DNA of 64,000 nt from an uncultured Sphingomonadaceae bacterium. GTDB taxonomy: Bacteria > Pseudomonadota > Alphaproteobacteria > Sphingomonadales > Sphingomonadaceae. The stretch covers positions 1 through 64,000 of the forward strand of contig CAIQHF010000044.1 in the NCBI GenBank assembly GCA_903871605.1. The letters are read 5' to 3'. The notes below the pieces were generated by a model, which was not told the DNA's origin, did not search any database, and saw only the letters and a list, made by a program, of their open reading frames with translations. Both the position numbers and the translations under genes were made by a program. Positions 1-64,000 of this stretch are shown here, one piece after another. Positions within the stretch are counted from its first letter, which is position 1, and each line of letters starts with the position of its first letter.

Positions 1-629
1 CTCTGGCCCGAAGCCTTGGAGGCGATGTCGTAGAATTTCTGAGGATCGAGCCCGAGCCGGATCGCCAGCGCCAGAGCCTCGCACGTCGCGATCATCTGGC
101 TGCCCAGGATCATGTTGTTGCAGATCTTCGCCGCCTGGCCCGCGCCCGCCTCGCCGGCGTGGATCACCGCCTTGCCCATCCTCGCAAGAATCGGCTCGGC
201 CTTGGCGAACGCCGCCTCGGGACCGCCGACCATGAAGGTGAGCGTCCCGCCATTGGCCGCCGCGATCCCGCCCGAGACCGGCGCGTCGACCATTTCGAAA
301 CCCTTGGCCGCGGCGTCGGACGCAACGGCTCTTGCCGTCGCGACGTCGATCGTCGAGCAATCGAGGAACAGTGTGCCGGGCCTGGCGGCGGGGAAGATCT
401 GCTCCGCATAGACTTGTGCCACATGCCTGCCCGCGGGCAGCATGGTGACGACCGCGTCGACATCGGTCGCCGACTGGCTCGCGTTCGCGGCGGTCGTGCA
501 GCCGCCCTCGCTGGCGCGCGCGAGCGCCGTGTCGGCGAGATCGAAGGCGACGACGGCGTGGCCGGCCTTGACCAGATTGAGCGCCATGCCGCCGCCCATA
601 TTGCCGAGACCCACGAAACCGATCTGCAT
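1..629 (-). CDS. mmsB: 3-hydroxyisobutyrate dehydrogenase (partial, 3' end cut by window)
   Basis: NAD-dependent oxidation of 3-hydroxyisobutyrate to methylmalonate semialdehyde in valine degradation. The visible 209 residues start MQIGFVGLGNMGGGMALN, a Rossmann fold with GLGNMG. The family motif DAPVSGG lies near residues 115-121, and the catalytic lysine is K168 in KICNNMILG. The C-terminal part lies outside the window. It is the last gene of a minus-strand set with an enoyl-CoA hydratase and an acyl-CoA dehydrogenase, and mmsA, which acts on its product, is 2.5 kb upstream. The 115-bp leader before it carries half of a palindromic repeat (707-734). Related beta-hydroxyacid dehydrogenases (GarR type) share the motifs, but the neighbours favour MmsB. 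Confidence 0.9.
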   Translation of the reverse strand, partial: MQIGFVGLGNMGGGMALNLVKAGHAVVAFDLADTALARASEGGCTTAANASQSATDVDAVVTMLPAGRHVAQVYAEQIFPAARPGTLFLDCSTIDVATARAVASDAAAKGFEMVDAPVSGGIAAANGGTLTFMVGGPEAAFAKAEPILARMGKAVIHAGEAGAGQAAKICNNMILGSQMIATCEALALAIRLGLDPQKFYDIASKASGQ

Positions 630-706
630 TTCAACGCTCTCCAGAAAATTCCTGATCGTATTGGGCGACGTCGACGTGCGCGTTGCACGCGCCGCGCTCG
701 AAGCAT

Positions 707-734
707 GTCCTTCGACGTCGCTCGGGACGAACGG
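707..734. repeat. Half unit of an intergenic palindromic repeat
   Basis: This 28-bp stretch (core CCTTCGACGTCGCTCGGGAC, then GAACGG) matches the right arm of the larger inverted repeat at 18986-19072 with a few changes. It sits alone in the gap between the enoyl-CoA hydratase stop and the mmsB start, so it lies in the presumed mmsB leader. Confidence 0.6.
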
Positions 735-744
735 ATCGCTTCAA

Positions 745-1521
745 TCAGCGCGCCGTCCACACGCCCGGTCGCTTCTCGACGAACGCCGTCATCCCCTCGG
801 CCTTGTCGTCGGTCGCGCACAGCCCGCTGAACAGGCGGCGCTCGAACGCGATGCCGTGGGCGAGCCCGGTCTCGAACGCGGCGTTGACCATCTCCTTGTT
901 GGCGAGTGCTGCGAGCGGCGGCATCGCGGCGATCGCCGCTGCGGTCTTCATCGCCTCGTCGATCAGCTCTGCGGCCGGGACGACGCGCGACACCAGCCCG
1001 GCGCGTTCGGCCTCTTCCGCACCCATCATCCGGCCGGTCAGGCACATCTCCATCGCCTTGGCCTTGCCCACGGCGCGGGTCAGTCGCTGCGATCCGCCCA
1101 TGCCGGGCGCGACGCCGAGCTTGATCTCGGGCTGGCCGAACTTGGCGGTGTCGGCGGCGAGGATGAAGTCGCACATCATCGCCACCTCGCAGCCGCCGCC
1201 GAGCGCGAAGCCCGCGACCGCCGCGATGATCGGCTTGCGCGTCCGAGTGAAATCCTCCCAGCCGCCGAAGAAATTCTCGCCATACGCCTGGGCGAATCCC
1301 ATCGCCTGCATCTGCTTGATGTCGGCGCCGGCGGCGAACGCCTTTTCGCTGCCGGTGACGACCATGCAGCGCTGGCCGGGATCGGCGTCGTAGGCGCGCG
1401 CGGCGGCGACCATGTCGGCGAGCACCTGGCTGTTGAGCGCGTTGAGCGCCTGCGGGCGATTGAGCGTCAGAAGCGTGACCGCGCCGCGCTGCTCGACCAG
1501 GATGGTTTCGTACGTGCTCAT
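745..1521 (-). CDS. Enoyl-CoA hydratase
   Basis: Crotonase-family enzyme of 258 residues that hydrates 2-enoyl-CoA; here probably methacrylyl-CoA or a short-chain substrate in branched-chain catabolism. The oxyanion-hole segment AAGADIKQM is near residue 64. Both catalytic glutamates of the mitochondrial ECHS1 type are present: E112 in [11 protein letters not shown] and E132 in FGQPEIKLG, 20 residues apart as in the family. The start ATG overlaps the stop of the upstream acyl-CoA dehydrogenase by four bases (1518-1521), implying translational coupling. No CoA-hydrolase features typical of 3-hydroxyisobutyryl-CoA hydrolase were seen, so the hydrolase step of valine degradation is not assigned here. 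Confidence 0.93.
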
Positions 1522-2675
1522 TGCTTCATCATCTCCCGCGCGACGATCATGCGCATGACTTCGTTGGTGCCCTCGAGGATTCGGTGGACGCGCAGGTCGC
1601 GCCAGAAGCGCTCGATCGGATAGTCCTGCAGATAGCCATAGCCGCCGAACATCTGCAGCGCGCGGTCGACCACCGACGAGCCCATGTCGGTGGCGAGACG
1701 CTTGGCCATGGCGGCGAACTTGGTCTTGTCGGGCGCCCCGGCGCTGACCTTGGCGGCGGCGACGTAGAGCAGCGCGCGCGCCGCCTCGAGCTCGGTCGCC
1801 ATGTCGGCGAGCACGAACTGCGTGTTCTGGAAGTCGATGATGCGCTGCCCGAACTGGCGGCGATCCCCTGTGTAACGCTGCGCCTCGTCGAGGCAGCGCT
1901 GCGCGCCGCCGAGCGAACAGGCGCCGATGTTGAGCCGGCCGCCGTCGAGCCCGGACATCGCGATCGAGAAGCCCTGGCCCTCGGCGCCGACGAGATTCTC
2001 GGCGGGGACGCGCACGCCGTCGAAATTGACCTGCGCGGTGGGCTGCGAATGCCAGCCGAGCTTCTTTTCGAAGCCGCCGAAGCTGACGCCTGCCATGTCC
2101 TTCTCGATGACCAGGCAGGAAATGCCCTTGGGGCCGTCCTGCCCGGTGCGGACCATCACGACGTAGATCTCGTTCTCGCCGCCGCCCGAGATGAACGCCT
2201 TCGATCCGGTGACGACATAGTCGTCGCCGTCCCTGACCGCCTTGGTCTTGAGCGCCGCGGCATCCGATCCCGAGCCGGGTTCGGTGAGGCAGTAGGAGCC
2301 GATCCGTTCGCAGGTCACCATGCTGGGCAGATATTTGGCCTTGACCGCCTCGCTGCCGAAGCTGTCGATCATCCACGATGCCATGTTGTGGATCGAGATG
2401 AACGCGCTCGTCGACGGGCAGCCATAGGCCATCGCCTCCATGATCAGCGCCGACTCGAGCCGCCCCAGCCCGATCCCGCCGCTCGCCTCGCTGACGTAGA
2501 TCGCGCCGAAGCCGAGTTCGGCGGCGGCCTTGATCGTGTCGCGCGGGAAGATGTGCTTCTCGTCCCACTCGGCGGCATGCGGGATGATCGCATCCGCGGT
2601 GAAGCGGCGCGCGAGCTCCTGGATCTCGCGCTGGTCGTCGGTGAGATCGAATTGGTCGCTCACTTGTCTTCCCAT
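1518..2675 (-). CDS. Acyl-CoA dehydrogenase (isobutyryl/short-branched type)
   Basis: FAD flavoprotein of 385 residues that introduces the 2,3 double bond into acyl-CoA. Family signatures are [11 protein letters not shown] near residue 133, [17 protein letters not shown] near 343 and the catalytic base E368 in ILEGTNEV. Length and context, next to mmsA and mmsB, suggest isobutyryl-CoA dehydrogenase (ACAD8-like). The ATG at 2675 has a GGAAGAGG directly against it, so the in-frame GTG at 2663 (giving [11 protein letters not shown]) may be the true start. It is the first gene of the three-gene unit leading to mmsB. Confidence 0.93.
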
Positions 2676-2682
2676 CCTCTTC

Positions 2683-2720
2683 CGTCATGCTGACGACGGT
2701 CAGCATCCAGACACGCTACG
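2683..2720. repeat. Palindromic repeat, left direct copy
   Basis: Contains CGTCATGCTGACGACGGTCA followed by GCATCCAGACACG. CTGAC and GTCAG form the inner palindrome. The same sequence recurs in the same orientation at 3029-3066 and, inverted, at 3088-3118. The GIY-YIG start codon lies four bases after this copy. Confidence 0.8.
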
Positions 2721-2724
2721 CCCG

Positions 2725-3039
2725 ATGATCGATCGCCATCCTTGCGTCTATGTCCTCGCCAGCGGACGGCACGGCACGCTGTATATCGGCGTGACGTCGA
2801 ACCTGATCGGGCGGTTGCAGCAGCATCGGGCCGGGACGTTTGCCGGCTTCACGTCGCGATACCGCGTGCATCGCTTGGTTCACTATGAAGTCGCCGACAC
2901 GATGGACGTCGCAATCAGGCGCGAGAAGCAGCTCAAGGCCTGGCACCGTGACTGGAAGGCAGCTCTGATCGAGCGCGACAATCCGCTATGGGAGGATGTG
3001 TCGCCGAGCCTCGGTCTCCCGCCCTTCCCGTCATCCTGA
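2725..3039 (+). CDS. Small GIY-YIG nuclease domain protein
   Basis: A 104-residue single-domain protein of the UPF0213/YhbQ-like GIY-YIG group. Visible motifs are VYVL (GIY equivalent) near residue 7, LYIGVTSN near 18-25, the catalytic arginine in IGRLQQHR, and the metal-binding glutamate in AIRREKQLKAWHR near residue 67. The start MIDRHPCVYVL is preferred because upstream codons are antisense to the acyl-CoA dehydrogenase or lie in the repeat. It is the only plus-strand gene in the valine locus, starts four bases after one palindromic repeat and ends inside a second direct copy (TGA at 3037-3039). Whether it cuts DNA is unknown. The arrangement suggests an inserted mobile unit. Confidence 0.85.
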   Translation: MIDRHPCVYVLASGRHGTLYIGVTSNLIGRLQQHRAGTFAGFTSRYRVHRLVHYEVADTMDVAIRREKQLKAWHRDWKAALIERDNPLWEDVSPSLGLPPFPSS

Positions 3040-3066
3040 CGAAGGTCAGGATCCAGACACGCAACG
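3029..3066. repeat. Palindromic repeat, right direct copy
   Basis: Same element as 2683-2720 (CGTCATCCTGACGAAGGTCA then GGATCCAGACACGCAACGC), in the same orientation and 346 bp further on. It contains the stop codon of the GIY-YIG gene. Confidence 0.8.
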
Positions 3067-3087
3067 CGCATGGGGCGAGGTTGCGCA

Positions 3088-3118
3088 TCTGGATGCTGAA
3101 CCAAGTTCAGCATGACGG
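3088..3118. repeat. Palindromic repeat, inverted copy
   Basis: TCTGGATGCTGAACCAAGTT followed by CAGCATGACGG is the inverse of the repeats at 2683 and 3029. With the 3029 copy it forms an inverted pair just downstream of mmsA, which could act as a transcription terminator. Confidence 0.75.
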
Positions 3119-3146
3119 AGCAAATACGTGGCCGCCCGTCACCCCA

Positions 3147-4646
3147 TCACCCCATCGTCGGGATGACGAACGAATTGCTGCCGTCGACCGAACCGTCGGG
3201 CCAGCGCCCCGTCACCGTCTTGACCTTGGTCCAGAATTTGACGCCTTCCATGCCGTGCTGGTTGGTGTCGCCGAACGCCGAGCGCTTCCAGCCGCCGAAC
3301 GAATGGTACGCCACCGGCACCGGGATCGGCACGTTGATCCCGACCATCCCGACATTGACCCGCGACGCGAACTCGCGTGCGGCATGGCCGTTGCGCGTGA
3401 AGATCGCGACGCCGTTGCCATATTGATGCTTGGAGGGAAGCGCCACCGCCTCCTCGAAATCCTTGGCGCGGACGATCTGCAGCACGGGGCCGAAAATCTC
3501 TTCCTTGTAGGTCGTCATGTCGGTGGTGACCCGGTCGAACAGCGTCGGCCCGACGAAGAAGCCCTTTTCATGCCCCTGCAGCGTGAAGCCGCGACCGTCG
3601 ACGACCAGTTCGGCGCCCTCGTCGACGCCCATCTGAATATAGTTCTCGATCTTCGCCTTGTGCGCGGCGGTGACGACGGGGCCGTAATGCGCGTCGGGAT
3701 CGGTCGACACGCCGACGCGCAGCTTCTCGATCGCGGGAATCAGCTTGGCCTTGAGCCGCTCGGCGGTGTCCTCGCCGACCGGCACCACCACCGGCAGCGC
3801 CATGCAGCGCTCGCCGGCGCTGCCGAACGCCGCGCCCGACAGATCGTTGACGACTTGGTCGAGATCGGCGTCGGGCATAACGATGCCGTGGTTCTTGGCG
3901 CCGCCCATCGCCTGCACGCGCTTGCCGGCCGCGACGCCGCGCGAATAGACATAATGCGCGATGTCTGACGAGCCGACGAAGCTCACCGCCGCGATGGCGG
4001 GATGGTCGAGGATCGCGTCGACCATTTCCTTGTCGCCGTGGACGACCTGGAGGATGCCGGCGGGCAGGCCCGCCTCGAGGAACAGCTCGGCGAGCATGTT
4101 GGGGACGGACGGATCGCGCTCGGACGGCTTGAGGATGAACGCATTGCCGGTGGCGATCGCGACGCCCGACATCCACAGCGGGATCATCGCGGGGAAGTTG
4201 AACGGGGTGATGCCCGCGCCGATGCCGAGCGGCTGGCGGAAGCTCCACACGTCGATCCCCGGGCCCGCGCCCTGCGTATATTCGCCCTTGAGCACGTGCG
4301 GGATACCGCAGCAGAATTCGATCACCTCGAGCCCGCGCTGGATGTCGCCCTTTGAATCGGCGATCACCTTGCCGTGCTCGGAGGAGAGGACATGAGCGAG
4401 CTTGTCCATGTCGCGCTCGACCAGCGCCTTGAAGTTGAACATCACGCGTGCGCGGCGCTGCGGGTTGGTCGCCGCCCAGGCGGGCTGCGCGGCCTGCGCT
4501 GCGGCGACGGCGCGATCGAGATCGGCCTGGCTGCCCAGCGCGACGCGCTTCTGCACCTGGCCAGAATTGGGATCGAAGATGTCGGCGAACCGCGCCGATG
4601 GCGTGGCGCCCGCGTCGCCCGCAATCTTGTGGCCTACGTCTAGCAT
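3147..4646 (-). CDS. mmsA: Methylmalonate-semialdehyde dehydrogenase (CoA-acylating)
   Basis: Converts methylmalonate semialdehyde and CoA to propionyl-CoA, the last dedicated step of valine degradation. The product is 499 residues, the usual size. Catalytic C281 lies in GSAGERCMALPV. The segment GGAKNHGIV, with Asn where hydrolytic aldehyde dehydrogenases carry the general base Glu, is diagnostic of the CoA-dependent MMSDH group. TPFNFPAM near 147 and the C-terminal PVAYHSFGGWKRS also fit. The ATG at 4646 is preceded by AAGGAGAGG at good spacing. It is transcribed toward the GIY-YIG cassette. Confidence 0.95.
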   Translation of the reverse strand: MLDVGHKIAGDAGATPSARFADIFDPNSGQVQKRVALGSQADLDRAVAAAQAAQPAWAATNPQRRARVMFNFKALVERDMDKLAHVLSSEHGKVIADSKGDIQRGLEVIEFCCGIPHVLKGEYTQGAGPGIDVWSFRQPLGIGAGITPFNFPAMIPLWMSGVAIATGNAFILKPSERDPSVPNMLAELFLEAGLPAGILQVVHGDKEMVDAILDHPAIAAVSFVGSSDIAHYVYSRGVAAGKRVQAMGGAKNHGIVMPDADLDQVVNDLSGAAFGSAGERCMALPVVVPVGEDTAERLKAKLIPAIEKLRVGVSTDPDAHYGPVVTAAHKAKIENYIQMGVDEGAELVVDGRGFTLQGHEKGFFVGPTLFDRVTTDMTTYKEEIFGPVLQIVRAKDFEEAVALPSKHQYGNGVAIFTRNGHAAREFASRVNVGMVGINVPIPVPVAYHSFGGWKRSAFGDTNQHGMEGVKFWTKVKTVTGRWPDGSVDGSNSFVIPTMG

Positions 4647-4872
4647 GCGTGCCTCTCCTTGGCGTTTGGATCCCCTAGGACCGATGTCTCGATCCAGGCA
4701 AGCCCGCGTCCGTGCAGATCGTGCCTGCGAATATGCATGCCGCATAGCCGCCGCCGAGGTGGTTGCAGGACCGGCCGGCTGGCCGGGCGCCGCATCCTGG
4801 TCGGGCTCGATTGCACTTGTCTTCCGTGCGTGCGCGAAGGATGACGCGGATCATGACCCGAAGATCACAGGC

Positions 4873-6912
4873 ATGAAGATCGATGCCGAGGCGGCGCTAT
4901 TCTCGCTCAAATGCTTCGCCGCCGCGATGCTCGCTTACTACATCGCGCTCAGCATCGGGCTGACGCGCCCCTATTGGGCGGTGACGACGACCTATATCAC
5001 CGCGCAGCCGCTCGCCGGCGCGGTGCTGTCCAAGGCGGTGTTCCGCACGATGGGCACGATCCTCGGCGCGGCGGCGGCGGTCGTGCTGGTGCCGACCTTC
5101 GTCAATGCGCCGCTGGTGCTGAGTTTCGCGCTGGCGCTGTGGCTGGGGCTGTGCCTCTACATCTCGCAGCTCGATCGCACGCCGCGCGCCTATACCTTCC
5201 TGCTCGCCGGCTACACCGCCAGCATCATCGGCTTCCCGAGCGTCGATGTGCCGGCAACGATCTTCGATACGTCGATCCTGCGCGTGCAGGAGATATTGAT
5301 CGGGATCGTGTGCGCCGCGTTCGTGCACGGCGTGATCTTCCCGCGGACCGTGACCAAGCGGCTGTTCGAGCGGATCGACGCGATCCTCGACGACGCCGAG
5401 CGCTGGTCGCGCGGCGCGCTGCGGCGCCCGCGCGCCGCGACGCTGGACCGCGAACGGCGTACGCTGGCGATCGATATCGCCGAGTTGCTCCAGCTGTCGG
5501 TGCATCTGCCCTTCGACACCGCGCGCATCCTGCCGCGCGTGCGCACGGTCCGCGCGCTCGAGGATCAGCTTTCGATGATGCTGCCGCTGGCGAGCACGGT
5601 CGAGGATCGCATCGATGCGCTGAGCGCGACCGACGATGGCGTCCCGGATGCGGTCGCCGATCTGCTCGGCCGCGTCGGCACGTGGCTCGAAGGCGGCGTG
5701 CGCGACACGGTCATCCGCGACGTGACCGCGCAGCATCTGCTCAACGAGGCGGAGGCGCTCGAGCCCGTGCCCGGGGAGAGCGGCCCGCTATGGCACGAGA
5801 TGCTGTTGTTCAGCCTGCTGTCGCGGCTGCAGGATCTGATCGTCGCGCACCGCGACGCGCGCGACCTGCGCGACCAGATCCGCTCGCCGAGCGTCCGCGC
5901 GATCTCGCCGCATGTCGGCCGGCTGATCGACAATGCCGGAAGCCGCGCGCTGCACCGCGATCATGGTGTCGCGATGCGCACCGCGCTGGGCGCGGTCGCG
6001 ACGATCATGCTCGGCAGCATCTTCTGGATCGCGACCGCCTGGGATCAGGGCGCGGGCGCGGTGCTGATCGCAGGCGTCGCCTGCGCGCTGTTCGGCGCGG
6101 CGGACAACGCCTCCCGGCAGATCGATACCTTCATGGTCGGCGCGACGATCGGCGTGGTGTTCGCCGCCCTCTACGGCTTCGCGCTGATGCCGCGCGTCAC
6201 CGATTTCGTGACGCTGGCGGCGGTGCTCGCGCCGGCGCTGCTGGTGATCGGATCGGCGCTGGCCCGGCCCGCGCTGTCGCTGCCGGCGCTCGGGACGCTG
6301 CTCGGCTTCCTCAATACGGTCGGGCTCGGCGCGACGCTGAGCGAGGATTTCAGCGGCTTCGCCAATGGTGCGATCGGGCTGATCGGAGGAATCATCTTCT
6401 CGGGGCTGTGCGTGAAGCTGTTCCTGACCGCAGGCCCCGGGAGCCAGGTGGCGCGGCTGGTGCGCGGCGGCTGGCGCGACGTCGCGCAGCGCGCGCGCGG
6501 CAACGCTCCCGATTCGGGGCGCTGGATGGCGCGGATGCTCGATCGCATCGGGCTGCTCGCGCCCCGGCTCGCGGCGCAGCCGGGCGATCCGGGGCGGCCG
6601 CTGCTCGACGCGCTCGTCGATCTGCGCATCGGGCATGTCTCGGGCGAACTGGCGGCGCTGCGCGGCACGATGACGCCCGAGGAAGAGGCGCCGGTCGCCG
6701 CCACGCTCGGCGAGATCGCGCGCTATTTCGGCCGTGGCGATCCGCGCTCGTCCGATCCGCCGCCCGCAGCGCTGCTCGACGGCATCGATCGCAGCGTCGG
6801 CGCCTTCGCGCTCGATCCGGTGCGCGCGCGCCGCCGTGCGGGGCTGCTGCTGCTCACCAGCCTGCGTCGCAACCTGTTCCCCGCCGCCCCGCCCTGGGAG
6901 GCGGCGGCATGA
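4873..6912 (+). CDS. FUSC-family aromatic acid exporter inner-membrane protein (AaeB-like)
   Basis: A 679-residue membrane protein with two blocks of membrane helices (about residues 10-160 and 365-500) separated by soluble helices, the FUSC/AaeB architecture. The N-terminal RPYWAVTTTYITAQP is a family signature. It probably drives proton-coupled export of aromatic acids or similar compounds with the membrane-fusion and outer-membrane partners encoded next to it. MKIDAEAALFSLK is taken as the start; the longer upstream reading has no membrane character and crosses the mmsA leader. The stop overlaps the DUF1656 start by four bases. The substrate is not determinable from sequence. Confidence 0.88.
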   Translation: MKIDAEAALFSLKCFAAAMLAYYIALSIGLTRPYWAVTTTYITAQPLAGAVLSKAVFRTMGTILGAAAAVVLVPTFVNAPLVLSFALALWLGLCLYISQLDRTPRAYTFLLAGYTASIIGFPSVDVPATIFDTSILRVQEILIGIVCAAFVHGVIFPRTVTKRLFERIDAILDDAERWSRGALRRPRAATLDRERRTLAIDIAELLQLSVHLPFDTARILPRVRTVRALEDQLSMMLPLASTVEDRIDALSATDDGVPDAVADLLGRVGTWLEGGVRDTVIRDVTAQHLLNEAEALEPVPGESGPLWHEMLLFSLLSRLQDLIVAHRDARDLRDQIRSPSVRAISPHVGRLIDNAGSRALHRDHGVAMRTALGAVATIMLGSIFWIATAWDQGAGAVLIAGVACALFGAADNASRQIDTFMVGATIGVVFAALYGFALMPRVTDFVTLAAVLAPALLVIGSALARPALSLPALGTLLGFLNTVGLGATLSEDFSGFANGAIGLIGGIIFSGLCVKLFLTAGPGSQVARLVRGGWRDVAQRARGNAPDSGRWMARMLDRIGLLAPRLAAQPGDPGRPLLDALVDLRIGHVSGELAALRGTMTPEEEAPVAATLGEIARYFGRGDPRSSDPPPAALLDGIDRSVGAFALDPVRARRRAGLLLLTSLRRNLFPAAPPWEAAA

Positions 6913-7127
6913 TCGGCGAGGTGTCGATCTTCGGCGTCTACGTGCCGTCGCTGCTGCTGCTGACATTGCTTGCGATCGTGCTGACCGGGCTGCTCGCGAT
7001 GCTGCTCCAGATCGTCGGTTTCTATCGCATCGTCGCGTATCGGCCCCTGGTCGATCTTGCGCTCTTCATCTTCCTGCTCGGCCTGCTCGTGCTCGCCAGC
7101 GCGCCCTTTGGACCCACCGCCGCATGA
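6909..7127 (+). CDS. DUF1656 small membrane protein (AaeX-like)
   Basis: A 72-residue protein with two hydrophobic segments (about 13-37 and 48-66), beginning MIGEVSIFGVYVPSLLLL. This is the DUF1656/AaeX family almost always found between FUSC and HlyD genes of aromatic-acid efflux systems. Its exact role is unknown. It overlaps both neighbours by four bases (6909-6912 and 7124-7127), so the whole operon is translationally coupled. Confidence 0.88.
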   Translation: MIGEVSIFGVYVPSLLLLTLLAIVLTGLLAMLLQIVGFYRIVAYRPLVDLALFIFLLGLLVLASAPFGPTAA

Positions 7128-8029
7128 ACCGAACCCTGTCTGCCGTCGGCCGCTGGGCCGTGACGCTGATCATCGCCGCGCTCGCGCTGTTCGTCGCGAT
7201 CCTGCTGTGGCACCGCTACGAGAGCGACCCGTGGACGCGCGACGGGCACGTCTATGCCGACGTGGTGCGCGCCGCGGCCGACGTCGGCGGTCTGGTCACC
7301 GAGGTCGACGTCCACGACAACCAGCGCGTCGCCAAGGGGCAGCTGCTGTTCGTCGTCGATCGCCCGCGCTACGAGGATGCGCTGGCGCAGGCCGACGCCG
7401 CGATCCTGAGCGCGCGCGCGACGCTCGATCAGGCGCGCCGCGTCGCCAGGCGCGATCGCGCGCTTGGCGATCTTGTCGCCACCGAAGCCCGCGAGGAGGA
7501 CGACGCCAAGGTCGCGACGGCGCAAGCCGCGCTCCAGCAGCAGATCGCCGCGCGCGGCACCGCGGCGCTCAATCTCGCGCGCACCGCGGTCCATGCCAGC
7601 GTCAACGGCTATGTCACCAATCTGTCGCTGCGGCCGGGCGATTTTCTGGCGGCCGGTGCGCAGGGGCTCGCGATGATCGATTTCGATTCGATCCGCGTCG
7701 AGGCCTATCTCGAGGAGACCAAGTTGCGCCACGTCCGCGTCGGCGATCCGGCGCGGATGCGGTTGATGGGCGACGGGCACGACATGATCGGCCATGTCGA
7801 GAGCATCGCCGGCGGGATCGCCGACGGCCAGCGCAGCGAGACCGCCAACCAGCTTCCCGCGGTCAACCCGACGTTCAGCTGGGTCCGGCTCGCGCAGCGC
7901 ATCCCGGTGCGCATCCATGTCGACCGGATGATGCGCGGCACGCAGCTGATCTCGGGGCGGACGGTCACCGTGACGATCATGCCGCCGCGCGATCGCCAGG
8001 GCCGCTATCTGCGCGAGACGCAGCCGTGA
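7124..8029 (+). CDS. HlyD-family periplasmic adaptor (AaeA-like)
   Basis: Membrane-fusion protein of 301 residues with one N-terminal membrane anchor (about residues 10-30). A biotinyl-lipoyl-like half follows (DVGGLVTEVDVHDNQRVAKG, near 57-76), then a short coiled-coil hairpin rich in Ala and Arg, then the second half with NGYVTNLSLRPGDFL. It bridges the FUSC pump to the outer-membrane channel encoded next. The length matches short AaeA/EmrA-type adaptors rather than RND adaptors. Confidence 0.9.
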   Translation: MNRTLSAVGRWAVTLIIAALALFVAILLWHRYESDPWTRDGHVYADVVRAAADVGGLVTEVDVHDNQRVAKGQLLFVVDRPRYEDALAQADAAILSARATLDQARRVARRDRALGDLVATEAREEDDAKVATAQAALQQQIAARGTAALNLARTAVHASVNGYVTNLSLRPGDFLAAGAQGLAMIDFDSIRVEAYLEETKLRHVRVGDPARMRLMGDGHDMIGHVESIAGGIADGQRSETANQLPAVNPTFSWVRLAQRIPVRIHVDRMMRGTQLISGRTVTVTIMPPRDRQGRYLRETQP

Positions 8030-9507
8030 GACAGTGGCTTGCGGCATCCCTGCTCGCGCTGAGCGTCGCCGGCTGCACGGCGGGGCCGAACTACCATATC
8101 CCCGCGGGCGCGATCGCCACCGCGCCCGCGGCGACCGGGGCGTTCGTCAACAGCGTCGAACCCGCCTTTTCTGCCGAGCCGCTGCCCGACCGCTGGTGGC
8201 ATCTCTACGATGATCCCCGGCTCGACGCCTATATCCAGGAGGCGCTCGCCGCGAACACCGATCTGCGCGCCGCCGACGCCAATCTGCGTCGCGCCGCATT
8301 CGCGATCCGCGAGGCGCAGGCGGCACGGACGGTTGGCACCAGCATCCAGGCGCAGGTCGAGCAGACCCGCTTCGGGGGGATCGACGCGCTCGACATCCCC
8401 GGCACCAGCTATGCGCTGGGTGCGGGGCTGAGCTATCCGCTCGATCTGGCCGGCGGGATCAGGCGGTCGATCGAGGCGGCGCGCGCCGATGCGCAGGTGA
8501 TCGAGGCGACGCGCGATCAGGTGCGCGTCACGGTCGCTGCGTCGGTCGCGCGCAACTATGTCGGCGTCTGCTCGGCCAATCGCTCGATCCGCGCCGCGCA
8601 GCGGGTCGTCGCGGTGCAGCGCTCGACGCTGGGCGCGATTACGCGGCTGTTCCACGGCGGGCGCGACACCGCCTTCGACGTGACGCGCGCGCAGGCGGCG
8701 GTCGACCAGAGCCTCGCCACCATCCCGACGATCGTCGCCGAGCGCCAGGCCGGGCTCTACGCGATCGCCGCGCTGATGGGCCGGCCGATCGCCGATTTTC
8801 CCCGCGAACTGGTCGACTGCGCGACGCCCCCGGAGATCCGGCGGCCTTTGCCGATCGGCGACGGCTCCGCGCTGATCCGTCGCCGCGCCGATATCCGCGC
8901 CGCCGAGCGCCGCCTCGCCGCCGCCACGGCCACGATCGGGATCGCGACCGCGGCGCTCTATCCGCAGGTCAGCCTTGGCGCCGCCGCGGGAATCGCGGGG
9001 CCGTTCTCGACGTTCGGCAATGCGGCGAGCTGGGGCGGCAATGTCGGCCCGTCGGTGTCGTGGAACTTCCCCAACCAGATCGCGGTGCGTGCGCGCATCT
9101 CGGAGGCGGGCGCCGCCGCCGAGGCGGCATCGGCGCAATTCGACGGCTCGGTGCTGACCGCGCTCCAGCAGACCGAGACCGCGCTTTCCGGCTATGCGCG
9201 CGAGATCGAGCATGACCGCGCGCTCGCCCGCGCCCGCGACAGCGCCGCCAAGGCGGTCGACCAGGCCAACCGGCTGTTCCGCTTCGGCCGCGCCGATCTG
9301 CTCTCGCTGCTTACCGTGCAGGCCAATCTCGCCACCGCCGAGACCGCGCTCGCCGCGAGCCAGGCGACGCTCGCCGACGATCAGGTCAACGTCTTCCTCG
9401 CGCTCGGCGGTGGCTGGGAGAACCAGCAACCGATCCCCTCGACCGCGCCGCATCTGAAGGGCGCGCTCAGGGCGGTGCCTCAGCTCTCGCCGAACAGCTC
9501 GCGCTGA
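8026..9507 (+). CDS. NodT-type outer-membrane efflux lipoprotein
   Basis: Outer-membrane factor of 493 residues from the TolC/OprM/NodT family. The GTG at 8026 overlaps the adaptor stop (GTGA). The leader MRQWLAASLLALSVAGC ends in a lipobox with the lipidated Cys at residue 17. The hallmark WWHLYDDPRLDAYIQEAL follows, then two OEP repeats, with ALYPQVSLGA and RFGRADLLSLLTVQ in the second. It completes a four-gene export system. Its last 28 bases overlap the 3' end of the convergent ClC gene (9480-9507). Confidence 0.92.
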   Translation: MRQWLAASLLALSVAGCTAGPNYHIPAGAIATAPAATGAFVNSVEPAFSAEPLPDRWWHLYDDPRLDAYIQEALAANTDLRAADANLRRAAFAIREAQAARTVGTSIQAQVEQTRFGGIDALDIPGTSYALGAGLSYPLDLAGGIRRSIEAARADAQVIEATRDQVRVTVAASVARNYVGVCSANRSIRAAQRVVAVQRSTLGAITRLFHGGRDTAFDVTRAQAAVDQSLATIPTIVAERQAGLYAIAALMGRPIADFPRELVDCATPPEIRRPLPIGDGSALIRRRADIRAAERRLAAATATIGIATAALYPQVSLGAAAGIAGPFSTFGNAASWGGNVGPSVSWNFPNQIAVRARISEAGAAAEAASAQFDGSVLTALQQTETALSGYAREIEHDRALARARDSAAKAVDQANRLFRFGRADLLSLLTVQANLATAETALAASQATLADDQVNVFLALGGGWENQQPIPSTAPHLKGALRAVPQLSPNSSR

Positions 9508-11234
9508 GCGCGTTCGAGCTCGTCGGCATAGCGTTTGCGGACATGCGTCTCGGTCAGCAGGCCGAGCAGCGCGCCGTCGGGATCGACCACCGCGAGATCG
9601 TCGACGCCGAGCCGGTCGAACGCCTGCATCACCTCGGCGATGTTGCGCTCGGGCGGCAGCGTCTCGTCGGGCCGGCGCGCGAGGCTCGCGACCGTCGCGT
9701 CGCGATCGACGCCGTCGACATAGGCGTTGGCGGTCGCGACCATGCCGGCATAATGATCGGCCTCGTCGAGCAGGATGACGCGGCTGGTCGAGCCCAGGGG
9801 GGTGCGCCTGCGGAATTCGGCGACGCTGGTCGCGGCGGGGACGGTGGCGGGCGCTTTGCGCATCATCTTGCCCGCGGTCAGCTGGCGCACCCAGCCAATG
9901 TCGCGCGCGGAGCGGATCACCTCGCCGCGCAGATGCAGCCGCCAGGTCGAGAAGCTGTAGCCGAATAGTTCGCGGACCAGCGCGCTGGCGACCAGCGAGG
10001 CGGTGAGCACGATCGCGGTGAGCTGGAAGTCGCGCGTCGCCTCGAGCACGAGGAAGCTCATCGTCATCGGCCCGCCGATCACCGACACCGCGAGCGCGGC
10101 CATGCCGACCAGTGCGGCATCCTGCGTCCACAGATGCTGGCCGGGGAGCAGGATCGCGGTGACGTCGGCATAGATGCGCCCGAGCAGGACGCCCAGGAAC
10201 AGCGAGGCGAAGAACAGCCCGCCTCGGAAACCGAAGCCCAGCGAGATCGACGAGGCGAGCAGCTTGAGCCCGAACACCAGGCAGAGCGCGGCGAGCGACG
10301 CCTCGCCCGCGAGCGTCAGATGGAGCGCGCCGTGCCCCGCCGACAGCGCCTCGGGCGAGAGATGCGCGATCGGCATGAGCAGGAAGCCACCGACCACGGG
10401 GCGCAGCGCAGGAGGCAGCCGGGTCCGGCGCACGCCCGCCTCGACGAGGCTCACCGCGCGCATCAGCGCAATGCCGACGAAGGCGCAGACCAGCCCGATG
10501 CCGATGAAGGCGAGATAGTCCATGTTGCGCGTGATTCCGGTCGAATCGACCGTGATCAGATAGGGGACGCCGCCCAGCGAGCGCGCGGTCGCGACGCCGG
10601 CGATCGCGGCGGCGGCGACGGGGGCGATCGCGGCGGGGGTGTAGGCGCCGATCACGATCTCGAAGGCGTAGAAGGCGCCGGTCAGCGGCGCGCCGAACGC
10701 GGCGCCGATCGCGGCACCCGTGCCCGCGCCGACCAGCGTGCGCAGGTCGCCGCGGCGGAGGCTGAGCTTGCGGCCGATCACCGAGGCGATCCCGCCGCCG
10801 ATCTGCGCATAGGCCGCCTCGAGCCCGACCGACGCGCCGAAGCCATTGGAGACGAAGGTCTGCCCGGTGACGGTCAGCGTGTCGCGGAACGGCACCGCGC
10901 CGCCGTGCAGCGCATTGGCCTCGACGACGTCGACCGGGGTGCGCTGGCGCCAGCGCTCGAGCGCGATGTGGAGCAGCCCGAGCATCGCGCCGCCGAGCGG
11001 AAGCGCCATCAGCCGCGGCCAGGCAAGCGTCGGTGCCGCGCTCAGCCGCATCGATCCGGGCAGGTCGTAGAGGATGCGCTGCAGCCCGTGCGCGGCCGCG
11101 CCCAGCGCCACCGACAGCCCGCCGCCGATCGTGCCGACGACGACCGCGAGCAGGATGAAGGTCGCCTCGCTTTGGCGAAGCCGCGTGCGCAGCGCCGTGC
11201 CCCGCCGCAATATGTTGGTCACCAGCACCGACAC
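9480..11234 (-). CDS. ClC-family chloride channel/antiporter with C-terminal CBS pair
   Basis: A 584-residue protein with about ten to twelve membrane segments and a C-terminal pair of CBS domains (last about 130 residues, ending DDLAVVDPDGALLGLLTETH). The GTG at 11234 is chosen because GGGAG lies six bases upstream; the longer frame runs through non-coding sequence. Canonical ClC motifs are altered: the usual GKEGP region reads GFGASVGLEAAYAQ, keeping the gating-type glutamate but losing Lys and Pro, and the usual GSGIP region reads VVEANALHGG. Ion selectivity is therefore uncertain. It could be an anion channel or a proton-coupled exchanger. Confidence 0.88.
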   Translation of the reverse strand: MSVLVTNILRRGTALRTRLRQSEATFILLAVVVGTIGGGLSVALGAAAHGLQRILYDLPGSMRLSAAPTLAWPRLMALPLGGAMLGLLHIALERWRQRTPVDVVEANALHGGAVPFRDTLTVTGQTFVSNGFGASVGLEAAYAQIGGGIASVIGRKLSLRRGDLRTLVGAGTGAAIGAAFGAPLTGAFYAFEIVIGAYTPAAIAPVAAAAIAGVATARSLGGVPYLITVDSTGITRNMDYLAFIGIGLVCAFVGIALMRAVSLVEAGVRRTRLPPALRPVVGGFLLMPIAHLSPEALSAGHGALHLTLAGEASLAALCLVFGLKLLASSISLGFGFRGGLFFASLFLGVLLGRIYADVTAILLPGQHLWTQDAALVGMAALAVSVIGGPMTMSFLVLEATRDFQLTAIVLTASLVASALVRELFGYSFSTWRLHLRGEVIRSARDIGWVRQLTAGKMMRKAPATVPAATSVAEFRRRTPLGSTSRVILLDEADHYAGMVATANAYVDGVDRDATVASLARRPDETLPPERNIAEVMQAFDRLGVDDLAVVDPDGALLGLLTETHVRKRYADELERAQRELFGES

Positions 11235-11416
11235 CGAACACTCCCGTCGGCCAGTGCCTAGAGTTTGTTGCGGCAGGGTTGAAGCGTTTTGCGACGTGCT
11301 CTCCGATCGGGGAGGGTGTCGGGGCCGGGGAGCGATGCGAAGCCGCGCCTCGGGTCGTCGCCGCACCAGTTCCGCCGGCCACCTTAACCCAACGCTCTTG
11401 CTCGAGGAAAAGGGAT
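11235..11416. other. 182-bp gap between the MerR gene and the ClC gene
   Basis: Both flanking genes are on the minus strand. The gap holds the SD of the ClC gene (GGGAG near 11241-11245) and G+C-rich sequence without a clear terminator or credible ORF. A ClC promoter is likely here, but no convincing -35/-10 pair was seen. Confidence 0.4.
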
Positions 11417-11857
11417 TTAGGGGTGGCTCCGGTCCGCCGCCTCCGCCGCGGTCACGCGCGCCAGCGCCTCGCACTCGATCTGGCGCAGTTCGGCGAGCGT
11501 CTGCTCGATCGCGGTCTGGTGCTGCTCCAGCTCCTCGATCCGCGCGCGCACCCGGTCGGCGAGCGCGCGCATCTGCTCGAGATGCTGCGGGTCGGCATCG
11601 TAGAGATCGAGGAAGGTCTGGATCTCGCGCAGCGAGAAGCCCAGCCTTTTGCCGCGCAGGATGAGCTGCATCCGGCCGACCTCGCGGCGCGTGTAGATGC
11701 GCGTGGTGCCGACGCGGCGCGGCTCGATCAGCCCCTTGTCTTCGTAAAAGCGCATCGTGCGCGTCGAGATGCCGAGCTCGGTCGCGACCTGCTGGATGCC
11801 GTGAAGTTCGCCCCATTCGGGCGCGGATGTCGCCGCGTCGCCCCCCGGCTCAGCCAT
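11417..11857 (-). CDS. MerR-family transcriptional regulator
   Basis: A 146-residue regulator with an N-terminal winged HTH: IQQVATELGISTRTMRFYED near 20-40, then GLIEPRRVGTTRIYTRREV. A dimerising coiled coil (about 95-130) follows. The only cysteine (in RQIECEAL) is isolated, so this is not a classic metal- or redox-sensing MerR. It overlaps the end of fadD by eight bases and closes the DUF2147-fadL-fadD operon. MerR proteins beside acyl-CoA genes in proteobacteria (LiuR type) control acyl-CoA catabolism; a role in regulating this fatty-acid locus is inferred from position. Confidence 0.9.
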   Translation of the reverse strand: MAEPGGDAATSAPEWGELHGIQQVATELGISTRTMRFYEDKGLIEPRRVGTTRIYTRREVGRMQLILRGKRLGFSLREIQTFLDLYDADPQHLEQMRALADRVRARIEELEQHQTAIEQTLAELRQIECEALARVTAAEAADRSHP

Positions 11858-13544
11858 GTTTGGCCTTTTCCTCGGCGACCAGCTCCTTCTTGGACAGCTT
11901 GCCGATCAGCGTCTTGGGCAGCTCGTCGCGGATCTCGATCGCGCGCGGGATCTCGATCCGGCTGAGCTTGTCCTTGAGGAAAGCGAGCAGTTCCTCGGGC
12001 GTGGCCGTCTGTCCGGGCGCGAGCGTCACGAACGCCTTGGGGGCCTGGCCGCGATAATCGTCGGGGATGCCGATCACCACCGCCTCGGCGACCGCGGGAT
12101 GCTCGTAGAGCGCCTCCTCGATCGTGCGCGGATAGACGTTGAACCCGCTCGCGATGATCAGGTCCTTCTGGCGGTCGACGAGGAACAGATAGCCGTCCTC
12201 GTCGAGATAGCCGATGTCGCCGGTGCGCAGCGCGCCGTCGACGAACACCTGCGCATCGGCGTCGGGGCGGTTCCAATAGCCCTTCATCACCTGCGGTCCG
12301 CGCGCGCAGATCTCGCCGCGCTCGCCGGTGGGCATCAGCTTGGTCGGGTCGTCGAGATCGCGGATCTCGATGATCGTGCCAGGGAAGGCGGGACCGGCGC
12401 TGTTGTCCTTGGGCGGCTTGTCGAGCGGGTTGCAGGTGATGATCGGCGACGCCTCGGACAGTCCGTAGCCCTCGACCACCGGCGTGCCGCTGCGCGTCTC
12501 GAATTTGTGGCGCGTGTCGTAGGGCAGCGGCGCGCCGCCCGAGATCGAGCGCTGCACCGTCTTGAGCTTGGCGAAATCGGCATCGGAGAGGTTGTTGAGC
12601 GCGCCGTAGATCGTCGGCACGGCGAGCAGCTGCGAGATTTTGGTGCGCTTTACCGCGGCGATCACCTGCTGGAGATCGAAGCGCGGCAGGAGCACCATCT
12701 CGGCGCCGGTGTCGATCGAATAGTTGAGCACCGAGGTCAGCGCGAAGACATGGAAGAGCGGTAGCACGCCGAGCGTGATCTCCTGCTCGTCGAGCCGCGC
12801 CAGATCCCCCACGAACGCCTTCATCTGCGCGCTGTTGGCGGTGAGATTGGCGTGCGTCAGCATCGCCGCCTTGGGCTCGCCGGTGGTGCCGCCGGTATAT
12901 TGCAGCACCGCGACGTCGTCGGGCGCGACCTTGGCGGACCTCGGGTGGCCGGCATTGGCGATCAGCGCGGCGAAACGGAGATGCAGCGCGTCGTGCGGGA
13001 CAGCGCCGATGTCCTTGCGCTTGAACAGCCGGTAGAGGATCGACTTGATCGGGGTCAGCGCGCCCGCGATCGGGCAGACGATCAGCTTTCCGACCGCGGT
13101 CTCGCGGCAGACCTTTCCGACGCGCGCGAGAATGTCGGGGATGTCGCAGGTCGCGATCAGCTTGGCACCCGAATCGGTGATCAGGTGGGTCAGCTCGCGC
13201 TCGACATAGAGCGGGTTGAGATTGACGACGATGCCGCCGATGCGCAGCGTCGCGAAATAGAGGATGATGTAATAAGGCGTGTTAGGCAGGCACAGCCCGA
13301 CGCGGTCGCCGGGCTCGACGCCGAGATCCTGCAGCCCGCGTGCCGCCTTCTCGACGAGTTTGCCGAGTTCGCGGTAGCGCGTCTCGCGGCCGAGGAAGTC
13401 GATCGCGACGCGGCCGGGCCAGGTGGCGACGGCATGGTCGAGCAGGTCGGTCAGCAGCCGCGGCGCGAAGACCGGGGAAGCGAGGACGTCGCGCTTCCCC
13501 GGCTGCGCCGGCCGCTCACTCTGGGTGAGGGCCGGCTCGGTCAT
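11850..13544 (-). CDS. fadD: Long-chain fatty acid-CoA ligase
   Basis: AMP-forming acyl-CoA synthetase of 564 residues that activates imported fatty acids. Adenylation motifs are YTGGTTGEPKAAMLTH (near 220), VVEGYGLSEASPI (near 345), GERGEICARGPQVMKGYW and the C-terminal DRQKDLIIASGFNVYPRTIE with catalytic-lysine region GKLSKKEL. Its ATG shares one base with the stop of fadL, and its 3' end overlaps the MerR gene, so import, activation and regulation are in one transcript. Confidence 0.95.
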   Translation of the reverse strand: MTEPALTQSERPAQPGKRDVLASPVFAPRLLTDLLDHAVATWPGRVAIDFLGRETRYRELGKLVEKAARGLQDLGVEPGDRVGLCLPNTPYYIILYFATLRIGGIVVNLNPLYVERELTHLITDSGAKLIATCDIPDILARVGKVCRETAVGKLIVCPIAGALTPIKSILYRLFKRKDIGAVPHDALHLRFAALIANAGHPRSAKVAPDDVAVLQYTGGTTGEPKAAMLTHANLTANSAQMKAFVGDLARLDEQEITLGVLPLFHVFALTSVLNYSIDTGAEMVLLPRFDLQQVIAAVKRTKISQLLAVPTIYGALNNLSDADFAKLKTVQRSISGGAPLPYDTRHKFETRSGTPVVEGYGLSEASPIITCNPLDKPPKDNSAGPAFPGTIIEIRDLDDPTKLMPTGERGEICARGPQVMKGYWNRPDADAQVFVDGALRTGDIGYLDEDGYLFLVDRQKDLIIASGFNVYPRTIEEALYEHPAVAEAVVIGIPDDYRGQAPKAFVTLAPGQTATPEELLAFLKDKLSRIEIPRAIEIRDELPKTLIGKLSKKELVAEEKAKHG

Positions 13545-14893
13545 CAGAAGGTCAGATGGCCGCCGAGGCTGAGCACGATCGCCCGGCCGTTGTGGAGATA
13601 GCCGTCGGTGAACAGCGTCTCAACGAGCGGGGCGGCCAACAGCGACTCGGTCTTGTCGATCGGCTCGCTCTTGATCTTGTCGTAGCTCGCCGCGAAGTCG
13701 AGGCCCATATGCTGTGTCATTTCGTAGCTGCCGCCGCCGGCGAAGTTCCAGCGGCTGCCGTCGGGGACGCGCGGATCGCGGTTGGTCGCCGAGATCGGCG
13801 ACAGGTCGCGCTGGACGCCGGTGCGCAGCGTGAGCTTGGGCGAGACCTTGTAGTCGAGCCCGAGCGCATAGGACCAGGTGTTGTGGTAATTCTCGGCGAT
13901 CGTCTGATTGCCGAGCAGCGCGGGCAGGCCGCCCAGCGAGATCGCGCTGAACTTGTCCCAGCCGAAGCGCGTGATCTGGCCGTTGACCGTCAGCGCCGGG
14001 GTGACGTGATAGCGCAAGCCGAGATTGACCTGCCACGGCGTGGTGAAGCTCGCCTTGGCGCCGTCGACGCGCTGGTTGATGATCGACGCGAACGGATCCT
14101 TGGTCGGATCGAAACCGTCGATGATCAGATGGCCCTTGAGCGTGTGCTTGATCGCGGACTTGTAGCTCCAGCCGAGATCGACCTTGTCGTTGTGATACTG
14201 GAAGCCGACCGAATAGCCGACATCCCAGCCACTGCCCTTCAGATATTGGTGACCGTCGGGATTGACCGTCGGCGCCAGCGGATCGGGCAGGAAGTTGGAC
14301 AGCGTCGCGCGGACATATTCGATGTTCGGCCCCGCGCCGATGCTGAGATGCTCGTTGGGCGCCCAGGCAAGCGACGGCTGGAAGTCGAAGGTACGCAGCC
14401 GCGTCTTGTCGGCACCGTAGCGCGCCCAGCTGTCGTCACCGTAATTCGTGGTGAAGCTGTACGGCGACGATACCGTGAAGCCGAACGCCAGCTTGTCGCC
14501 GAGCGGAATGGCGAAGCCGCCATTGGGCAGATAGCCGTTGTGGACTGGATTATGCTGGTTGGGGTTGCCGCCCGCAGGCACGATCGCGCCGCCGAGCAGC
14601 CCCGGCCCCTGGACTGTCGTGCCGCGATCGGTCGAATTGGCGTGGGGCAGGATCGCGGTCAGGCCCTGATAGGTCTGGATCTCGGTGATCCCTCCGATCG
14701 CGGCGGGGTTCCACCATTGCTGCTGCGCGCCCTGCTCGGACACTTCACCCGAAAAGGCGCGGCCGATCGCCTTGGTCGACTGTTCCTGAAGATAGAAGGC
14801 CGCGGCATGCGCCTGTCCGGCGATGCCGCCGGCTGCGGCCACGAGCGCGATGAGCGAGGCGCCGGAGCGGGCGCCGATGGGGGCAAGCTTCAC
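13544..14893 (-). CDS. fadL: FadL-family outer-membrane fatty acid transporter
   Basis: Outer-membrane beta-barrel of 449 residues in the OmpP1/FadL/TodX family. The GTG at 14893 is preferred, with GGGAG seven bases upstream, giving MKLAPIGARSG and a Sec signal peptide ending near AHA-AAFYLQEQ. The mature N-terminus AFYLQEQSTKAIGRAFSGE and the following NPAAIGG are the family hatch signature. It imports long-chain fatty acids or other hydrophobic substrates and is co-transcribed with fadD. Confidence 0.93.
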   Translation of the reverse strand: MKLAPIGARSGASLIALVAAAGGIAGQAHAAAFYLQEQSTKAIGRAFSGEVSEQGAQQQWWNPAAIGGITEIQTYQGLTAILPHANSTDRGTTVQGPGLLGGAIVPAGGNPNQHNPVHNGYLPNGGFAIPLGDKLAFGFTVSSPYSFTTNYGDDSWARYGADKTRLRTFDFQPSLAWAPNEHLSIGAGPNIEYVRATLSNFLPDPLAPTVNPDGHQYLKGSGWDVGYSVGFQYHNDKVDLGWSYKSAIKHTLKGHLIIDGFDPTKDPFASIINQRVDGAKASFTTPWQVNLGLRYHVTPALTVNGQITRFGWDKFSAISLGGLPALLGNQTIAENYHNTWSYALGLDYKVSPKLTLRTGVQRDLSPISATNRDPRVPDGSRWNFAGGGSYEMTQHMGLDFAASYDKIKSEPIDKTESLLAAPLVETLFTDGYLHNGRAIVLSLGGHLTF

Positions 14894-14928
14894 TGTTGGT
14901 CTCCCTGACCTTGTATGCGACGCCGCGC

Positions 14929-15330
14929 TTAGCGCGCGCGCGTCCAGGTGTCCGTCCGGCAAAGCGGCACGAAGATGCAGCCGCGCAGCGTCAGCGTGTT
15001 CGCATCCTTGATCGTGATCTTGCCGCTATAGGTCTTGCCCTTGCTGGGGTCATAGACCTGGCCATTTTCCCAGCCCTCGGCGCCCGGCGTGAAGCCGCTG
15101 AAGATGTTGAGGCCCTTGAGCGGGCGATCCTTGAGCTTGGGATCGCTGTTGTTGACGTCGCGCGCATTGGGGTTGGCGCGGATGTCGTCGCCGTCGCGCA
15201 GCGTGCCGCAGATCGTCGATCCGCACTTCGAAATCTGGATGAGCCCATGCTTGGTGGGCGAGTGCCATGTGCCGACAACGCTATCGGCGGAAGGGGCGGC
15301 CAGCAACGCGGCCATGAGAATCGGTATCAC
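14929..15330 (-). CDS. DUF2147 secreted protein
   Basis: A 133-residue exported protein of the DUF2147 (COG4731) family. The GTG at 15330 is chosen because AGGAGAGG lies five bases upstream; the ATG further upstream lacks this. A short signal peptide (MIPILMAALLAAPSA) is followed by VVGTWHSP, the family's opening motif, and ends with a strand-rich domain containing GCIFVPLCRTDTW. Function is unknown. It is the first gene of the fadL-fadD-merR unit, 35 bp before fadL. Confidence 0.85.
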   Translation of the reverse strand: MIPILMAALLAAPSADSVVGTWHSPTKHGLIQISKCGSTICGTLRDGDDIRANPNARDVNNSDPKLKDRPLKGLNIFSGFTPGAEGWENGQVYDPSKGKTYSGKITIKDANTLTLRGCIFVPLCRTDTWTRAR

Positions 15331-15518
15331 AATAGCCTCTCCTATATCGTCCAACACGTCGTACGCTCTATCGGCGCATTTGATCCCCGCCCTCGATGCG
15401 GCGGCGCGACGCGTTGCTTGTGTACCAAAAATAAGTTGACGTATAGGGAAATTATCGCACCTTTAAGGCAACCGCGTGTCGCCCTATTTCAGCGGCATTG
15501 TTCTCGGAGAGGATATCG
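15331..15518. promoter_or_regulatory. Divergent control region of the fatty-acid locus
   Basis: These 188 bp separate the DUF2147-fadL-fadD-merR operon from the thiolase-fadN-type genes. The centre (about 15420-15475) is unusually A+T rich for this genome. It includes TTGACG at 15436-15441 with CTTTAA at 15461-15466, a weak -35/-10 pair (19-bp spacer) toward the thiolase. The thiolase SD is GGAGAGG near 15507-15513. The nearby MerR product is a plausible binder; no operator can be proven by eye. Confidence 0.45.
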
Positions 15519-16655
15519 ATGACCGACGTCGTGATCGCGGGCTATGCCCGCTCGCCCTTCCATCTCGCCACCAAGGGCGCGCTCGCCCGCGTCCGCCCGG
15601 ATGATCTCGCCGCGCAGGTGATTCGCGGGCTGCTCGACAAGACCAAGATCGACCCGGCCGAGATCGAGGACATCGTCCTCGGCTGCGCCTTTCCGGAAGG
15701 CGAGCAGGGTCTCAACGTCGCACGGCTGATTGGGTTGCTTGCCGATCTCCCGCTGCAGGTTGGCGGGGTCACGATCAACCGCTTCTGCGGGTCGTCGATG
15801 AGCGCGATCCACTATGCGATGGGCCAGATCGCGATCGGCGCGGGCGAGGCGTTCATCGCCGCCGGCGTCGAATCGATGAGCCGCATCCCGATGGGCGGTT
15901 ACAACCCGATGCCGTCCCCCGAGCTGATGAAGTCGCGCCCCGGCGCCTATATGGGGATGGGCGAAACCGCCGAGAACGTCGCCCAGAAATATCAGATCAC
16001 GCGCGGCGAACAGGATGCGCTGGCGGTGAAGAGCCAGCAGAAGGCCGCCGCCGCGCGCGCCGCGGGCAAGCTCGCCGACGAGATCATCCCGATCCACACC
16101 AAGGCCGGCGACGTGACCGAGGACGGCATCATCCGCCCCGACACGACGCTCGAGATCCTCGGCGGGCTCAAGCCCGCCTTCGACAAGGACGGGTCGGTCA
16201 CCGCCGGCACCTCCTCGCCGCTCACCGACGGCGCCTCCGCGGTGCTGGTCACCTCGGCGGAATTCGCCGCGAAGCACGGCCTCACGGTCCTCGCCAAGAT
16301 CAAGGCGGTGGGCATCATGGGCTGCGCGCCCGAGACGATGGGCCTCGGCCCGATCGGTGCGTCCAAGAAGGCGCTCGAGCGCGCCGGCATCACCGCGGCC
16401 GACCTCGACGTCGTCGAGATCAACGAGGCGTTCGCGTCGCAGGCGATCGCCTGCATCCGCGATCTCGGGCTCAAGGAAGAGACGATCAACATCGACGGCG
16501 GCGCGATCGCGATCGGCCATCCGCTGGGTGCCACCGGCGCGCGGATCGTCGGCAAGGCGGCGTCGCTGCTCAGCCGCGAGGGTGGCCGCTATGCGCTCGC
16601 CACGCAGTGCATCGGCGGCGGGCAGGGCATCGCCACGGTGCTGGAGCGCGCATGA
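15519..16655 (+). CDS. Acetyl-CoA C-acyltransferase (thiolase)
   Basis: Thiolase of 378 residues that performs the last step of beta-oxidation. Nucleophile C90 lies in NRFCGSSMSAIHYA, H334 in GGAIAIGHPLGATGARI and C364 in TQCIGGGQG. MTDVVIAGYARSPF is used as start because GGAGAGG lies six bases upstream; an earlier in-frame ATG has no SD. The stop overlaps the start of the FadN-type gene (ATGA), matching the FadA-FadB partnership. Confidence 0.95.
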   Translation: MTDVVIAGYARSPFHLATKGALARVRPDDLAAQVIRGLLDKTKIDPAEIEDIVLGCAFPEGEQGLNVARLIGLLADLPLQVGGVTINRFCGSSMSAIHYAMGQIAIGAGEAFIAAGVESMSRIPMGGYNPMPSPELMKSRPGAYMGMGETAENVAQKYQITRGEQDALAVKSQQKAAAARAAGKLADEIIPIHTKAGDVTEDGIIRPDTTLEILGGLKPAFDKDGSVTAGTSSPLTDGASAVLVTSAEFAAKHGLTVLAKIKAVGIMGCAPETMGLGPIGASKKALERAGITAADLDVVEINEAFASQAIACIRDLGLKEETINIDGGAIAIGHPLGATGARIVGKAASLLSREGGRYALATQCIGGGQGIATVLERA

Positions 16656-18976
16656 TGGAGCCGATCAAGAAAGTCTGCGTCATCGGCTCGGGCACGATGG
16701 GGGCGGGTATCGCGGCGCAGGTCGCCAATGCCGGCATCCCCGTGCTGCTGCTCGACATCGTCCCCAAGGAAGGGACTGACCGCGACGCGATCGCCAAGGG
16801 CGCGGTCGCCAAGATGCTCAAGACCGATCCCGCGCCGTTCATGTCGAAGCGCGCGGCGAAATTGGTCGAGACGGGCAATATCGACGATCATCTCGGCCGC
16901 GTCGCCGAATGCGATTGGGTAGTCGAGGCGATCGTCGAGCGGCTCGACATCAAACAGTCGCTCTACGAAAAGCTCGAGGCGGTGAAGAAGCCCGGCACCG
17001 CTGTGTCGTCGAATACGTCGACGATCCCGCTAGCCAATCTCGTCGAGGGGCGCTCGGACCAGTTCAAGCGCGACTTCCTGATCACGCACTTCTTCAACCC
17101 GCCGCGCTACATGCGGCTGCTCGAGATCGTCACCGGTCCGGACACCGACGCCGATCTCGCGCGCCGCGTCGAGGATTTTGCCGATCGCGCGCTGGGCAAG
17201 CGCGTGGTGCGTGCCAAGGACACGCCGGGCTTCATCGCCAACCGCATCGGCACCTATTGGCTCGCGGTCGCGGTCAACGCGGCGATGGATCAGGGCGTCA
17301 CGATCGAGCAGGCCGACCAGATCGGCGGCAGCCCGATGGGCGTGCCCAAGACGGGCATCTTCGGGCTGATCGATCTCGTCGGCGTCGACCTGATGCCGCT
17401 CTTGAGCGCCAGCCTGTCGTCGACGCTGCCCAAGGGCGATCCCTATTTCGAGACGGTGCGCGAAATGCCGCTGGTCGATAAGATGATCGCCGAGGGCTAT
17501 ACCGGCCGCAAGGGCAAGGGCGGCTTCTACCGGCTCGACAAATCGGGCGGCAAGCGCGTCAAGCAGTCGCTCGATCTCACGACCGGCGAGTATCGCGCCG
17601 AGCAGAAGCCCGACAAGCTCCCCGGCAAGGCCGACAAGGACCTGGCCGCGCTGGTGACGGTGCCGGGCAAGGTCGGCGACTATGCCTGGACGATCCTCGG
17701 CCATGTCCTGTCCTATTCGGCCAAGCTGGTCGGCGAGGCGGCGGACGACGTCGTCGCGATCGATGACGCGATGAAGCTCGGCTATAACTGGAAGTTTGGT
17801 CCGTTCGAGCTGATCGACAAGCTCGGGCCGGGCAAGCTCGCCGAGCGGCTGGCGGCGGAAGGCCGTCCGGTCCCGGCGCTGCTCAAGTCGGCGGGGACGA
17901 ACCCCTTCTACCGTGTCGAGAATGGCAAGCGCCAATATCTGACGGCCGAGGGCGTCTATCGCGACGTCGAGCGCGCCGAGGGCGTGGTGCTGCTCGAGGA
18001 CATCAAGCGCGCGTCGCAGCCGCTGCTGAAGACGGGCTCGGCGGCGCTGTGGGACGTCGGCGACGGCGTCGCGGCGATCGAGTTCACCGGCAAGATGAAC
18101 GCGCTCGACGAGGAGGTGATAAAGCTGATCAACCAGGCGATCCCGCTGGTGAAGGCAAACTTCAAGGCGCTGATCGTCTATAATGAGGGGAGCAACTTCT
18201 CGGCGGGCGCCAATCTCGGGCTCGCCATGTTTGCGGTCAACATCGCGGCGTGGAGCGAGATCGAGAAACTGATCGCGGGCGGGCAGGCGGCGTTCAAGGC
18301 GCTCAAATATGCGCCCTTCCCGGTGGTGTCCGCGCCGGCGGGCCTCGCGCTCGGCGGCGGATGCGAGATCTGCCTCAACTCGGACGCGATCCAGGCGCAT
18401 GCCGAGACCTATATCGGCCTGGTCGAATGCGGCGTCGGGCTCATCCCGGGCTGGGGCGGAAACGGCGAGATGCTCGATCGCGCCGCCAAGGCGAAGATGA
18501 TGCCCAATGGACCGATGCCGGCGCTGTCGAAGGTGTTCCAGACGATCTCGACCGCGACCGTCGCCAAGTCGGCCGCGGAAGCGCAGGAGCTGATGTTCCT
18601 GCGCGAGACCGACGGCATCACGATGAACCGCGACCGTCTGCTGGCGGATGCCAAGGCCAAGGCGCTGTCGCTGGTCGACGGCTATACGCCGCCCGAGCCG
18701 CCGACGTTCCGCCTTGCCGGTGAGAGCGGCCGCGTGGGCATCAACGGCGCGGTGCGCGACTTCCAGAAGAAGGGCATGGCGACGTCCTACGACGCTGTCG
18801 TCTCCGATCGGCTGGCGGAAGTGCTCACCGGTGGCGAGGCGGACATCATCGACACCGTCACCGAGGATCAACTGCTCAGGCTCGAGCGCAAGGCGTTCCT
18901 GGCGAGCGTCAAGGATCCGCGGACCCAGGCGCGCGTCGAGGCGATGCTGACGACCGGCAAGCCGCTGCGGAACTGA
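16652..18976 (+). CDS. Bifunctional 3-hydroxyacyl-CoA dehydrogenase/enoyl-CoA hydratase, FadN type
   Basis: A 774-residue fusion that carries out the two middle steps of beta-oxidation. The dehydrogenase half comes first: GSGTMGAGIA near 13, LITHFFNPPRYMRLLEIV near 140-157, PGFIANRIGTYW near 192. The hydratase half follows at about 470-690, with GLALGGGCEICLNSD. This order is the reverse of E. coli FadB and like Bacillus FadN. The hydratase keeps a glutamate in GGGCEI. ATG at 16652 or 16655 are both possible. It pairs with the thiolase by a four-base overlap. Confidence 0.93.
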   Translation: MMEPIKKVCVIGSGTMGAGIAAQVANAGIPVLLLDIVPKEGTDRDAIAKGAVAKMLKTDPAPFMSKRAAKLVETGNIDDHLGRVAECDWVVEAIVERLDIKQSLYEKLEAVKKPGTAVSSNTSTIPLANLVEGRSDQFKRDFLITHFFNPPRYMRLLEIVTGPDTDADLARRVEDFADRALGKRVVRAKDTPGFIANRIGTYWLAVAVNAAMDQGVTIEQADQIGGSPMGVPKTGIFGLIDLVGVDLMPLLSASLSSTLPKGDPYFETVREMPLVDKMIAEGYTGRKGKGGFYRLDKSGGKRVKQSLDLTTGEYRAEQKPDKLPGKADKDLAALVTVPGKVGDYAWTILGHVLSYSAKLVGEAADDVVAIDDAMKLGYNWKFGPFELIDKLGPGKLAERLAAEGRPVPALLKSAGTNPFYRVENGKRQYLTAEGVYRDVERAEGVVLLEDIKRASQPLLKTGSAALWDVGDGVAAIEFTGKMNALDEEVIKLINQAIPLVKANFKALIVYNEGSNFSAGANLGLAMFAVNIAAWSEIEKLIAGGQAAFKALKYAPFPVVSAPAGLALGGGCEICLNSDAIQAHAETYIGLVECGVGLIPGWGGNGEMLDRAAKAKMMPNGPMPALSKVFQTISTATVAKSAAEAQELMFLRETDGITMNRDRLLADAKAKALSLVDGYTPPEPPTFRLAGESGRVGINGAVRDFQKKGMATSYDAVVSDRLAEVLTGGEADIIDTVTEDQLLRLERKAFLASVKDPRTQARVEAMLTTGKPLRN

Positions 18977-18985
18977 ACAAAACCT

Positions 18986-19072
18986 CCGTTCGCCCTGAGC
19001 GGAGGACTGAGCGAAGTCGAAGTCGTAGTCGAAGGGCGGTGGCTGCCTTTCGACTGCGCTCAGGGCGAACGG
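18986..19072. repeat. Inverted palindromic repeat between fadN-type gene and acyl-CoA dehydrogenase gene
   Basis: The left arm CCGTTCGCCCTGAGC lies at 18986-19000 and the right arm GCTCAGGGCGAACGG at 19058-19072. The inner segments TGAGCGAAGTCGAAG and CTTTCGACTGCGCTCA also pair. The right arm recurs as a degraded half at 707-734. This looks like a dispersed REP/REPIN-type element and would form a long hairpin in mRNA. Confidence 0.8.
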
Positions 19073-19100
19073 GACACAGTGATTCGGAAGAGGTCGACCC

Positions 19101-20900
19101 ATGCAAGTCTATGACGCCCCCCTGCGCGACATGCGCTTCGTGCTCCACGAGCTGTTCGCCGACGACGGCTTCGGCGGGCTCAAGAAGTTCGAGGAGTTCA
19201 CCCCCGATCTGCTCGACGCGGTGCTCGAGGAGGCCAACAAGGTCGCCAAGGACGTGCTGCTGCCGATCAACGCCCCGGGCGACATCGAGGGCTGCACCTA
19301 CGAGAACGGCGTCGTCCGCACGCCCAAGGGCTTCAAGGCGGCCTATGACACCTTCCGCGAGGGCGGCTGGGCGTCGCTCGCCTCGGATCCCGAATGGGGC
19401 GGGCAGGGCTTGCCCGAGAGCGTCAACAAGCTCGTCGAGGAGATGATCTGCGCGACCAACGTGTCGTTCAGCCTCTACCCCGGCCTGACGCACGGCGCGA
19501 CCACCGCGATCGAGGGTCACGCCTCGGACGAACTCAAGCACGCCTATCTCCCCAAGATGGTGTCGGGCGAATGGTCGGGGACGATGTGCCTCACCGAATC
19601 GCATTGCGGCACTGATCTCGGGCTGCTGCGCACCAAGGCCGATCCGCAGCCCGACGGCAGCTTCAAGATCACCGGCTCGAAGATCTTCATCTCCGCCGGC
19701 GATCACGATCTCACCGATAACGTGATCCATCTGGTGCTGGCGCGGATCGCCGATGCGCCCGCCGGCGTGAAGGGGATCAGCCTGTTCCTCGTCCCCAAGT
19801 TCATGCCCAATGACGACGGCAGCGTCGGCGCGCGCAACGGCGTGTCGGTCGCGGGGATCGAGCACAAGATGGGGCTCAAGGCGTCCGCCACCTGTCAGAT
19901 CAATTTCGACGACGCCACCGGCTGGCTGGTCGGGCAGCCGCACAAGGGCATGGCGGCGATGTTCACGATGATGAACACCGAGCGCGTCTCGGTCGGCGTC
20001 CAGGGCCTCGGGATCAACGAGATCGCCTATCAATCGGCGGTCGCCTACGCCAAGGAGCGGTTGCAGGGCCGTTCGCTGTCGGGCGCCAAGCGCCCCGATC
20101 TCGCCGCCGATCCGATCATCGTCCATCCCGACGTGCGCCGCATGCTGATGACGATGCGCGTCTATGCCGAGGGTTGTCGTGCGCTCGGCCAATGGTGCGC
20201 GCGCGCGCTCGATGCCGAGAAGCATAGCGACGACCCCGAGGTGAAGCAGCGCGCGACCGACTTCGTCGCGCTGATGACGCCGGTGGTGAAGGCGCTGTTC
20301 ACCGATCTCGGCTTCGACGCCGCCAATCTCGCCGTCCAGACCTATGGCGGCCACGGCTATATCCGCGAGCACGGCGTCGAGCAGTTCGCGCGCGATGCGC
20401 GGATCGCGATGATCTACGAGGGCACCAACGGCGTGCAGGCGCTCGATCTCGTCGGCCGCAAGCTGCCCGCCAATATGGGCCGCAACCTGCGCCCCTTCTT
20501 CCACGCTGTCTCCAATCTCTGCGAGGAGATGGCGCCCAAGCAGGACAAGGCGCTCAAAGCCTATACCGGGGGGCTCCAGCAGGCGTTCGGCGCGCTCCAG
20601 CTGTCGACCGCGACGATCGCACAGAAGGGGATGAAGGATCCCGAGGAAGCGGGCGCGGCGGCGACTGATTACCTCCGCCTGATGGGCCTGGTCGGGATGG
20701 GCTATTGCTTCCTCAAGGCGTCCAAGATCGCCTATGCCAAATTGGCCGAGGGCGCGGGCGACGACGAAGGCTTCTACAAGGCCAAGATCGCCACCGCGGG
20801 CTTCTTCTTCGACCGCATCCTGCCGCAGGCGACCGCGATGTTCCTCGCGATCAAGTCGGGCAAGCGCTCGCTGATGGCGCTCGACGAAGCGGCATTCTGA
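19101..20900 (+). CDS. Acyl-CoA dehydrogenase, long (599-residue) form with C-terminal extension
   Basis: FAD-dependent first step of beta-oxidation. The core has GTMCLTESHCGTDLGLLRTKA near 159, YGGHGYIREHGVEQFARDARI near 414 and the catalytic glutamate E440 in IYEGTNGVQA. About 130 residues extend past the core, as in the DmdC/AcdB-like group with an acyl-CoA dehydrogenase C-terminal domain (VGMGYCFLKASKIAYAKL). It lies in line with the thiolase and FadN-type genes after a repeat-bearing gap of 124 bp and probably belongs to the same regulon. Confidence 0.93.
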   Translation: MQVYDAPLRDMRFVLHELFADDGFGGLKKFEEFTPDLLDAVLEEANKVAKDVLLPINAPGDIEGCTYENGVVRTPKGFKAAYDTFREGGWASLASDPEWGGQGLPESVNKLVEEMICATNVSFSLYPGLTHGATTAIEGHASDELKHAYLPKMVSGEWSGTMCLTESHCGTDLGLLRTKADPQPDGSFKITGSKIFISAGDHDLTDNVIHLVLARIADAPAGVKGISLFLVPKFMPNDDGSVGARNGVSVAGIEHKMGLKASATCQINFDDATGWLVGQPHKGMAAMFTMMNTERVSVGVQGLGINEIAYQSAVAYAKERLQGRSLSGAKRPDLAADPIIVHPDVRRMLMTMRVYAEGCRALGQWCARALDAEKHSDDPEVKQRATDFVALMTPVVKALFTDLGFDAANLAVQTYGGHGYIREHGVEQFARDARIAMIYEGTNGVQALDLVGRKLPANMGRNLRPFFHAVSNLCEEMAPKQDKALKAYTGGLQQAFGALQLSTATIAQKGMKDPEEAGAAATDYLRLMGLVGMGYCFLKASKIAYAKLAEGAGDDEGFYKAKIATAGFFFDRILPQATAMFLAIKSGKRSLMALDEAAF

Positions 20901-20907
20901 TCGTTAC

Positions 20908-20932
20908 CGCCCTCTCCCGACGGGAGAGGGCG
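20908..20932. terminator. Perfect inverted repeat after the acyl-CoA dehydrogenase gene
   Basis: CGCCCTCTCCCG, a single A, then CGGGAGAGGGCG: twelve bases pair perfectly around one base. It lies eight bases after the dehydrogenase stop. There is no T-tract, so intrinsic termination is not certain; it may also be a dispersed repeat. Confidence 0.55.
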
Positions 20933-21040
20933 CTACCGCCCGCAGCGCCGCGTCGCCCAGATCAGGATGCTCGCGCAGAATCGCGCATAGCTGGGCGCGC
21001 CCCAGCGCGACAGCCGCCGTATGTCGTTGCTCATCGTCAT
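20933..21040 (-). CDS. Possible 35-residue arginine-rich peptide
   Basis: Between the acyl-CoA dehydrogenase and hpnL genes an ORF starts MTMSNDIRRLSRWGAPSY and ends RRCGR. The second Met codon (21034) has GGGGGG at a workable distance. Its stop lies next to the palindrome at 20908-20932. I do not recognise the family. It could be a small basic protein or chance coding in a high-GC gap. Confidence 0.3.
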   Translation of the reverse strand: MTMSNDIRRLSRWGAPSYARFCASILIWATRRCGR

Positions 21041-21110
21041 CCCCCCGGTGCGATCGCCCCCGATCGCTGTCCCTGCCTATCATGGCATGACGACAGGATC
21101 ATGAAAGGCT

Positions 21111-22088
21111 TTATACCGGCGCGCGGCGGCCGCCGATCTCCTTCGCCTGCCACGCGATCAGCGCGGGAAGGCCGATCGCGACGTCGCGCGCGCGCTTGAT
21201 CAGCGACAGTGCGACCGCCGCTTCCGGGTCGAGCCCGATCAGCGGGCCGAGCAGCACATAGCCCGCCTCCTGCACGCCGATCGCGCCGGGCACGACGAAC
21301 GCCGCGCCGCGCAGCGCGAAGATCAGGCTTTCCAGCGCCACGACACGCCACAGCGCGATCGGCGAACCGATCATCGCCAGCACGAGCGCGGCGAGCGCGG
21401 CTGCATAGAGCCAGCCGATCAGGTTGAGCAGAAAGGAGAGCGCGACCGCACCCTTGCGCGCATAGATGTCGGCGAGCTCGGCGTGCAGCCGGTCCATCGA
21501 CAGCGCGCTGTCGGGCAGCAGCTTGGCGGCGAGCGCACCCGCCAGCCTGAGCATCGGGCGCTGCAGCACGATGAACGCCGCAGTCACCGCGATCGACACC
21601 GCGACGCCGATCCACGCAAGCGGCGCCACGCGATGCCGCGATTCGTCGAGCAGCAGCGATCCGAGCGTCGCCACCCCGAACAATGTGAAGGCGACCTGCG
21701 AGGCCATTTCGGTGGTGAGATCGACGACCATCGCGGCATAGACACGCGGCGCCGCCAGCCCCGCGCTGGTCAGCGCCCGTCCGCCGACGACGAGGCCGCC
21801 GATCTGGCTGAACGGCAGCAGGTCATTCGCCCCCTCCCGCGCCATCCGCGCCCACCCGAACAGCGGCAGGCGGCGGACCGGCTGGCCCGGCATCGACGCC
21901 CACCATGCCGCGCCGAGGATGGCGGAGAGCAGAAGGCTCGCCGCGCAGAAACCCACGAAGCCGCCCGCCCCCATGCGCAGCGCGGCATCGCCGAGCGCGG
22001 CGAACCCGACGCGGCCCATCGCCCATATCGCCGCGGCGAGGCCGAGAAGACTGGCCAGCGCGATCGGCAAGCGCAGGCGTGCGGTCAC
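21111..22088 (-). CDS. hpnL: Hopanoid-cluster membrane protein HpnL
   Basis: A 325-residue integral membrane protein of the lysylphosphatidylglycerol-synthase membrane-domain superfamily (UPF0104), with about seven to eight hydrophobic segments. The central REGANDLLPFSQIGG (near 85-99) and the late PGAIGVQEAGYVLLGPL (near 272) are family signatures. It starts at GTG 22088, overlapping the preceding gene by four bases. HpnL is conserved in hopanoid clusters with hpnI, hpnJ and hpnK, but its biochemical role is not established; flipping or headgroup handling is speculation. Confidence 0.88.
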   Translation of the reverse strand: MTARLRLPIALASLLGLAAAIWAMGRVGFAALGDAALRMGAGGFVGFCAASLLLSAILGAAWWASMPGQPVRRLPLFGWARMAREGANDLLPFSQIGGLVVGGRALTSAGLAAPRVYAAMVVDLTTEMASQVAFTLFGVATLGSLLLDESRHRVAPLAWIGVAVSIAVTAAFIVLQRPMLRLAGALAAKLLPDSALSMDRLHAELADIYARKGAVALSFLLNLIGWLYAAALAALVLAMIGSPIALWRVVALESLIFALRGAAFVVPGAIGVQEAGYVLLGPLIGLDPEAAVALSLIKRARDVAIGLPALIAWQAKEIGGRRAPV

Positions 22089-22984
22089 GTCGTCACGGGC
22101 GTCAGGCCGCCGCCGCGAATCAGGCGCAGCGCCAGTCGCATCATCGCGGGTACGAAGCGCGGCCGCAGCAGCCGCGCGTCATAGGGCGCGAGCCGGCGAT
22201 CATTCTCGGCAAGGCAGATGCGGGCCAGTTGCGCGAAGCTCACCTCGACGCCCAGTTCCTTCGATCCGTTGAGCGTGAAGTTATTCTCCCGCGCCCGGCT
22301 ATTGTCGCCCATTCCCTTGGCCATGTCGATCCGTTCCCAGATCAGCGCGATCCACACCGCGATCACCTTGGCCTCGAACAGCGGCCGGCGCCACCACGGC
22401 ATGTTGCGGCGCCACCACGCCACCCAGTTGACGAAGAACAGGATGTGGCGCGCCTCCTCGCGCATCACCGGCTCGAACGTGTCGACCAGTTCCGGCGGGA
22501 AGAAGCCGGTGTCCTCGGCGAGCCTGAACAGCCCGAACCCGAAGACGCTGTCGATGCATTCCGAATAGCCCGCGCGCATGAACGCCCATTCGGCGTCGCG
22601 CGGCGGCAGGGCCTCGGGCTCGGGTTCGATCGCGATGTCATAGGCGGCGACCAGATCGGAGAGGACAAGCTTGTGGCGGCTCTCCTCGAATGCGTCCATC
22701 TCGACCGCCGCCTTCAGCAGCGGATCGGCGACGGTCTCGCCGAACAGGCGGACGTAGAGCCCGGTCCGCCCCTCGGCGGCGACCGCCATGTCCCACACGG
22801 GTAGCGATACGATCCGCCGACGCGTCTCCTCGTCGAGCTTCGGCCACCGGATCAGCGCGGGGCGATAGGGATCGTGCGTATCGAGCAGCGTGCGGCAGAA
22901 CAGGCGCAGATGCGCCTCGCTGCCGCGCCGGACCGGCTCTCCAGGGGGAGGCGCCGGCGCCTCGATCCTCTCCATCATGCTCAT
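22085..22984 (-). CDS. Ferritin-like di-iron protein in the hopanoid headgroup operon
   Basis: A 299-residue protein with the metal-ligand pattern of a four-helix di-iron protein: E71, then E101-x-x-H104 thirty residues later, and E142, then E177-x-x-H180. Helices around these positions are strongly predicted by composition. A tryptophan-rich stretch (VNWVAWWRRNMPWW, near 185-198) may touch membrane. The ATG at 22984 overlaps the hpnK stop, and the TGA overlaps the hpnL GTG, so it is coupled between two hopanoid genes. Members of this fold are oxygenases, desaturases or oxidases; a hopanoid-modifying or headgroup-oxidising role is inference. I know of no hpn letter for it. Confidence 0.78.
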   Translation of the reverse strand: MSMMERIEAPAPPPGEPVRRGSEAHLRLFCRTLLDTHDPYRPALIRWPKLDEETRRRIVSLPVWDMAVAAEGRTGLYVRLFGETVADPLLKAAVEMDAFEESRHKLVLSDLVAAYDIAIEPEPEALPPRDAEWAFMRAGYSECIDSVFGFGLFRLAEDTGFFPPELVDTFEPVMREEARHILFFVNWVAWWRRNMPWWRRPLFEAKVIAVWIALIWERIDMAKGMGDNSRARENNFTLNGSKELGVEVSFAQLARICLAENDRRLAPYDARLLRPRFVPAMMRLALRLIRGGGLTPVTT

Positions 22985-23838
22985 GCGGCCACCTCGCTTG
23001 CCCGAAAATCGGCGAAACGCCCGAGCCGGATCGGGCGTTGCAGGATGCTGTCCCTGATCGACGGATCGATCAACGCGGCGAGTTCGTCGCGATAGGCGTA
23101 GCCCGGCGCCGATCCCGGATAGCTGTCCGCGCTCGCCGGGTGGCAATAGAGCTCGGTGATGCCGTCGGGCAGCTGATCGATCAGCGCGGCGACGCGGTCG
23201 CGCGTCATGTGGCCGCTCCAGGCGAGGCCGAGCACGCGATCGGGCACGAACAGCCCCGCATCGCGGAATCGACGCGCGACCGCGCGCGCATAGGGTGCGG
23301 CGATCCGGCCGGCGAGCGTCTGCGGCACGGCCTCGATCCGGCCGAGCAGATCGAGAGGCTCGACCGGCGCGCGCGCCGCCGCCAGCCCGTAGCGGCGGCC
23401 GATCTTCAGGATCAGCCCGGCGATCGTCGGGTGGAGATGGAAATGCTTGTGCGCGTTGACATGGTCGAGCGGCAGCCCGGTCGCATGGAAGGCGGCGAAC
23501 TGCGCCTCGATCTCGGCGGCGAGTTGCTTGCGGACCGCTGCGCGGAAGAACATGGCGGCGCCCGCCAGCGCCATGTTGGTGCGGAAATGGCCGGTGGCAT
23601 CGACCAGATCGGGAATGTGCGCGGGCGGCAGCACGGGGCGGCCCTCGACGAGCACGAGATGCAGCCCGACCCCCAGCCCTGGCAGTCGTTTCGCCCGCGC
23701 GACGGCGTCGGCGGCGGCGTCACCCGCGACCATCAGGCTGGCGGCGGTGAGGATGCCATGCGTGTGCGCCTGCTCGACCGCGTCGTTGACCGCTGTCGCG
23801 ACACCGAAGTCGTCGGCGGTGACGATGAGAGTCTTCAC
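22981..23838 (-). CDS. hpnK: Hopanoid glucosamine deacetylase HpnK
   Basis: A 285-residue YdjC/ChbG-fold carbohydrate deacetylase. GTG at 23838 gives MKTLIVTADDFGVATAVNDA, the family's metal-binding opening (TADDFG). Further ligands are in GVGLHLVLVEGRPV and VNAHKHFHLHPTIA. In hopanoid producers HpnK removes the acetyl group from N-acetylglucosaminyl bacteriohopanetetrol made by HpnI, before HpnJ acts. The start was chosen by motif position and GAGG eight bases upstream. Confidence 0.93.
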   Translation of the reverse strand: MKTLIVTADDFGVATAVNDAVEQAHTHGILTAASLMVAGDAAADAVARAKRLPGLGVGLHLVLVEGRPVLPPAHIPDLVDATGHFRTNMALAGAAMFFRAAVRKQLAAEIEAQFAAFHATGLPLDHVNAHKHFHLHPTIAGLILKIGRRYGLAAARAPVEPLDLLGRIEAVPQTLAGRIAAPYARAVARRFRDAGLFVPDRVLGLAWSGHMTRDRVAALIDQLPDGITELYCHPASADSYPGSAPGYAYRDELAALIDPSIRDSILQRPIRLGRFADFRASEVAA

Positions 23839-23951
23839 GAGTCCGCCCTCGGGGGTTGGTTGAAACATGGCGCGCTACGCCGCGCAGCACACGCGCATCG
23901 CCCCGTGCCAGCCCTGGTGTCTGCACCACGCATCGGACACCGCTCCGCCGG

Positions 23952-23979
23952 CCGCCCCGCCCGATCCAGGGCGGGACGG
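23952..23979 (-). repeat. Hairpin between hpnJ and hpnK
   Basis: Arms CCGCCCCGCCC and GGGCGGGACGG flank a six-base loop, pairing over eleven bases with one mismatch that becomes a G-T wobble in the minus-strand transcript. It lies in the only real gap (150 bp) of the hpnI-hpnJ-hpnK operon. No T-tract follows. It may attenuate transcription or stabilise the hpnI-hpnJ message. Confidence 0.5.
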
Positions 23980-23988
23980 GCCCCTGGC

Positions 23989-25437
23989 TTATGCCGCCTT
24001 CTTGCGGTTGTGCAGGAAGCTGAAGAACTCGACGCCCTCGCGCAGGCGGCGCTTCATCATGTCCCAGTCGCGCACCATCTCGCCGACGATCGAGCCGATC
24101 TTGCGCGGGCGGAAATAGAAGCGCTTGTAGAATTCCTCGACCTTGTCGAAGATCAGGCTTGCCGGCAGATGCGGGTAGCTCAGCTGCGCGATCTGCGTGC
24201 CGCCGTCGGTGAGCAGTTCGTTCGAATTGTCGAACCAGCCATTCTCGGTCGCCTGCTTGTAGAGGAAGGTGCCCGGATAGGGCGCCGCCAGCGATACCTG
24301 GATGGTGTGTGGGTTGATCTCCTGCGCGTAGCGGATCGTCTCCTCGATCGTCTCCTCGGTCTCGCCGGGCAGCCCCAGGATGAAGGTGCCGTGGATCGTG
24401 AGACCCAGCGCGTGCGCATCCTTGGTGAACTGGCGCGCGACGTCGACGCGCAGCCCCTTCTTGATGTTGTGGAGAATCTGCTGGTTGCCGCTCTCATAGC
24501 CGACCAGCAGCACCCGGCAACCGCCTGCCTTCATCGCGGCGAGCACCGGCCGCGGCACGTTGGCCTTGGCGTTGCAGCCCCAGGTGACCGGGAAGCCGGG
24601 CTTGCCGAAGCCGAGCTTGGCGAGCTCGCCCGACAGCTCGACGACGAAATCATGCGCGTCGGCCAGCGTGTCGTCGTCGAAGAAGATCTCCTTCACCTCG
24701 GGCATCGCCTTGAGGATGTACTGCACCTCCTCGATCACCTTGGGCACGCTGCGGTGGCGATAGCGGTGGCCGCTGATCGTCTGCGGCCACAGGCAGAAGG
24801 TGCAGCGGCTCTTGCAGCCGCGCCCGGTGTAGAAGGAGACATAAGGGTGGCGCTGATAGCCGCCATAATATTTCGAGGTGTCGAGATCGCGCCGGTAGAT
24901 CGGCGAGACCATCGGCAGCACGTCCATGTCCTCGATCTGCGCGCGGTCCTTGTTGCGCACGATCGTGCCGTCGGGCGCCCGCCAAGTGATGCCGTCGATC
25001 TCCGCCAGCGGCCGGCCTTCAGCGAGCTCGACGCAGGTGAAATCATATTCCTCGCGGCAGACGAAATCGATCGCGGGGCTCGCCTGCAGGCTCTTCTCGT
25101 CCTCGATCATCACCTTCGCGCCGACCATGCCGACCAGCGCCTTGGGGTTGCGCGCCTTGACCAGCTCGGCGGTCTGCACGTCCTGGCGGAAGCTCGGCGT
25201 CGAGGTGTGGAGGATGATGAGGTCGCGGTCGTCGATCTCGTGCTTGATGTCGTCCCAGCTCTGGTCGTGCGCGGGCGCGTCGATCAGCCGCGAGCCCTCG
25301 ATCATCGCGGCGGGTTGCGCCAGCCAGGTCGGATACCAGAAGCTCTTCACTTCGCGCTTCATCTGGTAGCGCGCGCCGGCACCGCCGTCATAGCCGTCGA
25401 ACGAGGGGCCCTGCATGAAGAGCGTGCGCAGCGTCAT
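23989..25437 (-). CDS. hpnJ: Hopanoid radical SAM enzyme HpnJ (cyclitol ring contraction)
   Basis: A 482-residue radical SAM protein with an N-terminal B12-binding-like domain. The [4Fe-4S] motif is C208, C212 and C215 in GRGCKSRCTFCLW. LVGYESGNQQIL and GTFILGLPGETEET are typical of the class. HpnJ converts glucosaminyl-BHT to the cyclitol ether headgroup. The ATG at 25437 has GGAGA six bases upstream and overlaps the hpnI stop by four bases. Confidence 0.95.
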   Translation of the reverse strand: MTLRTLFMQGPSFDGYDGGAGARYQMKREVKSFWYPTWLAQPAAMIEGSRLIDAPAHDQSWDDIKHEIDDRDLIILHTSTPSFRQDVQTAELVKARNPKALVGMVGAKVMIEDEKSLQASPAIDFVCREEYDFTCVELAEGRPLAEIDGITWRAPDGTIVRNKDRAQIEDMDVLPMVSPIYRRDLDTSKYYGGYQRHPYVSFYTGRGCKSRCTFCLWPQTISGHRYRHRSVPKVIEEVQYILKAMPEVKEIFFDDDTLADAHDFVVELSGELAKLGFGKPGFPVTWGCNAKANVPRPVLAAMKAGGCRVLLVGYESGNQQILHNIKKGLRVDVARQFTKDAHALGLTIHGTFILGLPGETEETIEETIRYAQEINPHTIQVSLAAPYPGTFLYKQATENGWFDNSNELLTDGGTQIAQLSYPHLPASLIFDKVEEFYKRFYFRPRKIGSIVGEMVRDWDMMKRRLREGVEFFSFLHNRKKAA

Positions 25438-26675
25438 TGAGATTTCTCCGTCTCGGCCGACAGGCGGCCGTCTGCTGCCATATGAAGCCGGCTTCCCCGC
25501 CAATCAACCGAGCGCGTGAAGAAGGCGGCGACATAGAGGCCGAAAGACAACAGGTCGCGCGCGGGCAGCCACCACAGCGGGGCGGTCTGGCGGCCGACCA
25601 AGGCGTCGATCCGCGCCGCGAGCGCCAGCCGGGCTAACAGCGCCACGCCGATCACCCAGCCGCCGGCGCCGCACGCCACCGCAAGCAGGCTCCAGGCGAA
25701 GCCGTGGGTGACCGCGCTGCCGGCATAGCCCGCCGGATCGAGCATGCGCACCGTCGCGTTCCAGCGCAGCTCGTGCCGCCAGAGCGCCGCGAGGCTCGAT
25801 TCGCTGCAGGCGTGGAGCACGATCGGCGGCGCGACCACGACCTCGAGGCCCAGCGCGCGCACCGCCGCACCGATCGCATGATCGTCGGCGAGCAGATCGG
25901 CGAAGGGGGCGAAGCCGCCGATCGCCTCGAGCGTCTTGCGGGTGAGCGCGATCGTCGAGCCCATGCAGGGATGCGCAAGCCGGCAGGCGACGCCGACCAT
26001 CACCGAGGGCAGGAATCCCCAGCTGATTCCCGCCGCCGCCATCCGCGACCAGCCATTGGTTTCGCCGACGCCGGCATAAGGCAGCGTCACCGCGCCGACC
26101 CCCGGTCGGGCGAGCAGCGTCGTGACCGATTCGGCATAATGGCGGTCGACGATCATGTCGCTGTCGCTGAGGATCAATATGTCGCCGCCGGCTTGGGGCA
26201 GCATGTTGATGAGATTGGAGACCTTGCCGTTGGCGCCGTGCCGATCCGCGGCCGTCACGATTGTTACGCGGGCCAGCCGCGCGTGCACCGCGCGCGCCGC
26301 GTCGAGCGCGGGATCGGCCGGGTCGGCGACGCCGCAGACCATGTCGATCGGGCCGGGATAGTCCTGCTCGAGGAAGCCGGCGAGCTTGGTCTCGAGCATC
26401 GGCTCGGGGCCGTGCAGCGGCTTGAGCATGGTGATCGACGGCCACTCGGCTGCCGCATCCCCGTTCCCCGGCGCAGGCCGGGGCCCAGGCCCGACGCCTG
26501 AAGCAAGCGCCGCGCGACCCGCGAGTTCGGGCATGGACCCCGGCCTCCGCCGCGGAACGCCACCCGCTTCGCCGCGCGGCGCGCGCCAGCGTCCGGCGAG
26601 CATCGCGGCACCAAGCGTGTAGGCGGTGCCGATCATCGCGAGGAGGGTCAGCACGAGGGAGAGGATGGCGATCAC
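25434..26675 (-). CDS. hpnI: Hopanoid glycosyltransferase HpnI with an in-frame repeat insertion
   Basis: GT21-family (ceramide glucosyltransferase-like) enzyme of 413 residues that adds N-acetylglucosamine to bacteriohopanetetrol. It has an N-terminal membrane anchor (2-28), the DxD-type ILSDSDMIVD near 157, LADDHAIG near 252, RHELRWNATVRML near 291 and C-terminal membrane helices. The GTG at 26675 has AAGGAG five bases upstream. Residues 40-71 (VPRRRPG to PAPGN) are encoded by a 96-bp inverted-repeat element, a multiple of three, placed between the anchor and the catalytic domain. That segment is Pro/Arg/Gly rich and unlike the rest of the protein. Confidence 0.93.
   Translation of the reverse strand: MIAILSLVLTLLAMIGTAYTLGAAMLAGRWRAPRGEAGGVPRRRPGSMPELAGRAALASGVGPGPRPAPGNGDAAAEWPSITMLKPLHGPEPMLETKLAGFLEQDYPGPIDMVCGVADPADPALDAARAVHARLARVTIVTAADRHGANGKVSNLINMLPQAGGDILILSDSDMIVDRHYAESVTTLLARPGVGAVTLPYAGVGETNGWSRMAAAGISWGFLPSVMVGVACRLAHPCMGSTIALTRKTLEAIGGFAPFADLLADDHAIGAAVRALGLEVVVAPPIVLHACSESSLAALWRHELRWNATVRMLDPAGYAGSAVTHGFAWSLLAVACGAGGWVIGVALLARLALAARIDALVGRQTAPLWWLPARDLLSFGLYVAAFFTRSVDWRGSRLHMAADGRLSAETEKSQ
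26463..26558. repeat. REPIN-like inverted repeat inside hpnI
   Basis: Left arm GTTCCCCGGCGCAGGCCGGG at 26463-26482, then GCCCAG. The right arm, reading inward from 26558, is its near reverse complement (GACCCCGGCCTCCGCCGCGG then AAC). The same arm type recurs in intergenic copies at 59034-59112 and, with other inner bases, at 33758-33825. The 96-bp length keeps hpnI in frame. Confidence 0.75.
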
Positions 26676-26753
26676 GCCGGCTCCTTAACAGCAGGTCATG
26701 TGTCGCGCACTTCCTTCCCATTTGCGATCGGCGTGCCTAGAAGCGCGACCGGC
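26676..26753. promoter_or_regulatory. Divergent promoter region hpnI / hpnA
   Basis: Seventy-eight bases separate the two arms of the hopanoid cluster, so both promoters must lie here or overlap the starts. It holds the hpnI SD AAGGAG. No strong -35/-10 pair was recognised in either direction. Confidence 0.5.
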
Positions 26754-27752
26754 ATGGCGAATGGCGAGACGATCCTGGTGACCGGCGTATCCGGCTTCGT
26801 CGGTGCCGCGGTCGCGCGCGCCTTCGCCGCCGACGGCTGGCAGGTCCGCGGACTGGCGCGCGCGACCAGCCCGACCACCAATCTTGCAGGCTTCCCCGGC
26901 ACGATCGTGCACGGCGACATGCTCGACGGCGCCTCGATTCGCGCCGCGCTCGATGGTTGCGCCGCGCTTGCCCATGTCGCCGCCGACTATCGGCTGTGGG
27001 CGCCCGACCCGCAAGAGATCGTCCGCCACAACCGCGAGGGCACGCGCACCGTGATGGAGGCGGCGCTCGCCGCGGGGGTGAAGCGGATCGTCTATACGAG
27101 CAGCGTCGCGACGATCGCGCCGCTCGATGGTGGTGCGGCAGGCGAGGACCGGCCGCTGACCGAGCAGACGGCGATCGGCGCCTATAAGCGCTCCAAGGTG
27201 GTCGCCGAACGACTGGTCGAGGCGATGGTGGCGACGCATGGTCTGCCCGCGGTGATCGTCAACCCCTCGACCCCGATCGGCCCGCGCGACGTGCGCCCGA
27301 CGCCGACGGGGCGTATTCTCGTCGAGGCGGCGAACGGCAAGATGCCCGCCTTCGTCGATACCGGGCTCAACCTCGTCCATGTCGACGACGTCGCGCGCGG
27401 TCATGTCCTCGCATTGGCGAAGGGGCAGCTCGGCCGCCGTTACATATTGGGCGGCGAGGATGTCATGCTGGAGACCTTGCTGGGCGAGGTCGCGCGGCTG
27501 GTCGGGCGCAGGCCGCCGACCGTCTCGCTGCCGCGCGGCCCGCTGATGCCGCTCGCTCTGGTTTCGGAGACGTGGGCGCGGCTGACCGGCCGCGAGCCGA
27601 TGCTGACGCGCGATGCGCTCAGGATGTCGCGTTACCGCATGTTCTTCGCCTCCGATCGCGCGCGTGCCGAACTCGGCTACGCGGCGCGGCCTTGGCGGCA
27701 GGCGGTAGCCGACGCACTCGGCTGGTTCCGCGAACAGGGGATGATCCGGTGA
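26754..27752 (+). CDS. hpnA: Hopanoid-associated sugar epimerase/dehydratase HpnA
   Basis: A 332-residue NAD-dependent extended SDR. The Rossmann motif TGVSGFVGAAVARAF is near residue 10. The catalytic pair is a Ser in YTSSVATIAP (near 118) and YxxxK in GAYKRSKVVAE. NPSTPIGPRDVRPTPTGRI is typical of HpnA. MANGETILVTG is taken as the start because the Rossmann fold must begin near the N-terminus. HpnA is the conserved first gene of many hpn operons; its exact substrate remains unsettled. It overlaps hpnB by four bases. Confidence 0.93.
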   Translation: MANGETILVTGVSGFVGAAVARAFAADGWQVRGLARATSPTTNLAGFPGTIVHGDMLDGASIRAALDGCAALAHVAADYRLWAPDPQEIVRHNREGTRTVMEAALAAGVKRIVYTSSVATIAPLDGGAAGEDRPLTEQTAIGAYKRSKVVAERLVEAMVATHGLPAVIVNPSTPIGPRDVRPTPTGRILVEAANGKMPAFVDTGLNLVHVDDVARGHVLALAKGQLGRRYILGGEDVMLETLLGEVARLVGRRPPTVSLPRGPLMPLALVSETWARLTGREPMLTRDALRMSRYRMFFASDRARAELGYAARPWRQAVADALGWFREQGMIR

Positions 27753-28879
27753 TCGCGCCGGCGCTGCTCTCGCTTGCGATCTGGATCGGGCTTCTGGCGT
27801 TCCGCAACGGCTTCTGGCTGGCGCGCGACACCGATGCGGGAATGGCGCCCGCGCCCGCTTCGTGGCCTGCGGTCACCGCGGTCGTCCCCGCGCGCGACGA
27901 GGCCGACGTGATCGGCCGCGCGATCGCCTCGCTGGTCGCGCAGGATTATCCGGGTGATTTCCGCATCCTGCTGGTCGACGACGGCAGCAGCGACGGCACC
28001 GCGGCGATCGCGCGTCGCGCCGCCGGCGCGTCGGGCCGGCTCAGCACGATCGAGGGCACGCCGCCGCCCGCGGGCTGGACGGGCAAGCTGTGGGCTATGC
28101 AGCGCGGCGTCGAGGCGGCCGACGACGCACCAGCCTATTTCTGGTTCACCGACGCGGACATCGCGCACGCGCCCGACACGTTGCGCTCGCTCGTCGCGCG
28201 CAGCGCGCAGCGCGGGCTGGTGCTCGATTCGCTGATGGCCGAACTGCGCTGCGACAGTCTTGCCGAAAAGGCGCTGATCCCCGCCTTCGTCTTCTTCTTC
28301 CAGATGCTCTATCCGTTCGGGCGCGTGAACCGGCCGGCCGCCAGGATGGCGGCGGCGGCGGGGGGCTGCATGCTGGTCCGCCGCGATGCACTCGATCGTG
28401 CCGGCGGCCTCGCCGCGATCGCCGACGCGATCATCGACGATTGCGCGATGGGCGCCGCGCTGAAGCGCCAGGGGCCGATCCGATTGTCGCTCACCCGCCG
28501 CTCCGTAAGCCTCAGGCCCTATGGCGGCTGGCCGGAGATCGTCGCGATGATCTCGCGCTCGGCCTATGCGCAGCTCGGCTATTCGCCGTGGATGCTTGCA
28601 GGGACGCTCGCCGGGCTGGCCCTGCTCTATGTGGTTCCGCCGCTGCTCGGGCTGTTCGGGCATGGCGGCGCGCAGCTTGCCGCGGCGCTCGCCTGGGCGG
28701 CGATGGCGGTCTGCTTCCAGCCGATGCTGCGCTTCTATCGCCGCTCGCCCTTATGGGGGGTTGCGCTGCCGGCGATCGGCGTGGTGTACGGCGCGGCGAC
28801 GGCGCTGTCTGCGTGGCAGCATTTTCGGGGGCGAGGCGGCATGTGGAAGGGGCGGGCGCAGGCCCGGATGCAGCGATGA
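27749..28879 (+). CDS. hpnB: Hopanoid biosynthesis glycosyltransferase HpnB
   Basis: GT2-family protein of 376 residues. The GTG at 27749 overlaps the hpnA stop. An N-terminal membrane segment precedes the GT-A domain: VTAVVPARDEADVIGRAI near 42, LLVDDGSSDGT near 73, FTDADIAH near 132 and AIIDDCAMGAALKRQG near 228. Two to three C-terminal membrane helices follow. It is always associated with squalene-hopene genes, but the acceptor is not firmly known. Translation is coupled to hpnA and hpnC. Confidence 0.93.
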   Translation: MIAPALLSLAIWIGLLAFRNGFWLARDTDAGMAPAPASWPAVTAVVPARDEADVIGRAIASLVAQDYPGDFRILLVDDGSSDGTAAIARRAAGASGRLSTIEGTPPPAGWTGKLWAMQRGVEAADDAPAYFWFTDADIAHAPDTLRSLVARSAQRGLVLDSLMAELRCDSLAEKALIPAFVFFFQMLYPFGRVNRPAARMAAAAGGCMLVRRDALDRAGGLAAIADAIIDDCAMGAALKRQGPIRLSLTRRSVSLRPYGGWPEIVAMISRSAYAQLGYSPWMLAGTLAGLALLYVVPPLLGLFGHGGAQLAAALAWAAMAVCFQPMLRFYRRSPLWGVALPAIGVVYGAATALSAWQHFRGRGGMWKGRAQARMQR

Positions 28880-29733
28880 GCGCCACCGTCACCACCGGCG
28901 CGACGGCCGCCGACCTCGCCTCGGGCAAGGGCCATACCGACGAGAATTTCCCGGTCGCCAGCATGCTGGTCGCGCCGCGTTACCGCGCGCCGATCATGGC
29001 CTTCTATCGCTTCGCGCGGCTCGCCGACGACATCGCCGATCATCCGACGACCAGCGCCGACGAGAGGCTCGCGCGGCTCGAGGCGATGCGCGCGGGCATC
29101 GTCGGCACCAGCGACGCCGAGCCGAGCGCCGTCGCGCTGCGCGAAACGATGGCGACGCGCGGGCTCGATCCGGTCCATGCGCTCGATCTGCTCGAGGCCT
29201 TCCGCCGCGACTGCACCATCAACCGCTATGCGAGCTGGGACGATCTGATCGACTATTGCCGCCATTCGGCGATGCCCGTCGGCCGCTTCGTCCTCGACGT
29301 CCACGGCGAGGATCGTACGCTGTGGCCGGCCAATGATGCGCTGTGTGCCGCGCTGCAGGTGGTCAACCATCTTCAGGATTGCGCCAAGGATTATCGCGCG
29401 CTCGACCGTGTCTATCTGCCGCAGGACCTGCTTGCCGCCGCGGGTGCGCGCACCGAGGATCTCGCCGGCGAGCGCGCGACGCCCGCGCTGCGCCGGGTGA
29501 TCGCGGCCTGCGCCGAGCGCTGCCAGCATCTGCTCGCCGACGCCGCGCCGTTCGCGCGCCGCATCGCCGATCGCCGGCTCGGCATCGAGGTCGCGGTGAT
29601 CCAGCGGCTCGCGGTCAGCCTCGCCGCACGACTGCGGCGGCGCGATCCGCTGAGCGAGCGCGTGCACCATGGCAAGGGCGAGGCGCTGCTGCTCGCCTCC
29701 GGCGCCGCGCTCGGCCGGCTGGTGGCGCGATGA
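28876..29733 (+). CDS. hpnC: Hydroxysqualene synthase HpnC
   Basis: Squalene/phytoene synthase-fold enzyme of 285 residues. It converts presqualene diphosphate (from HpnD) to hydroxysqualene. The first aspartate-rich motif is RLADDIADHP near 50, and the second is HLQDCAKDYRALDRVYLPQD near 165. The N-terminal GKGHTDENFPVASMLV distinguishes HpnC from HpnD. It overlaps hpnB and hpnD by four bases each. Confidence 0.93.
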   Translation: MSATVTTGATAADLASGKGHTDENFPVASMLVAPRYRAPIMAFYRFARLADDIADHPTTSADERLARLEAMRAGIVGTSDAEPSAVALRETMATRGLDPVHALDLLEAFRRDCTINRYASWDDLIDYCRHSAMPVGRFVLDVHGEDRTLWPANDALCAALQVVNHLQDCAKDYRALDRVYLPQDLLAAAGARTEDLAGERATPALRRVIAACAERCQHLLADAAPFARRIADRRLGIEVAVIQRLAVSLAARLRRRDPLSERVHHGKGEALLLASGAALGRLVAR

Positions 29734-30545
29734 ACCAGCCGTCCGCCGCGGGCTCCTCCTTCTATGCGGGCATGAAGGTGCTGCCGCAGCCCGAGCGCCA
29801 CGCGATGTACGCGCTCTACGATTTCTGCCGGATCGTCGACGACATCGCCGACGACCAGCATGGCGATCCGCACGGCCGCGCCGCCCAGCTCCAGCGCTGG
29901 CGGAGCGATCTCGCCAGCCTCTATGCGGGCCGCGCGCCCGGCGTCGCGGGTTTCCTCGCGCCGCATATCGAGCGCTTCGGCCTCCAGCGCGCGGATTTCG
30001 AGGCGGTGATCGACGGCATGGCGATGGATGTCGCGGGCGATATACGCTGGCCGCCCGCCGCGACGCTCGATCTCTACTGCGACCGCGTGGCAAGCGCGGT
30101 CGGCCGGTTGTCGGTGCGGATCTTCGGGATGGACGAGGCGCCCGGGCTGGCGCTGGCGCACCATCTCGGACGCGCCTTGCAGCTCACCAACATCCTGCGC
30201 GATATCGACGAGGATGCCGCGATCGGTCGCGTCTATCTGCCGATCGAGGCGATCGAGGCGCAGGGCATCGACGTCGGCGACATCGCCGAGGTGATCGGCG
30301 ATCCGCGTATCGACGGCGCCGCGCGCATCGTCGCGGCCGAGGCGCAGGATCATTTCCGCGAGGCACACAAGATCCTCGGCGGCCGCCCCAAGGGGCATCT
30401 GATCGCGCCGCGGATGATGGCCGCCGCCTATTCCGAGCTGCTGCGGCGGATGCAGAAGGCCGGCTGGCAGCCGCCGCGCACCCGCGTCCGCCACAACCGG
30501 CTGGCGCTGCTGTGGACGCTGGTCAGGCTGCGGCTGGGGCGATGA
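29730..30545 (+). CDS. hpnD: Presqualene diphosphate synthase HpnD
   Basis: A 271-residue enzyme of the squalene synthase fold that condenses two farnesyl diphosphates to presqualene diphosphate. Motifs are SSFYAGMKVLPQPERHAMYA at the N-terminus, RIVDDIADDQ near 34 and LTNILRDIDEDAAIGRVYLP near 152. It starts at ATG 29730 within the hpnC stop overlap and ends overlapping hpnE. It comes before HpnC in the pathway although after it in the operon. Confidence 0.94.
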   Translation: MNQPSAAGSSFYAGMKVLPQPERHAMYALYDFCRIVDDIADDQHGDPHGRAAQLQRWRSDLASLYAGRAPGVAGFLAPHIERFGLQRADFEAVIDGMAMDVAGDIRWPPAATLDLYCDRVASAVGRLSVRIFGMDEAPGLALAHHLGRALQLTNILRDIDEDAAIGRVYLPIEAIEAQGIDVGDIAEVIGDPRIDGAARIVAAEAQDHFREAHKILGGRPKGHLIAPRMMAAAYSELLRRMQKAGWQPPRTRVRHNRLALLWTLVRLRLGR

Positions 30546-31810
30546 GCCGGACCGCCGGCGCGGCGCACGTCATCGGCGCGGGTCTGGCCGGGCTGTCGGC
30601 GGCGATCGCGCTGACGCAGGCCGGCTGGCGGGTGACGCTGAGCGAGGCGGCGCGGCAGGCGGGCGGGCGCTGCCGCTCCTATCGCGATCCCAAGCTCGGG
30701 CTGACGATCGACAACGGCAATCACCTCGTCCTGTCGGGCAACCATGCCGTGCGCGACTATCTCGCGACGATCGGCGCGAGCGACCGGCTCGCCGGCGCGG
30801 GCGAGGCGCGCTTCGCCTATTGCGACGTGCGCGACGGCGCACGCTGGGTGCTGCGTCCCAATGCCGGGCCCCTGCCGTGGTGGCTTTTCGACAGCAGGCG
30901 CCGCGTGCCGGGGACGGCGCCGTCGGACTATCTCGCGCTTGCCAGGCTGCTGCGCGCCGGGACGGAGCAGACGATCGGCGAACTGCTGCCCATGACCGGG
31001 TGGCTGTGGGAGCGGCTGCTCGACAATTTCCTCGTCTCCGCGCTCAACACGCCGGCTGCTGAGGGCTCGGCGGCGCTCGCCGGCGCGGTCGTCCGCGAGA
31101 CGCTCGCCAGGGGAGGCCGTGCGTGCCGTCCGATGATCGCCGAGCCGACGCTTGCCGCCGCCTTCGTCGATCCCGCTCTGGCGTGGCTGGGCGCGCGGGG
31201 TGCGACGATCCGGCTCGGTCGCCGGCTGCGTGCGCTCGATTTTGGCGACACCCGCATCGACGCGCTCGACTTCGCCGACGGTCGCGATCCGGTCGCGCCG
31301 GGCGAACCCGTCATCCTCGCGGTGCCGGCGTGGGTTGCAGCGGACCTCGTCCCCGATCTCGTCGTCCCCGATCGACATCACGCCATCGTCAACGCGCACT
31401 TCCTCGTCGCGCCGCCCGCCGGTGCCGCGCCGATCACCGGGATCGTCGGCGGCACCGCGGAATGGGTGTTCGCCTTTCCCGATCGGCTCTCGACCACGAC
31501 CAGCGCGGCCGACGCGCTGCTCGACATGGATCGCGAAACGCTCGCGCGGCGGCTGTGGGCCGATGTCGTCGCGGTGCATGGCGGTACGTCCGAGCTGCCG
31601 CTCTGGCAGATCGTAATCGAGAAGCGCGCCACCTTCGCCGCGACCCCCGACCAGGATCGCCGCAGGCCTCCGGCGCAAACGCGGTGGGACGACCTGTTCC
31701 TGGCTGGCGACTGGACGAAAACCGGGCTACCGGCGACCATCGAAGGCGCGTTGCGGTCGGGCAGGACGGCGGCGGCGTGCGCGTTGGAGGCATTTCGTGT
31801 TGCGCGTTGA
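30542..31810 (+). CDS. hpnE: Hydroxysqualene dehydroxylase HpnE
   Basis: FAD-dependent amine-oxidase/phytoene-desaturase-like enzyme of 422 residues that reduces hydroxysqualene to squalene. The dinucleotide fold HVIGAGLAGLSAAIALTQAG is near residue 9 and GGRCRSY near 41. The C-terminal FAD segment DDLFLAGDWTKTGLPATIEG is near 385. The last 14 bases overlap the shc reading frame. Confidence 0.93.
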   Translation: MSRTAGAAHVIGAGLAGLSAAIALTQAGWRVTLSEAARQAGGRCRSYRDPKLGLTIDNGNHLVLSGNHAVRDYLATIGASDRLAGAGEARFAYCDVRDGARWVLRPNAGPLPWWLFDSRRRVPGTAPSDYLALARLLRAGTEQTIGELLPMTGWLWERLLDNFLVSALNTPAAEGSAALAGAVVRETLARGGRACRPMIAEPTLAAAFVDPALAWLGARGATIRLGRRLRALDFGDTRIDALDFADGRDPVAPGEPVILAVPAWVAADLVPDLVVPDRHHAIVNAHFLVAPPAGAAPITGIVGGTAEWVFAFPDRLSTTTSAADALLDMDRETLARRLWADVVAVHGGTSELPLWQIVIEKRATFAATPDQDRRRPPAQTRWDDLFLAGDWTKTGLPATIEGALRSGRTAAACALEAFRVAR

Positions 31811-33746
31811 AGACCAGGCCGAGGGGTTCGCCCCCGATCCGCTTGACGGGATCGATCACGCCATCGCGCGCGCGCGCGGTGCGCTGGCGGCCGCGCAGAG
31901 GCCCGACGGCCATTGGGTCTTCGAGCTCGAGGCCGATGCGACGATCCCGTCCGAATATATCCTGCTGCGCCACTATCTCGGCGAGCCCGACGATCTCGCG
32001 CTCGAGGCGGCGATCGGTCGCTATCTGCGCCGCATCCAGGCGCCGCACGGTGGCTGGAGCCTCTATCAGGACGGCGGCTTCGACATCTCGGCGACCGTGA
32101 AGGCCTATTTCGCGCTCAAGATGATCGGCGACGATGTCGACGCCCCGCATATGGCGCGGGCGCGCGGCGAAATCCTCAAGCGCGGCGGGGCGGGGGCGGC
32201 CAACGTCTTCACGCGCATCCAGCTCGCTTTGTTCGGCTATGGCTGGGCGGGCGTGCCCGAAATCCCCCCCGAACTGATCCTCGCGCCGCGCTGGTTCCCG
32301 ATCCACCTTTCGAAAATGTCCTATTGGGCGCGCACCGTGATCGTGCCGCTGCTCGTGTTGTGCGCGCTGCGTCCGGTCGCGCGCAACCGCCGAGGCGTGC
32401 GCGTCGACGAGCTGTTCCTTCCTGGCCGCCGGCCGCTGCAGCGCGCGCTGCCGGGCAAGAGGCTGTGGACCGCGGGCTTCGCCGCGCTCGACGTCGTGCT
32501 CAAGCGTGGCCGGAGACTGTGGCCCGCGCCGCTGCGCCGCCGCGCGATCGACGCCTGCGTCGGTTTCGTCGTCGAGCGGCTCAACGGCGAGGACGGGCTG
32601 GGCGCGATCTATCCGGCGATGGCCAACAGCGTGATGATGTTCGATGCGCTCGGCTATCCGCCCGAGCATCCGCACCGGGCGATCGCGCGCGCGTCGCTGG
32701 AGAAGCTGCTCGTCCGCCGGACGGATGGCGAGGTCTATTGCCAGCCCTGCGTGTCGCCGGTGTGGGATACCGCGCTCGCCGCGCACGCGATGCTCGAGGC
32801 GGGCGACGAGGAGTCGGCGACGCGCGGGCTCGACTGGCTGGCGCCGCGTCAGATCCTCGACGTGACGGGCGACTGGGCGGTGCAGAAGCCCGATGTCCGT
32901 CCCGGCGGCTGGGCGTTCCAGTACGGCAACGATCACTATCCCGATCTCGACGACACCGCGGTCGTGGTGATGGCGATGGACCGCGCGCGGCCCCGGCTCG
33001 GCGATCGCTACGACGAGCGGATCGATCGCGGCGTCGAATGGACCGCGGGGCTGCAGAGCAAGGATGGCGGCTATGCGGCGTTCGATGCCGACAACATGGC
33101 CTATTATCTCAACGACATCCCGTTCGCCGATCATGGCGCGCTGCTCGATCCGCCGACCGCCGACGTCACTGCGCGCGTCGTCTCGATGCTGGCGCAGCTC
33201 GGCGAAGCGGCCAACAGCCCGCGGATGGCGGAGGCGGTCGAATGGCTGCGCCGCGACCAGCATCCCGAAGGCAGCTGGTGGGGCCGTTGGGGGGTCAATT
33301 ACATCTACGGCACCTGGTCGGTGCTGTGCGCGCTCAACATGGCGGGGGTCGATCCGGCCTCGGCGATGGTGCGCCGCGCGGTGCGCTGGCTGATCGCGAT
33401 CCAGAATGCCGATGGCGGCTGGGGCGAGAGCGCCGACAGCTATGCGCTGACCCGCAAGGCGCACGAGCCGGCGCCGTCCAACGCCTCGCAGACCGCCTGG
33501 GCGCTGCTCGGACTGATGGCGGCGGGCGAGGTCGATCATCCCGCGGTGACGCGCGGCGTCGCCTGGCTCGAACGCCATCAGGCCGAGGACGGTCTGTGGG
33601 GGCAGGAACATTATACCGGCGGCGGCTTCCCGCGCGTTTTCTATCTTCGCTACCACGGCTATCCCAAATATTTCCCGCTGTGGGCGCTCGCCCGCTACCG
33701 CAACCTCAAGCGCGGCAACGAACGACGTGTGGGGTTCGGGATGTGA
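31797..33746 (+). CDS. shc: Squalene-hopene cyclase
   Basis: A 649-residue monotopic cyclase that folds squalene into hopene or hopanol. The catalytic acid motif is D383-L-D385-D386-T-A in the usual DxDDTA position. Several QW repeats are visible (for example QNADGGWGES and GSWWGRWGVNYIYGTWS). The start is GTG 31797, with GGAGG six bases upstream inside the end of hpnE, so the 14-base overlap is real. It is the central gene of the hopanoid operon. Confidence 0.97.
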   Translation: MLRVEDQAEGFAPDPLDGIDHAIARARGALAAAQRPDGHWVFELEADATIPSEYILLRHYLGEPDDLALEAAIGRYLRRIQAPHGGWSLYQDGGFDISATVKAYFALKMIGDDVDAPHMARARGEILKRGGAGAANVFTRIQLALFGYGWAGVPEIPPELILAPRWFPIHLSKMSYWARTVIVPLLVLCALRPVARNRRGVRVDELFLPGRRPLQRALPGKRLWTAGFAALDVVLKRGRRLWPAPLRRRAIDACVGFVVERLNGEDGLGAIYPAMANSVMMFDALGYPPEHPHRAIARASLEKLLVRRTDGEVYCQPCVSPVWDTALAAHAMLEAGDEESATRGLDWLAPRQILDVTGDWAVQKPDVRPGGWAFQYGNDHYPDLDDTAVVVMAMDRARPRLGDRYDERIDRGVEWTAGLQSKDGGYAAFDADNMAYYLNDIPFADHGALLDPPTADVTARVVSMLAQLGEAANSPRMAEAVEWLRRDQHPEGSWWGRWGVNYIYGTWSVLCALNMAGVDPASAMVRRAVRWLIAIQNADGGWGESADSYALTRKAHEPAPSNASQTAWALLGLMAAGEVDHPAVTRGVAWLERHQAEDGLWGQEHYTGGGFPRVFYLRYHGYPKYFPLWALARYRNLKRGNERRVGFGM

Positions 33747-33757
33747 CGATGGCTTTG

Positions 33758-33825
33758 CGTTCCCCCGCGCAGGCGGGAGCCCATTTCCGACATCCGACCT
33801 CTCCCCCCGCCTGCGCGGGGGACCG
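33758..33825. repeat. REPIN-like inverted repeat in the shc-hpnG gap
   Basis: Two palindromic halves, GTTCCCCCGCGCAGGCGGGA near 33759 and CCCGCCTGCGCGGGGGACC ending at 33824, are reverse complements of each other around a spacer of about 25 bases. The element fills most of the 91-bp gap, and its immediate edge contributes the GGGAG that serves as the hpnG ribosome-binding site. Confidence 0.75.
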
Positions 33826-33837
33826 GGAGCGTCGCGC

Positions 33838-34602
33838 ATGATTCTCGTCGCATGCGGCATGAAGCGCGAGGCCAAGGCGCTCGCGCGCGACGGCGTGACG
33901 ACCGTCGTTGCCGGCACCGACGCGACGCGTTTCGAGGCCGAGCTCGAGGCGGGCGTCGCAGCGGGGGCGACCGCGATCCTCAGCATGGGGCTGGCGGGCG
34001 CGCTCGCGCCGCGGCTCGCGGTCGGCGACTGGGTGGTCGGCACGCTGTCGCCGACGGGGATGGAGCGGCGCGAATGGAGCGTCGGTGCCGGTGCCTCGCG
34101 GCCGCCCCGCGAACGCCGCAGCGATCCGCAGCCGACCGCGCGCAAGGAGGCCTCGTCAGGGTGGATCAGCCGGATCGCGGCGTTGCTGCCAGGCGCGGTG
34201 GTCGGCCGCATCCACGCCGACGGATCGATGATCGTCACCGCCGCGCAGAAGGAGGAACTGCATTTCTCCCAGCGCGCGCTCGCCTGCGACATGGAGAGTC
34301 ACATCGCCGCGCGCGTCGCGGCGCGGCACGGGCTGCCGTTCGCGGTCGCGCGCGTCGTCTCGGATGCCGCCGATCGCACGCTGCCACGCGCGACGCAGGT
34401 CGCGATGGCGCCGGACGGCGGGATCCGGATCGGCGCGGTGCTGCTCGCGCTGCTGATGCGGCCGTGGCAGCTTCCCGCGCTGATCGGCGTCGGTCTCGAC
34501 GCCGGTCGCGCGATGAAGGCGCTAGCCCGCGGTTACGACATGCTTGCTGGAGCCGGGTTTGGTCTTGGCGATCAGCGCAAGCTCGCGCTCGACATGCGTT
34601 GA
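33838..34602 (+). CDS. hpnG: Adenosylhopane nucleosidase HpnG
   Basis: Phosphorylase-superfamily protein of 254 residues that releases adenine from adenosylhopane to give ribosylhopane. SMGLAGALAPRLAVGDWVVG is near residue 49; the family's substrate-binding segment ACDMESHIAARVAARHGLPF is near 149; VSDAADRTLP follows. GGGAG, eight bases before the ATG, is at the edge of the repeat. Residues about 78-110 are a hydrophilic insertion. The last 81 bases overlap the convergent hpnH gene; the motif LAGAGFGLG near the end fits the family C-terminus, so both ends look genuine. Confidence 0.92.
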   Translation: MILVACGMKREAKALARDGVTTVVAGTDATRFEAELEAGVAAGATAILSMGLAGALAPRLAVGDWVVGTLSPTGMERREWSVGAGASRPPRERRSDPQPTARKEASSGWISRIAALLPGAVVGRIHADGSMIVTAAQKEELHFSQRALACDMESHIAARVAARHGLPFAVARVVSDAADRTLPRATQVAMAPDGGIRIGAVLLALLMRPWQLPALIGVGLDAGRAMKALARGYDMLAGAGFGLGDQRKLALDMR

Positions 34603-35667
34603 GAACACGTCCTCGGCGGGGCGGGCCCGGCTGAGATCGATGTCGGGCGCCATCGGGCCGGTGGTGCGCACACCCTTGCGGCCGACGCTCATGAATTTCA
34701 GCGGATGGCGGATCCCGTCGGTCGCGGCCGTCCCCTCGAAGCCGCAATGGACCATGCAGTCCGAGCATTTCTCGTACTTGCCGACGCCGTACTGATCCCA
34801 GTCGGTGCCTTCCATCAGCTCGGCGAAGGTCTTCACATAGCCTTCGCCGACGAGGTAGCAGGGCTTCTGCCAGCCGAAGACCGTGCGCAGCGGCATCGAC
34901 CAGGGCGTGCATTCGTAGCTCTGGTTGCCGGCGAGGAAATCGAGGAAGAGCGGCGAATTGGTGAAGGTCCACGCCTTGCCGCCATCGCCGCGCGAGAAGA
35001 CGTCGCGGAAGAACGTCTTGGTGCGCTCGCGGCTGAGGAAATGCTCCTTGTCGGAGGCGCGCTCATAGGCATAGCCGGGCGAGATGGTGATCTCGACGCC
35101 GAGCCTCTTCATGTCGTCGAAATAGGCGGCGAGGCGGGCGGGGTCGGCGCCGTCGAACACGGTGCAGTTGACCTGGACGCGGAAGCCCTTGGCCTTGGCG
35201 AGCTCGATCGCCTCGATCGCGACGTCATAGGTGCCGTCCTGGTCGACGGCATGATCGTGCATGCCCCTGTCGCCGTCGAGATGGATCGACCAGGTGAAAT
35301 AGGGAGACGGCTGATAGTCGTCGATCTTCTTCTTGAGCAGCAGCGCGTTGGTGCACAGGATGACGAACTTCTTCTTGGCGATATAGCCCTTGACGATCTT
35401 GGGCATGTCGCGGTGGAGCAGCGGTTCGCCACCGGCGATCGAGACCGCGGGCGCGCCGCACTCGTCGATCGCCTCCATGCACTGATCATAGCTCAGCCGC
35501 TGGTTGAGGATCGCGTCGGGATAGTCGATCTTGCCGCAGCCGGGGCAGGCCAGATTGCAGCGCAGCAGCGGCTCGAGCATCAGCACCATCGGGTATTTGC
35601 CACCCTTGATATGCTGTTTGAGCGCATAGGCGCCGATGCGCGTGACGACGGGGAGGGGAAGACCCAT
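34522..35667 (-). CDS. hpnH: Adenosylhopane synthase HpnH (radical SAM)
   Basis: A 381-residue radical SAM enzyme that joins 5'-deoxyadenosyl to diploptene, the first step of side-chain extension. The cluster motif is C37, C41 and C44 in RCNLACPGCGK. SIAGGEPLLHRDMP near 95, CTNALLLKKKI and a C-terminal cysteine set (KCSDCMVHCGFEG) complete the SPASM-like tail. It lies nine bases downstream of ispH and is probably co-transcribed. Its tail is antisense to hpnG over 81 bases. Confidence 0.96.
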   Translation of the reverse strand: MGLPLPVVTRIGAYALKQHIKGGKYPMVLMLEPLLRCNLACPGCGKIDYPDAILNQRLSYDQCMEAIDECGAPAVSIAGGEPLLHRDMPKIVKGYIAKKKFVILCTNALLLKKKIDDYQPSPYFTWSIHLDGDRGMHDHAVDQDGTYDVAIEAIELAKAKGFRVQVNCTVFDGADPARLAAYFDDMKRLGVEITISPGYAYERASDKEHFLSRERTKTFFRDVFSRGDGGKAWTFTNSPLFLDFLAGNQSYECTPWSMPLRTVFGWQKPCYLVGEGYVKTFAELMEGTDWDQYGVGKYEKCSDCMVHCGFEGTAATDGIRHPLKFMSVGRKGVRTTGPMAPDIDLSRARPAEDVFSTHVERELALIAKTKPGSSKHVVTAG

Positions 35668-35676
35668 TTTCTTGTC

Positions 35677-36627
35677 CTAGGCTACACGGGCGCGCGGCTG
35701 CAGGCGCGCGAGCGCCGGCGGCAGGCGGAATTGCACATTTTCCTCGAGTCCGTCGAGGGTCGATACGGTCGCGGGCGTGGTCCGTTCGATCGCGGCGATC
35801 ACGCTCTGGACGAGCTCCTCGGGCGCCGAGGCGCCCGCGGTGAGCCCGATCGAGGCGACCCCCTCGATCCAGGCGGGATCGAATTCGGTGCCGTCAGCGA
35901 TCAGATAGGCGGGCTTGCCCATCTCCTCGCCGATCTCGCGCAGCCGGTTCGAATTGGAGCTGTTGGGCGACCCCACCACGATCAGCATGTCCGCCTGCTC
36001 GCACAGCGCGCGCACCGCGGACTGGCGGTTCTGCGTGGCATAGCAGATGTCCGACGTATCGGGCCCGGTGACGTCGGAGAAGCGGCCCTTCAGCGCCGCG
36101 ATGATCGCGCGCGTGTCGTCGACCGACAGCGTCGTCTGCGTGATATAGGCGATCGGCCGATCGAGCGGGAGCGCGAGCGTCGCGACCTCCTCGGGGGTGC
36201 CGACGAGATGCACCTCGCCGTCGATCTGGCCGAGCGTGCCCTCGACCTCGGGATGGCCGGCATGGCCGATCAGCACGAGCGTACGCCCGGTCGCGACATA
36301 GCGGCGTCCCTGCGCATGGACCTTGCTGACCAGCGGGCAGGTCGCGTCGATCACCGGCAGCCCCTTGGCCTCCGCGTCGAGCTGGACGGCGCGGCTGACG
36401 CCGTGCGCGGAAAAGATCGTGACGGCGCCCGCGGGCACCTCGCTCAGCTCCTCGACGAACACCGCCCCCTTCGCCTTGAGCGTATCGACGACATGGCGGT
36501 TGTGGACGATCTCGTGGCGGACATAGACGGGCGCCCCGGTCCGATCGAGCGCTTGATCGACGATGTCGATCGCGCGAATGACGCCCGCGCAGAAACCGCG
36601 GGGTTGGGCTAGCAAAACTTTGACCAT
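35677..36627 (-). CDS. ispH: 4-hydroxy-3-methylbut-2-enyl diphosphate reductase
   Basis: Iron-sulfur enzyme of 316 residues that makes IPP and DMAPP in the last step of the MEP pathway. The three cluster cysteines are C13 in RGFCAGV, C97 in DATCPLV and C195 in [11 protein letters not shown]. The catalytic glutamate region [11 protein letters not shown] is near 124. ATG 36627 is chosen with GGAG seven bases upstream; an in-frame TTG precedes it directly. Its position just before hpnH couples isoprenoid supply to hopanoid synthesis. Confidence 0.96.
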
Positions 36628-36762
36628 CAATGTCTCCGGAGGGTCGCACGCCCCACATAGTCGCTCCGTTGCGGTTGCGAAAGGGAGCGCAACCCTTTGC
36701 CGCGCAGCGGTGTTCAGCAGCGGTTATTGCGCAACACCTCATGATGCCGGACTGACCATAGG
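36628..36762. promoter_or_regulatory. Divergent region ispH / hpnM
   Basis: The 135-bp gap contains GGTTGCG (36673-36679) and CGCAACC (36688-36694), which pair around an eight-base loop. An overlapping AAAGGG/CCCTTT pair (36680-36685 with 36693-36698) is mutually exclusive with the first. Promoters for both genes are expected here but no clear hexamers were identified. Confidence 0.45.
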
Positions 36763-37347
36763 ATGACGACATTGACATTTTCCGCCCACCGCCTCGCCGC
36801 CGCCCTGATCCTTGCCGCACCCGCCGCAGCGCAGGCACAGGCCGGCGATCCGGCCGCCGCGCGGATCGGCGCCTATGACGAGGCGGTGATCGGGATCATG
36901 AAGGCGAAGCTGGGGACAGCCGCACGCGCCGATCGCTTCGCGCCGCTGGTCAAGAGCTATTACGACATGCCCGGGATCGCAGCGCTGGTCGCGGGGCCAG
37001 CGTGGGCAAGCGCGTCGCCGGCCGACAAGACCGCGGCGATCGAGGCGCTGACCCGCCACTCGGCAGTATCGCTCGCGCGCAACTTCAAGAGCTATACGGG
37101 CGAGCGCTTCACCGTCGCCCCGCAGGTGATCGCGCGCGGCGCCGAGAAGGTGGTCAGGGTGACGATCGATACCGATCAGCTCTTCTATCGGATGCGGCTG
37201 ACGGGCGGATCGTGGAAGATCGTCGACGTGATCTCGGGCGGGGTGAGCAATCTCGCGCTCCAGCGCGCCGACCTGGCGAGCACGGTACAGGCCGGCGGCG
37301 TCGCGGCGATGGTGAAGAAGCTCGGTCAGCTCGACGCGGTGAAATAG
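36763..37347 (+). CDS. hpnM: Hopanoid-associated periplasmic protein HpnM (Ttg2D/MlaC-like)
   Basis: A 194-residue exported protein with signal peptide cleaving after AAAQAQA. It belongs to the MlaC/toluene-tolerance lipid-binding family: VKSYYDMPGIAALVAGPAW near 65, LARNFKSYTGERF near 105, TDQLFYRMRLTGGSWKIVDV near 141. It is inferred to carry hopanoids or phospholipids between membranes, partnering with HpnN, which converges on it with a three-base gap. Confidence 0.9.
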   Translation: MTTLTFSAHRLAAALILAAPAAAQAQAGDPAAARIGAYDEAVIGIMKAKLGTAARADRFAPLVKSYYDMPGIAALVAGPAWASASPADKTAAIEALTRHSAVSLARNFKSYTGERFTVAPQVIARGAEKVVRVTIDTDQLFYRMRLTGGSWKIVDVISGGVSNLALQRADLASTVQAGGVAAMVKKLGQLDAVK

Positions 37348-37350
37348 CCG

Positions 37351-39939
37351 TCAGGCGGCGCGCCGGCGCTGCGGCCCGAGCAGCGCCGGCTCGAAGATCA
37401 GCGCGCAGACCAGCGTCCAGGCGAGCGAGATCATCAGGATCTTGCCCATGCTCGCGGTGCCGGGATGGCGCGACAGCCAGAGCGAGCCGAAGGCCGATCC
37501 GGTCGCGAGCGCGGAGAAGAATACCGCGCGCGCGAGCGGCGACTGCAGCAGGTCGGTCGCGCCGCCCCGCCACGCCATCACGAAATAGATGTGGAAGGCG
37601 ACGCCGACGCCGAACAGCAGCGGGAAGGCGATGATGTTGGCGAAGTTGATCGGCTGCCCGATCAGCACGCATGTCCCGAGCGTCAGGAAGCCCGACAGCA
37701 CCACCGGCGCGAGCGTGAACGCCACCTCGCGCGCGTTGCGCAGCACGAGCAGCAGCAGCAGGCTGACCGCGGCGAGCGCGAGCACGCCGGCCTCGACGAA
37801 CGCCATCGCGACCGTGTGCGCCGCGCCCTGCGTCGAGACGGCGGGGCCGGTCGCCCGCGGCGCGACCGCCTCGACCGCGGCAACGAAGCGCGCGAGCGCC
37901 GCATCGCTGCGGTCGCTGCCCGCGGCGGTGAGCTCGATCTTGGCGGCGCCGTTGGGCGCGATCCAGTCCTGCCTGACCTCGGGTGGCAGCGTCTCGACCG
38001 TCACGGGCTGCGCTGCGAGCGCGGCGCGCATCTGATCGAGCATCGTCTCGAGCGGCGGGACGAGCAGCGCGGTCGCCCGGTCTCGCGCGCTCGCCGGACC
38101 GGATGCGAGCCGCTCGAACGAAGCGGCAAGACGGCGGGCATCGCCGCTCGCGCGGTCCGTTCCCGTCGCGACGCTGCGCAGGCTCTGGGCGGTCGTGCCG
38201 AGCGCGGCGACCGTGTCGGCGTCGCTCGGCGGCAGCGAAGGCGCGAAGGGATTGAGCGTGTAGTCGAGCAGTGCCTGCGCGTTGGCGATCAGTGCGAGCT
38301 TGGGCGTCTGGTCGCCGGGGACGAAGCTCGCCGCGGTGATCACCTGGCCGACCTCAGGCAATTTGGCGAGGCGTGTCGCGGCGGCCTGCGCGGCGGCGAG
38401 GTTCGGCGCGAGAATGTCGATCGTATTGGGGTCGCGCGCCGGATCGTGCGCCAATTCGGCGAGCGTCGCCATCGCCTCGCCTTGCGGGTTGCGCAGGTGA
38501 AGCGGATTGAAGTCGAAGCGGACCAGCGCGAGGCTGGCGATGCCGAGCACCATCGCGACGCCGAACGTCGCGAGCACCAGGCGGCGCCGCCGGATCAGGA
38601 AGGCGTCGGCCGCCGCGAGCTTGGGGTTGCCCAGCTCGGCCAGCGGCCGATCGGCGCGGACCAGCATCAGCAGCGCGGGCAGCAACGTCACCGCGAAGGC
38701 GAGCGCGACGATCATGCCCATCCCCGCAATCACGCCCAGTTGCGCGATGCCGACATAGTCGGTCGGCAGGAAGGCGAGGAATCCGAGGCAGACCGCGCCC
38801 GCTGCGAGCAGCAGCGGCGCGCCGAGCGCCGCGATGGCCGCGGCCATCGCTTCGGCCGGGGTGGCGTGGGTCAGCCGCTCGGCTTGGTAGCGGACCCCGA
38901 TCTGGATGCCGAAATCGACCCCCAGGCCGACGAACAGGGGGATGAAGGCGACCGAGATCAGGTTGAATTCGCCGACCGCAGCCAGCCCGATCGCGGCGGT
39001 AACGATCAGCCCCGCGATGGTCGTCGCGAGGATCGCCGCGACGATCCGCCACGATCGCACCGCCAACCGCAGCGTCACCAGCATCGCGAACAGCATCGTG
39101 CCCCCGACCAGCCACGCATGATCGGCGAGGCTGGCGAATTCCTCGTCGGACAGCGGCACCGATCCGGTGATCCGCACGGTGACGCCGTGCGCGGGATCGA
39201 GCCCGAGCGCGGCGGCGTCGGCGCGCACCGCATCGGTCGCGGGGACGCCCGGCATCAGCGCGCCGAAGTCGAGCACTGGCGTCGCCAGCACCAGCCGCCG
39301 CCTGGGCGCCGCGAGCGCGCCGGCGGCGTCGCCGAACAGCGCCTGCCACGAGAAAAAGGCCGGCCGGCCCGCCGCCTGCGCGTCGAGCGCGTCGGCGAGT
39401 GCCGCCATCGGGCGATCGATCCGTCCGAGCGTCGCATCGCCGCGGGCTACGCCCTGCAGCATCGTGCCGAGCGCGCCCGCGATCCCGCGCAGCGAGGGGT
39501 CGGAGGCCAGCGGCCCGAGCAGAGGCTGCGCATCGACCATCTTGCGGGTCGCCGACGCGACGTCGGCCTCCTGGCCGAACAGCAGGCCCTCACGCGCGAA
39601 ATAGTCGCCCCCGTCGGGGCGGGCGACGCGCCGGAAATGCGCGCGGTCGGCGCCCATCCGGGCGGCGAGTCCGGCGGCGCCGCGTTCGGCCAGTTCGGAC
39701 GTCGCGCCGTCGATCACGACCAGCACGGTGTCGCCATTCTGCGGGAAGGCGGCGTCCATCCGCCGCTCGGCGACGCGCCAGGCGACGTCGCGCGAGATCA
39801 GCGCCGTCGCATCGGTGGTCATCGCGAAATGGCCGATCGCGAACAGCGCCGCGGCGATCGTCAGCAGCAGGCCACCGAGCGCCACCGCCCAAGGCCGGCG
39901 ACAGGCGAACGCGACCGTGCGGACAAGCGGGTGAATCAT
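37351..39939 (-). CDS. hpnN: Hopanoid transporter HpnN (RND/MMPL superfamily)
   Basis: An 862-residue inner-membrane protein with two repeats, each of one helix, a large periplasmic domain and five helices. It shows the MMPL signatures FIPLFVGLGVDFGIQIGVRY near 340 and FPLLFGVGVAFHIYFV near 775. HpnN moves hopanoids from the inner to the outer membrane in studied relatives. It starts seven bases after the stop of the DUF2141 gene, with which it forms an operon. Confidence 0.93.
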   Translation of the reverse strand: MIHPLVRTVAFACRRPWAVALGGLLLTIAAALFAIGHFAMTTDATALISRDVAWRVAERRMDAAFPQNGDTVLVVIDGATSELAERGAAGLAARMGADRAHFRRVARPDGGDYFAREGLLFGQEADVASATRKMVDAQPLLGPLASDPSLRGIAGALGTMLQGVARGDATLGRIDRPMAALADALDAQAAGRPAFFSWQALFGDAAGALAAPRRRLVLATPVLDFGALMPGVPATDAVRADAAALGLDPAHGVTVRITGSVPLSDEEFASLADHAWLVGGTMLFAMLVTLRLAVRSWRIVAAILATTIAGLIVTAAIGLAAVGEFNLISVAFIPLFVGLGVDFGIQIGVRYQAERLTHATPAEAMAAAIAALGAPLLLAAGAVCLGFLAFLPTDYVGIAQLGVIAGMGMIVALAFAVTLLPALLMLVRADRPLAELGNPKLAAADAFLIRRRRLVLATFGVAMVLGIASLALVRFDFNPLHLRNPQGEAMATLAELAHDPARDPNTIDILAPNLAAAQAAATRLAKLPEVGQVITAASFVPGDQTPKLALIANAQALLDYTLNPFAPSLPPSDADTVAALGTTAQSLRSVATGTDRASGDARRLAASFERLASGPASARDRATALLVPPLETMLDQMRAALAAQPVTVETLPPEVRQDWIAPNGAAKIELTAAGSDRSDAALARFVAAVEAVAPRATGPAVSTQGAAHTVAMAFVEAGVLALAAVSLLLLLVLRNAREVAFTLAPVVLSGFLTLGTCVLIGQPINFANIIAFPLLFGVGVAFHIYFVMAWRGGATDLLQSPLARAVFFSALATGSAFGSLWLSRHPGTASMGKILMISLAWTLVCALIFEPALLGPQRRRAA

Positions 39940-39946
39940 CCTCGGC

Positions 39947-40381
39947 TCAGAAGAAGCTGGTGCGCAACGTCAGCGCGATGCGCTGCGGCTCGCTGCCGTG
40001 CGAGAACATCGCCGCGCTCCATTTGGGGGGCGCCATGTGCGTCGGAGCGTCGTTGGAAAAACCGACCGGCTCCTTGGGGATGCCGAACAGACCGCGGTCG
40101 ATCTTGCCGTTGCCGTTGCGATCGTGGAACACCTGCGAGGCATAGCGTCCGGGCGGCACGTTGGGCACCGTGACGATCGTCGTGCCGAGCCGTGCGGGCG
40201 CTTCGGCGGAATAGGGACAGTCGCCGGTCAGGAAGAGCGACTGCGGGCAGATGTCGACATGGACGCGCCCCTTGGCGCTGGTGACGTTGCGCACCGCGAC
40301 CTCGATCGGCGATCCCGAGGGCATTGCGGTGGCGGCGAGCAGCGGGGCCAGCAGGGCCAGCAGCGCGGGACGGATCGGCAT
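39947..40381 (-). CDS. DUF2141 secreted protein
   Basis: A 144-residue exported protein. After a signal peptide (about residues 1-19) it shows a beta-sandwich of the DUF2141 family (PIEVAVRNVTSAKGRVHVDI; FHDRNGNGKIDRGLFGIPKE), with a Ca-binding-like DRNGNGKID loop near 88. Function is unknown. It is co-transcribed immediately before hpnN, which suggests an envelope role linked to hopanoid transport. Confidence 0.85.
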   Translation of the reverse strand: MPIRPALLALLAPLLAATAMPSGSPIEVAVRNVTSAKGRVHVDICPQSLFLTGDCPYSAEAPARLGTTIVTVPNVPPGRYASQVFHDRNGNGKIDRGLFGIPKEPVGFSNDAPTHMAPPKWSAAMFSHGSEPQRIALTLRTSFF

Positions 40382-40540
40382 GCGATCGTCCCACCACAGA
40401 TCATGGCAGCTGTCGAGCCCAAGGCGCGGTCACCGCCGCTTCCGCGCGACGTCCCGCCACCGCTTCCACGCCCCATATCACAAAGGAATCCGGTCCACGA
40501 CGCAGTCGCAGCGTGTCCGTCGGCAAGACTGGAGCATCAG

Positions 40541-40656
40541 GCGATCGAAAAACGAATAATTGTATGCAATCCGGATTCGTGCAATATCGTCAAACGAACC
40601 AATTGCTTATCTTCCATCAGAGAAGACAGCGTATCTTCGTGATGGAGGTAAGCCTC
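40541..40656 (+). promoter_or_regulatory. A+T-rich leader and RBS of the LuxR-type regulator
   Basis: This stretch is clearly A+T richer than the rest of the window and ends in a strong GGAGG (40644-40648) eight bases before an in-frame TTG. It likely holds the promoter of the regulator. The preceding 150 bp (40382-40540) show no gene. Confidence 0.5.
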
Positions 40657-41304
40657 TTGTATAGTTCAAGACTTTTGTTGTTGGATGTTCATCCGCTGAT
40701 GCGCGAAGGGCTTGCGCTTGCCGTGCGCGATGTATTGCCCGACATCGTGATCGATGGCGTGGGTTCCATCGCGGCTGCGGAGGCGGTGATCCCGCAAAGT
40801 CGCGATTACCGGCTCGTCATGATGGATATCGTGCTGCCCGACGCGGATGGCTTTTCCGGCTTCCTCAAATTGCGCCAGATGCTTGGCGACGTGCCGATCG
40901 TGATCGTCTCCGCGCTGCGAACCACCGAGCTTGTCGAGGCGGCGCGCCTGCTTGGCGCGGCGGGCTATATCTCCAAGTCCCTCACGCGTGAGGCGATGGC
41001 TGCCGCGCTCGGCGCGGTGCTCGCCGGGGCGGCGGTTTTTTCCGCAGCGCCGGTCGCGCCGGATCGCGACGACGACACGCCGCCGGCGCGGATCGCGGCG
41101 CTGTCGGGTGCGCAGCTGCGCGTGCTGGTCGCGCTCGCCGGGGGACGGCTCAACAAGCAGATCGCTGCCGAGCTCGGCGTCACCGAGGCAACGATCAAAG
41201 CCCATCTTACCGCGATTTTCCGTAAGCTCGGCGTTGCGAACCGGACGCAGGCGATCCTTGCGGTGCAGCCGCTGATCGGCATGTCGATGGGCGAGGCCGC
41301 CTGA
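40657..41304 (+). CDS. NarL/LuxR-family response regulator
   Basis: A 215-residue regulator: a receiver domain (phospho-acceptor Asp in MMDIVLPDADG, Lys in YISKSLTREA) and a C-terminal LuxR HTH (GGRLNKQIAAELGVTEATIK, then AHLTAIFRKLGVANRTQA). The TTG start is preferred because GGAGG sits eight bases upstream; ATG 40642 would overlap that SD. The N-terminal acidic pair reads LLDVHPL, so one of the two usual Mg-binding acids is replaced by Val. No kinase is adjacent, so it is an orphan. Confidence 0.88.
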   Translation: MYSSRLLLLDVHPLMREGLALAVRDVLPDIVIDGVGSIAAAEAVIPQSRDYRLVMMDIVLPDADGFSGFLKLRQMLGDVPIVIVSALRTTELVEAARLLGAAGYISKSLTREAMAAALGAVLAGAAVFSAAPVAPDRDDDTPPARIAALSGAQLRVLVALAGGRLNKQIAAELGVTEATIKAHLTAIFRKLGVANRTQAILAVQPLIGMSMGEAA

Positions 41305-41326
41305 CCGGCGGCGGGATCCGCCGGTC
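41303..41326. terminator. Hairpin after the LuxR-type regulator
   Basis: GACCGGCGG and CCGCCGGTC pair over nine bases around a six-base loop, beginning at the stop codon. No T-run follows, so it is a possible rather than a classic intrinsic terminator. Confidence 0.45.
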
Positions 41327-41508
41327 CAACCCCCGGTCACCGCCGCCGACGGATCCGCGCGGGCTTCCCCGCCTGCGCGTGGCCTGGCGAGCGTCGTTTG
41401 CGGACGGGCCGCAACTTCATGTCATGCCTGACAAATCTCGGCGCTCGCGTGATCGGCTCGCACGCGCTATCGATGCCGTTCTTGCTTTGTAACGACGATT
41501 ATCACGGT

Positions 41509-41901
41509 ATGGTCAGACCGCTCAAGATTCTCTGCATCGATGACGATCCCGATATCCGCACCGCCGCGGCGATGGCGCTCGCGCTCGATCCCGCGATGGT
41601 GGTGCGCGCTGCGGTATCGGGATCGGAAGCGGTTGCGCTGCTGCGATCGGACGCATGGCGGCCGGACGGCATATTGCTCGACGTGATGATGCCGGAGATG
41701 GACGGCCCCGCGACGCTGGCCGCGATCCGCGCGCTGGGGGGATATGCCGACCTGCCGGTCATCTTTATGACGGCGCGCGCGCGCCGTTCCGATATCGCCG
41801 GCTATACCGCGCTTGGCGCGGACGGCGTGATCGTCAAACCGCTTGATCCGATGCATCTCGCCTCGGATGTCCGCTTCCTGGTCGAGGGACGACGGCGTTA
41901 G
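41509..41901 (+). CDS. Single-domain response regulator
   Basis: A 130-residue stand-alone receiver: ILCIDDDPDIRTAAA at the N-terminus, phospho-acceptor Asp in LLDVMMPEMDGP, Thr in IFMTARA and Lys in VIVKPLDP. No output domain is present. It probably acts by protein-protein contact or phosphotransfer. The start MVRPLKIL is chosen by domain boundary; the SD is weak. It ends convergently, overlapping the chorismate mutase gene by four bases. Confidence 0.85.
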   Translation: MVRPLKILCIDDDPDIRTAAAMALALDPAMVVRAAVSGSEAVALLRSDAWRPDGILLDVMMPEMDGPATLAAIRALGGYADLPVIFMTARARRSDIAGYTALGADGVIVKPLDPMHLASDVRFLVEGRRR

Positions 41902-42185
41902 GCGGCGTCGTCGCGCACGCGCTCGTGGTGGCGGATCACCTCGTCGATGATGAAGCGCAGGAATTTCTCGGAGAAATCGGGATCGAGATGCGCCGCCTCG
42001 GCAAGCCCGCGCAGCCGCGCGATCTGCTCCTCCTCGCGGCCCGGATCGGCCGGCGGCAGCTTGGCTTCCGCCTTGTAGCGGCCGACAGACTGCGTCACCT
42101 TGAAGCGCTCGGCGAGCAGGAAGACCAGCGCGGCATCGATGTTGTCGATGCTCTCGCGATAGCGTTGCAGCGTCTCGTCGGCCAT
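41898..42185 (-). CDS. Chorismate mutase, AroQ type
   Basis: A 95-residue all-helical enzyme that converts chorismate to prephenate for Phe and Tyr synthesis. Active-site signatures are YRESIDNIDAALVFLLAERF (near 9-28) and VGRYKAEAKLPPADPGREEE (near 34-53), holding the conserved Arg and Lys. It is monofunctional, with no fused dehydratase, and has no signal peptide, so it is cytoplasmic. It is divergent from the polyprenyl synthetase gene. Confidence 0.9.
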   Translation of the reverse strand: MADETLQRYRESIDNIDAALVFLLAERFKVTQSVGRYKAEAKLPPADPGREEEQIARLRGLAEAAHLDPDFSEKFLRFIIDEVIRHHERVRDDAA

Positions 42186-42285
42186 CGTGGGTGCGCTCTC
42201 CAGGGATGATCCGCCCTCTTCGCGGGCGTTGGCGTTTCATGCAAGCCTTGCGTTCGGCGGCGCCAGCCGCCAGAGGATCGGCGAC

Positions 42286-43311
42286 ATGACCGCTACCGTG
42301 CATCCCTTCCGCACTGCCGAAGCCGGCAAGCCCGCGCCGTCGCTCGATCCGCTGTTCGCGCTGGTTGCCGCCGACATGAACCAGGTCAATGCGGTGATCC
42401 TCGAGCGGATGCAGAGCGAGGTGCCGCTGATTCCCGAGCTCGCCGGCCACCTGATCGCGGGCGGCGGCAAGCGGATGCGGCCGATGCTGACGCTCGCCTG
42501 CGCGCGGCTGCTCGGCTATGGCGGCACGCGCCACCACAAGCTGGCGGCGATCGTCGAGTTCATCCATACCTCGACGCTGCTCCACGACGATGTCGTCGAC
42601 GGATCGGGGATGCGGCGCGGCAAGCGCACCGCCAACATCATCTGGGGCAATCCGGCAAGCGTGCTGGTCGGCGACTTCCTGTTCTCGCGCTCGTTCGAGC
42701 TGATGGTCGAGGACGGCAGCTTACGCGTGCTGCGCATCCTGTCGGGCGCATCCGCGATCATCGCCGAGGGTGAGGTCAACCAGCTGACCGCGCAGCGCCG
42801 GATCGAGACCGACGAGGATCGCTATCTCGCGATCATCGGCGCCAAGACCGCCGCGCTGTTCGCCGCCGCCTGCCGTATCGCCGCCGTCGTCGCCGAGCGC
42901 GACGAGGCCGACGAGCAGGCGCTCGACGCCTATGGCCGCAATCTCGGCATCGCCTTCCAGCTGGTCGACGACGCGATCGACTATGCCTCCGACGGCGCGA
43001 CGATGGGCAAGGACATCGGCGACGATTTCCGCGACGGCAAGGTGACGCTGCCCGTGATCCTCGCCTATGCGCGCGGCGACGCCGAGCAGCGCCGCTTCTG
43101 GAAGGACGCGATCGAGGGGCGCCGCGTGTCGGATGCCGATCTGGCGCACGCGACCGCGCTGCTCGAAGACTGCAATGCAGTGACCGATACGCTTGCCCGC
43201 GCGCGCCATTACGGCCAGCGCGCGGTCGCGGCGCTGGGGCGCTTCCCCGACGGCCGCGCCAAGGCGGCGCTGGTCGAGGCCGCCGAATTCGCGGTGTCGC
43301 GCGCCTTCTAG
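42286..43311 (+). CDS. Long-chain polyprenyl diphosphate synthase (octa-/decaprenyl)
   Basis: Trans-prenyltransferase of 341 residues that makes the ubiquinone side chain. The first aspartate-rich motif is TLLHDDVVDGSGMRRG near 98, and the second is QLVDDAIDYASDGATMGKDIGDDFRDGK near 225. A GGGKRMRPML substrate site is near 62. MTATVHPFRTAE is used as start; upstream codons run into the chorismate mutase leader. Product length (C40 or C50) cannot be read from sequence with certainty; sphingomonads usually make Q-10. Confidence 0.93.
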   Translation: MTATVHPFRTAEAGKPAPSLDPLFALVAADMNQVNAVILERMQSEVPLIPELAGHLIAGGGKRMRPMLTLACARLLGYGGTRHHKLAAIVEFIHTSTLLHDDVVDGSGMRRGKRTANIIWGNPASVLVGDFLFSRSFELMVEDGSLRVLRILSGASAIIAEGEVNQLTAQRRIETDEDRYLAIIGAKTAALFAAACRIAAVVAERDEADEQALDAYGRNLGIAFQLVDDAIDYASDGATMGKDIGDDFRDGKVTLPVILAYARGDAEQRRFWKDAIEGRRVSDADLAHATALLEDCNAVTDTLARARHYGQRAVAALGRFPDGRAKAALVEAAEFAVSRAF

Positions 43312-43318
43312 GGCAGCG

Positions 43319-44671
43319 TCACAACCCTTCGCCGCCGACCCATTGCGCGTTGGACAGGCGCCGCGCCACCGACCAGGCCTGGCGTCGGATGTCGGGCACC
43401 GCGACGATCTCCCAGAACGCGCCGCGGGTCATCGGGCCGACCGCGATCAGCCGGTCGGACGCGGTGCCGTCGCGGCCGATCGCCTGCGAATCCTGGTCGA
43501 CGTCGATGCCGATCCGCAGCGGATCGGCGCGCAGCAGGCCGCGTCCGGTGAGCGCGCGCAGCAGCGGCTCCTGCGTCGCTGTGAGATCGCCCTGTGGCCC
43601 GGTGCCGTTGACGATGCGGCGGACGCGCAGCGTCCCGACGGTGTCGCCGTGGCGCGGGCGGTAGCGGACGATGGCGTGATCGCCGTCGGGGTGGGCGTCG
43701 ATCAGCTTGGCGGCGCCGACATCGAGCCGGCCGTCCGCGCGCATCGCCTCGATCTTGTCCCATACGGACGGCGCCAGCCGATGACGATGCACGTCCCACC
43801 AGGCGCGCAGATGGCGCAGGAAGCGGTGCCGCTCGGGCAGCGCCATCGCGCGCCAGATGCTCTGCGTATAGGGCCGCAGTTCGTCGATCGCGGAACGCCA
43901 TTCGATCTCGCGCGCACGCGTCCGCACCGCCCTGAGCAGGCCGACCGCGGTGGGTTCGGGGCGCTCGGCGCGCTGCGTCTTGGCCACGCCCTCGGCGTGC
44001 GGGCGCGGCAGCAAGCCACGCCGCGATAATGCGACGATGCGCCCGCCAAAGCCCCGCGCGTCGAGCAGCAACGCGATGTCGACCATCGTCAGCCCGGTGC
44101 CCAGCACCAGCACGACATCGTCGGGCGCCAGATCGGCGGCGATGTCGGCGCTCCACGGGTCGGCGGCGTAGCAGCCCGCGGGCAAGACGGACGGATCGAT
44201 CCCCGCCGGCGTGTGCGGCGGTAGATTGCCCGGCGCGAGCACGACGTGGTCGGCGACGATCGCCTCGCCGCCTGCGAGCATCACGCGCATCCCGTCGGCG
44301 CCGGGCGCGACGTCGATCGCCTCGGCCTGCACCACGCGCAGCCGGCCCCCCGAGCGCGCGACCGTCTCCGCCAGCAAGGCGTCGAGATAGTCGCCATAGA
44401 CCAGCCGCGGGGCGAAGCCCTTGATGCGACCGCCGTGTGCCGTCTCGAGCCAGCGCGCGAAATGGCCCGGATCGTCGGGCAGCGCGCTCATATTGTCGGC
44501 GCGGACATTGAGCAGGTGATCGGGGTGCGCCGCGGCATAGGCGACGCCGCGCGCGGTGTGCGGCCGCCGCTCGATCAGCGTCGCGCGCGGGCCGTCGTGG
44601 CGCAGCAGATTGACCGCGAGCAGCGTGCCCGAAAAGCCGCCACCGATGATCGCCACATGATCGTGTCGCAT
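43319..44671 (-). CDS. FAD/NAD(P)-binding protein, YdhS-like
   Basis: A 450-residue protein of the COG4529/NAD_binding_9 family. The FAD-binding opening is HVAIIGGGFSGTLLAVNLL, and GVAYAAAHPDHLLNVRADNMSA near 42 is the family hallmark. A second dinucleotide motif, VLVLGTGLTMVDIAL, is near 187. The reaction is not known; relatives are flavin oxidoreductases, some N-hydroxylating. It converges on the polyprenyl synthetase gene with a seven-base gap. Confidence 0.87.
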   Translation of the reverse strand: MRHDHVAIIGGGFSGTLLAVNLLRHDGPRATLIERRPHTARGVAYAAAHPDHLLNVRADNMSALPDDPGHFARWLETAHGGRIKGFAPRLVYGDYLDALLAETVARSGGRLRVVQAEAIDVAPGADGMRVMLAGGEAIVADHVVLAPGNLPPHTPAGIDPSVLPAGCYAADPWSADIAADLAPDDVVLVLGTGLTMVDIALLLDARGFGGRIVALSRRGLLPRPHAEGVAKTQRAERPEPTAVGLLRAVRTRAREIEWRSAIDELRPYTQSIWRAMALPERHRFLRHLRAWWDVHRHRLAPSVWDKIEAMRADGRLDVGAAKLIDAHPDGDHAIVRYRPRHGDTVGTLRVRRIVNGTGPQGDLTATQEPLLRALTGRGLLRADPLRIGIDVDQDSQAIGRDGTASDRLIAVGPMTRGAFWEIVAVPDIRRQAWSVARRLSNAQWVGGEGL

Positions 44672-44687
44672 GCCACTCCCCGCTGTG

Positions 44688-45611
44688 TCACGCGTCGATG
44701 CTCGATCGGGCGGGGGGCGTCAAATCCCAAGGCGGCACCGGCGCGAAGCGATCGCCGAGATGATCGACGAACGCGGTCACCGCGGCAGGCAGCGGATCAT
44801 GCGCATGGAGCGCATAGATGCCGACGTCGGTCGCGCCCTGCCAGTCGGGCAGCACGCGGACCAGCGCGCCGTTCGCCAGTTCCGCGCCGACATCCCAGGT
44901 CGAGCGCAGCGCGATGCCGACGCCGGCGAGCGCGAGCGCGCGCACCACTTCGCTCGAATTGGTGGCGACATAGCTTGCCACCTCAACGAGTCGCTGCACG
45001 CCCGCGCGTTCGAGCCGCCACGGCGTCTGGTTCGAGGCGGCGAGCAGGCGGTGCCCGGCGAGATCGCGCAGGCCTGCGGGCGCGCCGTTCCGATCGAGAT
45101 AGGCAGGCGCGGCGCACAGCAGACGGTGATTGGGCGCGAGCAGCCGCGCGGCGAGGCCGGCGCTCGCGGGTGCGGGCGCGATCCGCACCGCGACGTCGAT
45201 CCGGTCGGCCATCAGATCGGTAAAGCCGTCGTCGAGCAGCAACTCGACCTGCACCGCGGGATAGGCGTCGAGGAAGGCGGGCAGCGTGGGCGCGACGTGC
45301 AGCCGCCCGAACGAGGTCGGCGCCGAGATGCGCAGCGTACCGCTCGGGCGTGCCGCGCGCCCCGCAACCTGCGCCTCGGCGGCGTCGGCGGCGGCGAGGA
45401 TCGTGCGCACCGCCTCGTAGAAGCCACGCCCCGCCTCGGTCGGGGTCAGGCGCCGGGTCGTGCGATGGATCAGTCGCGCGCCGAGCCGCGTTTCCATCGC
45501 GGCCAGCCGCTTCGAGGCGGCGGCGGGCGACAAGCCCAGTTCCCGCCCCGCCGCCGACAGACTGCCGCGCTCGATCGCGGTGGCGAAGAGGCGATAGTCG
45601 CGATCCATCAT
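44688..45611 (-). CDS. LysR-family transcriptional regulator
   Basis: A 307-residue regulator with N-terminal winged HTH ([20 protein letters not shown], then [12 protein letters not shown]) and a C-terminal periplasmic-binding-protein-like effector domain. Length and motifs resemble the CrgA/DsdC-like group. ATG 45611 has AAGG five bases upstream; 45608 is the alternative. It is divergent from malate synthase G across 89 bp, the classic LysR target geometry. Confidence 0.9.
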
Positions 45612-45700
45612 TCGATCCTTCCAGGAGAAGATGCTTTGCCCGATTTCCATCTACCGATGCAATCGACGCGGTCCTATGCTGGCCCCGAAGAGGAGTTATC
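45612..45700. promoter_or_regulatory. Divergent region LysR / malate synthase G
   Basis: This 89-bp spacer holds the malate synthase SD (GAGGAG near 45689-45694) and presumably both promoters and a LysR-type operator. No clear T-N11-A box was singled out by eye. Confidence 0.4.
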
Positions 45701-47818
45701 ATGACCGACGACACCGTCATTCCGCGTATCGACAAGGCAGGGCTGGCCGTCGCCGTGCCGCTGGCGCGCTTCATCGACGAGCGCGTCCTGCCCGGCACGG
45801 GGATCGAGCCCGAGGCCTTCTGGGCGGGGGCCGCGGGTATCTTCGCGCGTTTCGCGCCCGAGAATCTGGTGCTGCTTGGCAGGCGGGACGATCTCCAGGC
45901 GCAGATCGACGCGTGGCACGAGGCGCGCCAGGGCCAGCCGATCGATCCCGCCGCCTATCAGGCGTTCCTGCGCGAGATCGGCTATCTGGTCGACGAGCCC
46001 GCGCCGTTCGCGGTGGGCACGGAGCGCGTCGACGACGAGGTCGCGCTCCTTGCCGGGCCGCAGCTCGTCGTGCCGATCCTCAACGCGCGTTTTCTCCTGA
46101 ACGCGGCGAATGCGCGCTGGGGCAGCCTCTACGACGCGCTCTACGGCACCGACGCGCTGGGCAGCGCGCCGCCTGCCGGCGGCTACGACACCACACGCGG
46201 GGCGCAGGTCGTCGCGCGCGCAAAAGCGTTTCTCGACGAGGCGGTGCCGCTCGCCGATGGCAGCTGGGCCGATTTCGCGGGCGGCGCGCCGGCGCTCGCC
46301 GACCCGGCGCAGCTGGTCGGGCGCTGGGGCGACACCCTGCTGTTCCGCCACAACGGGCTGCACATCGAGCTGGTCGTCGATCCGTCGAGCCCGATCGGCG
46401 CGACCGACCCCGCCGGCATATCCGACGTCATCCTCGAATCCGCGCTGACGACGATCTGCGACCTCGAGGATTCGGTCGCCGCGGTCGATGCCGAGGACAA
46501 GGTCGAGGCCTATGCCAATTGGCTGGGTCTGATGACGGGCGATCTCGCCGCCAGCTTCCAGAAGGGCGGCGAGACGCTGACCCGCACGCTGGAGACCGAT
46601 CGCAGCTACACCGCGCCCGACGGCAGCGAGTTCACGCTGCCCGGCCGCGCGCTGCTGTTCGTGCGCAATGTCGGCCATCTGATGACGACGCCCGCGGTGC
46701 TGCTGCCCGATGGCAGCGAGGCGCCCGAGGGCATCCTCGACGGCATCGTCACGTCGACGATCGCGCTCCACGATCTCAATCGCGCGGGCAAATATCTGAA
46801 CAGCCGCGCGGGCTCGGTCTATATCGTCAAGCCCAAGATGCACGGCCCCGAGGAGGCGGGCTTCACCGATCGGCTGTTCGACGCGATCGAGGATCTGCTG
46901 TCGATGCCGCGCCACACGATCAAGGTCGGCGTGATGGACGAGGAGCGCCGCACCTCGGCCAATCTCGCTGCCTGCATCGAGGCGGTGAAGGGCCGGATCA
47001 TGTTCATCAACACCGGCTTCCTCGATCGCACCGGCGACGAGATGCACACGTCGATGCGGGCCGGCGCGATGATCCGCAAGGGCGAGATGAAGACCTCGAG
47101 CTGGATCGACGCCTATGAGAAGCGCAACGTGGCGATCGGGCTGGCGTGCGGGATGGCGGGCAGGGCGCAGATCGGCAAGGGCATGTGGGCGGCGCCCGAT
47201 CGCATGGCCGACATGCTCGAGCAGAAGATCGGCCATCCCCGATCGGGCGCGAACACCGCCTGGGTGCCCTCGCCGACCGCGGCGACGCTGCATGCGCTGC
47301 ATTATCATGCGGTCGACGTCGCCGAGCGTCGGCGCGCGATCGAGGAGCAGCCCGTGCCGCCTCTCGACGCGCTGCTGACGATCCCGCTTGCCGAGGGCAA
47401 GAACTGGTCGCCGCAGGAGATTGCCGACGAGCTCGACAACAATGCGCAGGGTATCCTCGGCTATGTCGTGCGCTGGGTCGACCAGGGCGTCGGCTGCTCG
47501 AAGGTGCCCGACATCCACGATGTCGGGCTGATGGAGGACCGTGCGACGCTGCGTATCTCGTCGCAGCACATGGCGAACTGGATGCTCCACGGTGTCGCGA
47601 GCGCGGCCGAGATCGATGCGGCGCTGGTGCGGATGGCGGCGAAGGTCGATGCGCAGAATGCCGGCGACCCGGCATATCGGCCGATGGCGGGCCGCGAGTC
47701 CGACAGCCTGGCGTATCAGGCGGCGCGCGCGCTGGTGTTCGAAGGGCTCGAGCAGCCCAATGGCTATACCGAGCCGCTGCTCCATCGCTTCCGCCAGCGG
47801 GCGAAGGCGGCGGGGTAG
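45701..47818 (+). CDS. glcB: Malate synthase G
   Basis: A 705-residue monomeric enzyme that condenses glyoxylate with acetyl-CoA to malate. Active-site segments are [21 protein letters not shown] near 255, [31 protein letters not shown] near 410, [18 protein letters not shown] and the C-terminal acid-base region [20 protein letters not shown] with [12 protein letters not shown]. It allows growth on acetate or fatty acids, in keeping with the beta-oxidation genes upstream. Isocitrate lyase is not in this window. Confidence 0.96.
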
Positions 47819-47838
47819 CGCGTCTCCGCTCTGGCTTG

Positions 47839-47913
47839 TGCTCCTGCGTAGGCAGGAGCCCAGGATTGCGGGCGCTGCGTTTGAAACCCTAGGCTCCTGC
47901 CTTCGCAGGAGCA
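47839..47913. repeat. Paired hairpin repeat between glcB and the RNA methyltransferase gene
   Basis: GCTCCTGC and GCAGGAGC pair at 47840-47859 and again at 47893-47912. The whole unit is also an inverted repeat (GCAGGAGCCCAGG versus CCTAGGCTCCTGC). It sits between convergent genes, where it can terminate transcription from both sides. Confidence 0.75.
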
Positions 47914-47922
47914 CGGAGGTGG

Positions 47923-48729
47923 CTAACCCCGCCGCGTCGCGAGATGGTGCAGCACGATCCCGCTCGTCGTCGCGACGTTGAGCGAGTCGAAACCGGGCGC
48001 CATCGCGATCCGTACGCTCGTCGTCCGCGCGATCAGCGCGGAATCGAGCCCCGGCCCCTCCGAACCGAGCAGCATCGCGTTGCGCCGCTGCGGGCGATAA
48101 TCGGCGAGCGTCATCGCGCCCGAAGGACTGAGCGCGATCGGTGCGAAGCCATGGCGGTCGAGCAGTGCGAGCGGATCCTCGCTGCGGGCCAGCTTGGCGA
48201 ACGGCACCAGCAGCGCGGCCCCCACCGACACGCGGATCGCCTTGCGGTAGAGCGGGTCGCAGCAATCCGCGTCGAGCAGGATCGCGCGCGCGCCGAAGGC
48301 TGCGGCGTTGCGGAACAGCCCGCCCATATTGTCGTGATTGCCGATCCCCGAGAGCAGCAGCACGTCGCCGTCGCCGGCGATCCCTCCGAGCAACGCCTCG
48401 GCATCGGGCGTCGCGATCCGCCGGCCGATCGCGAGGATGCCGCGGTGGAGCGGAAAGCCGGCGATCCCGTCCATCACCGATTGATCGGCGGCGAACACGG
48501 GCACGTCGTCGGGCAGCGGGGCGAGCAGGTCGGCGAGCGCGTCCAGCCGGTGCGCGGCGATCAGCAGCGATTGTGGCCGGAACGTCGCCGATGCGATCAG
48601 CATCGCCAGCACGACGCGCCCCTCCGCCACGAACAACCCGTCGCGGCCGACCAGGTCGCGCTCGCGAATGTCGCGGTACGCGTCGATGCGCGGGTCGACG
48701 GGATCGGTGATAGCGACGATGTTCGGCAT
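47923..48729 (-). CDS. TrmH/SpoU-family RNA 2'-O-methyltransferase
   Basis: SPOUT-class methyltransferase of 268 residues. The three family motifs are GNHDNMGGLFRNAAAFGA near 154, LLGSEGPGLD near 226 and IAMAPGFDSLNVATTSGIVL near 245. An N-terminal substrate-recognition domain (RERDLVGRDGLFVAEGRVVL) precedes. It modifies tRNA or rRNA; the exact site is unknown. MPNIVAITDPVDPRI is taken as start because the longer frame crosses non-coding sequence. Confidence 0.9.
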   Translation of the reverse strand: MPNIVAITDPVDPRIDAYRDIRERDLVGRDGLFVAEGRVVLAMLIASATFRPQSLLIAAHRLDALADLLAPLPDDVPVFAADQSVMDGIAGFPLHRGILAIGRRIATPDAEALLGGIAGDGDVLLLSGIGNHDNMGGLFRNAAAFGARAILLDADCCDPLYRKAIRVSVGAALLVPFAKLARSEDPLALLDRHGFAPIALSPSGAMTLADYRPQRRNAMLLGSEGPGLDSALIARTTSVRIAMAPGFDSLNVATTSGIVLHHLATRRG

Positions 48730-48853
48730 CGCGGCGCTGTGCCCGTCGGCGGCGGGATTGTCGACGGGAGCCGTGGTGCAGCTGGGCAGGCGGCGCCGCG
48801 CCGCCTCGGGCACCCGGGGCTCGAACCCTTTGGCGACGACGAGGATCGCCCGG

Positions 48854-49006
48854 TTAGCGCTCGTCGGTGCGCTGCTTGATCTTGTTCGGCAGATCCTTGC
48901 CCTTGGTCCGGCGCGAGGGCAGCTGGACCGGATTCTTCTTCTTCCAGTCGGCCCAGCGCATCGGGCCTTCGGGCGTGTCGATCATCATGTCGTCCATCCC
49001 GGCCAT
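48854..49006 (-). CDS. Small 50-residue basic protein downstream of a hybrid kinase
   Basis: ORF beginning MAGMDDMMIDTPEGPMRWAD and ending KIKQRTDER, rich in Lys and Arg in the second half, with no membrane segment. GAGGGGAC lies a few bases upstream. It starts 12 bases after the stop of the histidine kinase gene, so it is likely co-transcribed. I do not recognise a named family, but the composition looks like a real small protein rather than chance. Confidence 0.6.
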   Translation of the reverse strand: MAGMDDMMIDTPEGPMRWADWKKKNPVQLPSRRTKGKDLPNKIKQRTDER

Positions 49007-49018
49007 TCTCTTGTCCCC

Positions 49019-51130
49019 TCAGGCGGTGATCAGCTCGCGAATGCGATCGGCGAGAATGCCCATCGCGAACGGCTTGGTCAGCACGTGCATCCCCGGATCG
49101 AGATGGCCGTGGCTGAGCACCGCATTTTCGGCATAGCCGGTGATGAACAGCACTTTAAGCCCCGGCCTTGCGGTACGCGCGGCATCGGCAAGCTGGCGGC
49201 CGTTCATCCCGGCGGGCAGGCCGACGTCGGTGATCAGCAGATCGACGCGCACCTCCGATTGCAACACCTTGAGGCCGCCCGCGCCGTCGACCGCCTCGAT
49301 CGCGACATAGCCGAGCTCGTGCAGCGCATCGACGACGAGCATCCGCACCGTCGGCTCGTCGTCGACGACGAGCACGGTCTCGCCATCCCGGGCCGGCGCA
49401 GGCGCGGACGGCGCCTGCTCGGACGGCGCGGGCACGCCGTCGCCAAGGTGGCGCGGCAGGTAGATGCAGACCAGCGTGCCGGCGCCGACCTCGGAATAGA
49501 TCCGCACCTGCCCCTCCGACTGGCGCGCGAAGCCATAGACCATCGACAGCCCCAGGCCGGTGCCCTGGCCGATCGGCTTGGTGGTGAAGAAGGGATCGAA
49601 GACGCGATCGATCACGCTCTTGGGCATGCCCGTCCCGGTGTCGCTGACGCATAGCGAGATATATTGCCCCGGCGGCAGGTCGCGGTCGCGCGCGGCGCGG
49701 TCGTCGAGCCAGCGGTTGGCGGTCTCGATCGTCAGCTTGCCGCCCTCGGGCATCGCGTCGCGCGCGTTGATGCACAGGTTGAGCAGCGCGTTCTCGAGCT
49801 GGTTGGCGTCGATGCAGCTGTTCCATAGCCCCGCCGAGGTGACGATCTCGACCTCGATCGCCGGCCCCATAGAACGCTGGATCAACTCCTCCATCCCGGC
49901 GACGAGGCGGTTGACCTCGGTGACCACCGGGGTGAGCGTCTGCCGGCGCGAGAAGGCGAGCAGCCGGTGGGTGAGCGACGCGGCGCGCTTGGTCGCGTTC
50001 TGCGCCGCCCCGAGATAGCGCTCGACGTCCGCGCCGCGGCCCTGCGCGAGCCGCATCTGGATCATCTCGAGCGAGCCCGAAATGCCGGCAAGCAGATTGT
50101 TGAAATCATGCGCGAGGCCGCCGGTGAGCTGCCCGACGGCCTCCATCTTGTGCGCCTGGCGCAGCGCTTCCTCGGTGCGGCGCAACGCCTCCTGCTGCTC
50201 GCGCATGGCGGTGACGTCGCGGACCACAGCATAGATCAGCTCGCCGTGCGGCACCGCATTCCAGTTGAACCAGCGATATTCGCCGTCCCTTCGGCGATAG
50301 CGGTTGGTGAAGTCGAATATCTTCTCGCCGGCGAGCAGCGCGGCCATCGCGCTCTCGGTGGCGGAAATGTCGTCGGGATGGATGAAGGCGGCGAAGGGAT
50401 GGCTCTTCAGCTCGGCATCGCTCCACCCGAGCACGTCCTGCCAGGCGGGGTTGATCTCGAGAAAGCGGCCTTCGCGCGTCGACACGCTGAGCAGATCGGG
50501 CGACGCTTCCCACAGCGCGTCGCGTTCGGCGGTGCGCTGGCGGACCTCGATCGAGAGCATATCGTTGAGCCGTCGCAGCTCGTCCTCGGCGCGGCGCCGC
50601 TCGACCGCATCGCGCGTGCGATCGGCGACCTCGCGGATGAATCCGATCTCGGCCTCGGTCCAGGCGCGGGCATCCTCATGGTTGAGATAGAGCAAGGCGA
50701 CGAATCCGCCCTGTTCGGTGATCGGCATGTTGACGAACGCGCGCGCCGATATGGCTTCGAGCGCGTCGGCGGCCTGCGCGGTGCGCGGATCGAGCCGCGC
50801 GTCGTCGACGACCGCGGTCTCGCCGCGTTTGAGATCCTCGATATAGGAGCCGTATTCGCGGAAATGCAGCGTGCCCGCGAGGCTCTTGATGCCGGGAGCG
50901 TTCCAGTCGCGCTCCACGGTGATCGTTTCGGCGACTGGATCGATCGTGCCATAGCCCGCACGGCTCACCGCGAAGGTGGTCGCGAGCATCTCGGACGCGG
51001 CATAGGCCAGATCGGCCGGATCGGTCAGTCCGCGCAAGCGGTCGCCCAGCGTGAGCAATGCGGCATGCTGCTTGGAGGCATCGAACGTCCGAGCGCTCTC
51101 GCCCTCGGGCGTCGGTTGCGGGATCGGCAT
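49019..51130 (-). CDS. GAF-PAS hybrid sensor histidine kinase with receiver domain
   Basis: A 703-residue cytoplasmic kinase with no membrane segment. It has a GAF domain (about 25-175), PAS with PAC (203-310), HisKA with H341 in TGGLAHDFNNLL, an N-box in ENALLNLCINARDAM, G-boxes DTGTGM and GTGLGLSMVYGFARQS, and a C-terminal receiver (about 585-703) with DDEPTVRML, phospho-acceptor Asp in LLITDVGLP and KPF. The stimulus is unknown; the N-terminal GAF resembles those of soluble light or redox sensors. A separate output regulator is not adjacent. Confidence 0.93.
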   Translation of the reverse strand: MPIPQPTPEGESARTFDASKQHAALLTLGDRLRGLTDPADLAYAASEMLATTFAVSRAGYGTIDPVAETITVERDWNAPGIKSLAGTLHFREYGSYIEDLKRGETAVVDDARLDPRTAQAADALEAISARAFVNMPITEQGGFVALLYLNHEDARAWTEAEIGFIREVADRTRDAVERRRAEDELRRLNDMLSIEVRQRTAERDALWEASPDLLSVSTREGRFLEINPAWQDVLGWSDAELKSHPFAAFIHPDDISATESAMAALLAGEKIFDFTNRYRRRDGEYRWFNWNAVPHGELIYAVVRDVTAMREQQEALRRTEEALRQAHKMEAVGQLTGGLAHDFNNLLAGISGSLEMIQMRLAQGRGADVERYLGAAQNATKRAASLTHRLLAFSRRQTLTPVVTEVNRLVAGMEELIQRSMGPAIEVEIVTSAGLWNSCIDANQLENALLNLCINARDAMPEGGKLTIETANRWLDDRAARDRDLPPGQYISLCVSDTGTGMPKSVIDRVFDPFFTTKPIGQGTGLGLSMVYGFARQSEGQVRIYSEVGAGTLVCIYLPRHLGDGVPAPSEQAPSAPAPARDGETVLVVDDEPTVRMLVVDALHELGYVAIEAVDGAGGLKVLQSEVRVDLLITDVGLPAGMNGRQLADAARTARPGLKVLFITGYAENAVLSHGHLDPGMHVLTKPFAMGILADRIRELITA

Positions 51131-51232
51131 TGGCGATGGGTCCGGAAGCGGCAGGGGTGCGATCTAAACGCGACGCCGGGCGGTCGGTTCACCCGATCGG
51201 CGCGGTATCGCGCGCCGATCGGTGCCGATCGT

Positions 51233-51691
51233 TCAATTGCAGGCGGGCACGTAGCTGTTCAACGACGGATCCCAGACCGGCGGGCACCCATAGTCGCCAC
51301 CGCCATAATAGCCCTGATCGTAGCCGCCATAACCGCCATAGCCGGCATAGTCGCCACCCCAGCCATAGCCGTCGAAGTCGTCGAATCCGACGCCGTAGAA
51401 GGGGTAGCCGTAATAGCCGCCGAAACCGCCATACCAGCCGCCATAGCCGCGGCCGCCGCGGTAGCCGCCGCCATGATAGCCGCCGCCACCGTGGAAACCG
51501 CCGCCGCCATGATAGCCGCCGCCGCCGCCATGAAAACCGCCGCCGCCGCCACCGCCGCCATGGAAACCGCCGCCGCCACCGCCATGGAAGCCGCCGCCGC
51601 CGCCGCCACCGCCGTGCTGCGCCAATGCCGGTGCCGCGGCGATCATCGCGACGCTGCATGCCAGCGCGATCCATCCGCTACGCTTGTTCAT
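51233..51691 (-). CDS. Glycine-rich secreted protein with G(n)FH/YH repeats
   Basis: A 152-residue exported protein. Signal peptide MNKRSGWIALACSVAMIAAA ends near ALA-QHGG. The mature part has six or more runs of 3-8 Gly ending in FH or YH (residues 26-75), then a Gly/Tyr-rich tract (76-130) with GFDDFDGYGWGG, and a C-terminal tail CPPVWDPSLNSYVPAC with two cysteines. AAGGAG lies eight bases before the ATG. The His-rich Gly runs could bind metals or stay disordered at the surface. Function unknown. Confidence 0.82.
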   Translation of the reverse strand: MNKRSGWIALACSVAMIAAAPALAQHGGGGGGGGFHGGGGGGFHGGGGGGGGFHGGGGGYHGGGGFHGGGGYHGGGYRGGRGYGGWYGGFGGYYGYPFYGVGFDDFDGYGWGGDYAGYGGYGGYDQGYYGGGDYGCPPVWDPSLNSYVPACN

Positions 51692-51873
51692 ACCGATACT
51701 CCTTGTCCGCGGGCAGCCCCGCACGCCCGACACCAACGCCGGGACACGATATAGGGTCGCATGGCGCGCGATTTTAGGGGTGCGGTGTCCGTCCTATTCG
51801 GCGCGTCGACGCCGAAGGAAGCGGCGCATGCCGGCGGGATCTCGGTGCCGCGATACGGCGGGGGGCGCGTCCG

Positions 51874-52062
51874 CTACCAGGCGCGTGGTGCCGATCCCGT
51901 GCGCGCGCTGACCGCAATCTCGATGTCCTGCAGCTGGCTGCGGCTCATCGCGCCGGTCGCGAGCAGCGCCTTCATCAATTCGTCGACCAACGCGGCCAGG
52001 AAATGGAGCTGTGCACGCTCGTCCGCATGATCGACCGTCTCGTCTTCGCCTGCCGCATCCAC
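51874..52062 (-). CDS. Small 62-residue hypothetical protein
   Basis: GTG at 52062 (GGGAG eight bases upstream) opens an acidic N-terminus (MDAAGEDETVDHADERAQ), followed by an amphipathic helix (FLAALVDELMKALLATG) and SRSQLQDIEIAVSARTGSAP. The ending resembles small regulatory-subunit-like proteins annotated as hypothetical in sphingomonads, but I cannot name a family. It lies downstream of a strong minus-strand terminator, which may attenuate it. Confidence 0.6.
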   Translation of the reverse strand: MDAAGEDETVDHADERAQLHFLAALVDELMKALLATGAMSRSQLQDIEIAVSARTGSAPRAW

Positions 52063-52110
52063 GCCTTCGTCTCCCGTTCCGATGCGAGCATACACGCGCG
52101 CTGCACGATA

Positions 52111-52146
52111 GGCGAAAAGAAAGCCCCGTCGGCAAGCCGACGGGGC
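52111..52146 (-). terminator. Rho-independent terminator, minus strand
   Basis: Arms GCCCCGTCGGC (52123-52133) and GCCGACGGGGC (52136-52146) pair perfectly over eleven bases. On the minus strand they are followed by TTTCTTTT. No protein gene lies directly upstream on that strand, so the terminator belongs to a non-coding transcript or a leader. Confidence 0.85.
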
Positions 52147-52260
52147 CAAAGTTCGGGGAGGATAGCCGGGCAGGGGGGTACCCGGGTCCTGCCTGCTCAA
52201 TGCCCCACCTTGATGAAGGTTGCGTGACGCTACCGATATTTTTCAGGAGCTGGCGCCAAT
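52111..52260 (-). ncRNA. Candidate structured small RNA or attenuator leader
   Basis: On the minus strand, from about 52260 to the terminator, no coding frame is convincing but structure is clear. A stem-loop at 52169-52193 (GGCAGG with CCTGCC, and inner GGGTACCC and ACCCGGGT palindromes) is followed by an unpaired TCCTCCCC (52155-52162), then the terminator hairpin. An exposed CCUCC is typical of sRNAs that bind Shine-Dalgarno sequences. The 5' end is undefined. The alternative is a leader with an attenuator for the 62-residue gene. Confidence 0.45.
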
Positions 52261-52393
52261 GCGGTCGACGCCGCCACGGCTGGCCGGCACGCGCGCGATG
52301 CGGGTACCCCGCACGGCCATCGTCGGGTAGCGAGGGGCCGACCCGCAAGGGCAACGGGATCGCGGATCGCACATGTCCGCTATGGAAGGTTGC

Positions 52394-53410
52394 ATGATGA
52401 CGATTCGATCGCGCCGGTATCTGCGGCGCAGCTTCGCAGGCGCGCTGTTCGTCGCGGCCGGTTTGCTCAATGCCGAGCCCGTCAAAGCCGGTACGGTGGC
52501 GCTGACCTTCGACGACCTGCCGATTTTCGGACGCTATGCGACGACCGCCGAGGGCACGGCGATCACCGACGCGCTGCTGGGCGGCTTCCGGCGCCACCAT
52601 TGGGCGGTCACCGGCTTCGTCAACGAGAGCCAGCTCGAGGGTCGTGACAAGCCGGCGCGCATCGCGTGGCTCAAGCATTGGCTCGACGCCGGGATGGACC
52701 TCGGCAATCACAGCTATTCGCACTTCTCGCTCAACACGACGCCGGTCGACGCCTATATCGCGGACGTTGCGCGCGGGCAGGTGGCGACGAGCGCGCTTCT
52801 CGCCGCGCGCGGGCGGCGCGAGCGCTGGTATCGCTATCCGTTTCTCGAGACCGGGCTGACGATCGCGACGCGGCACCGTTTCGAGGGCTGGTTGCACGAT
52901 CATGGCTACCGCGTCGCGCCGGTGACGATGGAGAATTCGGACTGGGAGTTCGCCGAGCCCTATGACGACGCGATCGCGCATGGCGAGACCGTGGAGGCGG
53001 CGCGCATCCGCGCGGCCTATCTCGATTTTACCGCCAAGATCGTCGCCTGGTATCAGCAGGCGGGACAGCAACTACTCGGCCGCGAGCCCGCCTTCGTCTT
53101 TCTTCTCCACGCCAGTCGCCTCAACGCGATCAGCATCGACGAGCTCGCCGCGATTCTCGACAAGGCGCATCTCCGCGTCGTGCCGCTCGATCGCGCGATG
53201 CGCGACCCCGCCTATGCGATCGCCGACACCTATGTCGGCCCCGACGGTGACGAATGGCTGACGCGCTGGTCGCTGACGCTGCACCGCGACCTGCCCTATG
53301 GTGCGATCCCCGAGGTGCCCGCGGACATCGCGGCGGCGGACGAGAAGCTCGAGGCGGCGCCAGCACCGCCACCTTCGCCGCCGCCCGCCGCCTCCGCGAC
53401 GCCGCGCTGA
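52394..53410 (+). CDS. Exported polysaccharide deacetylase-like protein
   Basis: A 338-residue NodB-homology protein with N-terminal signal peptide (RRSFAGALFVAAGLLNAEPVKAG). Motif 1 is VALTFDDLPIFG, and the metal histidines are in DLGNHSYSHFSLN near 109. A Pro/Ala-rich C-terminal tail (last about 25 residues) follows. GGAAGG lies four bases before ATG 52394 or seven before ATG 52397. The substrate (peptidoglycan, exopolysaccharide or other) is not evident. It precedes kdpD by 94 bp but has no obvious link to it. Confidence 0.87.
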   Translation: MMTIRSRRYLRRSFAGALFVAAGLLNAEPVKAGTVALTFDDLPIFGRYATTAEGTAITDALLGGFRRHHWAVTGFVNESQLEGRDKPARIAWLKHWLDAGMDLGNHSYSHFSLNTTPVDAYIADVARGQVATSALLAARGRRERWYRYPFLETGLTIATRHRFEGWLHDHGYRVAPVTMENSDWEFAEPYDDAIAHGETVEAARIRAAYLDFTAKIVAWYQQAGQQLLGREPAFVFLLHASRLNAISIDELAAILDKAHLRVVPLDRAMRDPAYAIADTYVGPDGDEWLTRWSLTLHRDLPYGAIPEVPADIAAADEKLEAAPAPPPSPPPAASATPR

Positions 53411-53504
53411 CCCCCGGCCGGGGGCGGCCGTTTCCGGGCGATCGCCGCCTGTCGCTGTGCATGTTCGATCGACAGCCGATGGGCGCCGGCGCTAAAGCGG
53501 CGCG

Positions 53505-56174
53505 GTGAAACCCGGCGACGACAAACCCGACCCCGACGCGCTGCTGCGCATCGCCGCGCGCGAGGGACGCGGCAAGCTCAAGCTGTTTCTCGGTGCCGCG
53601 CCGGGCGTCGGCAAGACCTATGAGATGCTCGCCCAGGCGGCAGGGCGTCGCAAGGCCGGAATCGACGTCGTGGTCGGCGTCGTCGAGACGCACGGCCGCG
53701 CCGAGACCGAGGCGATGACGCGCGGCCTCGAGACGATCCCGCGTGCCGCGATCACCTATCAGGGCCGCACGCTTGCCGAGATGGACCTCGATGCCATCCT
53801 CGCGCGCCACCCGGGCCTCGTGCTGGTCGACGAGCTCGCGCACAGCAACGTGCCGGGCAGCCGGCATCCCAAGCGCTATCAGGACGTCGAGGAGCTGCTT
53901 GCCGCCGGGATCGACGTCTATTCGACGGTCAACATCCAGCATCTCGAGAGCCTCAACGACGTCGTCGCCTCCTTCACCCACGTCCGCGTGCGCGAGACGG
54001 TGCCCGATTCGGTGCTCGAGGCGGCCGAGATCGAGGTGGTCGACATCCCGCCCGACGAGCTGATCGAGCGGCTCAAGGACGGCAAGGTCTATATTCCCGA
54101 CGAGGCCGCGCGCGCGCTCAACCATTTCTTCTCCAAGTCGAACCTGTCGGCGCTGCGTGAGCTGGCGCTTCGGCGGGCGGCGCAGGCGGTCGACGCGCAG
54201 ATGCTCGATTATGTCCGCGAACATGCGCTCGCGGGCACCTGGGCGGGGACCGAGCGGATCGTCGTCGCGATCAACGAGCTTCCCGGTGCCGAGCTGCTGG
54301 TGCGCACCGCCAAGCGCATTTCGGACGCGCTGCGCGCGCCTTGGACCGCGGTTCATATCGAGACGCCGCGCGCGCGGCATTTCGGCGAGACCGAGCAGCG
54401 CCGCATCGCCGCGGCGTTCAATCTCGCCAGCCAGCTCGGCGGGCTGGTCGCGACGGTGCCCGCGGTCTCGGTCTTCCACGGTCTCAGCGCGTTCGCGATT
54501 GAGGCGCGCGCGACCCAGCTGATCATCGGCAAGTCGTCGCGTTCGCGCTGGTTCGAGCTGCGCCACAGATCGGTGGTCGATCGGCTGGTCCGCGAGACGT
54601 CGGGCATGGCGGTGCACGTTCTGCCGCTCGCCGACGAGATGCTACCCAAGGTGCGCCGCGGGATTGCGCGCGCCGAGCCGGGTGCCTGGCGCGCCTATCT
54701 GGCGACGCTGATGATGGTCGCCGCGGTCACCGTCGTTGCGACCGAGCTTTTCCATATCCTCGCGCTCGGCAACGTCGCGCTTCTCTATCTGCTCCCGGTG
54801 ATGCTCGCCGCCAGCCTGTTCGGGCGCTGGCCGGGGGTGTTCGCGGGGCTCGCCTCGTCGCTCGCCTATAATTTCTTCTTCCTGCCGCCGGTCGGCACGT
54901 TCAGCGTCAGCAATCCCGAGAATGTGGTGACGCTGCTGGTGCTGCTCGGGGTCGCCTTCGTCACCAGCCATTTCGCCGCGCGCGCCCGCACGCAGGCCGA
55001 TCTCGCCGGATCGAGCGCGCGGCAGAACGCGGCGATTGCGGGCTTCGCGCGCCAGCTCACCACAGCGCGCACCGACGAGGAGCTGATGCAGGCGATCTGC
55101 GCCGAAGTCGCGCGATTGTTCGACGTGCGCACCGCGCTGCTCACGCCGTCGTCGGCGGGGCCGGTGCTGCGCGCGGCCTATCCGCCCGAGGACCGGCTCG
55201 CGACGATCGAGATGGCAGCGGCGCAATGGACGCTCGACAAGGGCCAGCCGGCGGGGCGCGGATCGGATACGCTGACCGCATCGGACTGGCTGTTCCACCC
55301 GCTGCGCGCGACCGACCGGACGATGGCGGCGCTGGGCGTCGCCCGCGACGACGGCCGCAACCCGATCCGTTCGGACCAGCTCCAGCTGCTGATGAGCCTG
55401 ATCGACCAGGCCTCGCTGGTGCTCGACCGGATGCAGATCGAGAACGAGATGCGCGACGTCGCCGAGCTGCGCGAGCGCGACCGGCTGCGTGCCGCGCTGC
55501 TCTCGTCCGTAAGCCACGATCTGCGCACGCCGCTGACCGCGATCCGCGCCGCGGTCGACGGGATGCGGCGCGCGCCGACTCCGGCGCTGCTCGACGAGAT
55601 CGCGACCGAGACCGCGCGGCTCAATCGCTTCGTCGCCAACCTGCTCGACATGGCGCGCGTCGAGGCGGGTGCCTTGCGGCTCACCCTGCAGGCGATCGAC
55701 CTGACCGATGCGGTCGCCGGGGCGCTCCACGACACGCAGCAGATCCTCGCGGGGCGCGAGGTGCGCATCGAGCTCCCCGCCGATCTGCCGATGGTGCGCG
55801 TCGATCCGCAGCTGTTCCATCACGTCCTGATCAATCTGCTCGACAATGCCGGCCGCTATGGCGATCCCGGTACGCCCATCACGGTCACCGCGCAGCGCGA
55901 TGGCATGGGGCTGACATTATCGGTGTTGGACGAGGGGGCGGGGTTGCCGCCCGGCCAGGAGCAGGCGGTGTTCGAGACCTTCCATCGGCTCGAGGGATCG
56001 GACCGATCCAAGGCGGGGGCCGGGCTGGGCCTCGCGATCGTCAAGGGGTTCGCCGACGCGATGGGGATCGGTGTCGAGGCCGCCAACCGCGTCGCGCCTG
56101 GCGGCGCGCGCTTCGGCCTGCGCTTCGGCGAGGGCTTGATCGTGCGGCCGCTCGACGAGAAGGCGTTCGCGTGA
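53505..56174 (+). CDS. kdpD: Osmosensitive K+ sensor histidine kinase KdpD
   Basis: An 889-residue kinase. The N-terminal KdpD domain has Walker A GAAPGVGKTYEML near 30 and VLVDELAHSNVPGSRHPKRY near 106. A USP domain (245-370), four membrane helices (about 400-495), GAF (515-650), HisKA with H671 in SSVSHDLRTPLTAIR, N-box LINLLDNAGRYG and G-box GAGLGLAIVKG follow. GTG at 53505 lacks a strong SD. kdpFABC, the usual target and upstream neighbour, is not in the window. It overlaps kdpE by four bases. Confidence 0.95.
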   Translation: MKPGDDKPDPDALLRIAAREGRGKLKLFLGAAPGVGKTYEMLAQAAGRRKAGIDVVVGVVETHGRAETEAMTRGLETIPRAAITYQGRTLAEMDLDAILARHPGLVLVDELAHSNVPGSRHPKRYQDVEELLAAGIDVYSTVNIQHLESLNDVVASFTHVRVRETVPDSVLEAAEIEVVDIPPDELIERLKDGKVYIPDEAARALNHFFSKSNLSALRELALRRAAQAVDAQMLDYVREHALAGTWAGTERIVVAINELPGAELLVRTAKRISDALRAPWTAVHIETPRARHFGETEQRRIAAAFNLASQLGGLVATVPAVSVFHGLSAFAIEARATQLIIGKSSRSRWFELRHRSVVDRLVRETSGMAVHVLPLADEMLPKVRRGIARAEPGAWRAYLATLMMVAAVTVVATELFHILALGNVALLYLLPVMLAASLFGRWPGVFAGLASSLAYNFFFLPPVGTFSVSNPENVVTLLVLLGVAFVTSHFAARARTQADLAGSSARQNAAIAGFARQLTTARTDEELMQAICAEVARLFDVRTALLTPSSAGPVLRAAYPPEDRLATIEMAAAQWTLDKGQPAGRGSDTLTASDWLFHPLRATDRTMAALGVARDDGRNPIRSDQLQLLMSLIDQASLVLDRMQIENEMRDVAELRERDRLRAALLSSVSHDLRTPLTAIRAAVDGMRRAPTPALLDEIATETARLNRFVANLLDMARVEAGALRLTLQAIDLTDAVAGALHDTQQILAGREVRIELPADLPMVRVDPQLFHHVLINLLDNAGRYGDPGTPITVTAQRDGMGLTLSVLDEGAGLPPGQEQAVFETFHRLEGSDRSKAGAGLGLAIVKGFADAMGIGVEAANRVAPGGARFGLRFGEGLIVRPLDEKAFA

Positions 56175-56863
56175 CGATTCCCGCGCTGATCCTCGTCGTC
56201 GACGACGAGCCGCCGATCCGCCGGCTGTTGCGTGGCGCGCTCGAGCGCGCTGGCTATGCGGTGATCGAGGCCGGATCGGCGAAGGAGGCGATGGCGTTGC
56301 TTGCCGCCAGGGATCCGGCGGTCGTGCTGCTCGACCTCGGGCTTCCCGATCGCGACGGCATCGAACTGATCCCGCTGATCCGCAAGCGATCGAGCGCGAC
56401 CATCCTGATCGTCTCCGCGCGCGACGCCACCGAGGAAAAGGTCGCCGCGCTCGATCTCGGCGCCGCGGACTATGTCACCAAGCCGTTCGACACCGAGGAA
56501 TTGCTCGCCCGCGTCCGCGCGGCGCTCCGCCACCGGCTGACCGCGGATGGTGGGCAGACCGTGTTGACCGCGGGCGGGGTGACGATCGACCTGCTCGGCC
56601 ACCGCGTCACCCGCGACGGCGAGGCGGTGCACCTCACGCCCAAGGAGTTCGTCGCGCTCGCCGAGCTGGCGCGCTTTCCCGGTCGCGTGATCACGCACCA
56701 GCAATTGCTGCGCGCGGTCTGGCCCAACGACCATGAACGCCATGTCGAATATCTGCGCGTGCTGATCCGCGGCATCCGTCAGAAGCTCGAGGCCGACCCG
56801 GCGCGGCCCTCGCTCGTCGTCAACGAGCTGGGCATCGGCTATCGGTTGATCGGCTCCGCCTGA
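56171..56863 (+). CDS. kdpE: KdpE response regulator
   Basis: OmpR-family regulator of 230 residues. The receiver has VVDDEPPIRRLLRGAL, phospho-acceptor Asp in LLDLGLPDRDG and Lys in YVTKPFDTEEL. The winged helix includes HLTPKEFVALAELARFPGRV, then DHERHVEYLRVLIRGIRQK. The start GTG overlaps the kdpD stop (GTGA). It is phosphorylated by KdpD and in studied bacteria turns on kdpFABC at low K+. Confidence 0.95.
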   Translation: MTIPALILVVDDEPPIRRLLRGALERAGYAVIEAGSAKEAMALLAARDPAVVLLDLGLPDRDGIELIPLIRKRSSATILIVSARDATEEKVAALDLGAADYVTKPFDTEELLARVRAALRHRLTADGGQTVLTAGGVTIDLLGHRVTRDGEAVHLTPKEFVALAELARFPGRVITHQQLLRAVWPNDHERHVEYLRVLIRGIRQKLEADPARPSLVVNELGIGYRLIGSA

Positions 56864-57023
56864 CGCGCCGCGCCGCGCCGCAATGGCCACGCTGTCCACT
56901 CGCCGGCCCGGCGCGCCCCGGTGCGCAGCGACAGCCGACCCGCGCGCCGGTTAGCCGCGCGTTCAGGCGACGCGCGGCAACCCCGCGCGCGGATGCGGAT
57001 GTGCAGCAGGCTGAGGTGATCGG
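56864..57023. other. 160-bp gap between kdpE and the channel-like gene
   Basis: Highly G+C-rich (repeated CGCGCCG-type sequence), with GAGG seven bases before the next ATG. No terminator with a T-tract separates kdpE from the following gene, so co-transcription is possible; a KdpE site could also lie here. Confidence 0.4.
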
Positions 57024-57707
57024 ATGATGCGGATACATTGGAAGCCGGGCGGCAGCGATATTGGCTTCAGCTTCATCCTGGCGATCCAGATCGCGGTGAT
57101 CTTCGTCGTCGCGCCGCTGGCGACGACCGGGGCTGCGTCGGTGGACCTCGTCGAAATGCTGCGGTTCGGGCTGGCCGCGACCACGATGCTGGTGATCGCG
57201 CGCCACCCTGCGGTGCGCGCCGCGGTCGCGCTGGCGTTCGTCGCGTCGTTGCTCGCCTCGCTGCACTGGCGGCTCGGGCAGACCGCGAGCGTCATCGCCG
57301 AGGTCAAGATTGCGGTCACCATCGGCTTCGACGTGACCGTGGCGACGATCGTCGGAATCGCCGCGTTCGGGCCGGGCAAGGTGACCGTCCACCGCATTCT
57401 CGGCGCGGTGATCCTCTATCTCTATGTCGCGCTCGTGTTCGCAGGGCTTTACCGTCTGACGGCGCTGGTGATCGATCACGCCTTCACCGGGCTTGCGCCG
57501 GGCCCGCGCGCGCAGTTCGGCGGGATGCTCTATTTCAGCCTCGGCTCTCTCACGACGGGCAGCACCGGCGAGATACTCGCGGTCCACCCGATGGTGCGCA
57601 GCCTCGCCAGCCTTGAATCGGTGATCGGCCAGCTCTTCCCTGCGACGCTGCTCGCACGGCTGGTGATGCTGCACGCGGCGAACGCCCCGGGCGAGCAGGC
57701 GGGTTAG
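57024..57707 (+). CDS. Ion-channel-like membrane protein with atypical pore loop
   Basis: A 227-residue protein with about five to six hydrophobic segments (about 15-32, 43-58, 65-82, 92-115, 125-148, 190-215). Near residue 170, between the last two, lies LYFSLGSLTTGSTGEI, placed like the pore helix and filter of a two-helix K+ channel (typical TTVGYGD). Here the filter would read TTGSTGE, lacking the GYG triplet. No ligand-binding domain is present. It directly follows kdpDE, which suggests a role in cation handling; this is inference. Confidence 0.6.
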   Translation: MMRIHWKPGGSDIGFSFILAIQIAVIFVVAPLATTGAASVDLVEMLRFGLAATTMLVIARHPAVRAAVALAFVASLLASLHWRLGQTASVIAEVKIAVTIGFDVTVATIVGIAAFGPGKVTVHRILGAVILYLYVALVFAGLYRLTALVIDHAFTGLAPGPRAQFGGMLYFSLGSLTTGSTGEILAVHPMVRSLASLESVIGQLFPATLLARLVMLHAANAPGEQAG

Positions 57708-57710
57708 CGT

Positions 57711-58991
57711 TCAGCGTCTCGCCGGCGCGTCGAGCGCCGCTTCGGTGGCAGTACCCGGCAGCTCGGCGCGCATCGATGCCGCCACCGCCTCGGCGCGGGC
57801 CATCACGCGCAGCACGTTGCCGCCGGCGAGCTTGGCGACGTCGGCGTCGCTCCAGCCGCGGCGCAGCATCTCGGCGAGCAGCGCGGGATAGGTAGAGACG
57901 TCGCCAAGCCCTTGGGGGAGGGCATTGTCGACCCCGTCGAAATCCGATCCTATGCCGACATGATCGACCCCTGCGATCTTGGCGATATGGTCGATATGGT
58001 CGGCGACGTCGGCGATCGTCACGCGCGGTTCGGGATTGTCGCGGTGCCACTGCGCCAGCGCGGCCGCCGCCTTGTCGGGCTGGCCGATATAGAGCCCGCC
58101 GAACGGAGGCGCGTCGAGCCGCACCTTCTCGGCGGCCTCCTCCGCTCCCCAGCGGCGATGCGCCTCGGTCAGATAGGAGGGCGCGAAATTGACCATCACC
58201 ACGCCGCCATTGGCCGCGACCAGCCTGAGCACCGCGTCGGAGACGTCGCGCGGATGGTCGTCGAGCGCCCGCGCGCTCGAATGCGAGAAGATCACCGGCG
58301 CCTTCGAAACGCGCAGTGCGCTCAGCATCGTCGCCTCGCTGACATGGCTCAGATCGACCAGCATGCCGAGCCGGTTGAGTTCGTGCACCACCGCCTCGCC
58401 GAACGGGGTGAGCCCGTTATGCCGGGGGTTGTCGGTCGCCGAATCCGCCCAGTCGATCGTCTTCGCGTGGGTCAGCGTGAGATATCCCGCGCCGAGGTCG
58501 TGATAGGCGCGCAGCACCGACAGGCTGTCGGCGATCTGGTTGCCGCCCTCGACCCCGATCATCGAGGCGATCCGCCCCGCTCGGTGGATGCGGCGTACGT
58601 CATCGGCGGTGCGCGCCAGTGCGAAGGTCTCGGGGTAGCGCGCGACGATATGCTTGACGAGATCGATCTGCTCGAGCGTCTGCTTCACCTGTTCGAGCGG
58701 CGGCAGGTCAGCCGACACCCACACCGACCAGAATTGGCCGCCCACCATGCCCTGCCGCAGCCGCGCAATGTCGGTGTTGTACGCGATCGGCCGGGCGCCC
58801 AGCCCCGCGCGCAGGTCGAGCGTCCAGCGGCCTTCGCCCTCGCGCTCCCTGAGCGATTCCGCCCAGTCATTATGCCCGTCGATCAGTGGCGTCGCCTTGA
58901 GGATGCGCGCGACCCGCGCGGCATCGGGCGGCGGTGCCGGGGCGGCGGCGAGCAGCAGCGGACATGCGCAGGCGAGAAGCGTCTTGATCAT
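57711..58991 (-). CDS. Exported membrane dipeptidase (peptidase M19)
   Basis: A 426-residue renal-dipeptidase-like zinc enzyme with a signal peptide (MIKTLLACACPLLLAAAPA). Metal ligands are in PLIDGHNDWAE (HxD), MIGVEGGNQIAD (bridging Glu), VDLSHVSEATM, IFSHSSARALDDHPRD and GIGSDFDGVDN. It hydrolyses dipeptides, possibly with D-residues, in the periplasm. It converges on the channel-like gene with a three-base gap. Confidence 0.93.
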   Translation of the reverse strand: MIKTLLACACPLLLAAAPAPPPDAARVARILKATPLIDGHNDWAESLREREGEGRWTLDLRAGLGARPIAYNTDIARLRQGMVGGQFWSVWVSADLPPLEQVKQTLEQIDLVKHIVARYPETFALARTADDVRRIHRAGRIASMIGVEGGNQIADSLSVLRAYHDLGAGYLTLTHAKTIDWADSATDNPRHNGLTPFGEAVVHELNRLGMLVDLSHVSEATMLSALRVSKAPVIFSHSSARALDDHPRDVSDAVLRLVAANGGVVMVNFAPSYLTEAHRRWGAEEAAEKVRLDAPPFGGLYIGQPDKAAAALAQWHRDNPEPRVTIADVADHIDHIAKIAGVDHVGIGSDFDGVDNALPQGLGDVSTYPALLAEMLRRGWSDADVAKLAGGNVLRVMARAEAVAASMRAELPGTATEAALDAPARR

Positions 58992-59033
58992 GATTTAAGC
59001 GTAGCGGGATCGGGGACGGCGACAAGGTGGACG

Positions 59034-59112
59034 GTTCCCCCGGCGAAAGCCGCGGGCCCAAGCGACAGGCGCGGCGACGGCAACCCTGGGGCCCGGCTTT
59101 TGCCGCGGAACG
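59034..59112. repeat. REPIN-like inverted repeat upstream of rne
   Basis: Left half GTTCCCCCGGCGAAAGCCGC then GGGCCCAAG. The right half ends TTTTGCCGCGGAAC and pairs with the left across a short spacer. It matches the arms of the element inside hpnI (26463-26558). Confidence 0.75.
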
Positions 59113-59465
59113 GCGGTCGAGTTGCCCCGGGCACCGCTTGCTTGCCGTATCTGCATACGGATGCTAGCACCGCAGACGGGTGTCGCGCAGAAGATCGTCC
59201 TGCCCGCAGGATGATCGCTCCGCGCCCTCAGGCCGGCGCCGTTCCTGGCGGCCGGCGGCTTAGGTTGACCGTCGCCATGTTGCATATCTCGTCCCGCGTC
59301 CCCTGCATCCGTGAGGATGTCGGCGCGCGGACGGGACGCCCGGCCGATCCGGCCCGGCATGTGACAGCGACGCGCATGTTCACCAATGTTTCCATCGCGA
59401 TGGCCCCCAGGCGCTTGGCGCCGGCCGGGCCGTCGACTCCCATGCATTCCAGCTTATCGGCGCAC

Positions 59466-59485
59466 CCGCTGCTTGCGAGCAGCGG
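59466..59485 (+). promoter_or_regulatory. Stem-loop in the rne leader
   Basis: CCGCTGCT and AGCAGCGG form an eight-base perfect stem with a TGCG tetraloop, 23 bases before the rne start. E. coli rne is autoregulated through 5'-UTR hairpins bound by RNase E; a similar use here is inference. Confidence 0.5.
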
Positions 59486-59508
59486 CCGGCGCGCCCGGAG
59501 AATATATA

Positions 59509-62298
59509 ATGACGACGCGCATGCTGATCGACGCGCGCCACCCGGAAGAGACCCGGGTCGCGGTCGTACAAGGTAACCGGATCGAGGAGTTCGATTTCGA
59601 ATCGGCCGAACGCAAGCAGCTCAAGGGCAATATCTATCTGGCCAAGGTGACGCGCGTCGAGCCGTCGCTCCAGGCCGCGTTCATCGAGTTTGGCGGTAAC
59701 CGTCACGGTTTCCTCGCTTTCTCGGAAATCCATCCGGACTATTATCAGATCCCCAAGGAGGATCGCGACGCCTTGCTGCGCGAGGAGGCCGAGGACGCGC
59801 TCGCCTTCGCCGACGATGACGACGACGATTATCATGACGACGAGCATGGCGCGGAGGCGTCCGATCACGACATTGACGAGGCTTCGATCGAGCGTCTCGA
59901 CAATGATGGCGCGCCCGAACCGCTCGACGCTGCCGAGGATCATCCGCACGAGGACGGCGACCATGGCGATGGCGAGCAGGACGAGGCCAAGCGCGTCGCG
60001 TCCAAGTCCGCGGGCCGCGGCGGTGACGGCGACCAGGTCGAGGCGCTGCGCCGCCGCCGCCAGAATCTGCGCCGCCGCTACAAGATCCAGGACGTCATCC
60101 GCAGGCGGCAGGTGCTGCTGGTGCAGGTCGTCAAGGAGGAGCGCGGCAACAAGGGCGCGGCGCTGACCACCTATTTGTCGCTCGCCGGCCGCTACTGCGT
60201 GCTGATGCCCAACACGTCGCATGGCGGCGGCATCTCGCGGAAGATCTCGAACGTCGCCGATCGCAAGCGGCTGAAGTCGATCATGGCGGAGATGAAGCTG
60301 CCCAAGACGATGGGCTGCATCGTGCGCACCGCGGGGCTCCAGCGCACCAAGGTCGAGATCAAGCGCGACTTCGACTATCTCGCGCGGCTGTGGGACGGGA
60401 TCCGCGAGGGCACGCTCAAGTCCGAAGCGCCGGCGCTGATCTACGAGGATTCGAACCTCATCAAGCGCGCGATCCGCGACATCTATTCGCGCGAGATCGA
60501 CGAGGTGCTGGTCGAGGGTCCCGAGGGCTACAAGACCTCGCGCGAATATATGAAGCTCTTGATGCCGGCGCATGCGAAGAAGATCCGGCCCTATATCGAC
60601 GCGGTGCCGCTGTTCCAGCGCTTCGGCGTCGAGGACCAGCTGACCGCGATGTACCAGCCTGTCGTTCAGCTCAAGTCGGGCGGCTACCTCGTCATCAACC
60701 CGACCGAGGCGCTGGTCTCGATCGACATCAACTCGGGCCGCTCCACTCGCGAGCATAATATCGAGCAGACCGCGACCGCGACCAACCTGGAAGCCGCGCA
60801 CGAGATCGCGCGCCAGTTGCGGCTGCGCGACATGGCGGGCCTCGTCGTCATCGACTTCATCGACATGGACAACAACTCCAATGTCCGGAAGGTCGAGAAG
60901 GCGATGAAGGAGGCGCTGCGCAACGATCGCGCGCGCATCCAGATCGGCCGCATCTCGTCCTTCGGGCTGATGGAGATGAGCCGCCAGCGGCTGCGCACCG
61001 GCGTGCTCGAGGCCTCGACGCGTATCTGCCCGCATTGCGAGGGCACAGGCTTCGTCCGCACCGCCTCGTCCGCGGGCCTCTCCGCGCTGCGCCTGCTCGA
61101 GGAGGCCGCCGCGCGCGGTCGCGGCACGCTGCTGACGCTGCGCGCCAGCCGCGAAGCGACGATCTATGTGCTCAACCGCAAGCGTGCCGAGATTAGCGAG
61201 ATCGAGGATCGCTACGGCGTCGAGATCGAGGTGATCCCCGATCATCACGACGAGGGCGCGCGGATGACCGTCGACATCTCCGGCCCGCCGCCGATGCACG
61301 CACCCAAGCTGCCGCCGATGCCCGAGCCCGAGCCCGAGGACGATCTGATCGACGAGATCGAGGAGGATGAGGAGGAGCTCGAGGAGGCCTCCGACGAGGA
61401 AGAGACCGAGCGTCCGGCCAAGAGCGAGCGCGGTGATCGGCCCGAGCGGTCCGAGCGCGAGGAAGGCGAGGGCGGCCGTCGCCGTCGTCGTCGCCGTCGT
61501 CGCGGCGGCCGCCGCGAGGACGGGTCGCCCGAGGGTGCCGAGGGTTCGCACGAGCCCGAGGGCGAAGAGCCGACCAGCGGCAGCGAGGGCGATGCGTCCG
61601 ACGACATCGTCGCCGAGGGCGCGGCCGAGCAGAGCGAAGCCGAGGCGCAGGCCGAGGGCACGCGCCGCCGTCGGCGCGGGCGTCGCGGCGGTCGCCGTCG
61701 CGAGGGTGGCGAGCCGCTGATCATCGATGCCGGCGACGTCGGTCCCGCCGCGACCGATATCGCGGACGGTGGCGTCGCGGTCGCGGCGAACGCCGACATG
61801 GCCGAGGTCGTCCCGGTGACCGCGGTCGAGCCCGCGCCGGAGACGGTTGCCAAGCCCCGCGGCCGTCGCCGTCCGCGTGCGCGCACCGCCGAGGAGATCG
61901 CGGCCGAGGCACCGGTCGCGGTCGAAGCGGCACCCGTCGCCGAAACCGCGCCGGTTGACGCCGCTGCCGAAGCGCCCGCGCCGAAGCGCCGTCGCAGCCG
62001 CAAGTCGGCCGCCGACGCCGCTCCAACCGAGACGCCGGCTGCTGACGCGCCGGTCGTCGAAGCCCCGGTGGAGCCCCAGCCCGAGCCGGTGGCCGAGGAC
62101 GCCGCCGAGGCGCCCGCGCCTAAGCCGCGCCGTTCGCGCAAGAAGGCGGAGCCCGCGGTCGCGGCCGAACCCGTCGCCGAGCCGGTTGCGGAAGCGGCTG
62201 CCGCTGCGGACGCGGCGGACGGCGGAGCGGCGGCCGACGAGCAGCCCGACGACGGCACGCCGCGCCGCGGCTGGTGGCAGCGCACCTTCGGCGCCTGA
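59509..62298 (+). CDS. rne: Ribonuclease E
   Basis: A 929-residue endoribonuclease, the core of the RNA degradosome. The S1 domain (about 35-215) is split by about 100 residues with acidic runs (DDDDDDYHDDE near 105) before RYKIQDVI. Catalytic aspartates are D406 in VSIDINSG and D449 in VVIDFIDMDNN, 43 residues apart as in E. coli D303/D346. The Zn-link cysteines are C507 and C510 (CPHC), 58 after D449. The C-terminal 330 residues are low complexity, with alternating acidic, Arg-rich and Ala/Pro/Glu tracts that likely bind RNA and degradosome partners. GGAG lies eight bases before the ATG. Confidence 0.96.
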   Translation: MTTRMLIDARHPEETRVAVVQGNRIEEFDFESAERKQLKGNIYLAKVTRVEPSLQAAFIEFGGNRHGFLAFSEIHPDYYQIPKEDRDALLREEAEDALAFADDDDDDYHDDEHGAEASDHDIDEASIERLDNDGAPEPLDAAEDHPHEDGDHGDGEQDEAKRVASKSAGRGGDGDQVEALRRRRQNLRRRYKIQDVIRRRQVLLVQVVKEERGNKGAALTTYLSLAGRYCVLMPNTSHGGGISRKISNVADRKRLKSIMAEMKLPKTMGCIVRTAGLQRTKVEIKRDFDYLARLWDGIREGTLKSEAPALIYEDSNLIKRAIRDIYSREIDEVLVEGPEGYKTSREYMKLLMPAHAKKIRPYIDAVPLFQRFGVEDQLTAMYQPVVQLKSGGYLVINPTEALVSIDINSGRSTREHNIEQTATATNLEAAHEIARQLRLRDMAGLVVIDFIDMDNNSNVRKVEKAMKEALRNDRARIQIGRISSFGLMEMSRQRLRTGVLEASTRICPHCEGTGFVRTASSAGLSALRLLEEAAARGRGTLLTLRASREATIYVLNRKRAEISEIEDRYGVEIEVIPDHHDEGARMTVDISGPPPMHAPKLPPMPEPEPEDDLIDEIEEDEEELEEASDEEETERPAKSERGDRPERSEREEGEGGRRRRRRRRRGGRREDGSPEGAEGSHEPEGEEPTSGSEGDASDDIVAEGAAEQSEAEAQAEGTRRRRRGRRGGRRREGGEPLIIDAGDVGPAATDIADGGVAVAANADMAEVVPVTAVEPAPETVAKPRGRRRPRARTAEEIAAEAPVAVEAAPVAETAPVDAAAEAPAPKRRRSRKSAADAAPTETPAADAPVVEAPVEPQPEPVAEDAAEAPAPKPRRSRKKAEPAVAAEPVAEPVAEAAAAADAADGGAAADEQPDDGTPRRGWWQRTFGA

Positions 62299-62386
62299 TC
62301 GTCCGGGCATGCGCGACCATGCCCTCCCGCGCGCGTCCCGGGCCCGGCTTCACGCCGGGTTCAGGGCGGCGCGGCCAGGGCAGGTC

Positions 62387-63793
62387 ATGGTTTCCGCCCG
62401 CCGCGCCGCCGACTCGCTTCCGGGGCGCCTTGCGCGTCTGTTGCTGATCCTGATCCTGTCGGGCGTTTTCGCGGCGCGCCCTGCGCTCGCGCAGGACGAC
62501 GAGCCGCAGGTGTTGCGCGACACCGAGACCGAGGCCTTTTTCCGCGACATCTCGACGCCGCTCGCCAAGGCGGCGGGGCTCGACACCAGCAAGGTGCAGG
62601 TCATCCTGCTGTCCGACCAGTCGATCAACGCGGGCGCGACCTCGGGGCAGATGGTCGGCGTCAATGCCGGCACGATCTTCGCGGCCGACAATGTGCTCGA
62701 GCTGCAGGGCGTCATCGCGCATGAATTCGGCCATCTCGCCGGCGGCCATGTTCCGCTCGCGAACGACAATTTCGGCAAGTTCGGCAAGATCAGCCTGCTG
62801 TCGCTACTCGCCGGCGTCGCGGCGGTCGCCGCCGGCGCGCCCGAGGCCGGCATGGCGGTGATGGGTGCGGGCACGCAGATCGCGCAGAGCGACGCGCTGG
62901 CCTTTTCGCGCGCGCAGGAAGCGAGCGCAGACGCGGCGGGCGCTTCCTATCTGCGCGCGGCGCATCTCTCGGGATCGGGGATGCTGAGCTTCTTCGGCAA
63001 GCTCAAGGTCGAGGAATATCGCCTCTCGCCCGCCGACGAGGCGATCAACCCGTTCATGCAGGACCATCCGATGTCGGCCGAGCGCCAGGCGACGCTGGAA
63101 AAGGACGTCACCAGCTCGCCCTATTACCACGTCCCCGTCGATCCGGCGCTGGAGGCGCGCTTCCTGCGGATCAAGGCCAAGCTGCAGGGCTTCCTGCTCG
63201 ATCCGACGACGGTGATGCGCACCTTCCCCGAAAGCGACCGCTCGGTGCCCGCGCATTATGCGCGCGCCTATGCCTGGCATCGCAGCGCTTATCCCGACAA
63301 GGCGGATGCCGAGGCCGACGCGTTGCTCGCGACCGCGCCGCTCGATCCCTATTTCAACGAGCTCAAGGGCCAGATCCTGCTCGAGAACGGCCACCCCCGC
63401 GAGGCGCTGGCGCCGCTGCGCATCGCGGTCGCGCAGTCGGGCAGCGCGCCGCTGATCTCGGCGATGTTCGGCCATGCGCTGCTCGCCACCGACGATCCGA
63501 AGAATTTCGCCGAGGCCGAGCGCGTGCTCAAGGTGTCGGTCGACAAGGATCGCGAGGATCCGCTCGCCTGGTATGCGCTGGGCACGGTCTATGCGCAGCG
63601 GGGCGACGAAGCGCACGCCGCGCTCGCCACCGCCGAGCGCTATGCGATGGGCGGAGACGACCGCCTCGCGCGGCAGAATGCCGAGATCGCGATGCGCGGC
63701 ATCCCCGAAGGCAGCATCGACTATCTGCGCGCGGAGGACATAGCGGTCACCTCGCGCAACAATCTCGACGACAAGGTCAGACACAAACGATGA
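62387..63793 (+). CDS. Exported M48 metalloprotease with TPR domain (BepA-like)
   Basis: A 468-residue periplasmic protease with a signal peptide ending ARPALA-QDDEP. The zinc motif is H112-E113-F-G-H116 in VIAHEFGHLAGGH, with the third ligand in RAQEASADAAGASYL. TPR-like helices (about 290-460) follow. BepA homologues degrade or mature outer-membrane proteins and LptD. It lies 88 bp after rne and overlaps the DsbA-family gene by four bases. Confidence 0.92.
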   Translation: MVSARRAADSLPGRLARLLLILILSGVFAARPALAQDDEPQVLRDTETEAFFRDISTPLAKAAGLDTSKVQVILLSDQSINAGATSGQMVGVNAGTIFAADNVLELQGVIAHEFGHLAGGHVPLANDNFGKFGKISLLSLLAGVAAVAAGAPEAGMAVMGAGTQIAQSDALAFSRAQEASADAAGASYLRAAHLSGSGMLSFFGKLKVEEYRLSPADEAINPFMQDHPMSAERQATLEKDVTSSPYYHVPVDPALEARFLRIKAKLQGFLLDPTTVMRTFPESDRSVPAHYARAYAWHRSAYPDKADAEADALLATAPLDPYFNELKGQILLENGHPREALAPLRIAVAQSGSAPLISAMFGHALLATDDPKNFAEAERVLKVSVDKDREDPLAWYALGTVYAQRGDEAHAALATAERYAMGGDDRLARQNAEIAMRGIPEGSIDYLRAEDIAVTSRNNLDDKVRHKR

Positions 63794-64000
63794 ATGGCAA
63801 GAATCTGGCGGGCGGGCTCGCCGCAGCCGCGGCCGGCGCGATCGGCGCGGTGGTGGCGATGCACGGGCTCGACCGCGCGCCGCATCCGGCGGCGACGAGC
63901 GCGAGCGTCCAGGCCTATCTCGCGGACCACCCCGAGGCTCTGTCCGAGGCGGTCGACCGCTATCAGGACAGGCAGACCGCGGCGGCGATCGACGCGCACC
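63790..64000 (+). CDS. DsbA-family thiol-disulfide protein (partial, 3' end cut by window)
   Basis: Only the first 70 residues are visible. An N-terminal hydrophobic segment (MNGKNLAGGLAAAAAGAIGA) is followed by VQAYLADHPEALSEAVDRYQ and RQTAAAIDAH, the N-terminal extension typical of ScsC/DsbA-like proteins. The catalytic CxxC lies beyond the window. It is coupled to the M48 protease by an ATGA overlap, in keeping with envelope protein quality control. Confidence 0.75.
   Translation, partial: MNGKNLAGGLAAAAAGAIGAVVAMHGLDRAPHPAATSASVQAYLADHPEALSEAVDRYQDRQTAAAIDAH

Follow-up and report, generated by a model that had tools for sequence, protein, structure and literature searches.

The R2-like ligand-binding oxidases (R2lox) and the ribonucleotide reductase R2 proteins contain di-metal sites formed by pairs of E and ExxH residues. 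MiaE, the tRNA 2-methylthio-N6-isopentenyladenosine hydroxylase, acts on an isoprenoid side chain.

Hopanoids of the pentol and hexol type occur as lipids in membranes and as biomarkers (molecular fossils) in sediments. A survey of 54 alphaproteobacterial strains, published in November 2025 (PMC12583986), stated that the genes for bacteriohopanepentol and bacteriohopanehexol were unknown, with no candidate near the hpn clusters. The hopanoid desaturase genes were also given there as unknown. Two possible routes to the pentol were considered: hydroxylation of the CH2 beside the tetrol, or oxidation followed by hydration; the survey leans to the latter. According to its text, pentols occur in the Rhodospirillales and the Sphingomonadales, not in the Hyphomicrobiales; in Table 3, Enterovirga has an entry of 1%. 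Hexols were reported from the Rhodospirillales only.

The window, that is, the whole stretch of 64,000 nucleotides analyzed here, carries a gene between hpnK and hpnL that belongs to a hopanoid-linked family covered by no Pfam or NCBIfam model. This family is newly added here as a candidate for the missing pentol and hexol genes, which makes the question directly testable.

Gene and operon structure

The features of the window, together with selected features of other loci, are listed in Table 1. NCBIfam cut-offs were passed by HpnL, HpnK, HpnJ, HpnI, HpnA, HpnB, HpnC, HpnD, HpnE, squalene-hopene cyclase, HpnH, and HpnN (TIGR03480). The divergent cluster has the order hpnA-hpnB-hpnC-hpnD-hpnE-shc, followed by an HpnG-like ORF, and extends to about position 34602; hpnH and hpnN lie beyond. 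The HpnG-like ORF scored under the HpnG cut-off in the frame given.

The first-pass annotation of this DNA had described a gene coupled by four-base overlaps to hpnK upstream and to hpnL downstream, and the bases confirm this. The sequence ATGA at 22981-22984 contains the stop of hpnK and the start of the di-iron gene; GTGA at 22085-22088 contains the stop of the di-iron gene and the predicted GTG start of hpnL. The dN/dS values against three orthologues of the same genus were 0.16, 0.21, and 0.26. The gene is real and under purifying selection, and its E...ExxH motif is beyond chance. No electron-transfer partner or reductase gene for the protein was found in the window operon.

Table 1. Features of the window and of selected other loci.
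Locus	Feature	Coordinates	Strand	Details
Window	Putative ferritin-like di-iron protein gene, clade A	22085..22984	-	ATG start, 299 aa; ORF list, ligand conservation, AlphaFold model, Foldseek, family tree
Window	hpnL	21111..22088	-	NCBIfam TIGR03476, 273 bits, cut-off 196; GTGA overlap with di-iron gene
Window	hpnK, deacetylase of BHT N-acetylglucosamine	22981..23868	-	NCBIfam TIGR03473, 374 bits, cut-off 233
Window	hpnJ, radical SAM, cyclitol ether formation	23989..25437	-	NCBIfam TIGR03471, 738 bits, cut-off 578
Window	hpnI, BHT glycosyltransferase, first gene of hpnI-J-K-[di-iron]-L	25434..26675	-	NCBIfam TIGR03472, 386 bits, cut-off 310
Window	hpnA, first gene of divergent cluster	26700..27752	+	NCBIfam
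Window	hpnH, adenosylhopane step making the extended side chain	34522..35667	-	NCBIfam TIGR03470, 499 bits, cut-off 225
L041 (G415)	hpnI-hpnJ-[di-iron gene]-hpnL	9313-12651
L045 (G429)	Clades A and B in one ORF	8273-10222		650 aa
L088	Clade B example	11850-12695		Directly after clade A; likewise in 15 other named loci
L083	Gene-less hpnK-hpnL junction with mini-ORF	10840-10990		15 codons
L084	Gene-less hpnK-hpnL junction with mini-ORF	10820-10960		10 codons
L047	Alanine-dehydrogenase-like gene	10434-11549
L053	Alanine-dehydrogenase-like gene	8059-9183
L060	Alanine-dehydrogenase-like gene	10280-11383

Protein family and predicted structure

The window protein has the half-sites E71-x29-E101xxH104 and E142-x34-E177xxH180. 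Two half-sites of the form E-x(30-35)-ExxH had been annotated in the first pass; both are present and the second spacing falls in that range, but the first is one residue short. The family search yielded 104 stretches, and removal of five under 230 aa and of one fused protein left 98 for the conservation analysis. One of the five short stretches is the second copy of genome G163, whose shortness comes from the choice of start site; it was later assigned to clade B. All 98 sequences (at least 230 aa) are identical at the six ligand candidates, and also at E100, E176, R103, R179, and H25.

Searches of the window protein against NCBIfam (threshold E 1), Pfam (E 10), and the PDB sequences (phmmer, E 10) all came back without a match. 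Among 45 family members, 10 each showed weak Pfam matches (E up to 0.1) to AurF, Ferritin_2, and Rubrerythrin, with best E values of 0.011, 0.00013, and 0.0086, respectively. Searching the PDB sequences with the family profile (E up to 10) gave two matches. One was a glutathione transferase, aligned over a short stretch ahead of the first half-site (E 0.066); the other was the MiaE-like chain 5ux1, whose alignment spans both half-sites and is not significant (E 0.17).

The AlphaFold model of the window protein (pLDDT 84.4, pTM 0.84) places the ligands on four long helices (64-82, 88-114, 131-159, and 164-194). Foldseek gave R2lox structures as the nearest PDB entries (TM 0.53-0.54, first ranks), together with ribonucleotide reductase R2, at a probability of 1.00. 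None had E < 0.001, and the structural match is at the superfamily level only. Modelling had been one of the checks suggested for the ferritin-like pattern, and it returned a ferritin-like helical bundle with ferritin-like di-metal proteins as neighbours. The most suitable reading of the window protein is a ferritin-like di-iron protein whose family has no Pfam or NCBIfam model; its metal binding is inferred.

Co-occurrence and genomic context

The di-iron gene was found in 27 of 385 genomes of the class sample (window genome included), distributed over 15 families. HpnH was over its cut-off in 106 of these 385 genomes, including all 27 positives. The phylum sample gave 17 matches in 398 genomes, 14 of them strong, and HpnH was present in 49 genomes, including all 14 strong positives. 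The remaining three matches (G279, G597, and G693; E about 5e-4 over about 100 positions) come from genomes without HpnH over cut-off and were excluded from the count. The hypergeometric P values are about 5e-17 (class) and 3e-14 (phylum); phylogeny is not accounted for, and some genomes occur in both samples. A co-occurrence search with the headgroup genes and hpnL had been proposed earlier, and its extension to HpnH bears out the link to hopanoids. The di-iron family tracks extended-hopanoid synthesis, although co-occurrence with HpnH shows a link and not a reaction. Since 79 of the 106 HpnH-positive class genomes lack the gene, it cannot be counted among the core steps of tetrol formation.

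Among 98 relatives of the window genome, nine carry the di-iron gene, each with an HpnK match within 60 nt; HpnK was over cut-off in 14. The plasmid collection contained the gene in 13 records, from Burkholderia, Cupriavidus, Caballeronia, and Paraburkholderia. Squalene-hopene cyclase was found in 46 plasmid records, and the cyclase replicons of Azospirillum, Sinorhizobium, Mycetohabitans, Methylobacterium/Methylorubrum, Bradyrhizobium, and Roseomonas are absent from the 13 di-iron records. This comparison was made by eye and is weak, and the gene may lie elsewhere in those genomes.

According to the first-pass annotation, the hopanoid reading would fail if most homologues lay away from hopanoid loci and had another assigned role. 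Many copies do lie apart from the hpn genes, yet the strong positives are all HpnH-positive, and we know of no other role for this family. The weak Ferritin_2 and Rubrerythrin matches would fit an iron-binding protein without catalytic activity or with a protective role, similar to ferritin or rubrerythrin and resident in hopanoid operons by chance. However, strong matches are limited to HpnH-positive genomes in both samples, even where the gene is apart from the hpn genes, and the diverged paralogue described below is found solely alongside clade A. Such a bystander seems hardly credible.

Named loci were obtained by scanning the species-genome collection with the window HpnK, and the best 80 of 474 relatives were kept. 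The di-iron gene, or a piece of it, is present in 44 of these 80 loci, always on the hpnK strand. In 40 of the 44, the di-iron match starts at most 250 nt from where the hpnK match ends, and in 39 an hpnL match starts at most 250 nt from where the di-iron match ends. Separately, in L041 (genome G415) the order is hpnI-hpnJ-[di-iron gene]-hpnL, and hpnK is not matched in the interval from hpnJ to the di-iron gene.

The first-pass annotation had placed the gene with the headgroup enzymes. In the window, the gene shares bases with both hpnK and hpnL, and in 40 of the 44 loci (which were chosen by HpnK) it lies close to hpnK; both observations would suit a modifier of the headgroup (cyclitol ether or glucosamine) that HpnI, HpnK, and HpnJ build. 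However, HpnI was over cut-off in just 12 of the 26 positive class genomes other than the window genome. The other 14, some of which are incomplete drafts, weaken this reading. In L046 (G163) and in L081 (Cupriavidus metallidurans), the di-iron gene adjoins hpnA/hpnB, hpnH and hpnN are close by, and neither stretch has any hpnI-K match. The di-iron family does not track the cyclitol headgroup, so that the headgroup framing was not upheld and modification of the headgroup appears quite unlikely. The side chain is the likelier target for hopanoid tailoring.

Phylogenetic clades and gene loss

The family tree contains two clades, separated by a long branch with full support. Clade A (77 rows) includes the window gene along with the copies from Burkholderia and Cupriavidus; clade B has 22 rows, and the ten members in the alignment are 30-33% identical to the window protein. 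All 16 second copies in the named loci (best 80 of 474 by HpnK) belong to clade B, each directly after clade A. Eight genomes of the class sample gave two matches; the G280 pair consists of two fragments, which leaves seven genomes with two copies. No genome had clade B alone, among all copies placed in the tree or by best score. Both clades are joined in a single ORF in L045. The nine positive relatives of the window genome have one match each, of clade A. The loci L102 (labelled Rhizobium), L124 (Rhizobiales), and L155 (Hyphomicrobiales) carry both clades, unlike the Methylobacterium/Methylorubrum loci; these labels are possibly wrong.

Twenty named genomes picked from the best 80 of 474 were searched in full; some are also among the 98 relatives, and the two sets are not independent. 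Six carry the gene: Sphingomonas mali, S. pruni, S. asaccharolytica, S. vulcanisoli, S. lycopersici, and Novosphingobium nitrogenifigens. It lies between hpnK and hpnL in S. mali and N. nitrogenifigens. No di-iron gene was found anywhere in the other 14 genomes, namely Zymomonas mobilis, a Zymomonas MAG, seven Methylobacterium/Methylorubrum species (including Methylorubrum rhodesianum), Novosphingobium sediminis, Sphingomonas oligoaromativorans, two Sphingomonas sp., and Hansschlegelia zhihuaiae. Both Z. mobilis and M. rhodesianum do have hpnI, hpnJ, and hpnK. The hpnK-hpnL junctions of S. oligoaromativorans and Sphingomonas sp. PR090111-T3T-6A retain ATGA and GTGA around an ORF of only 10 or 15 codons, and in one such junction the end of the mini-ORF resembles, by eye, the C-termini of the di-iron genes. 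These junctions are consistent with loss of the gene by internal deletion, which would therefore indicate an accessory function.

When the ORFs lying up to 5 kb from the gene were compared all against all across 25 loci, no partner gene common to many loci emerged. The clusters covered at most four loci, apart from the di-iron gene itself and apparent overlapping reading frames; hydratases were not specifically targeted. In three genomes of three families, the di-iron gene is immediately followed, on the same strand, by a gene that resembles alanine dehydrogenase (identified by eye).

Proposed function

Lipid data are available for some species of the survey (PMC12583986). Its Table 3 gives pentol plus hexol as 90% in S. 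mali and 15% in N. nitrogenifigens, and 0% pentol in Methylorubrum rhodesianum, the last in a strain other than the genome searched here. Both matched pentol producers thus have the gene and the one matched non-producer lacks it; only three of the 54 survey strains are covered, at the species level. The pentol producers of the survey's Table 3 also include Stakelama sediminis, Sphingomonas formosensis, S. haloaromaticamans, Sphingobium estronivorans, nine Acetobacteraceae, Enhydrobacter, Nitrospirillum, and Skermanella. Table 2 of PMC8590665 shows that a Rhodopila strain produces bacteriohopanepentol cyclitol ether, and a feature in a Burkholderia cenocepacia strain was annotated as likely bacteriohopanepentol cyclitol ether (PMC8560942). 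The m/z values in PMC8560942 are about 724.5 for this compound and about 708.5 for its tetrol counterpart. The B. cenocepacia di-iron gene comes from the plasmid collection, in a strain other than the one profiled for lipids. No paper describing the di-iron gene was found in searches of open-access PMC papers, among which Schmerk et al. 2015 on the B. cenocepacia hopanoid pathway did not come up.

The gene is proposed to encode a non-heme di-iron monooxygenase of the ferritin-like type, which would add a hydroxyl at C-31 of the extended-hopanoid side chain and so give bacteriohopanepentol. We hold this to be the probable function, with considerable room for doubt, since the metal content, O2 chemistry, substrate, and position are all inferred, and there is no biochemical or genetic test. 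The observed basis is the gene itself, the predicted fold, the invariant ligands, the co-occurrence with HpnH, the independence of HpnI, and the agreement with the few phenotyped species. The first-pass suggestion of a di-iron hopanoid-tailoring enzyme gains support from the fold, the ligand conservation, and the HpnH co-occurrence, as an inferred function and not a demonstrated one. The C-31 position is assigned to clade A, and C-30 tentatively to clade B, because of the pentol and hexol data of the survey, the matched genotypes, and the single clade A copies in the relatives.

In the proposed mechanism, two iron ions would be bound by E71/E101/H104 and E142/E177/H180. The irons would activate O2, with electrons assumed to come from a general donor. 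One oxygen atom would be inserted into the C31-H bond, adjoining the tetrol of bacteriohopanetetrol, either before or after the headgroup is attached. Together with HpnI, HpnK, and HpnJ, this might yield bacteriohopanepentol cyclitol ether. More tentatively than for clade A, the clade B paralogue is read as a second hydroxylase, which would act at C-30 and form bacteriohopanehexol.

Some observations count against the C-31 role. A MAG labelled Rhizomicrobium (L139) carries the gene, whereas Rhizomicrobium palustre has only 1% pentol (PMC12583986). The genes in L102, L124, and L155 likewise stand against the absence of Hyphomicrobiales pentols from the survey text. A step that requires O2 may also be in conflict with the Rhodopila producer, because that strain was grown both anaerobically and aerobically (PMC8590665, Table 1); the section does not state which culture was behind the LC-MS extract.

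Another oxidation of the side chain might be catalyzed instead, for example one giving a 32-oxo intermediate, with hydration to the pentol as the following step. This is the route argued for in the survey (PMC12583986), and it would give an identical co-occurrence with HpnH. The supporting 32-oxo compound, cited there from Flesch and Rohmer 1989, came from Zymomonas mobilis, whereas the Z. mobilis genome searched here has no di-iron gene. In a simulation paper (PMC12969272), the Z. mobilis membrane is modelled on lipidomics data and contains tetrol cyclitol ether and tetrol glucosamine. The lack of the gene in most HpnH-positive class genomes and the lack of a widely common partner gene beside the 25 copies, in a comparison that did not target hydratases as such, also count against oxidation and hydration, which is judged unlikely, though it still has to be reckoned with.

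Soluble di-iron proteins include desaturases, and the family might be a ring desaturase that makes the Delta-6 or Delta-11 unsaturated bacteriohopanepolyols, whose genes are likewise missing. B. cenocepacia has the gene, and other features of its profile were annotated as unsaturated (PMC8560942). However, unsaturated BHPDs are 0% in both S. mali and N. nitrogenifigens, which carry the gene and make pentol and hexol, and these phenotypes weaken the desaturase reading. Unsaturated compounds reach only 0-1% in the Sphingomonadales, and the high values are in the Rhodospirillales and Afipia broomeae (PMC12583986, Table 3). A ring desaturase is thus given very little weight.

If C-31 hydroxylation is correct, genomes could predict the pentol and hexol producers; if the enzyme needs O2, these lipids would be tied to oxygen. 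The two clades might form a di-iron pair working in two steps, first at C-31 and then at C-30; gene content alone (none, A, or A plus B, including the A-B fusion) would then predict tetrol, pentol, or hexol across the Proteobacteria, and side-chain hydroxylation could be read from genomes as an O2-dependent trait in the fossil record of hopanoids. This wider scheme is offered as a possibility only, with more doubt than confidence.

Comparison with known systems

The window protein resembles R2lox and ribonucleotide reductase R2 in its predicted ferritin-like helical bundle, with TM about 0.4-0.5 for R2. However, the identities are only 11-18%, and without a phmmer match or a low Foldseek E value there is no match at the family level. 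The genome context of the di-iron family is also confined to hopanoid producers, unlike that of R2lox and R2. The MiaE alignment covers both half-sites, although the glutathione transferase scored better, and MiaE differs in both substrate and gene context. AurF, Ferritin_2, and Rubrerythrin are each matched weakly by part of the family, not exclusively, and the window protein itself matches none of them. The ring methylases HpnP and HpnR are, like the di-iron family, accessory and patchily distributed modifiers of hopanoids, as far as the survey describes them (PMC12583986). They methylate ring A, and HpnR is a B12-dependent radical SAM enzyme by the name of its NCBIfam model, whereas the present family is of the di-iron type and its proposed target is the side chain.
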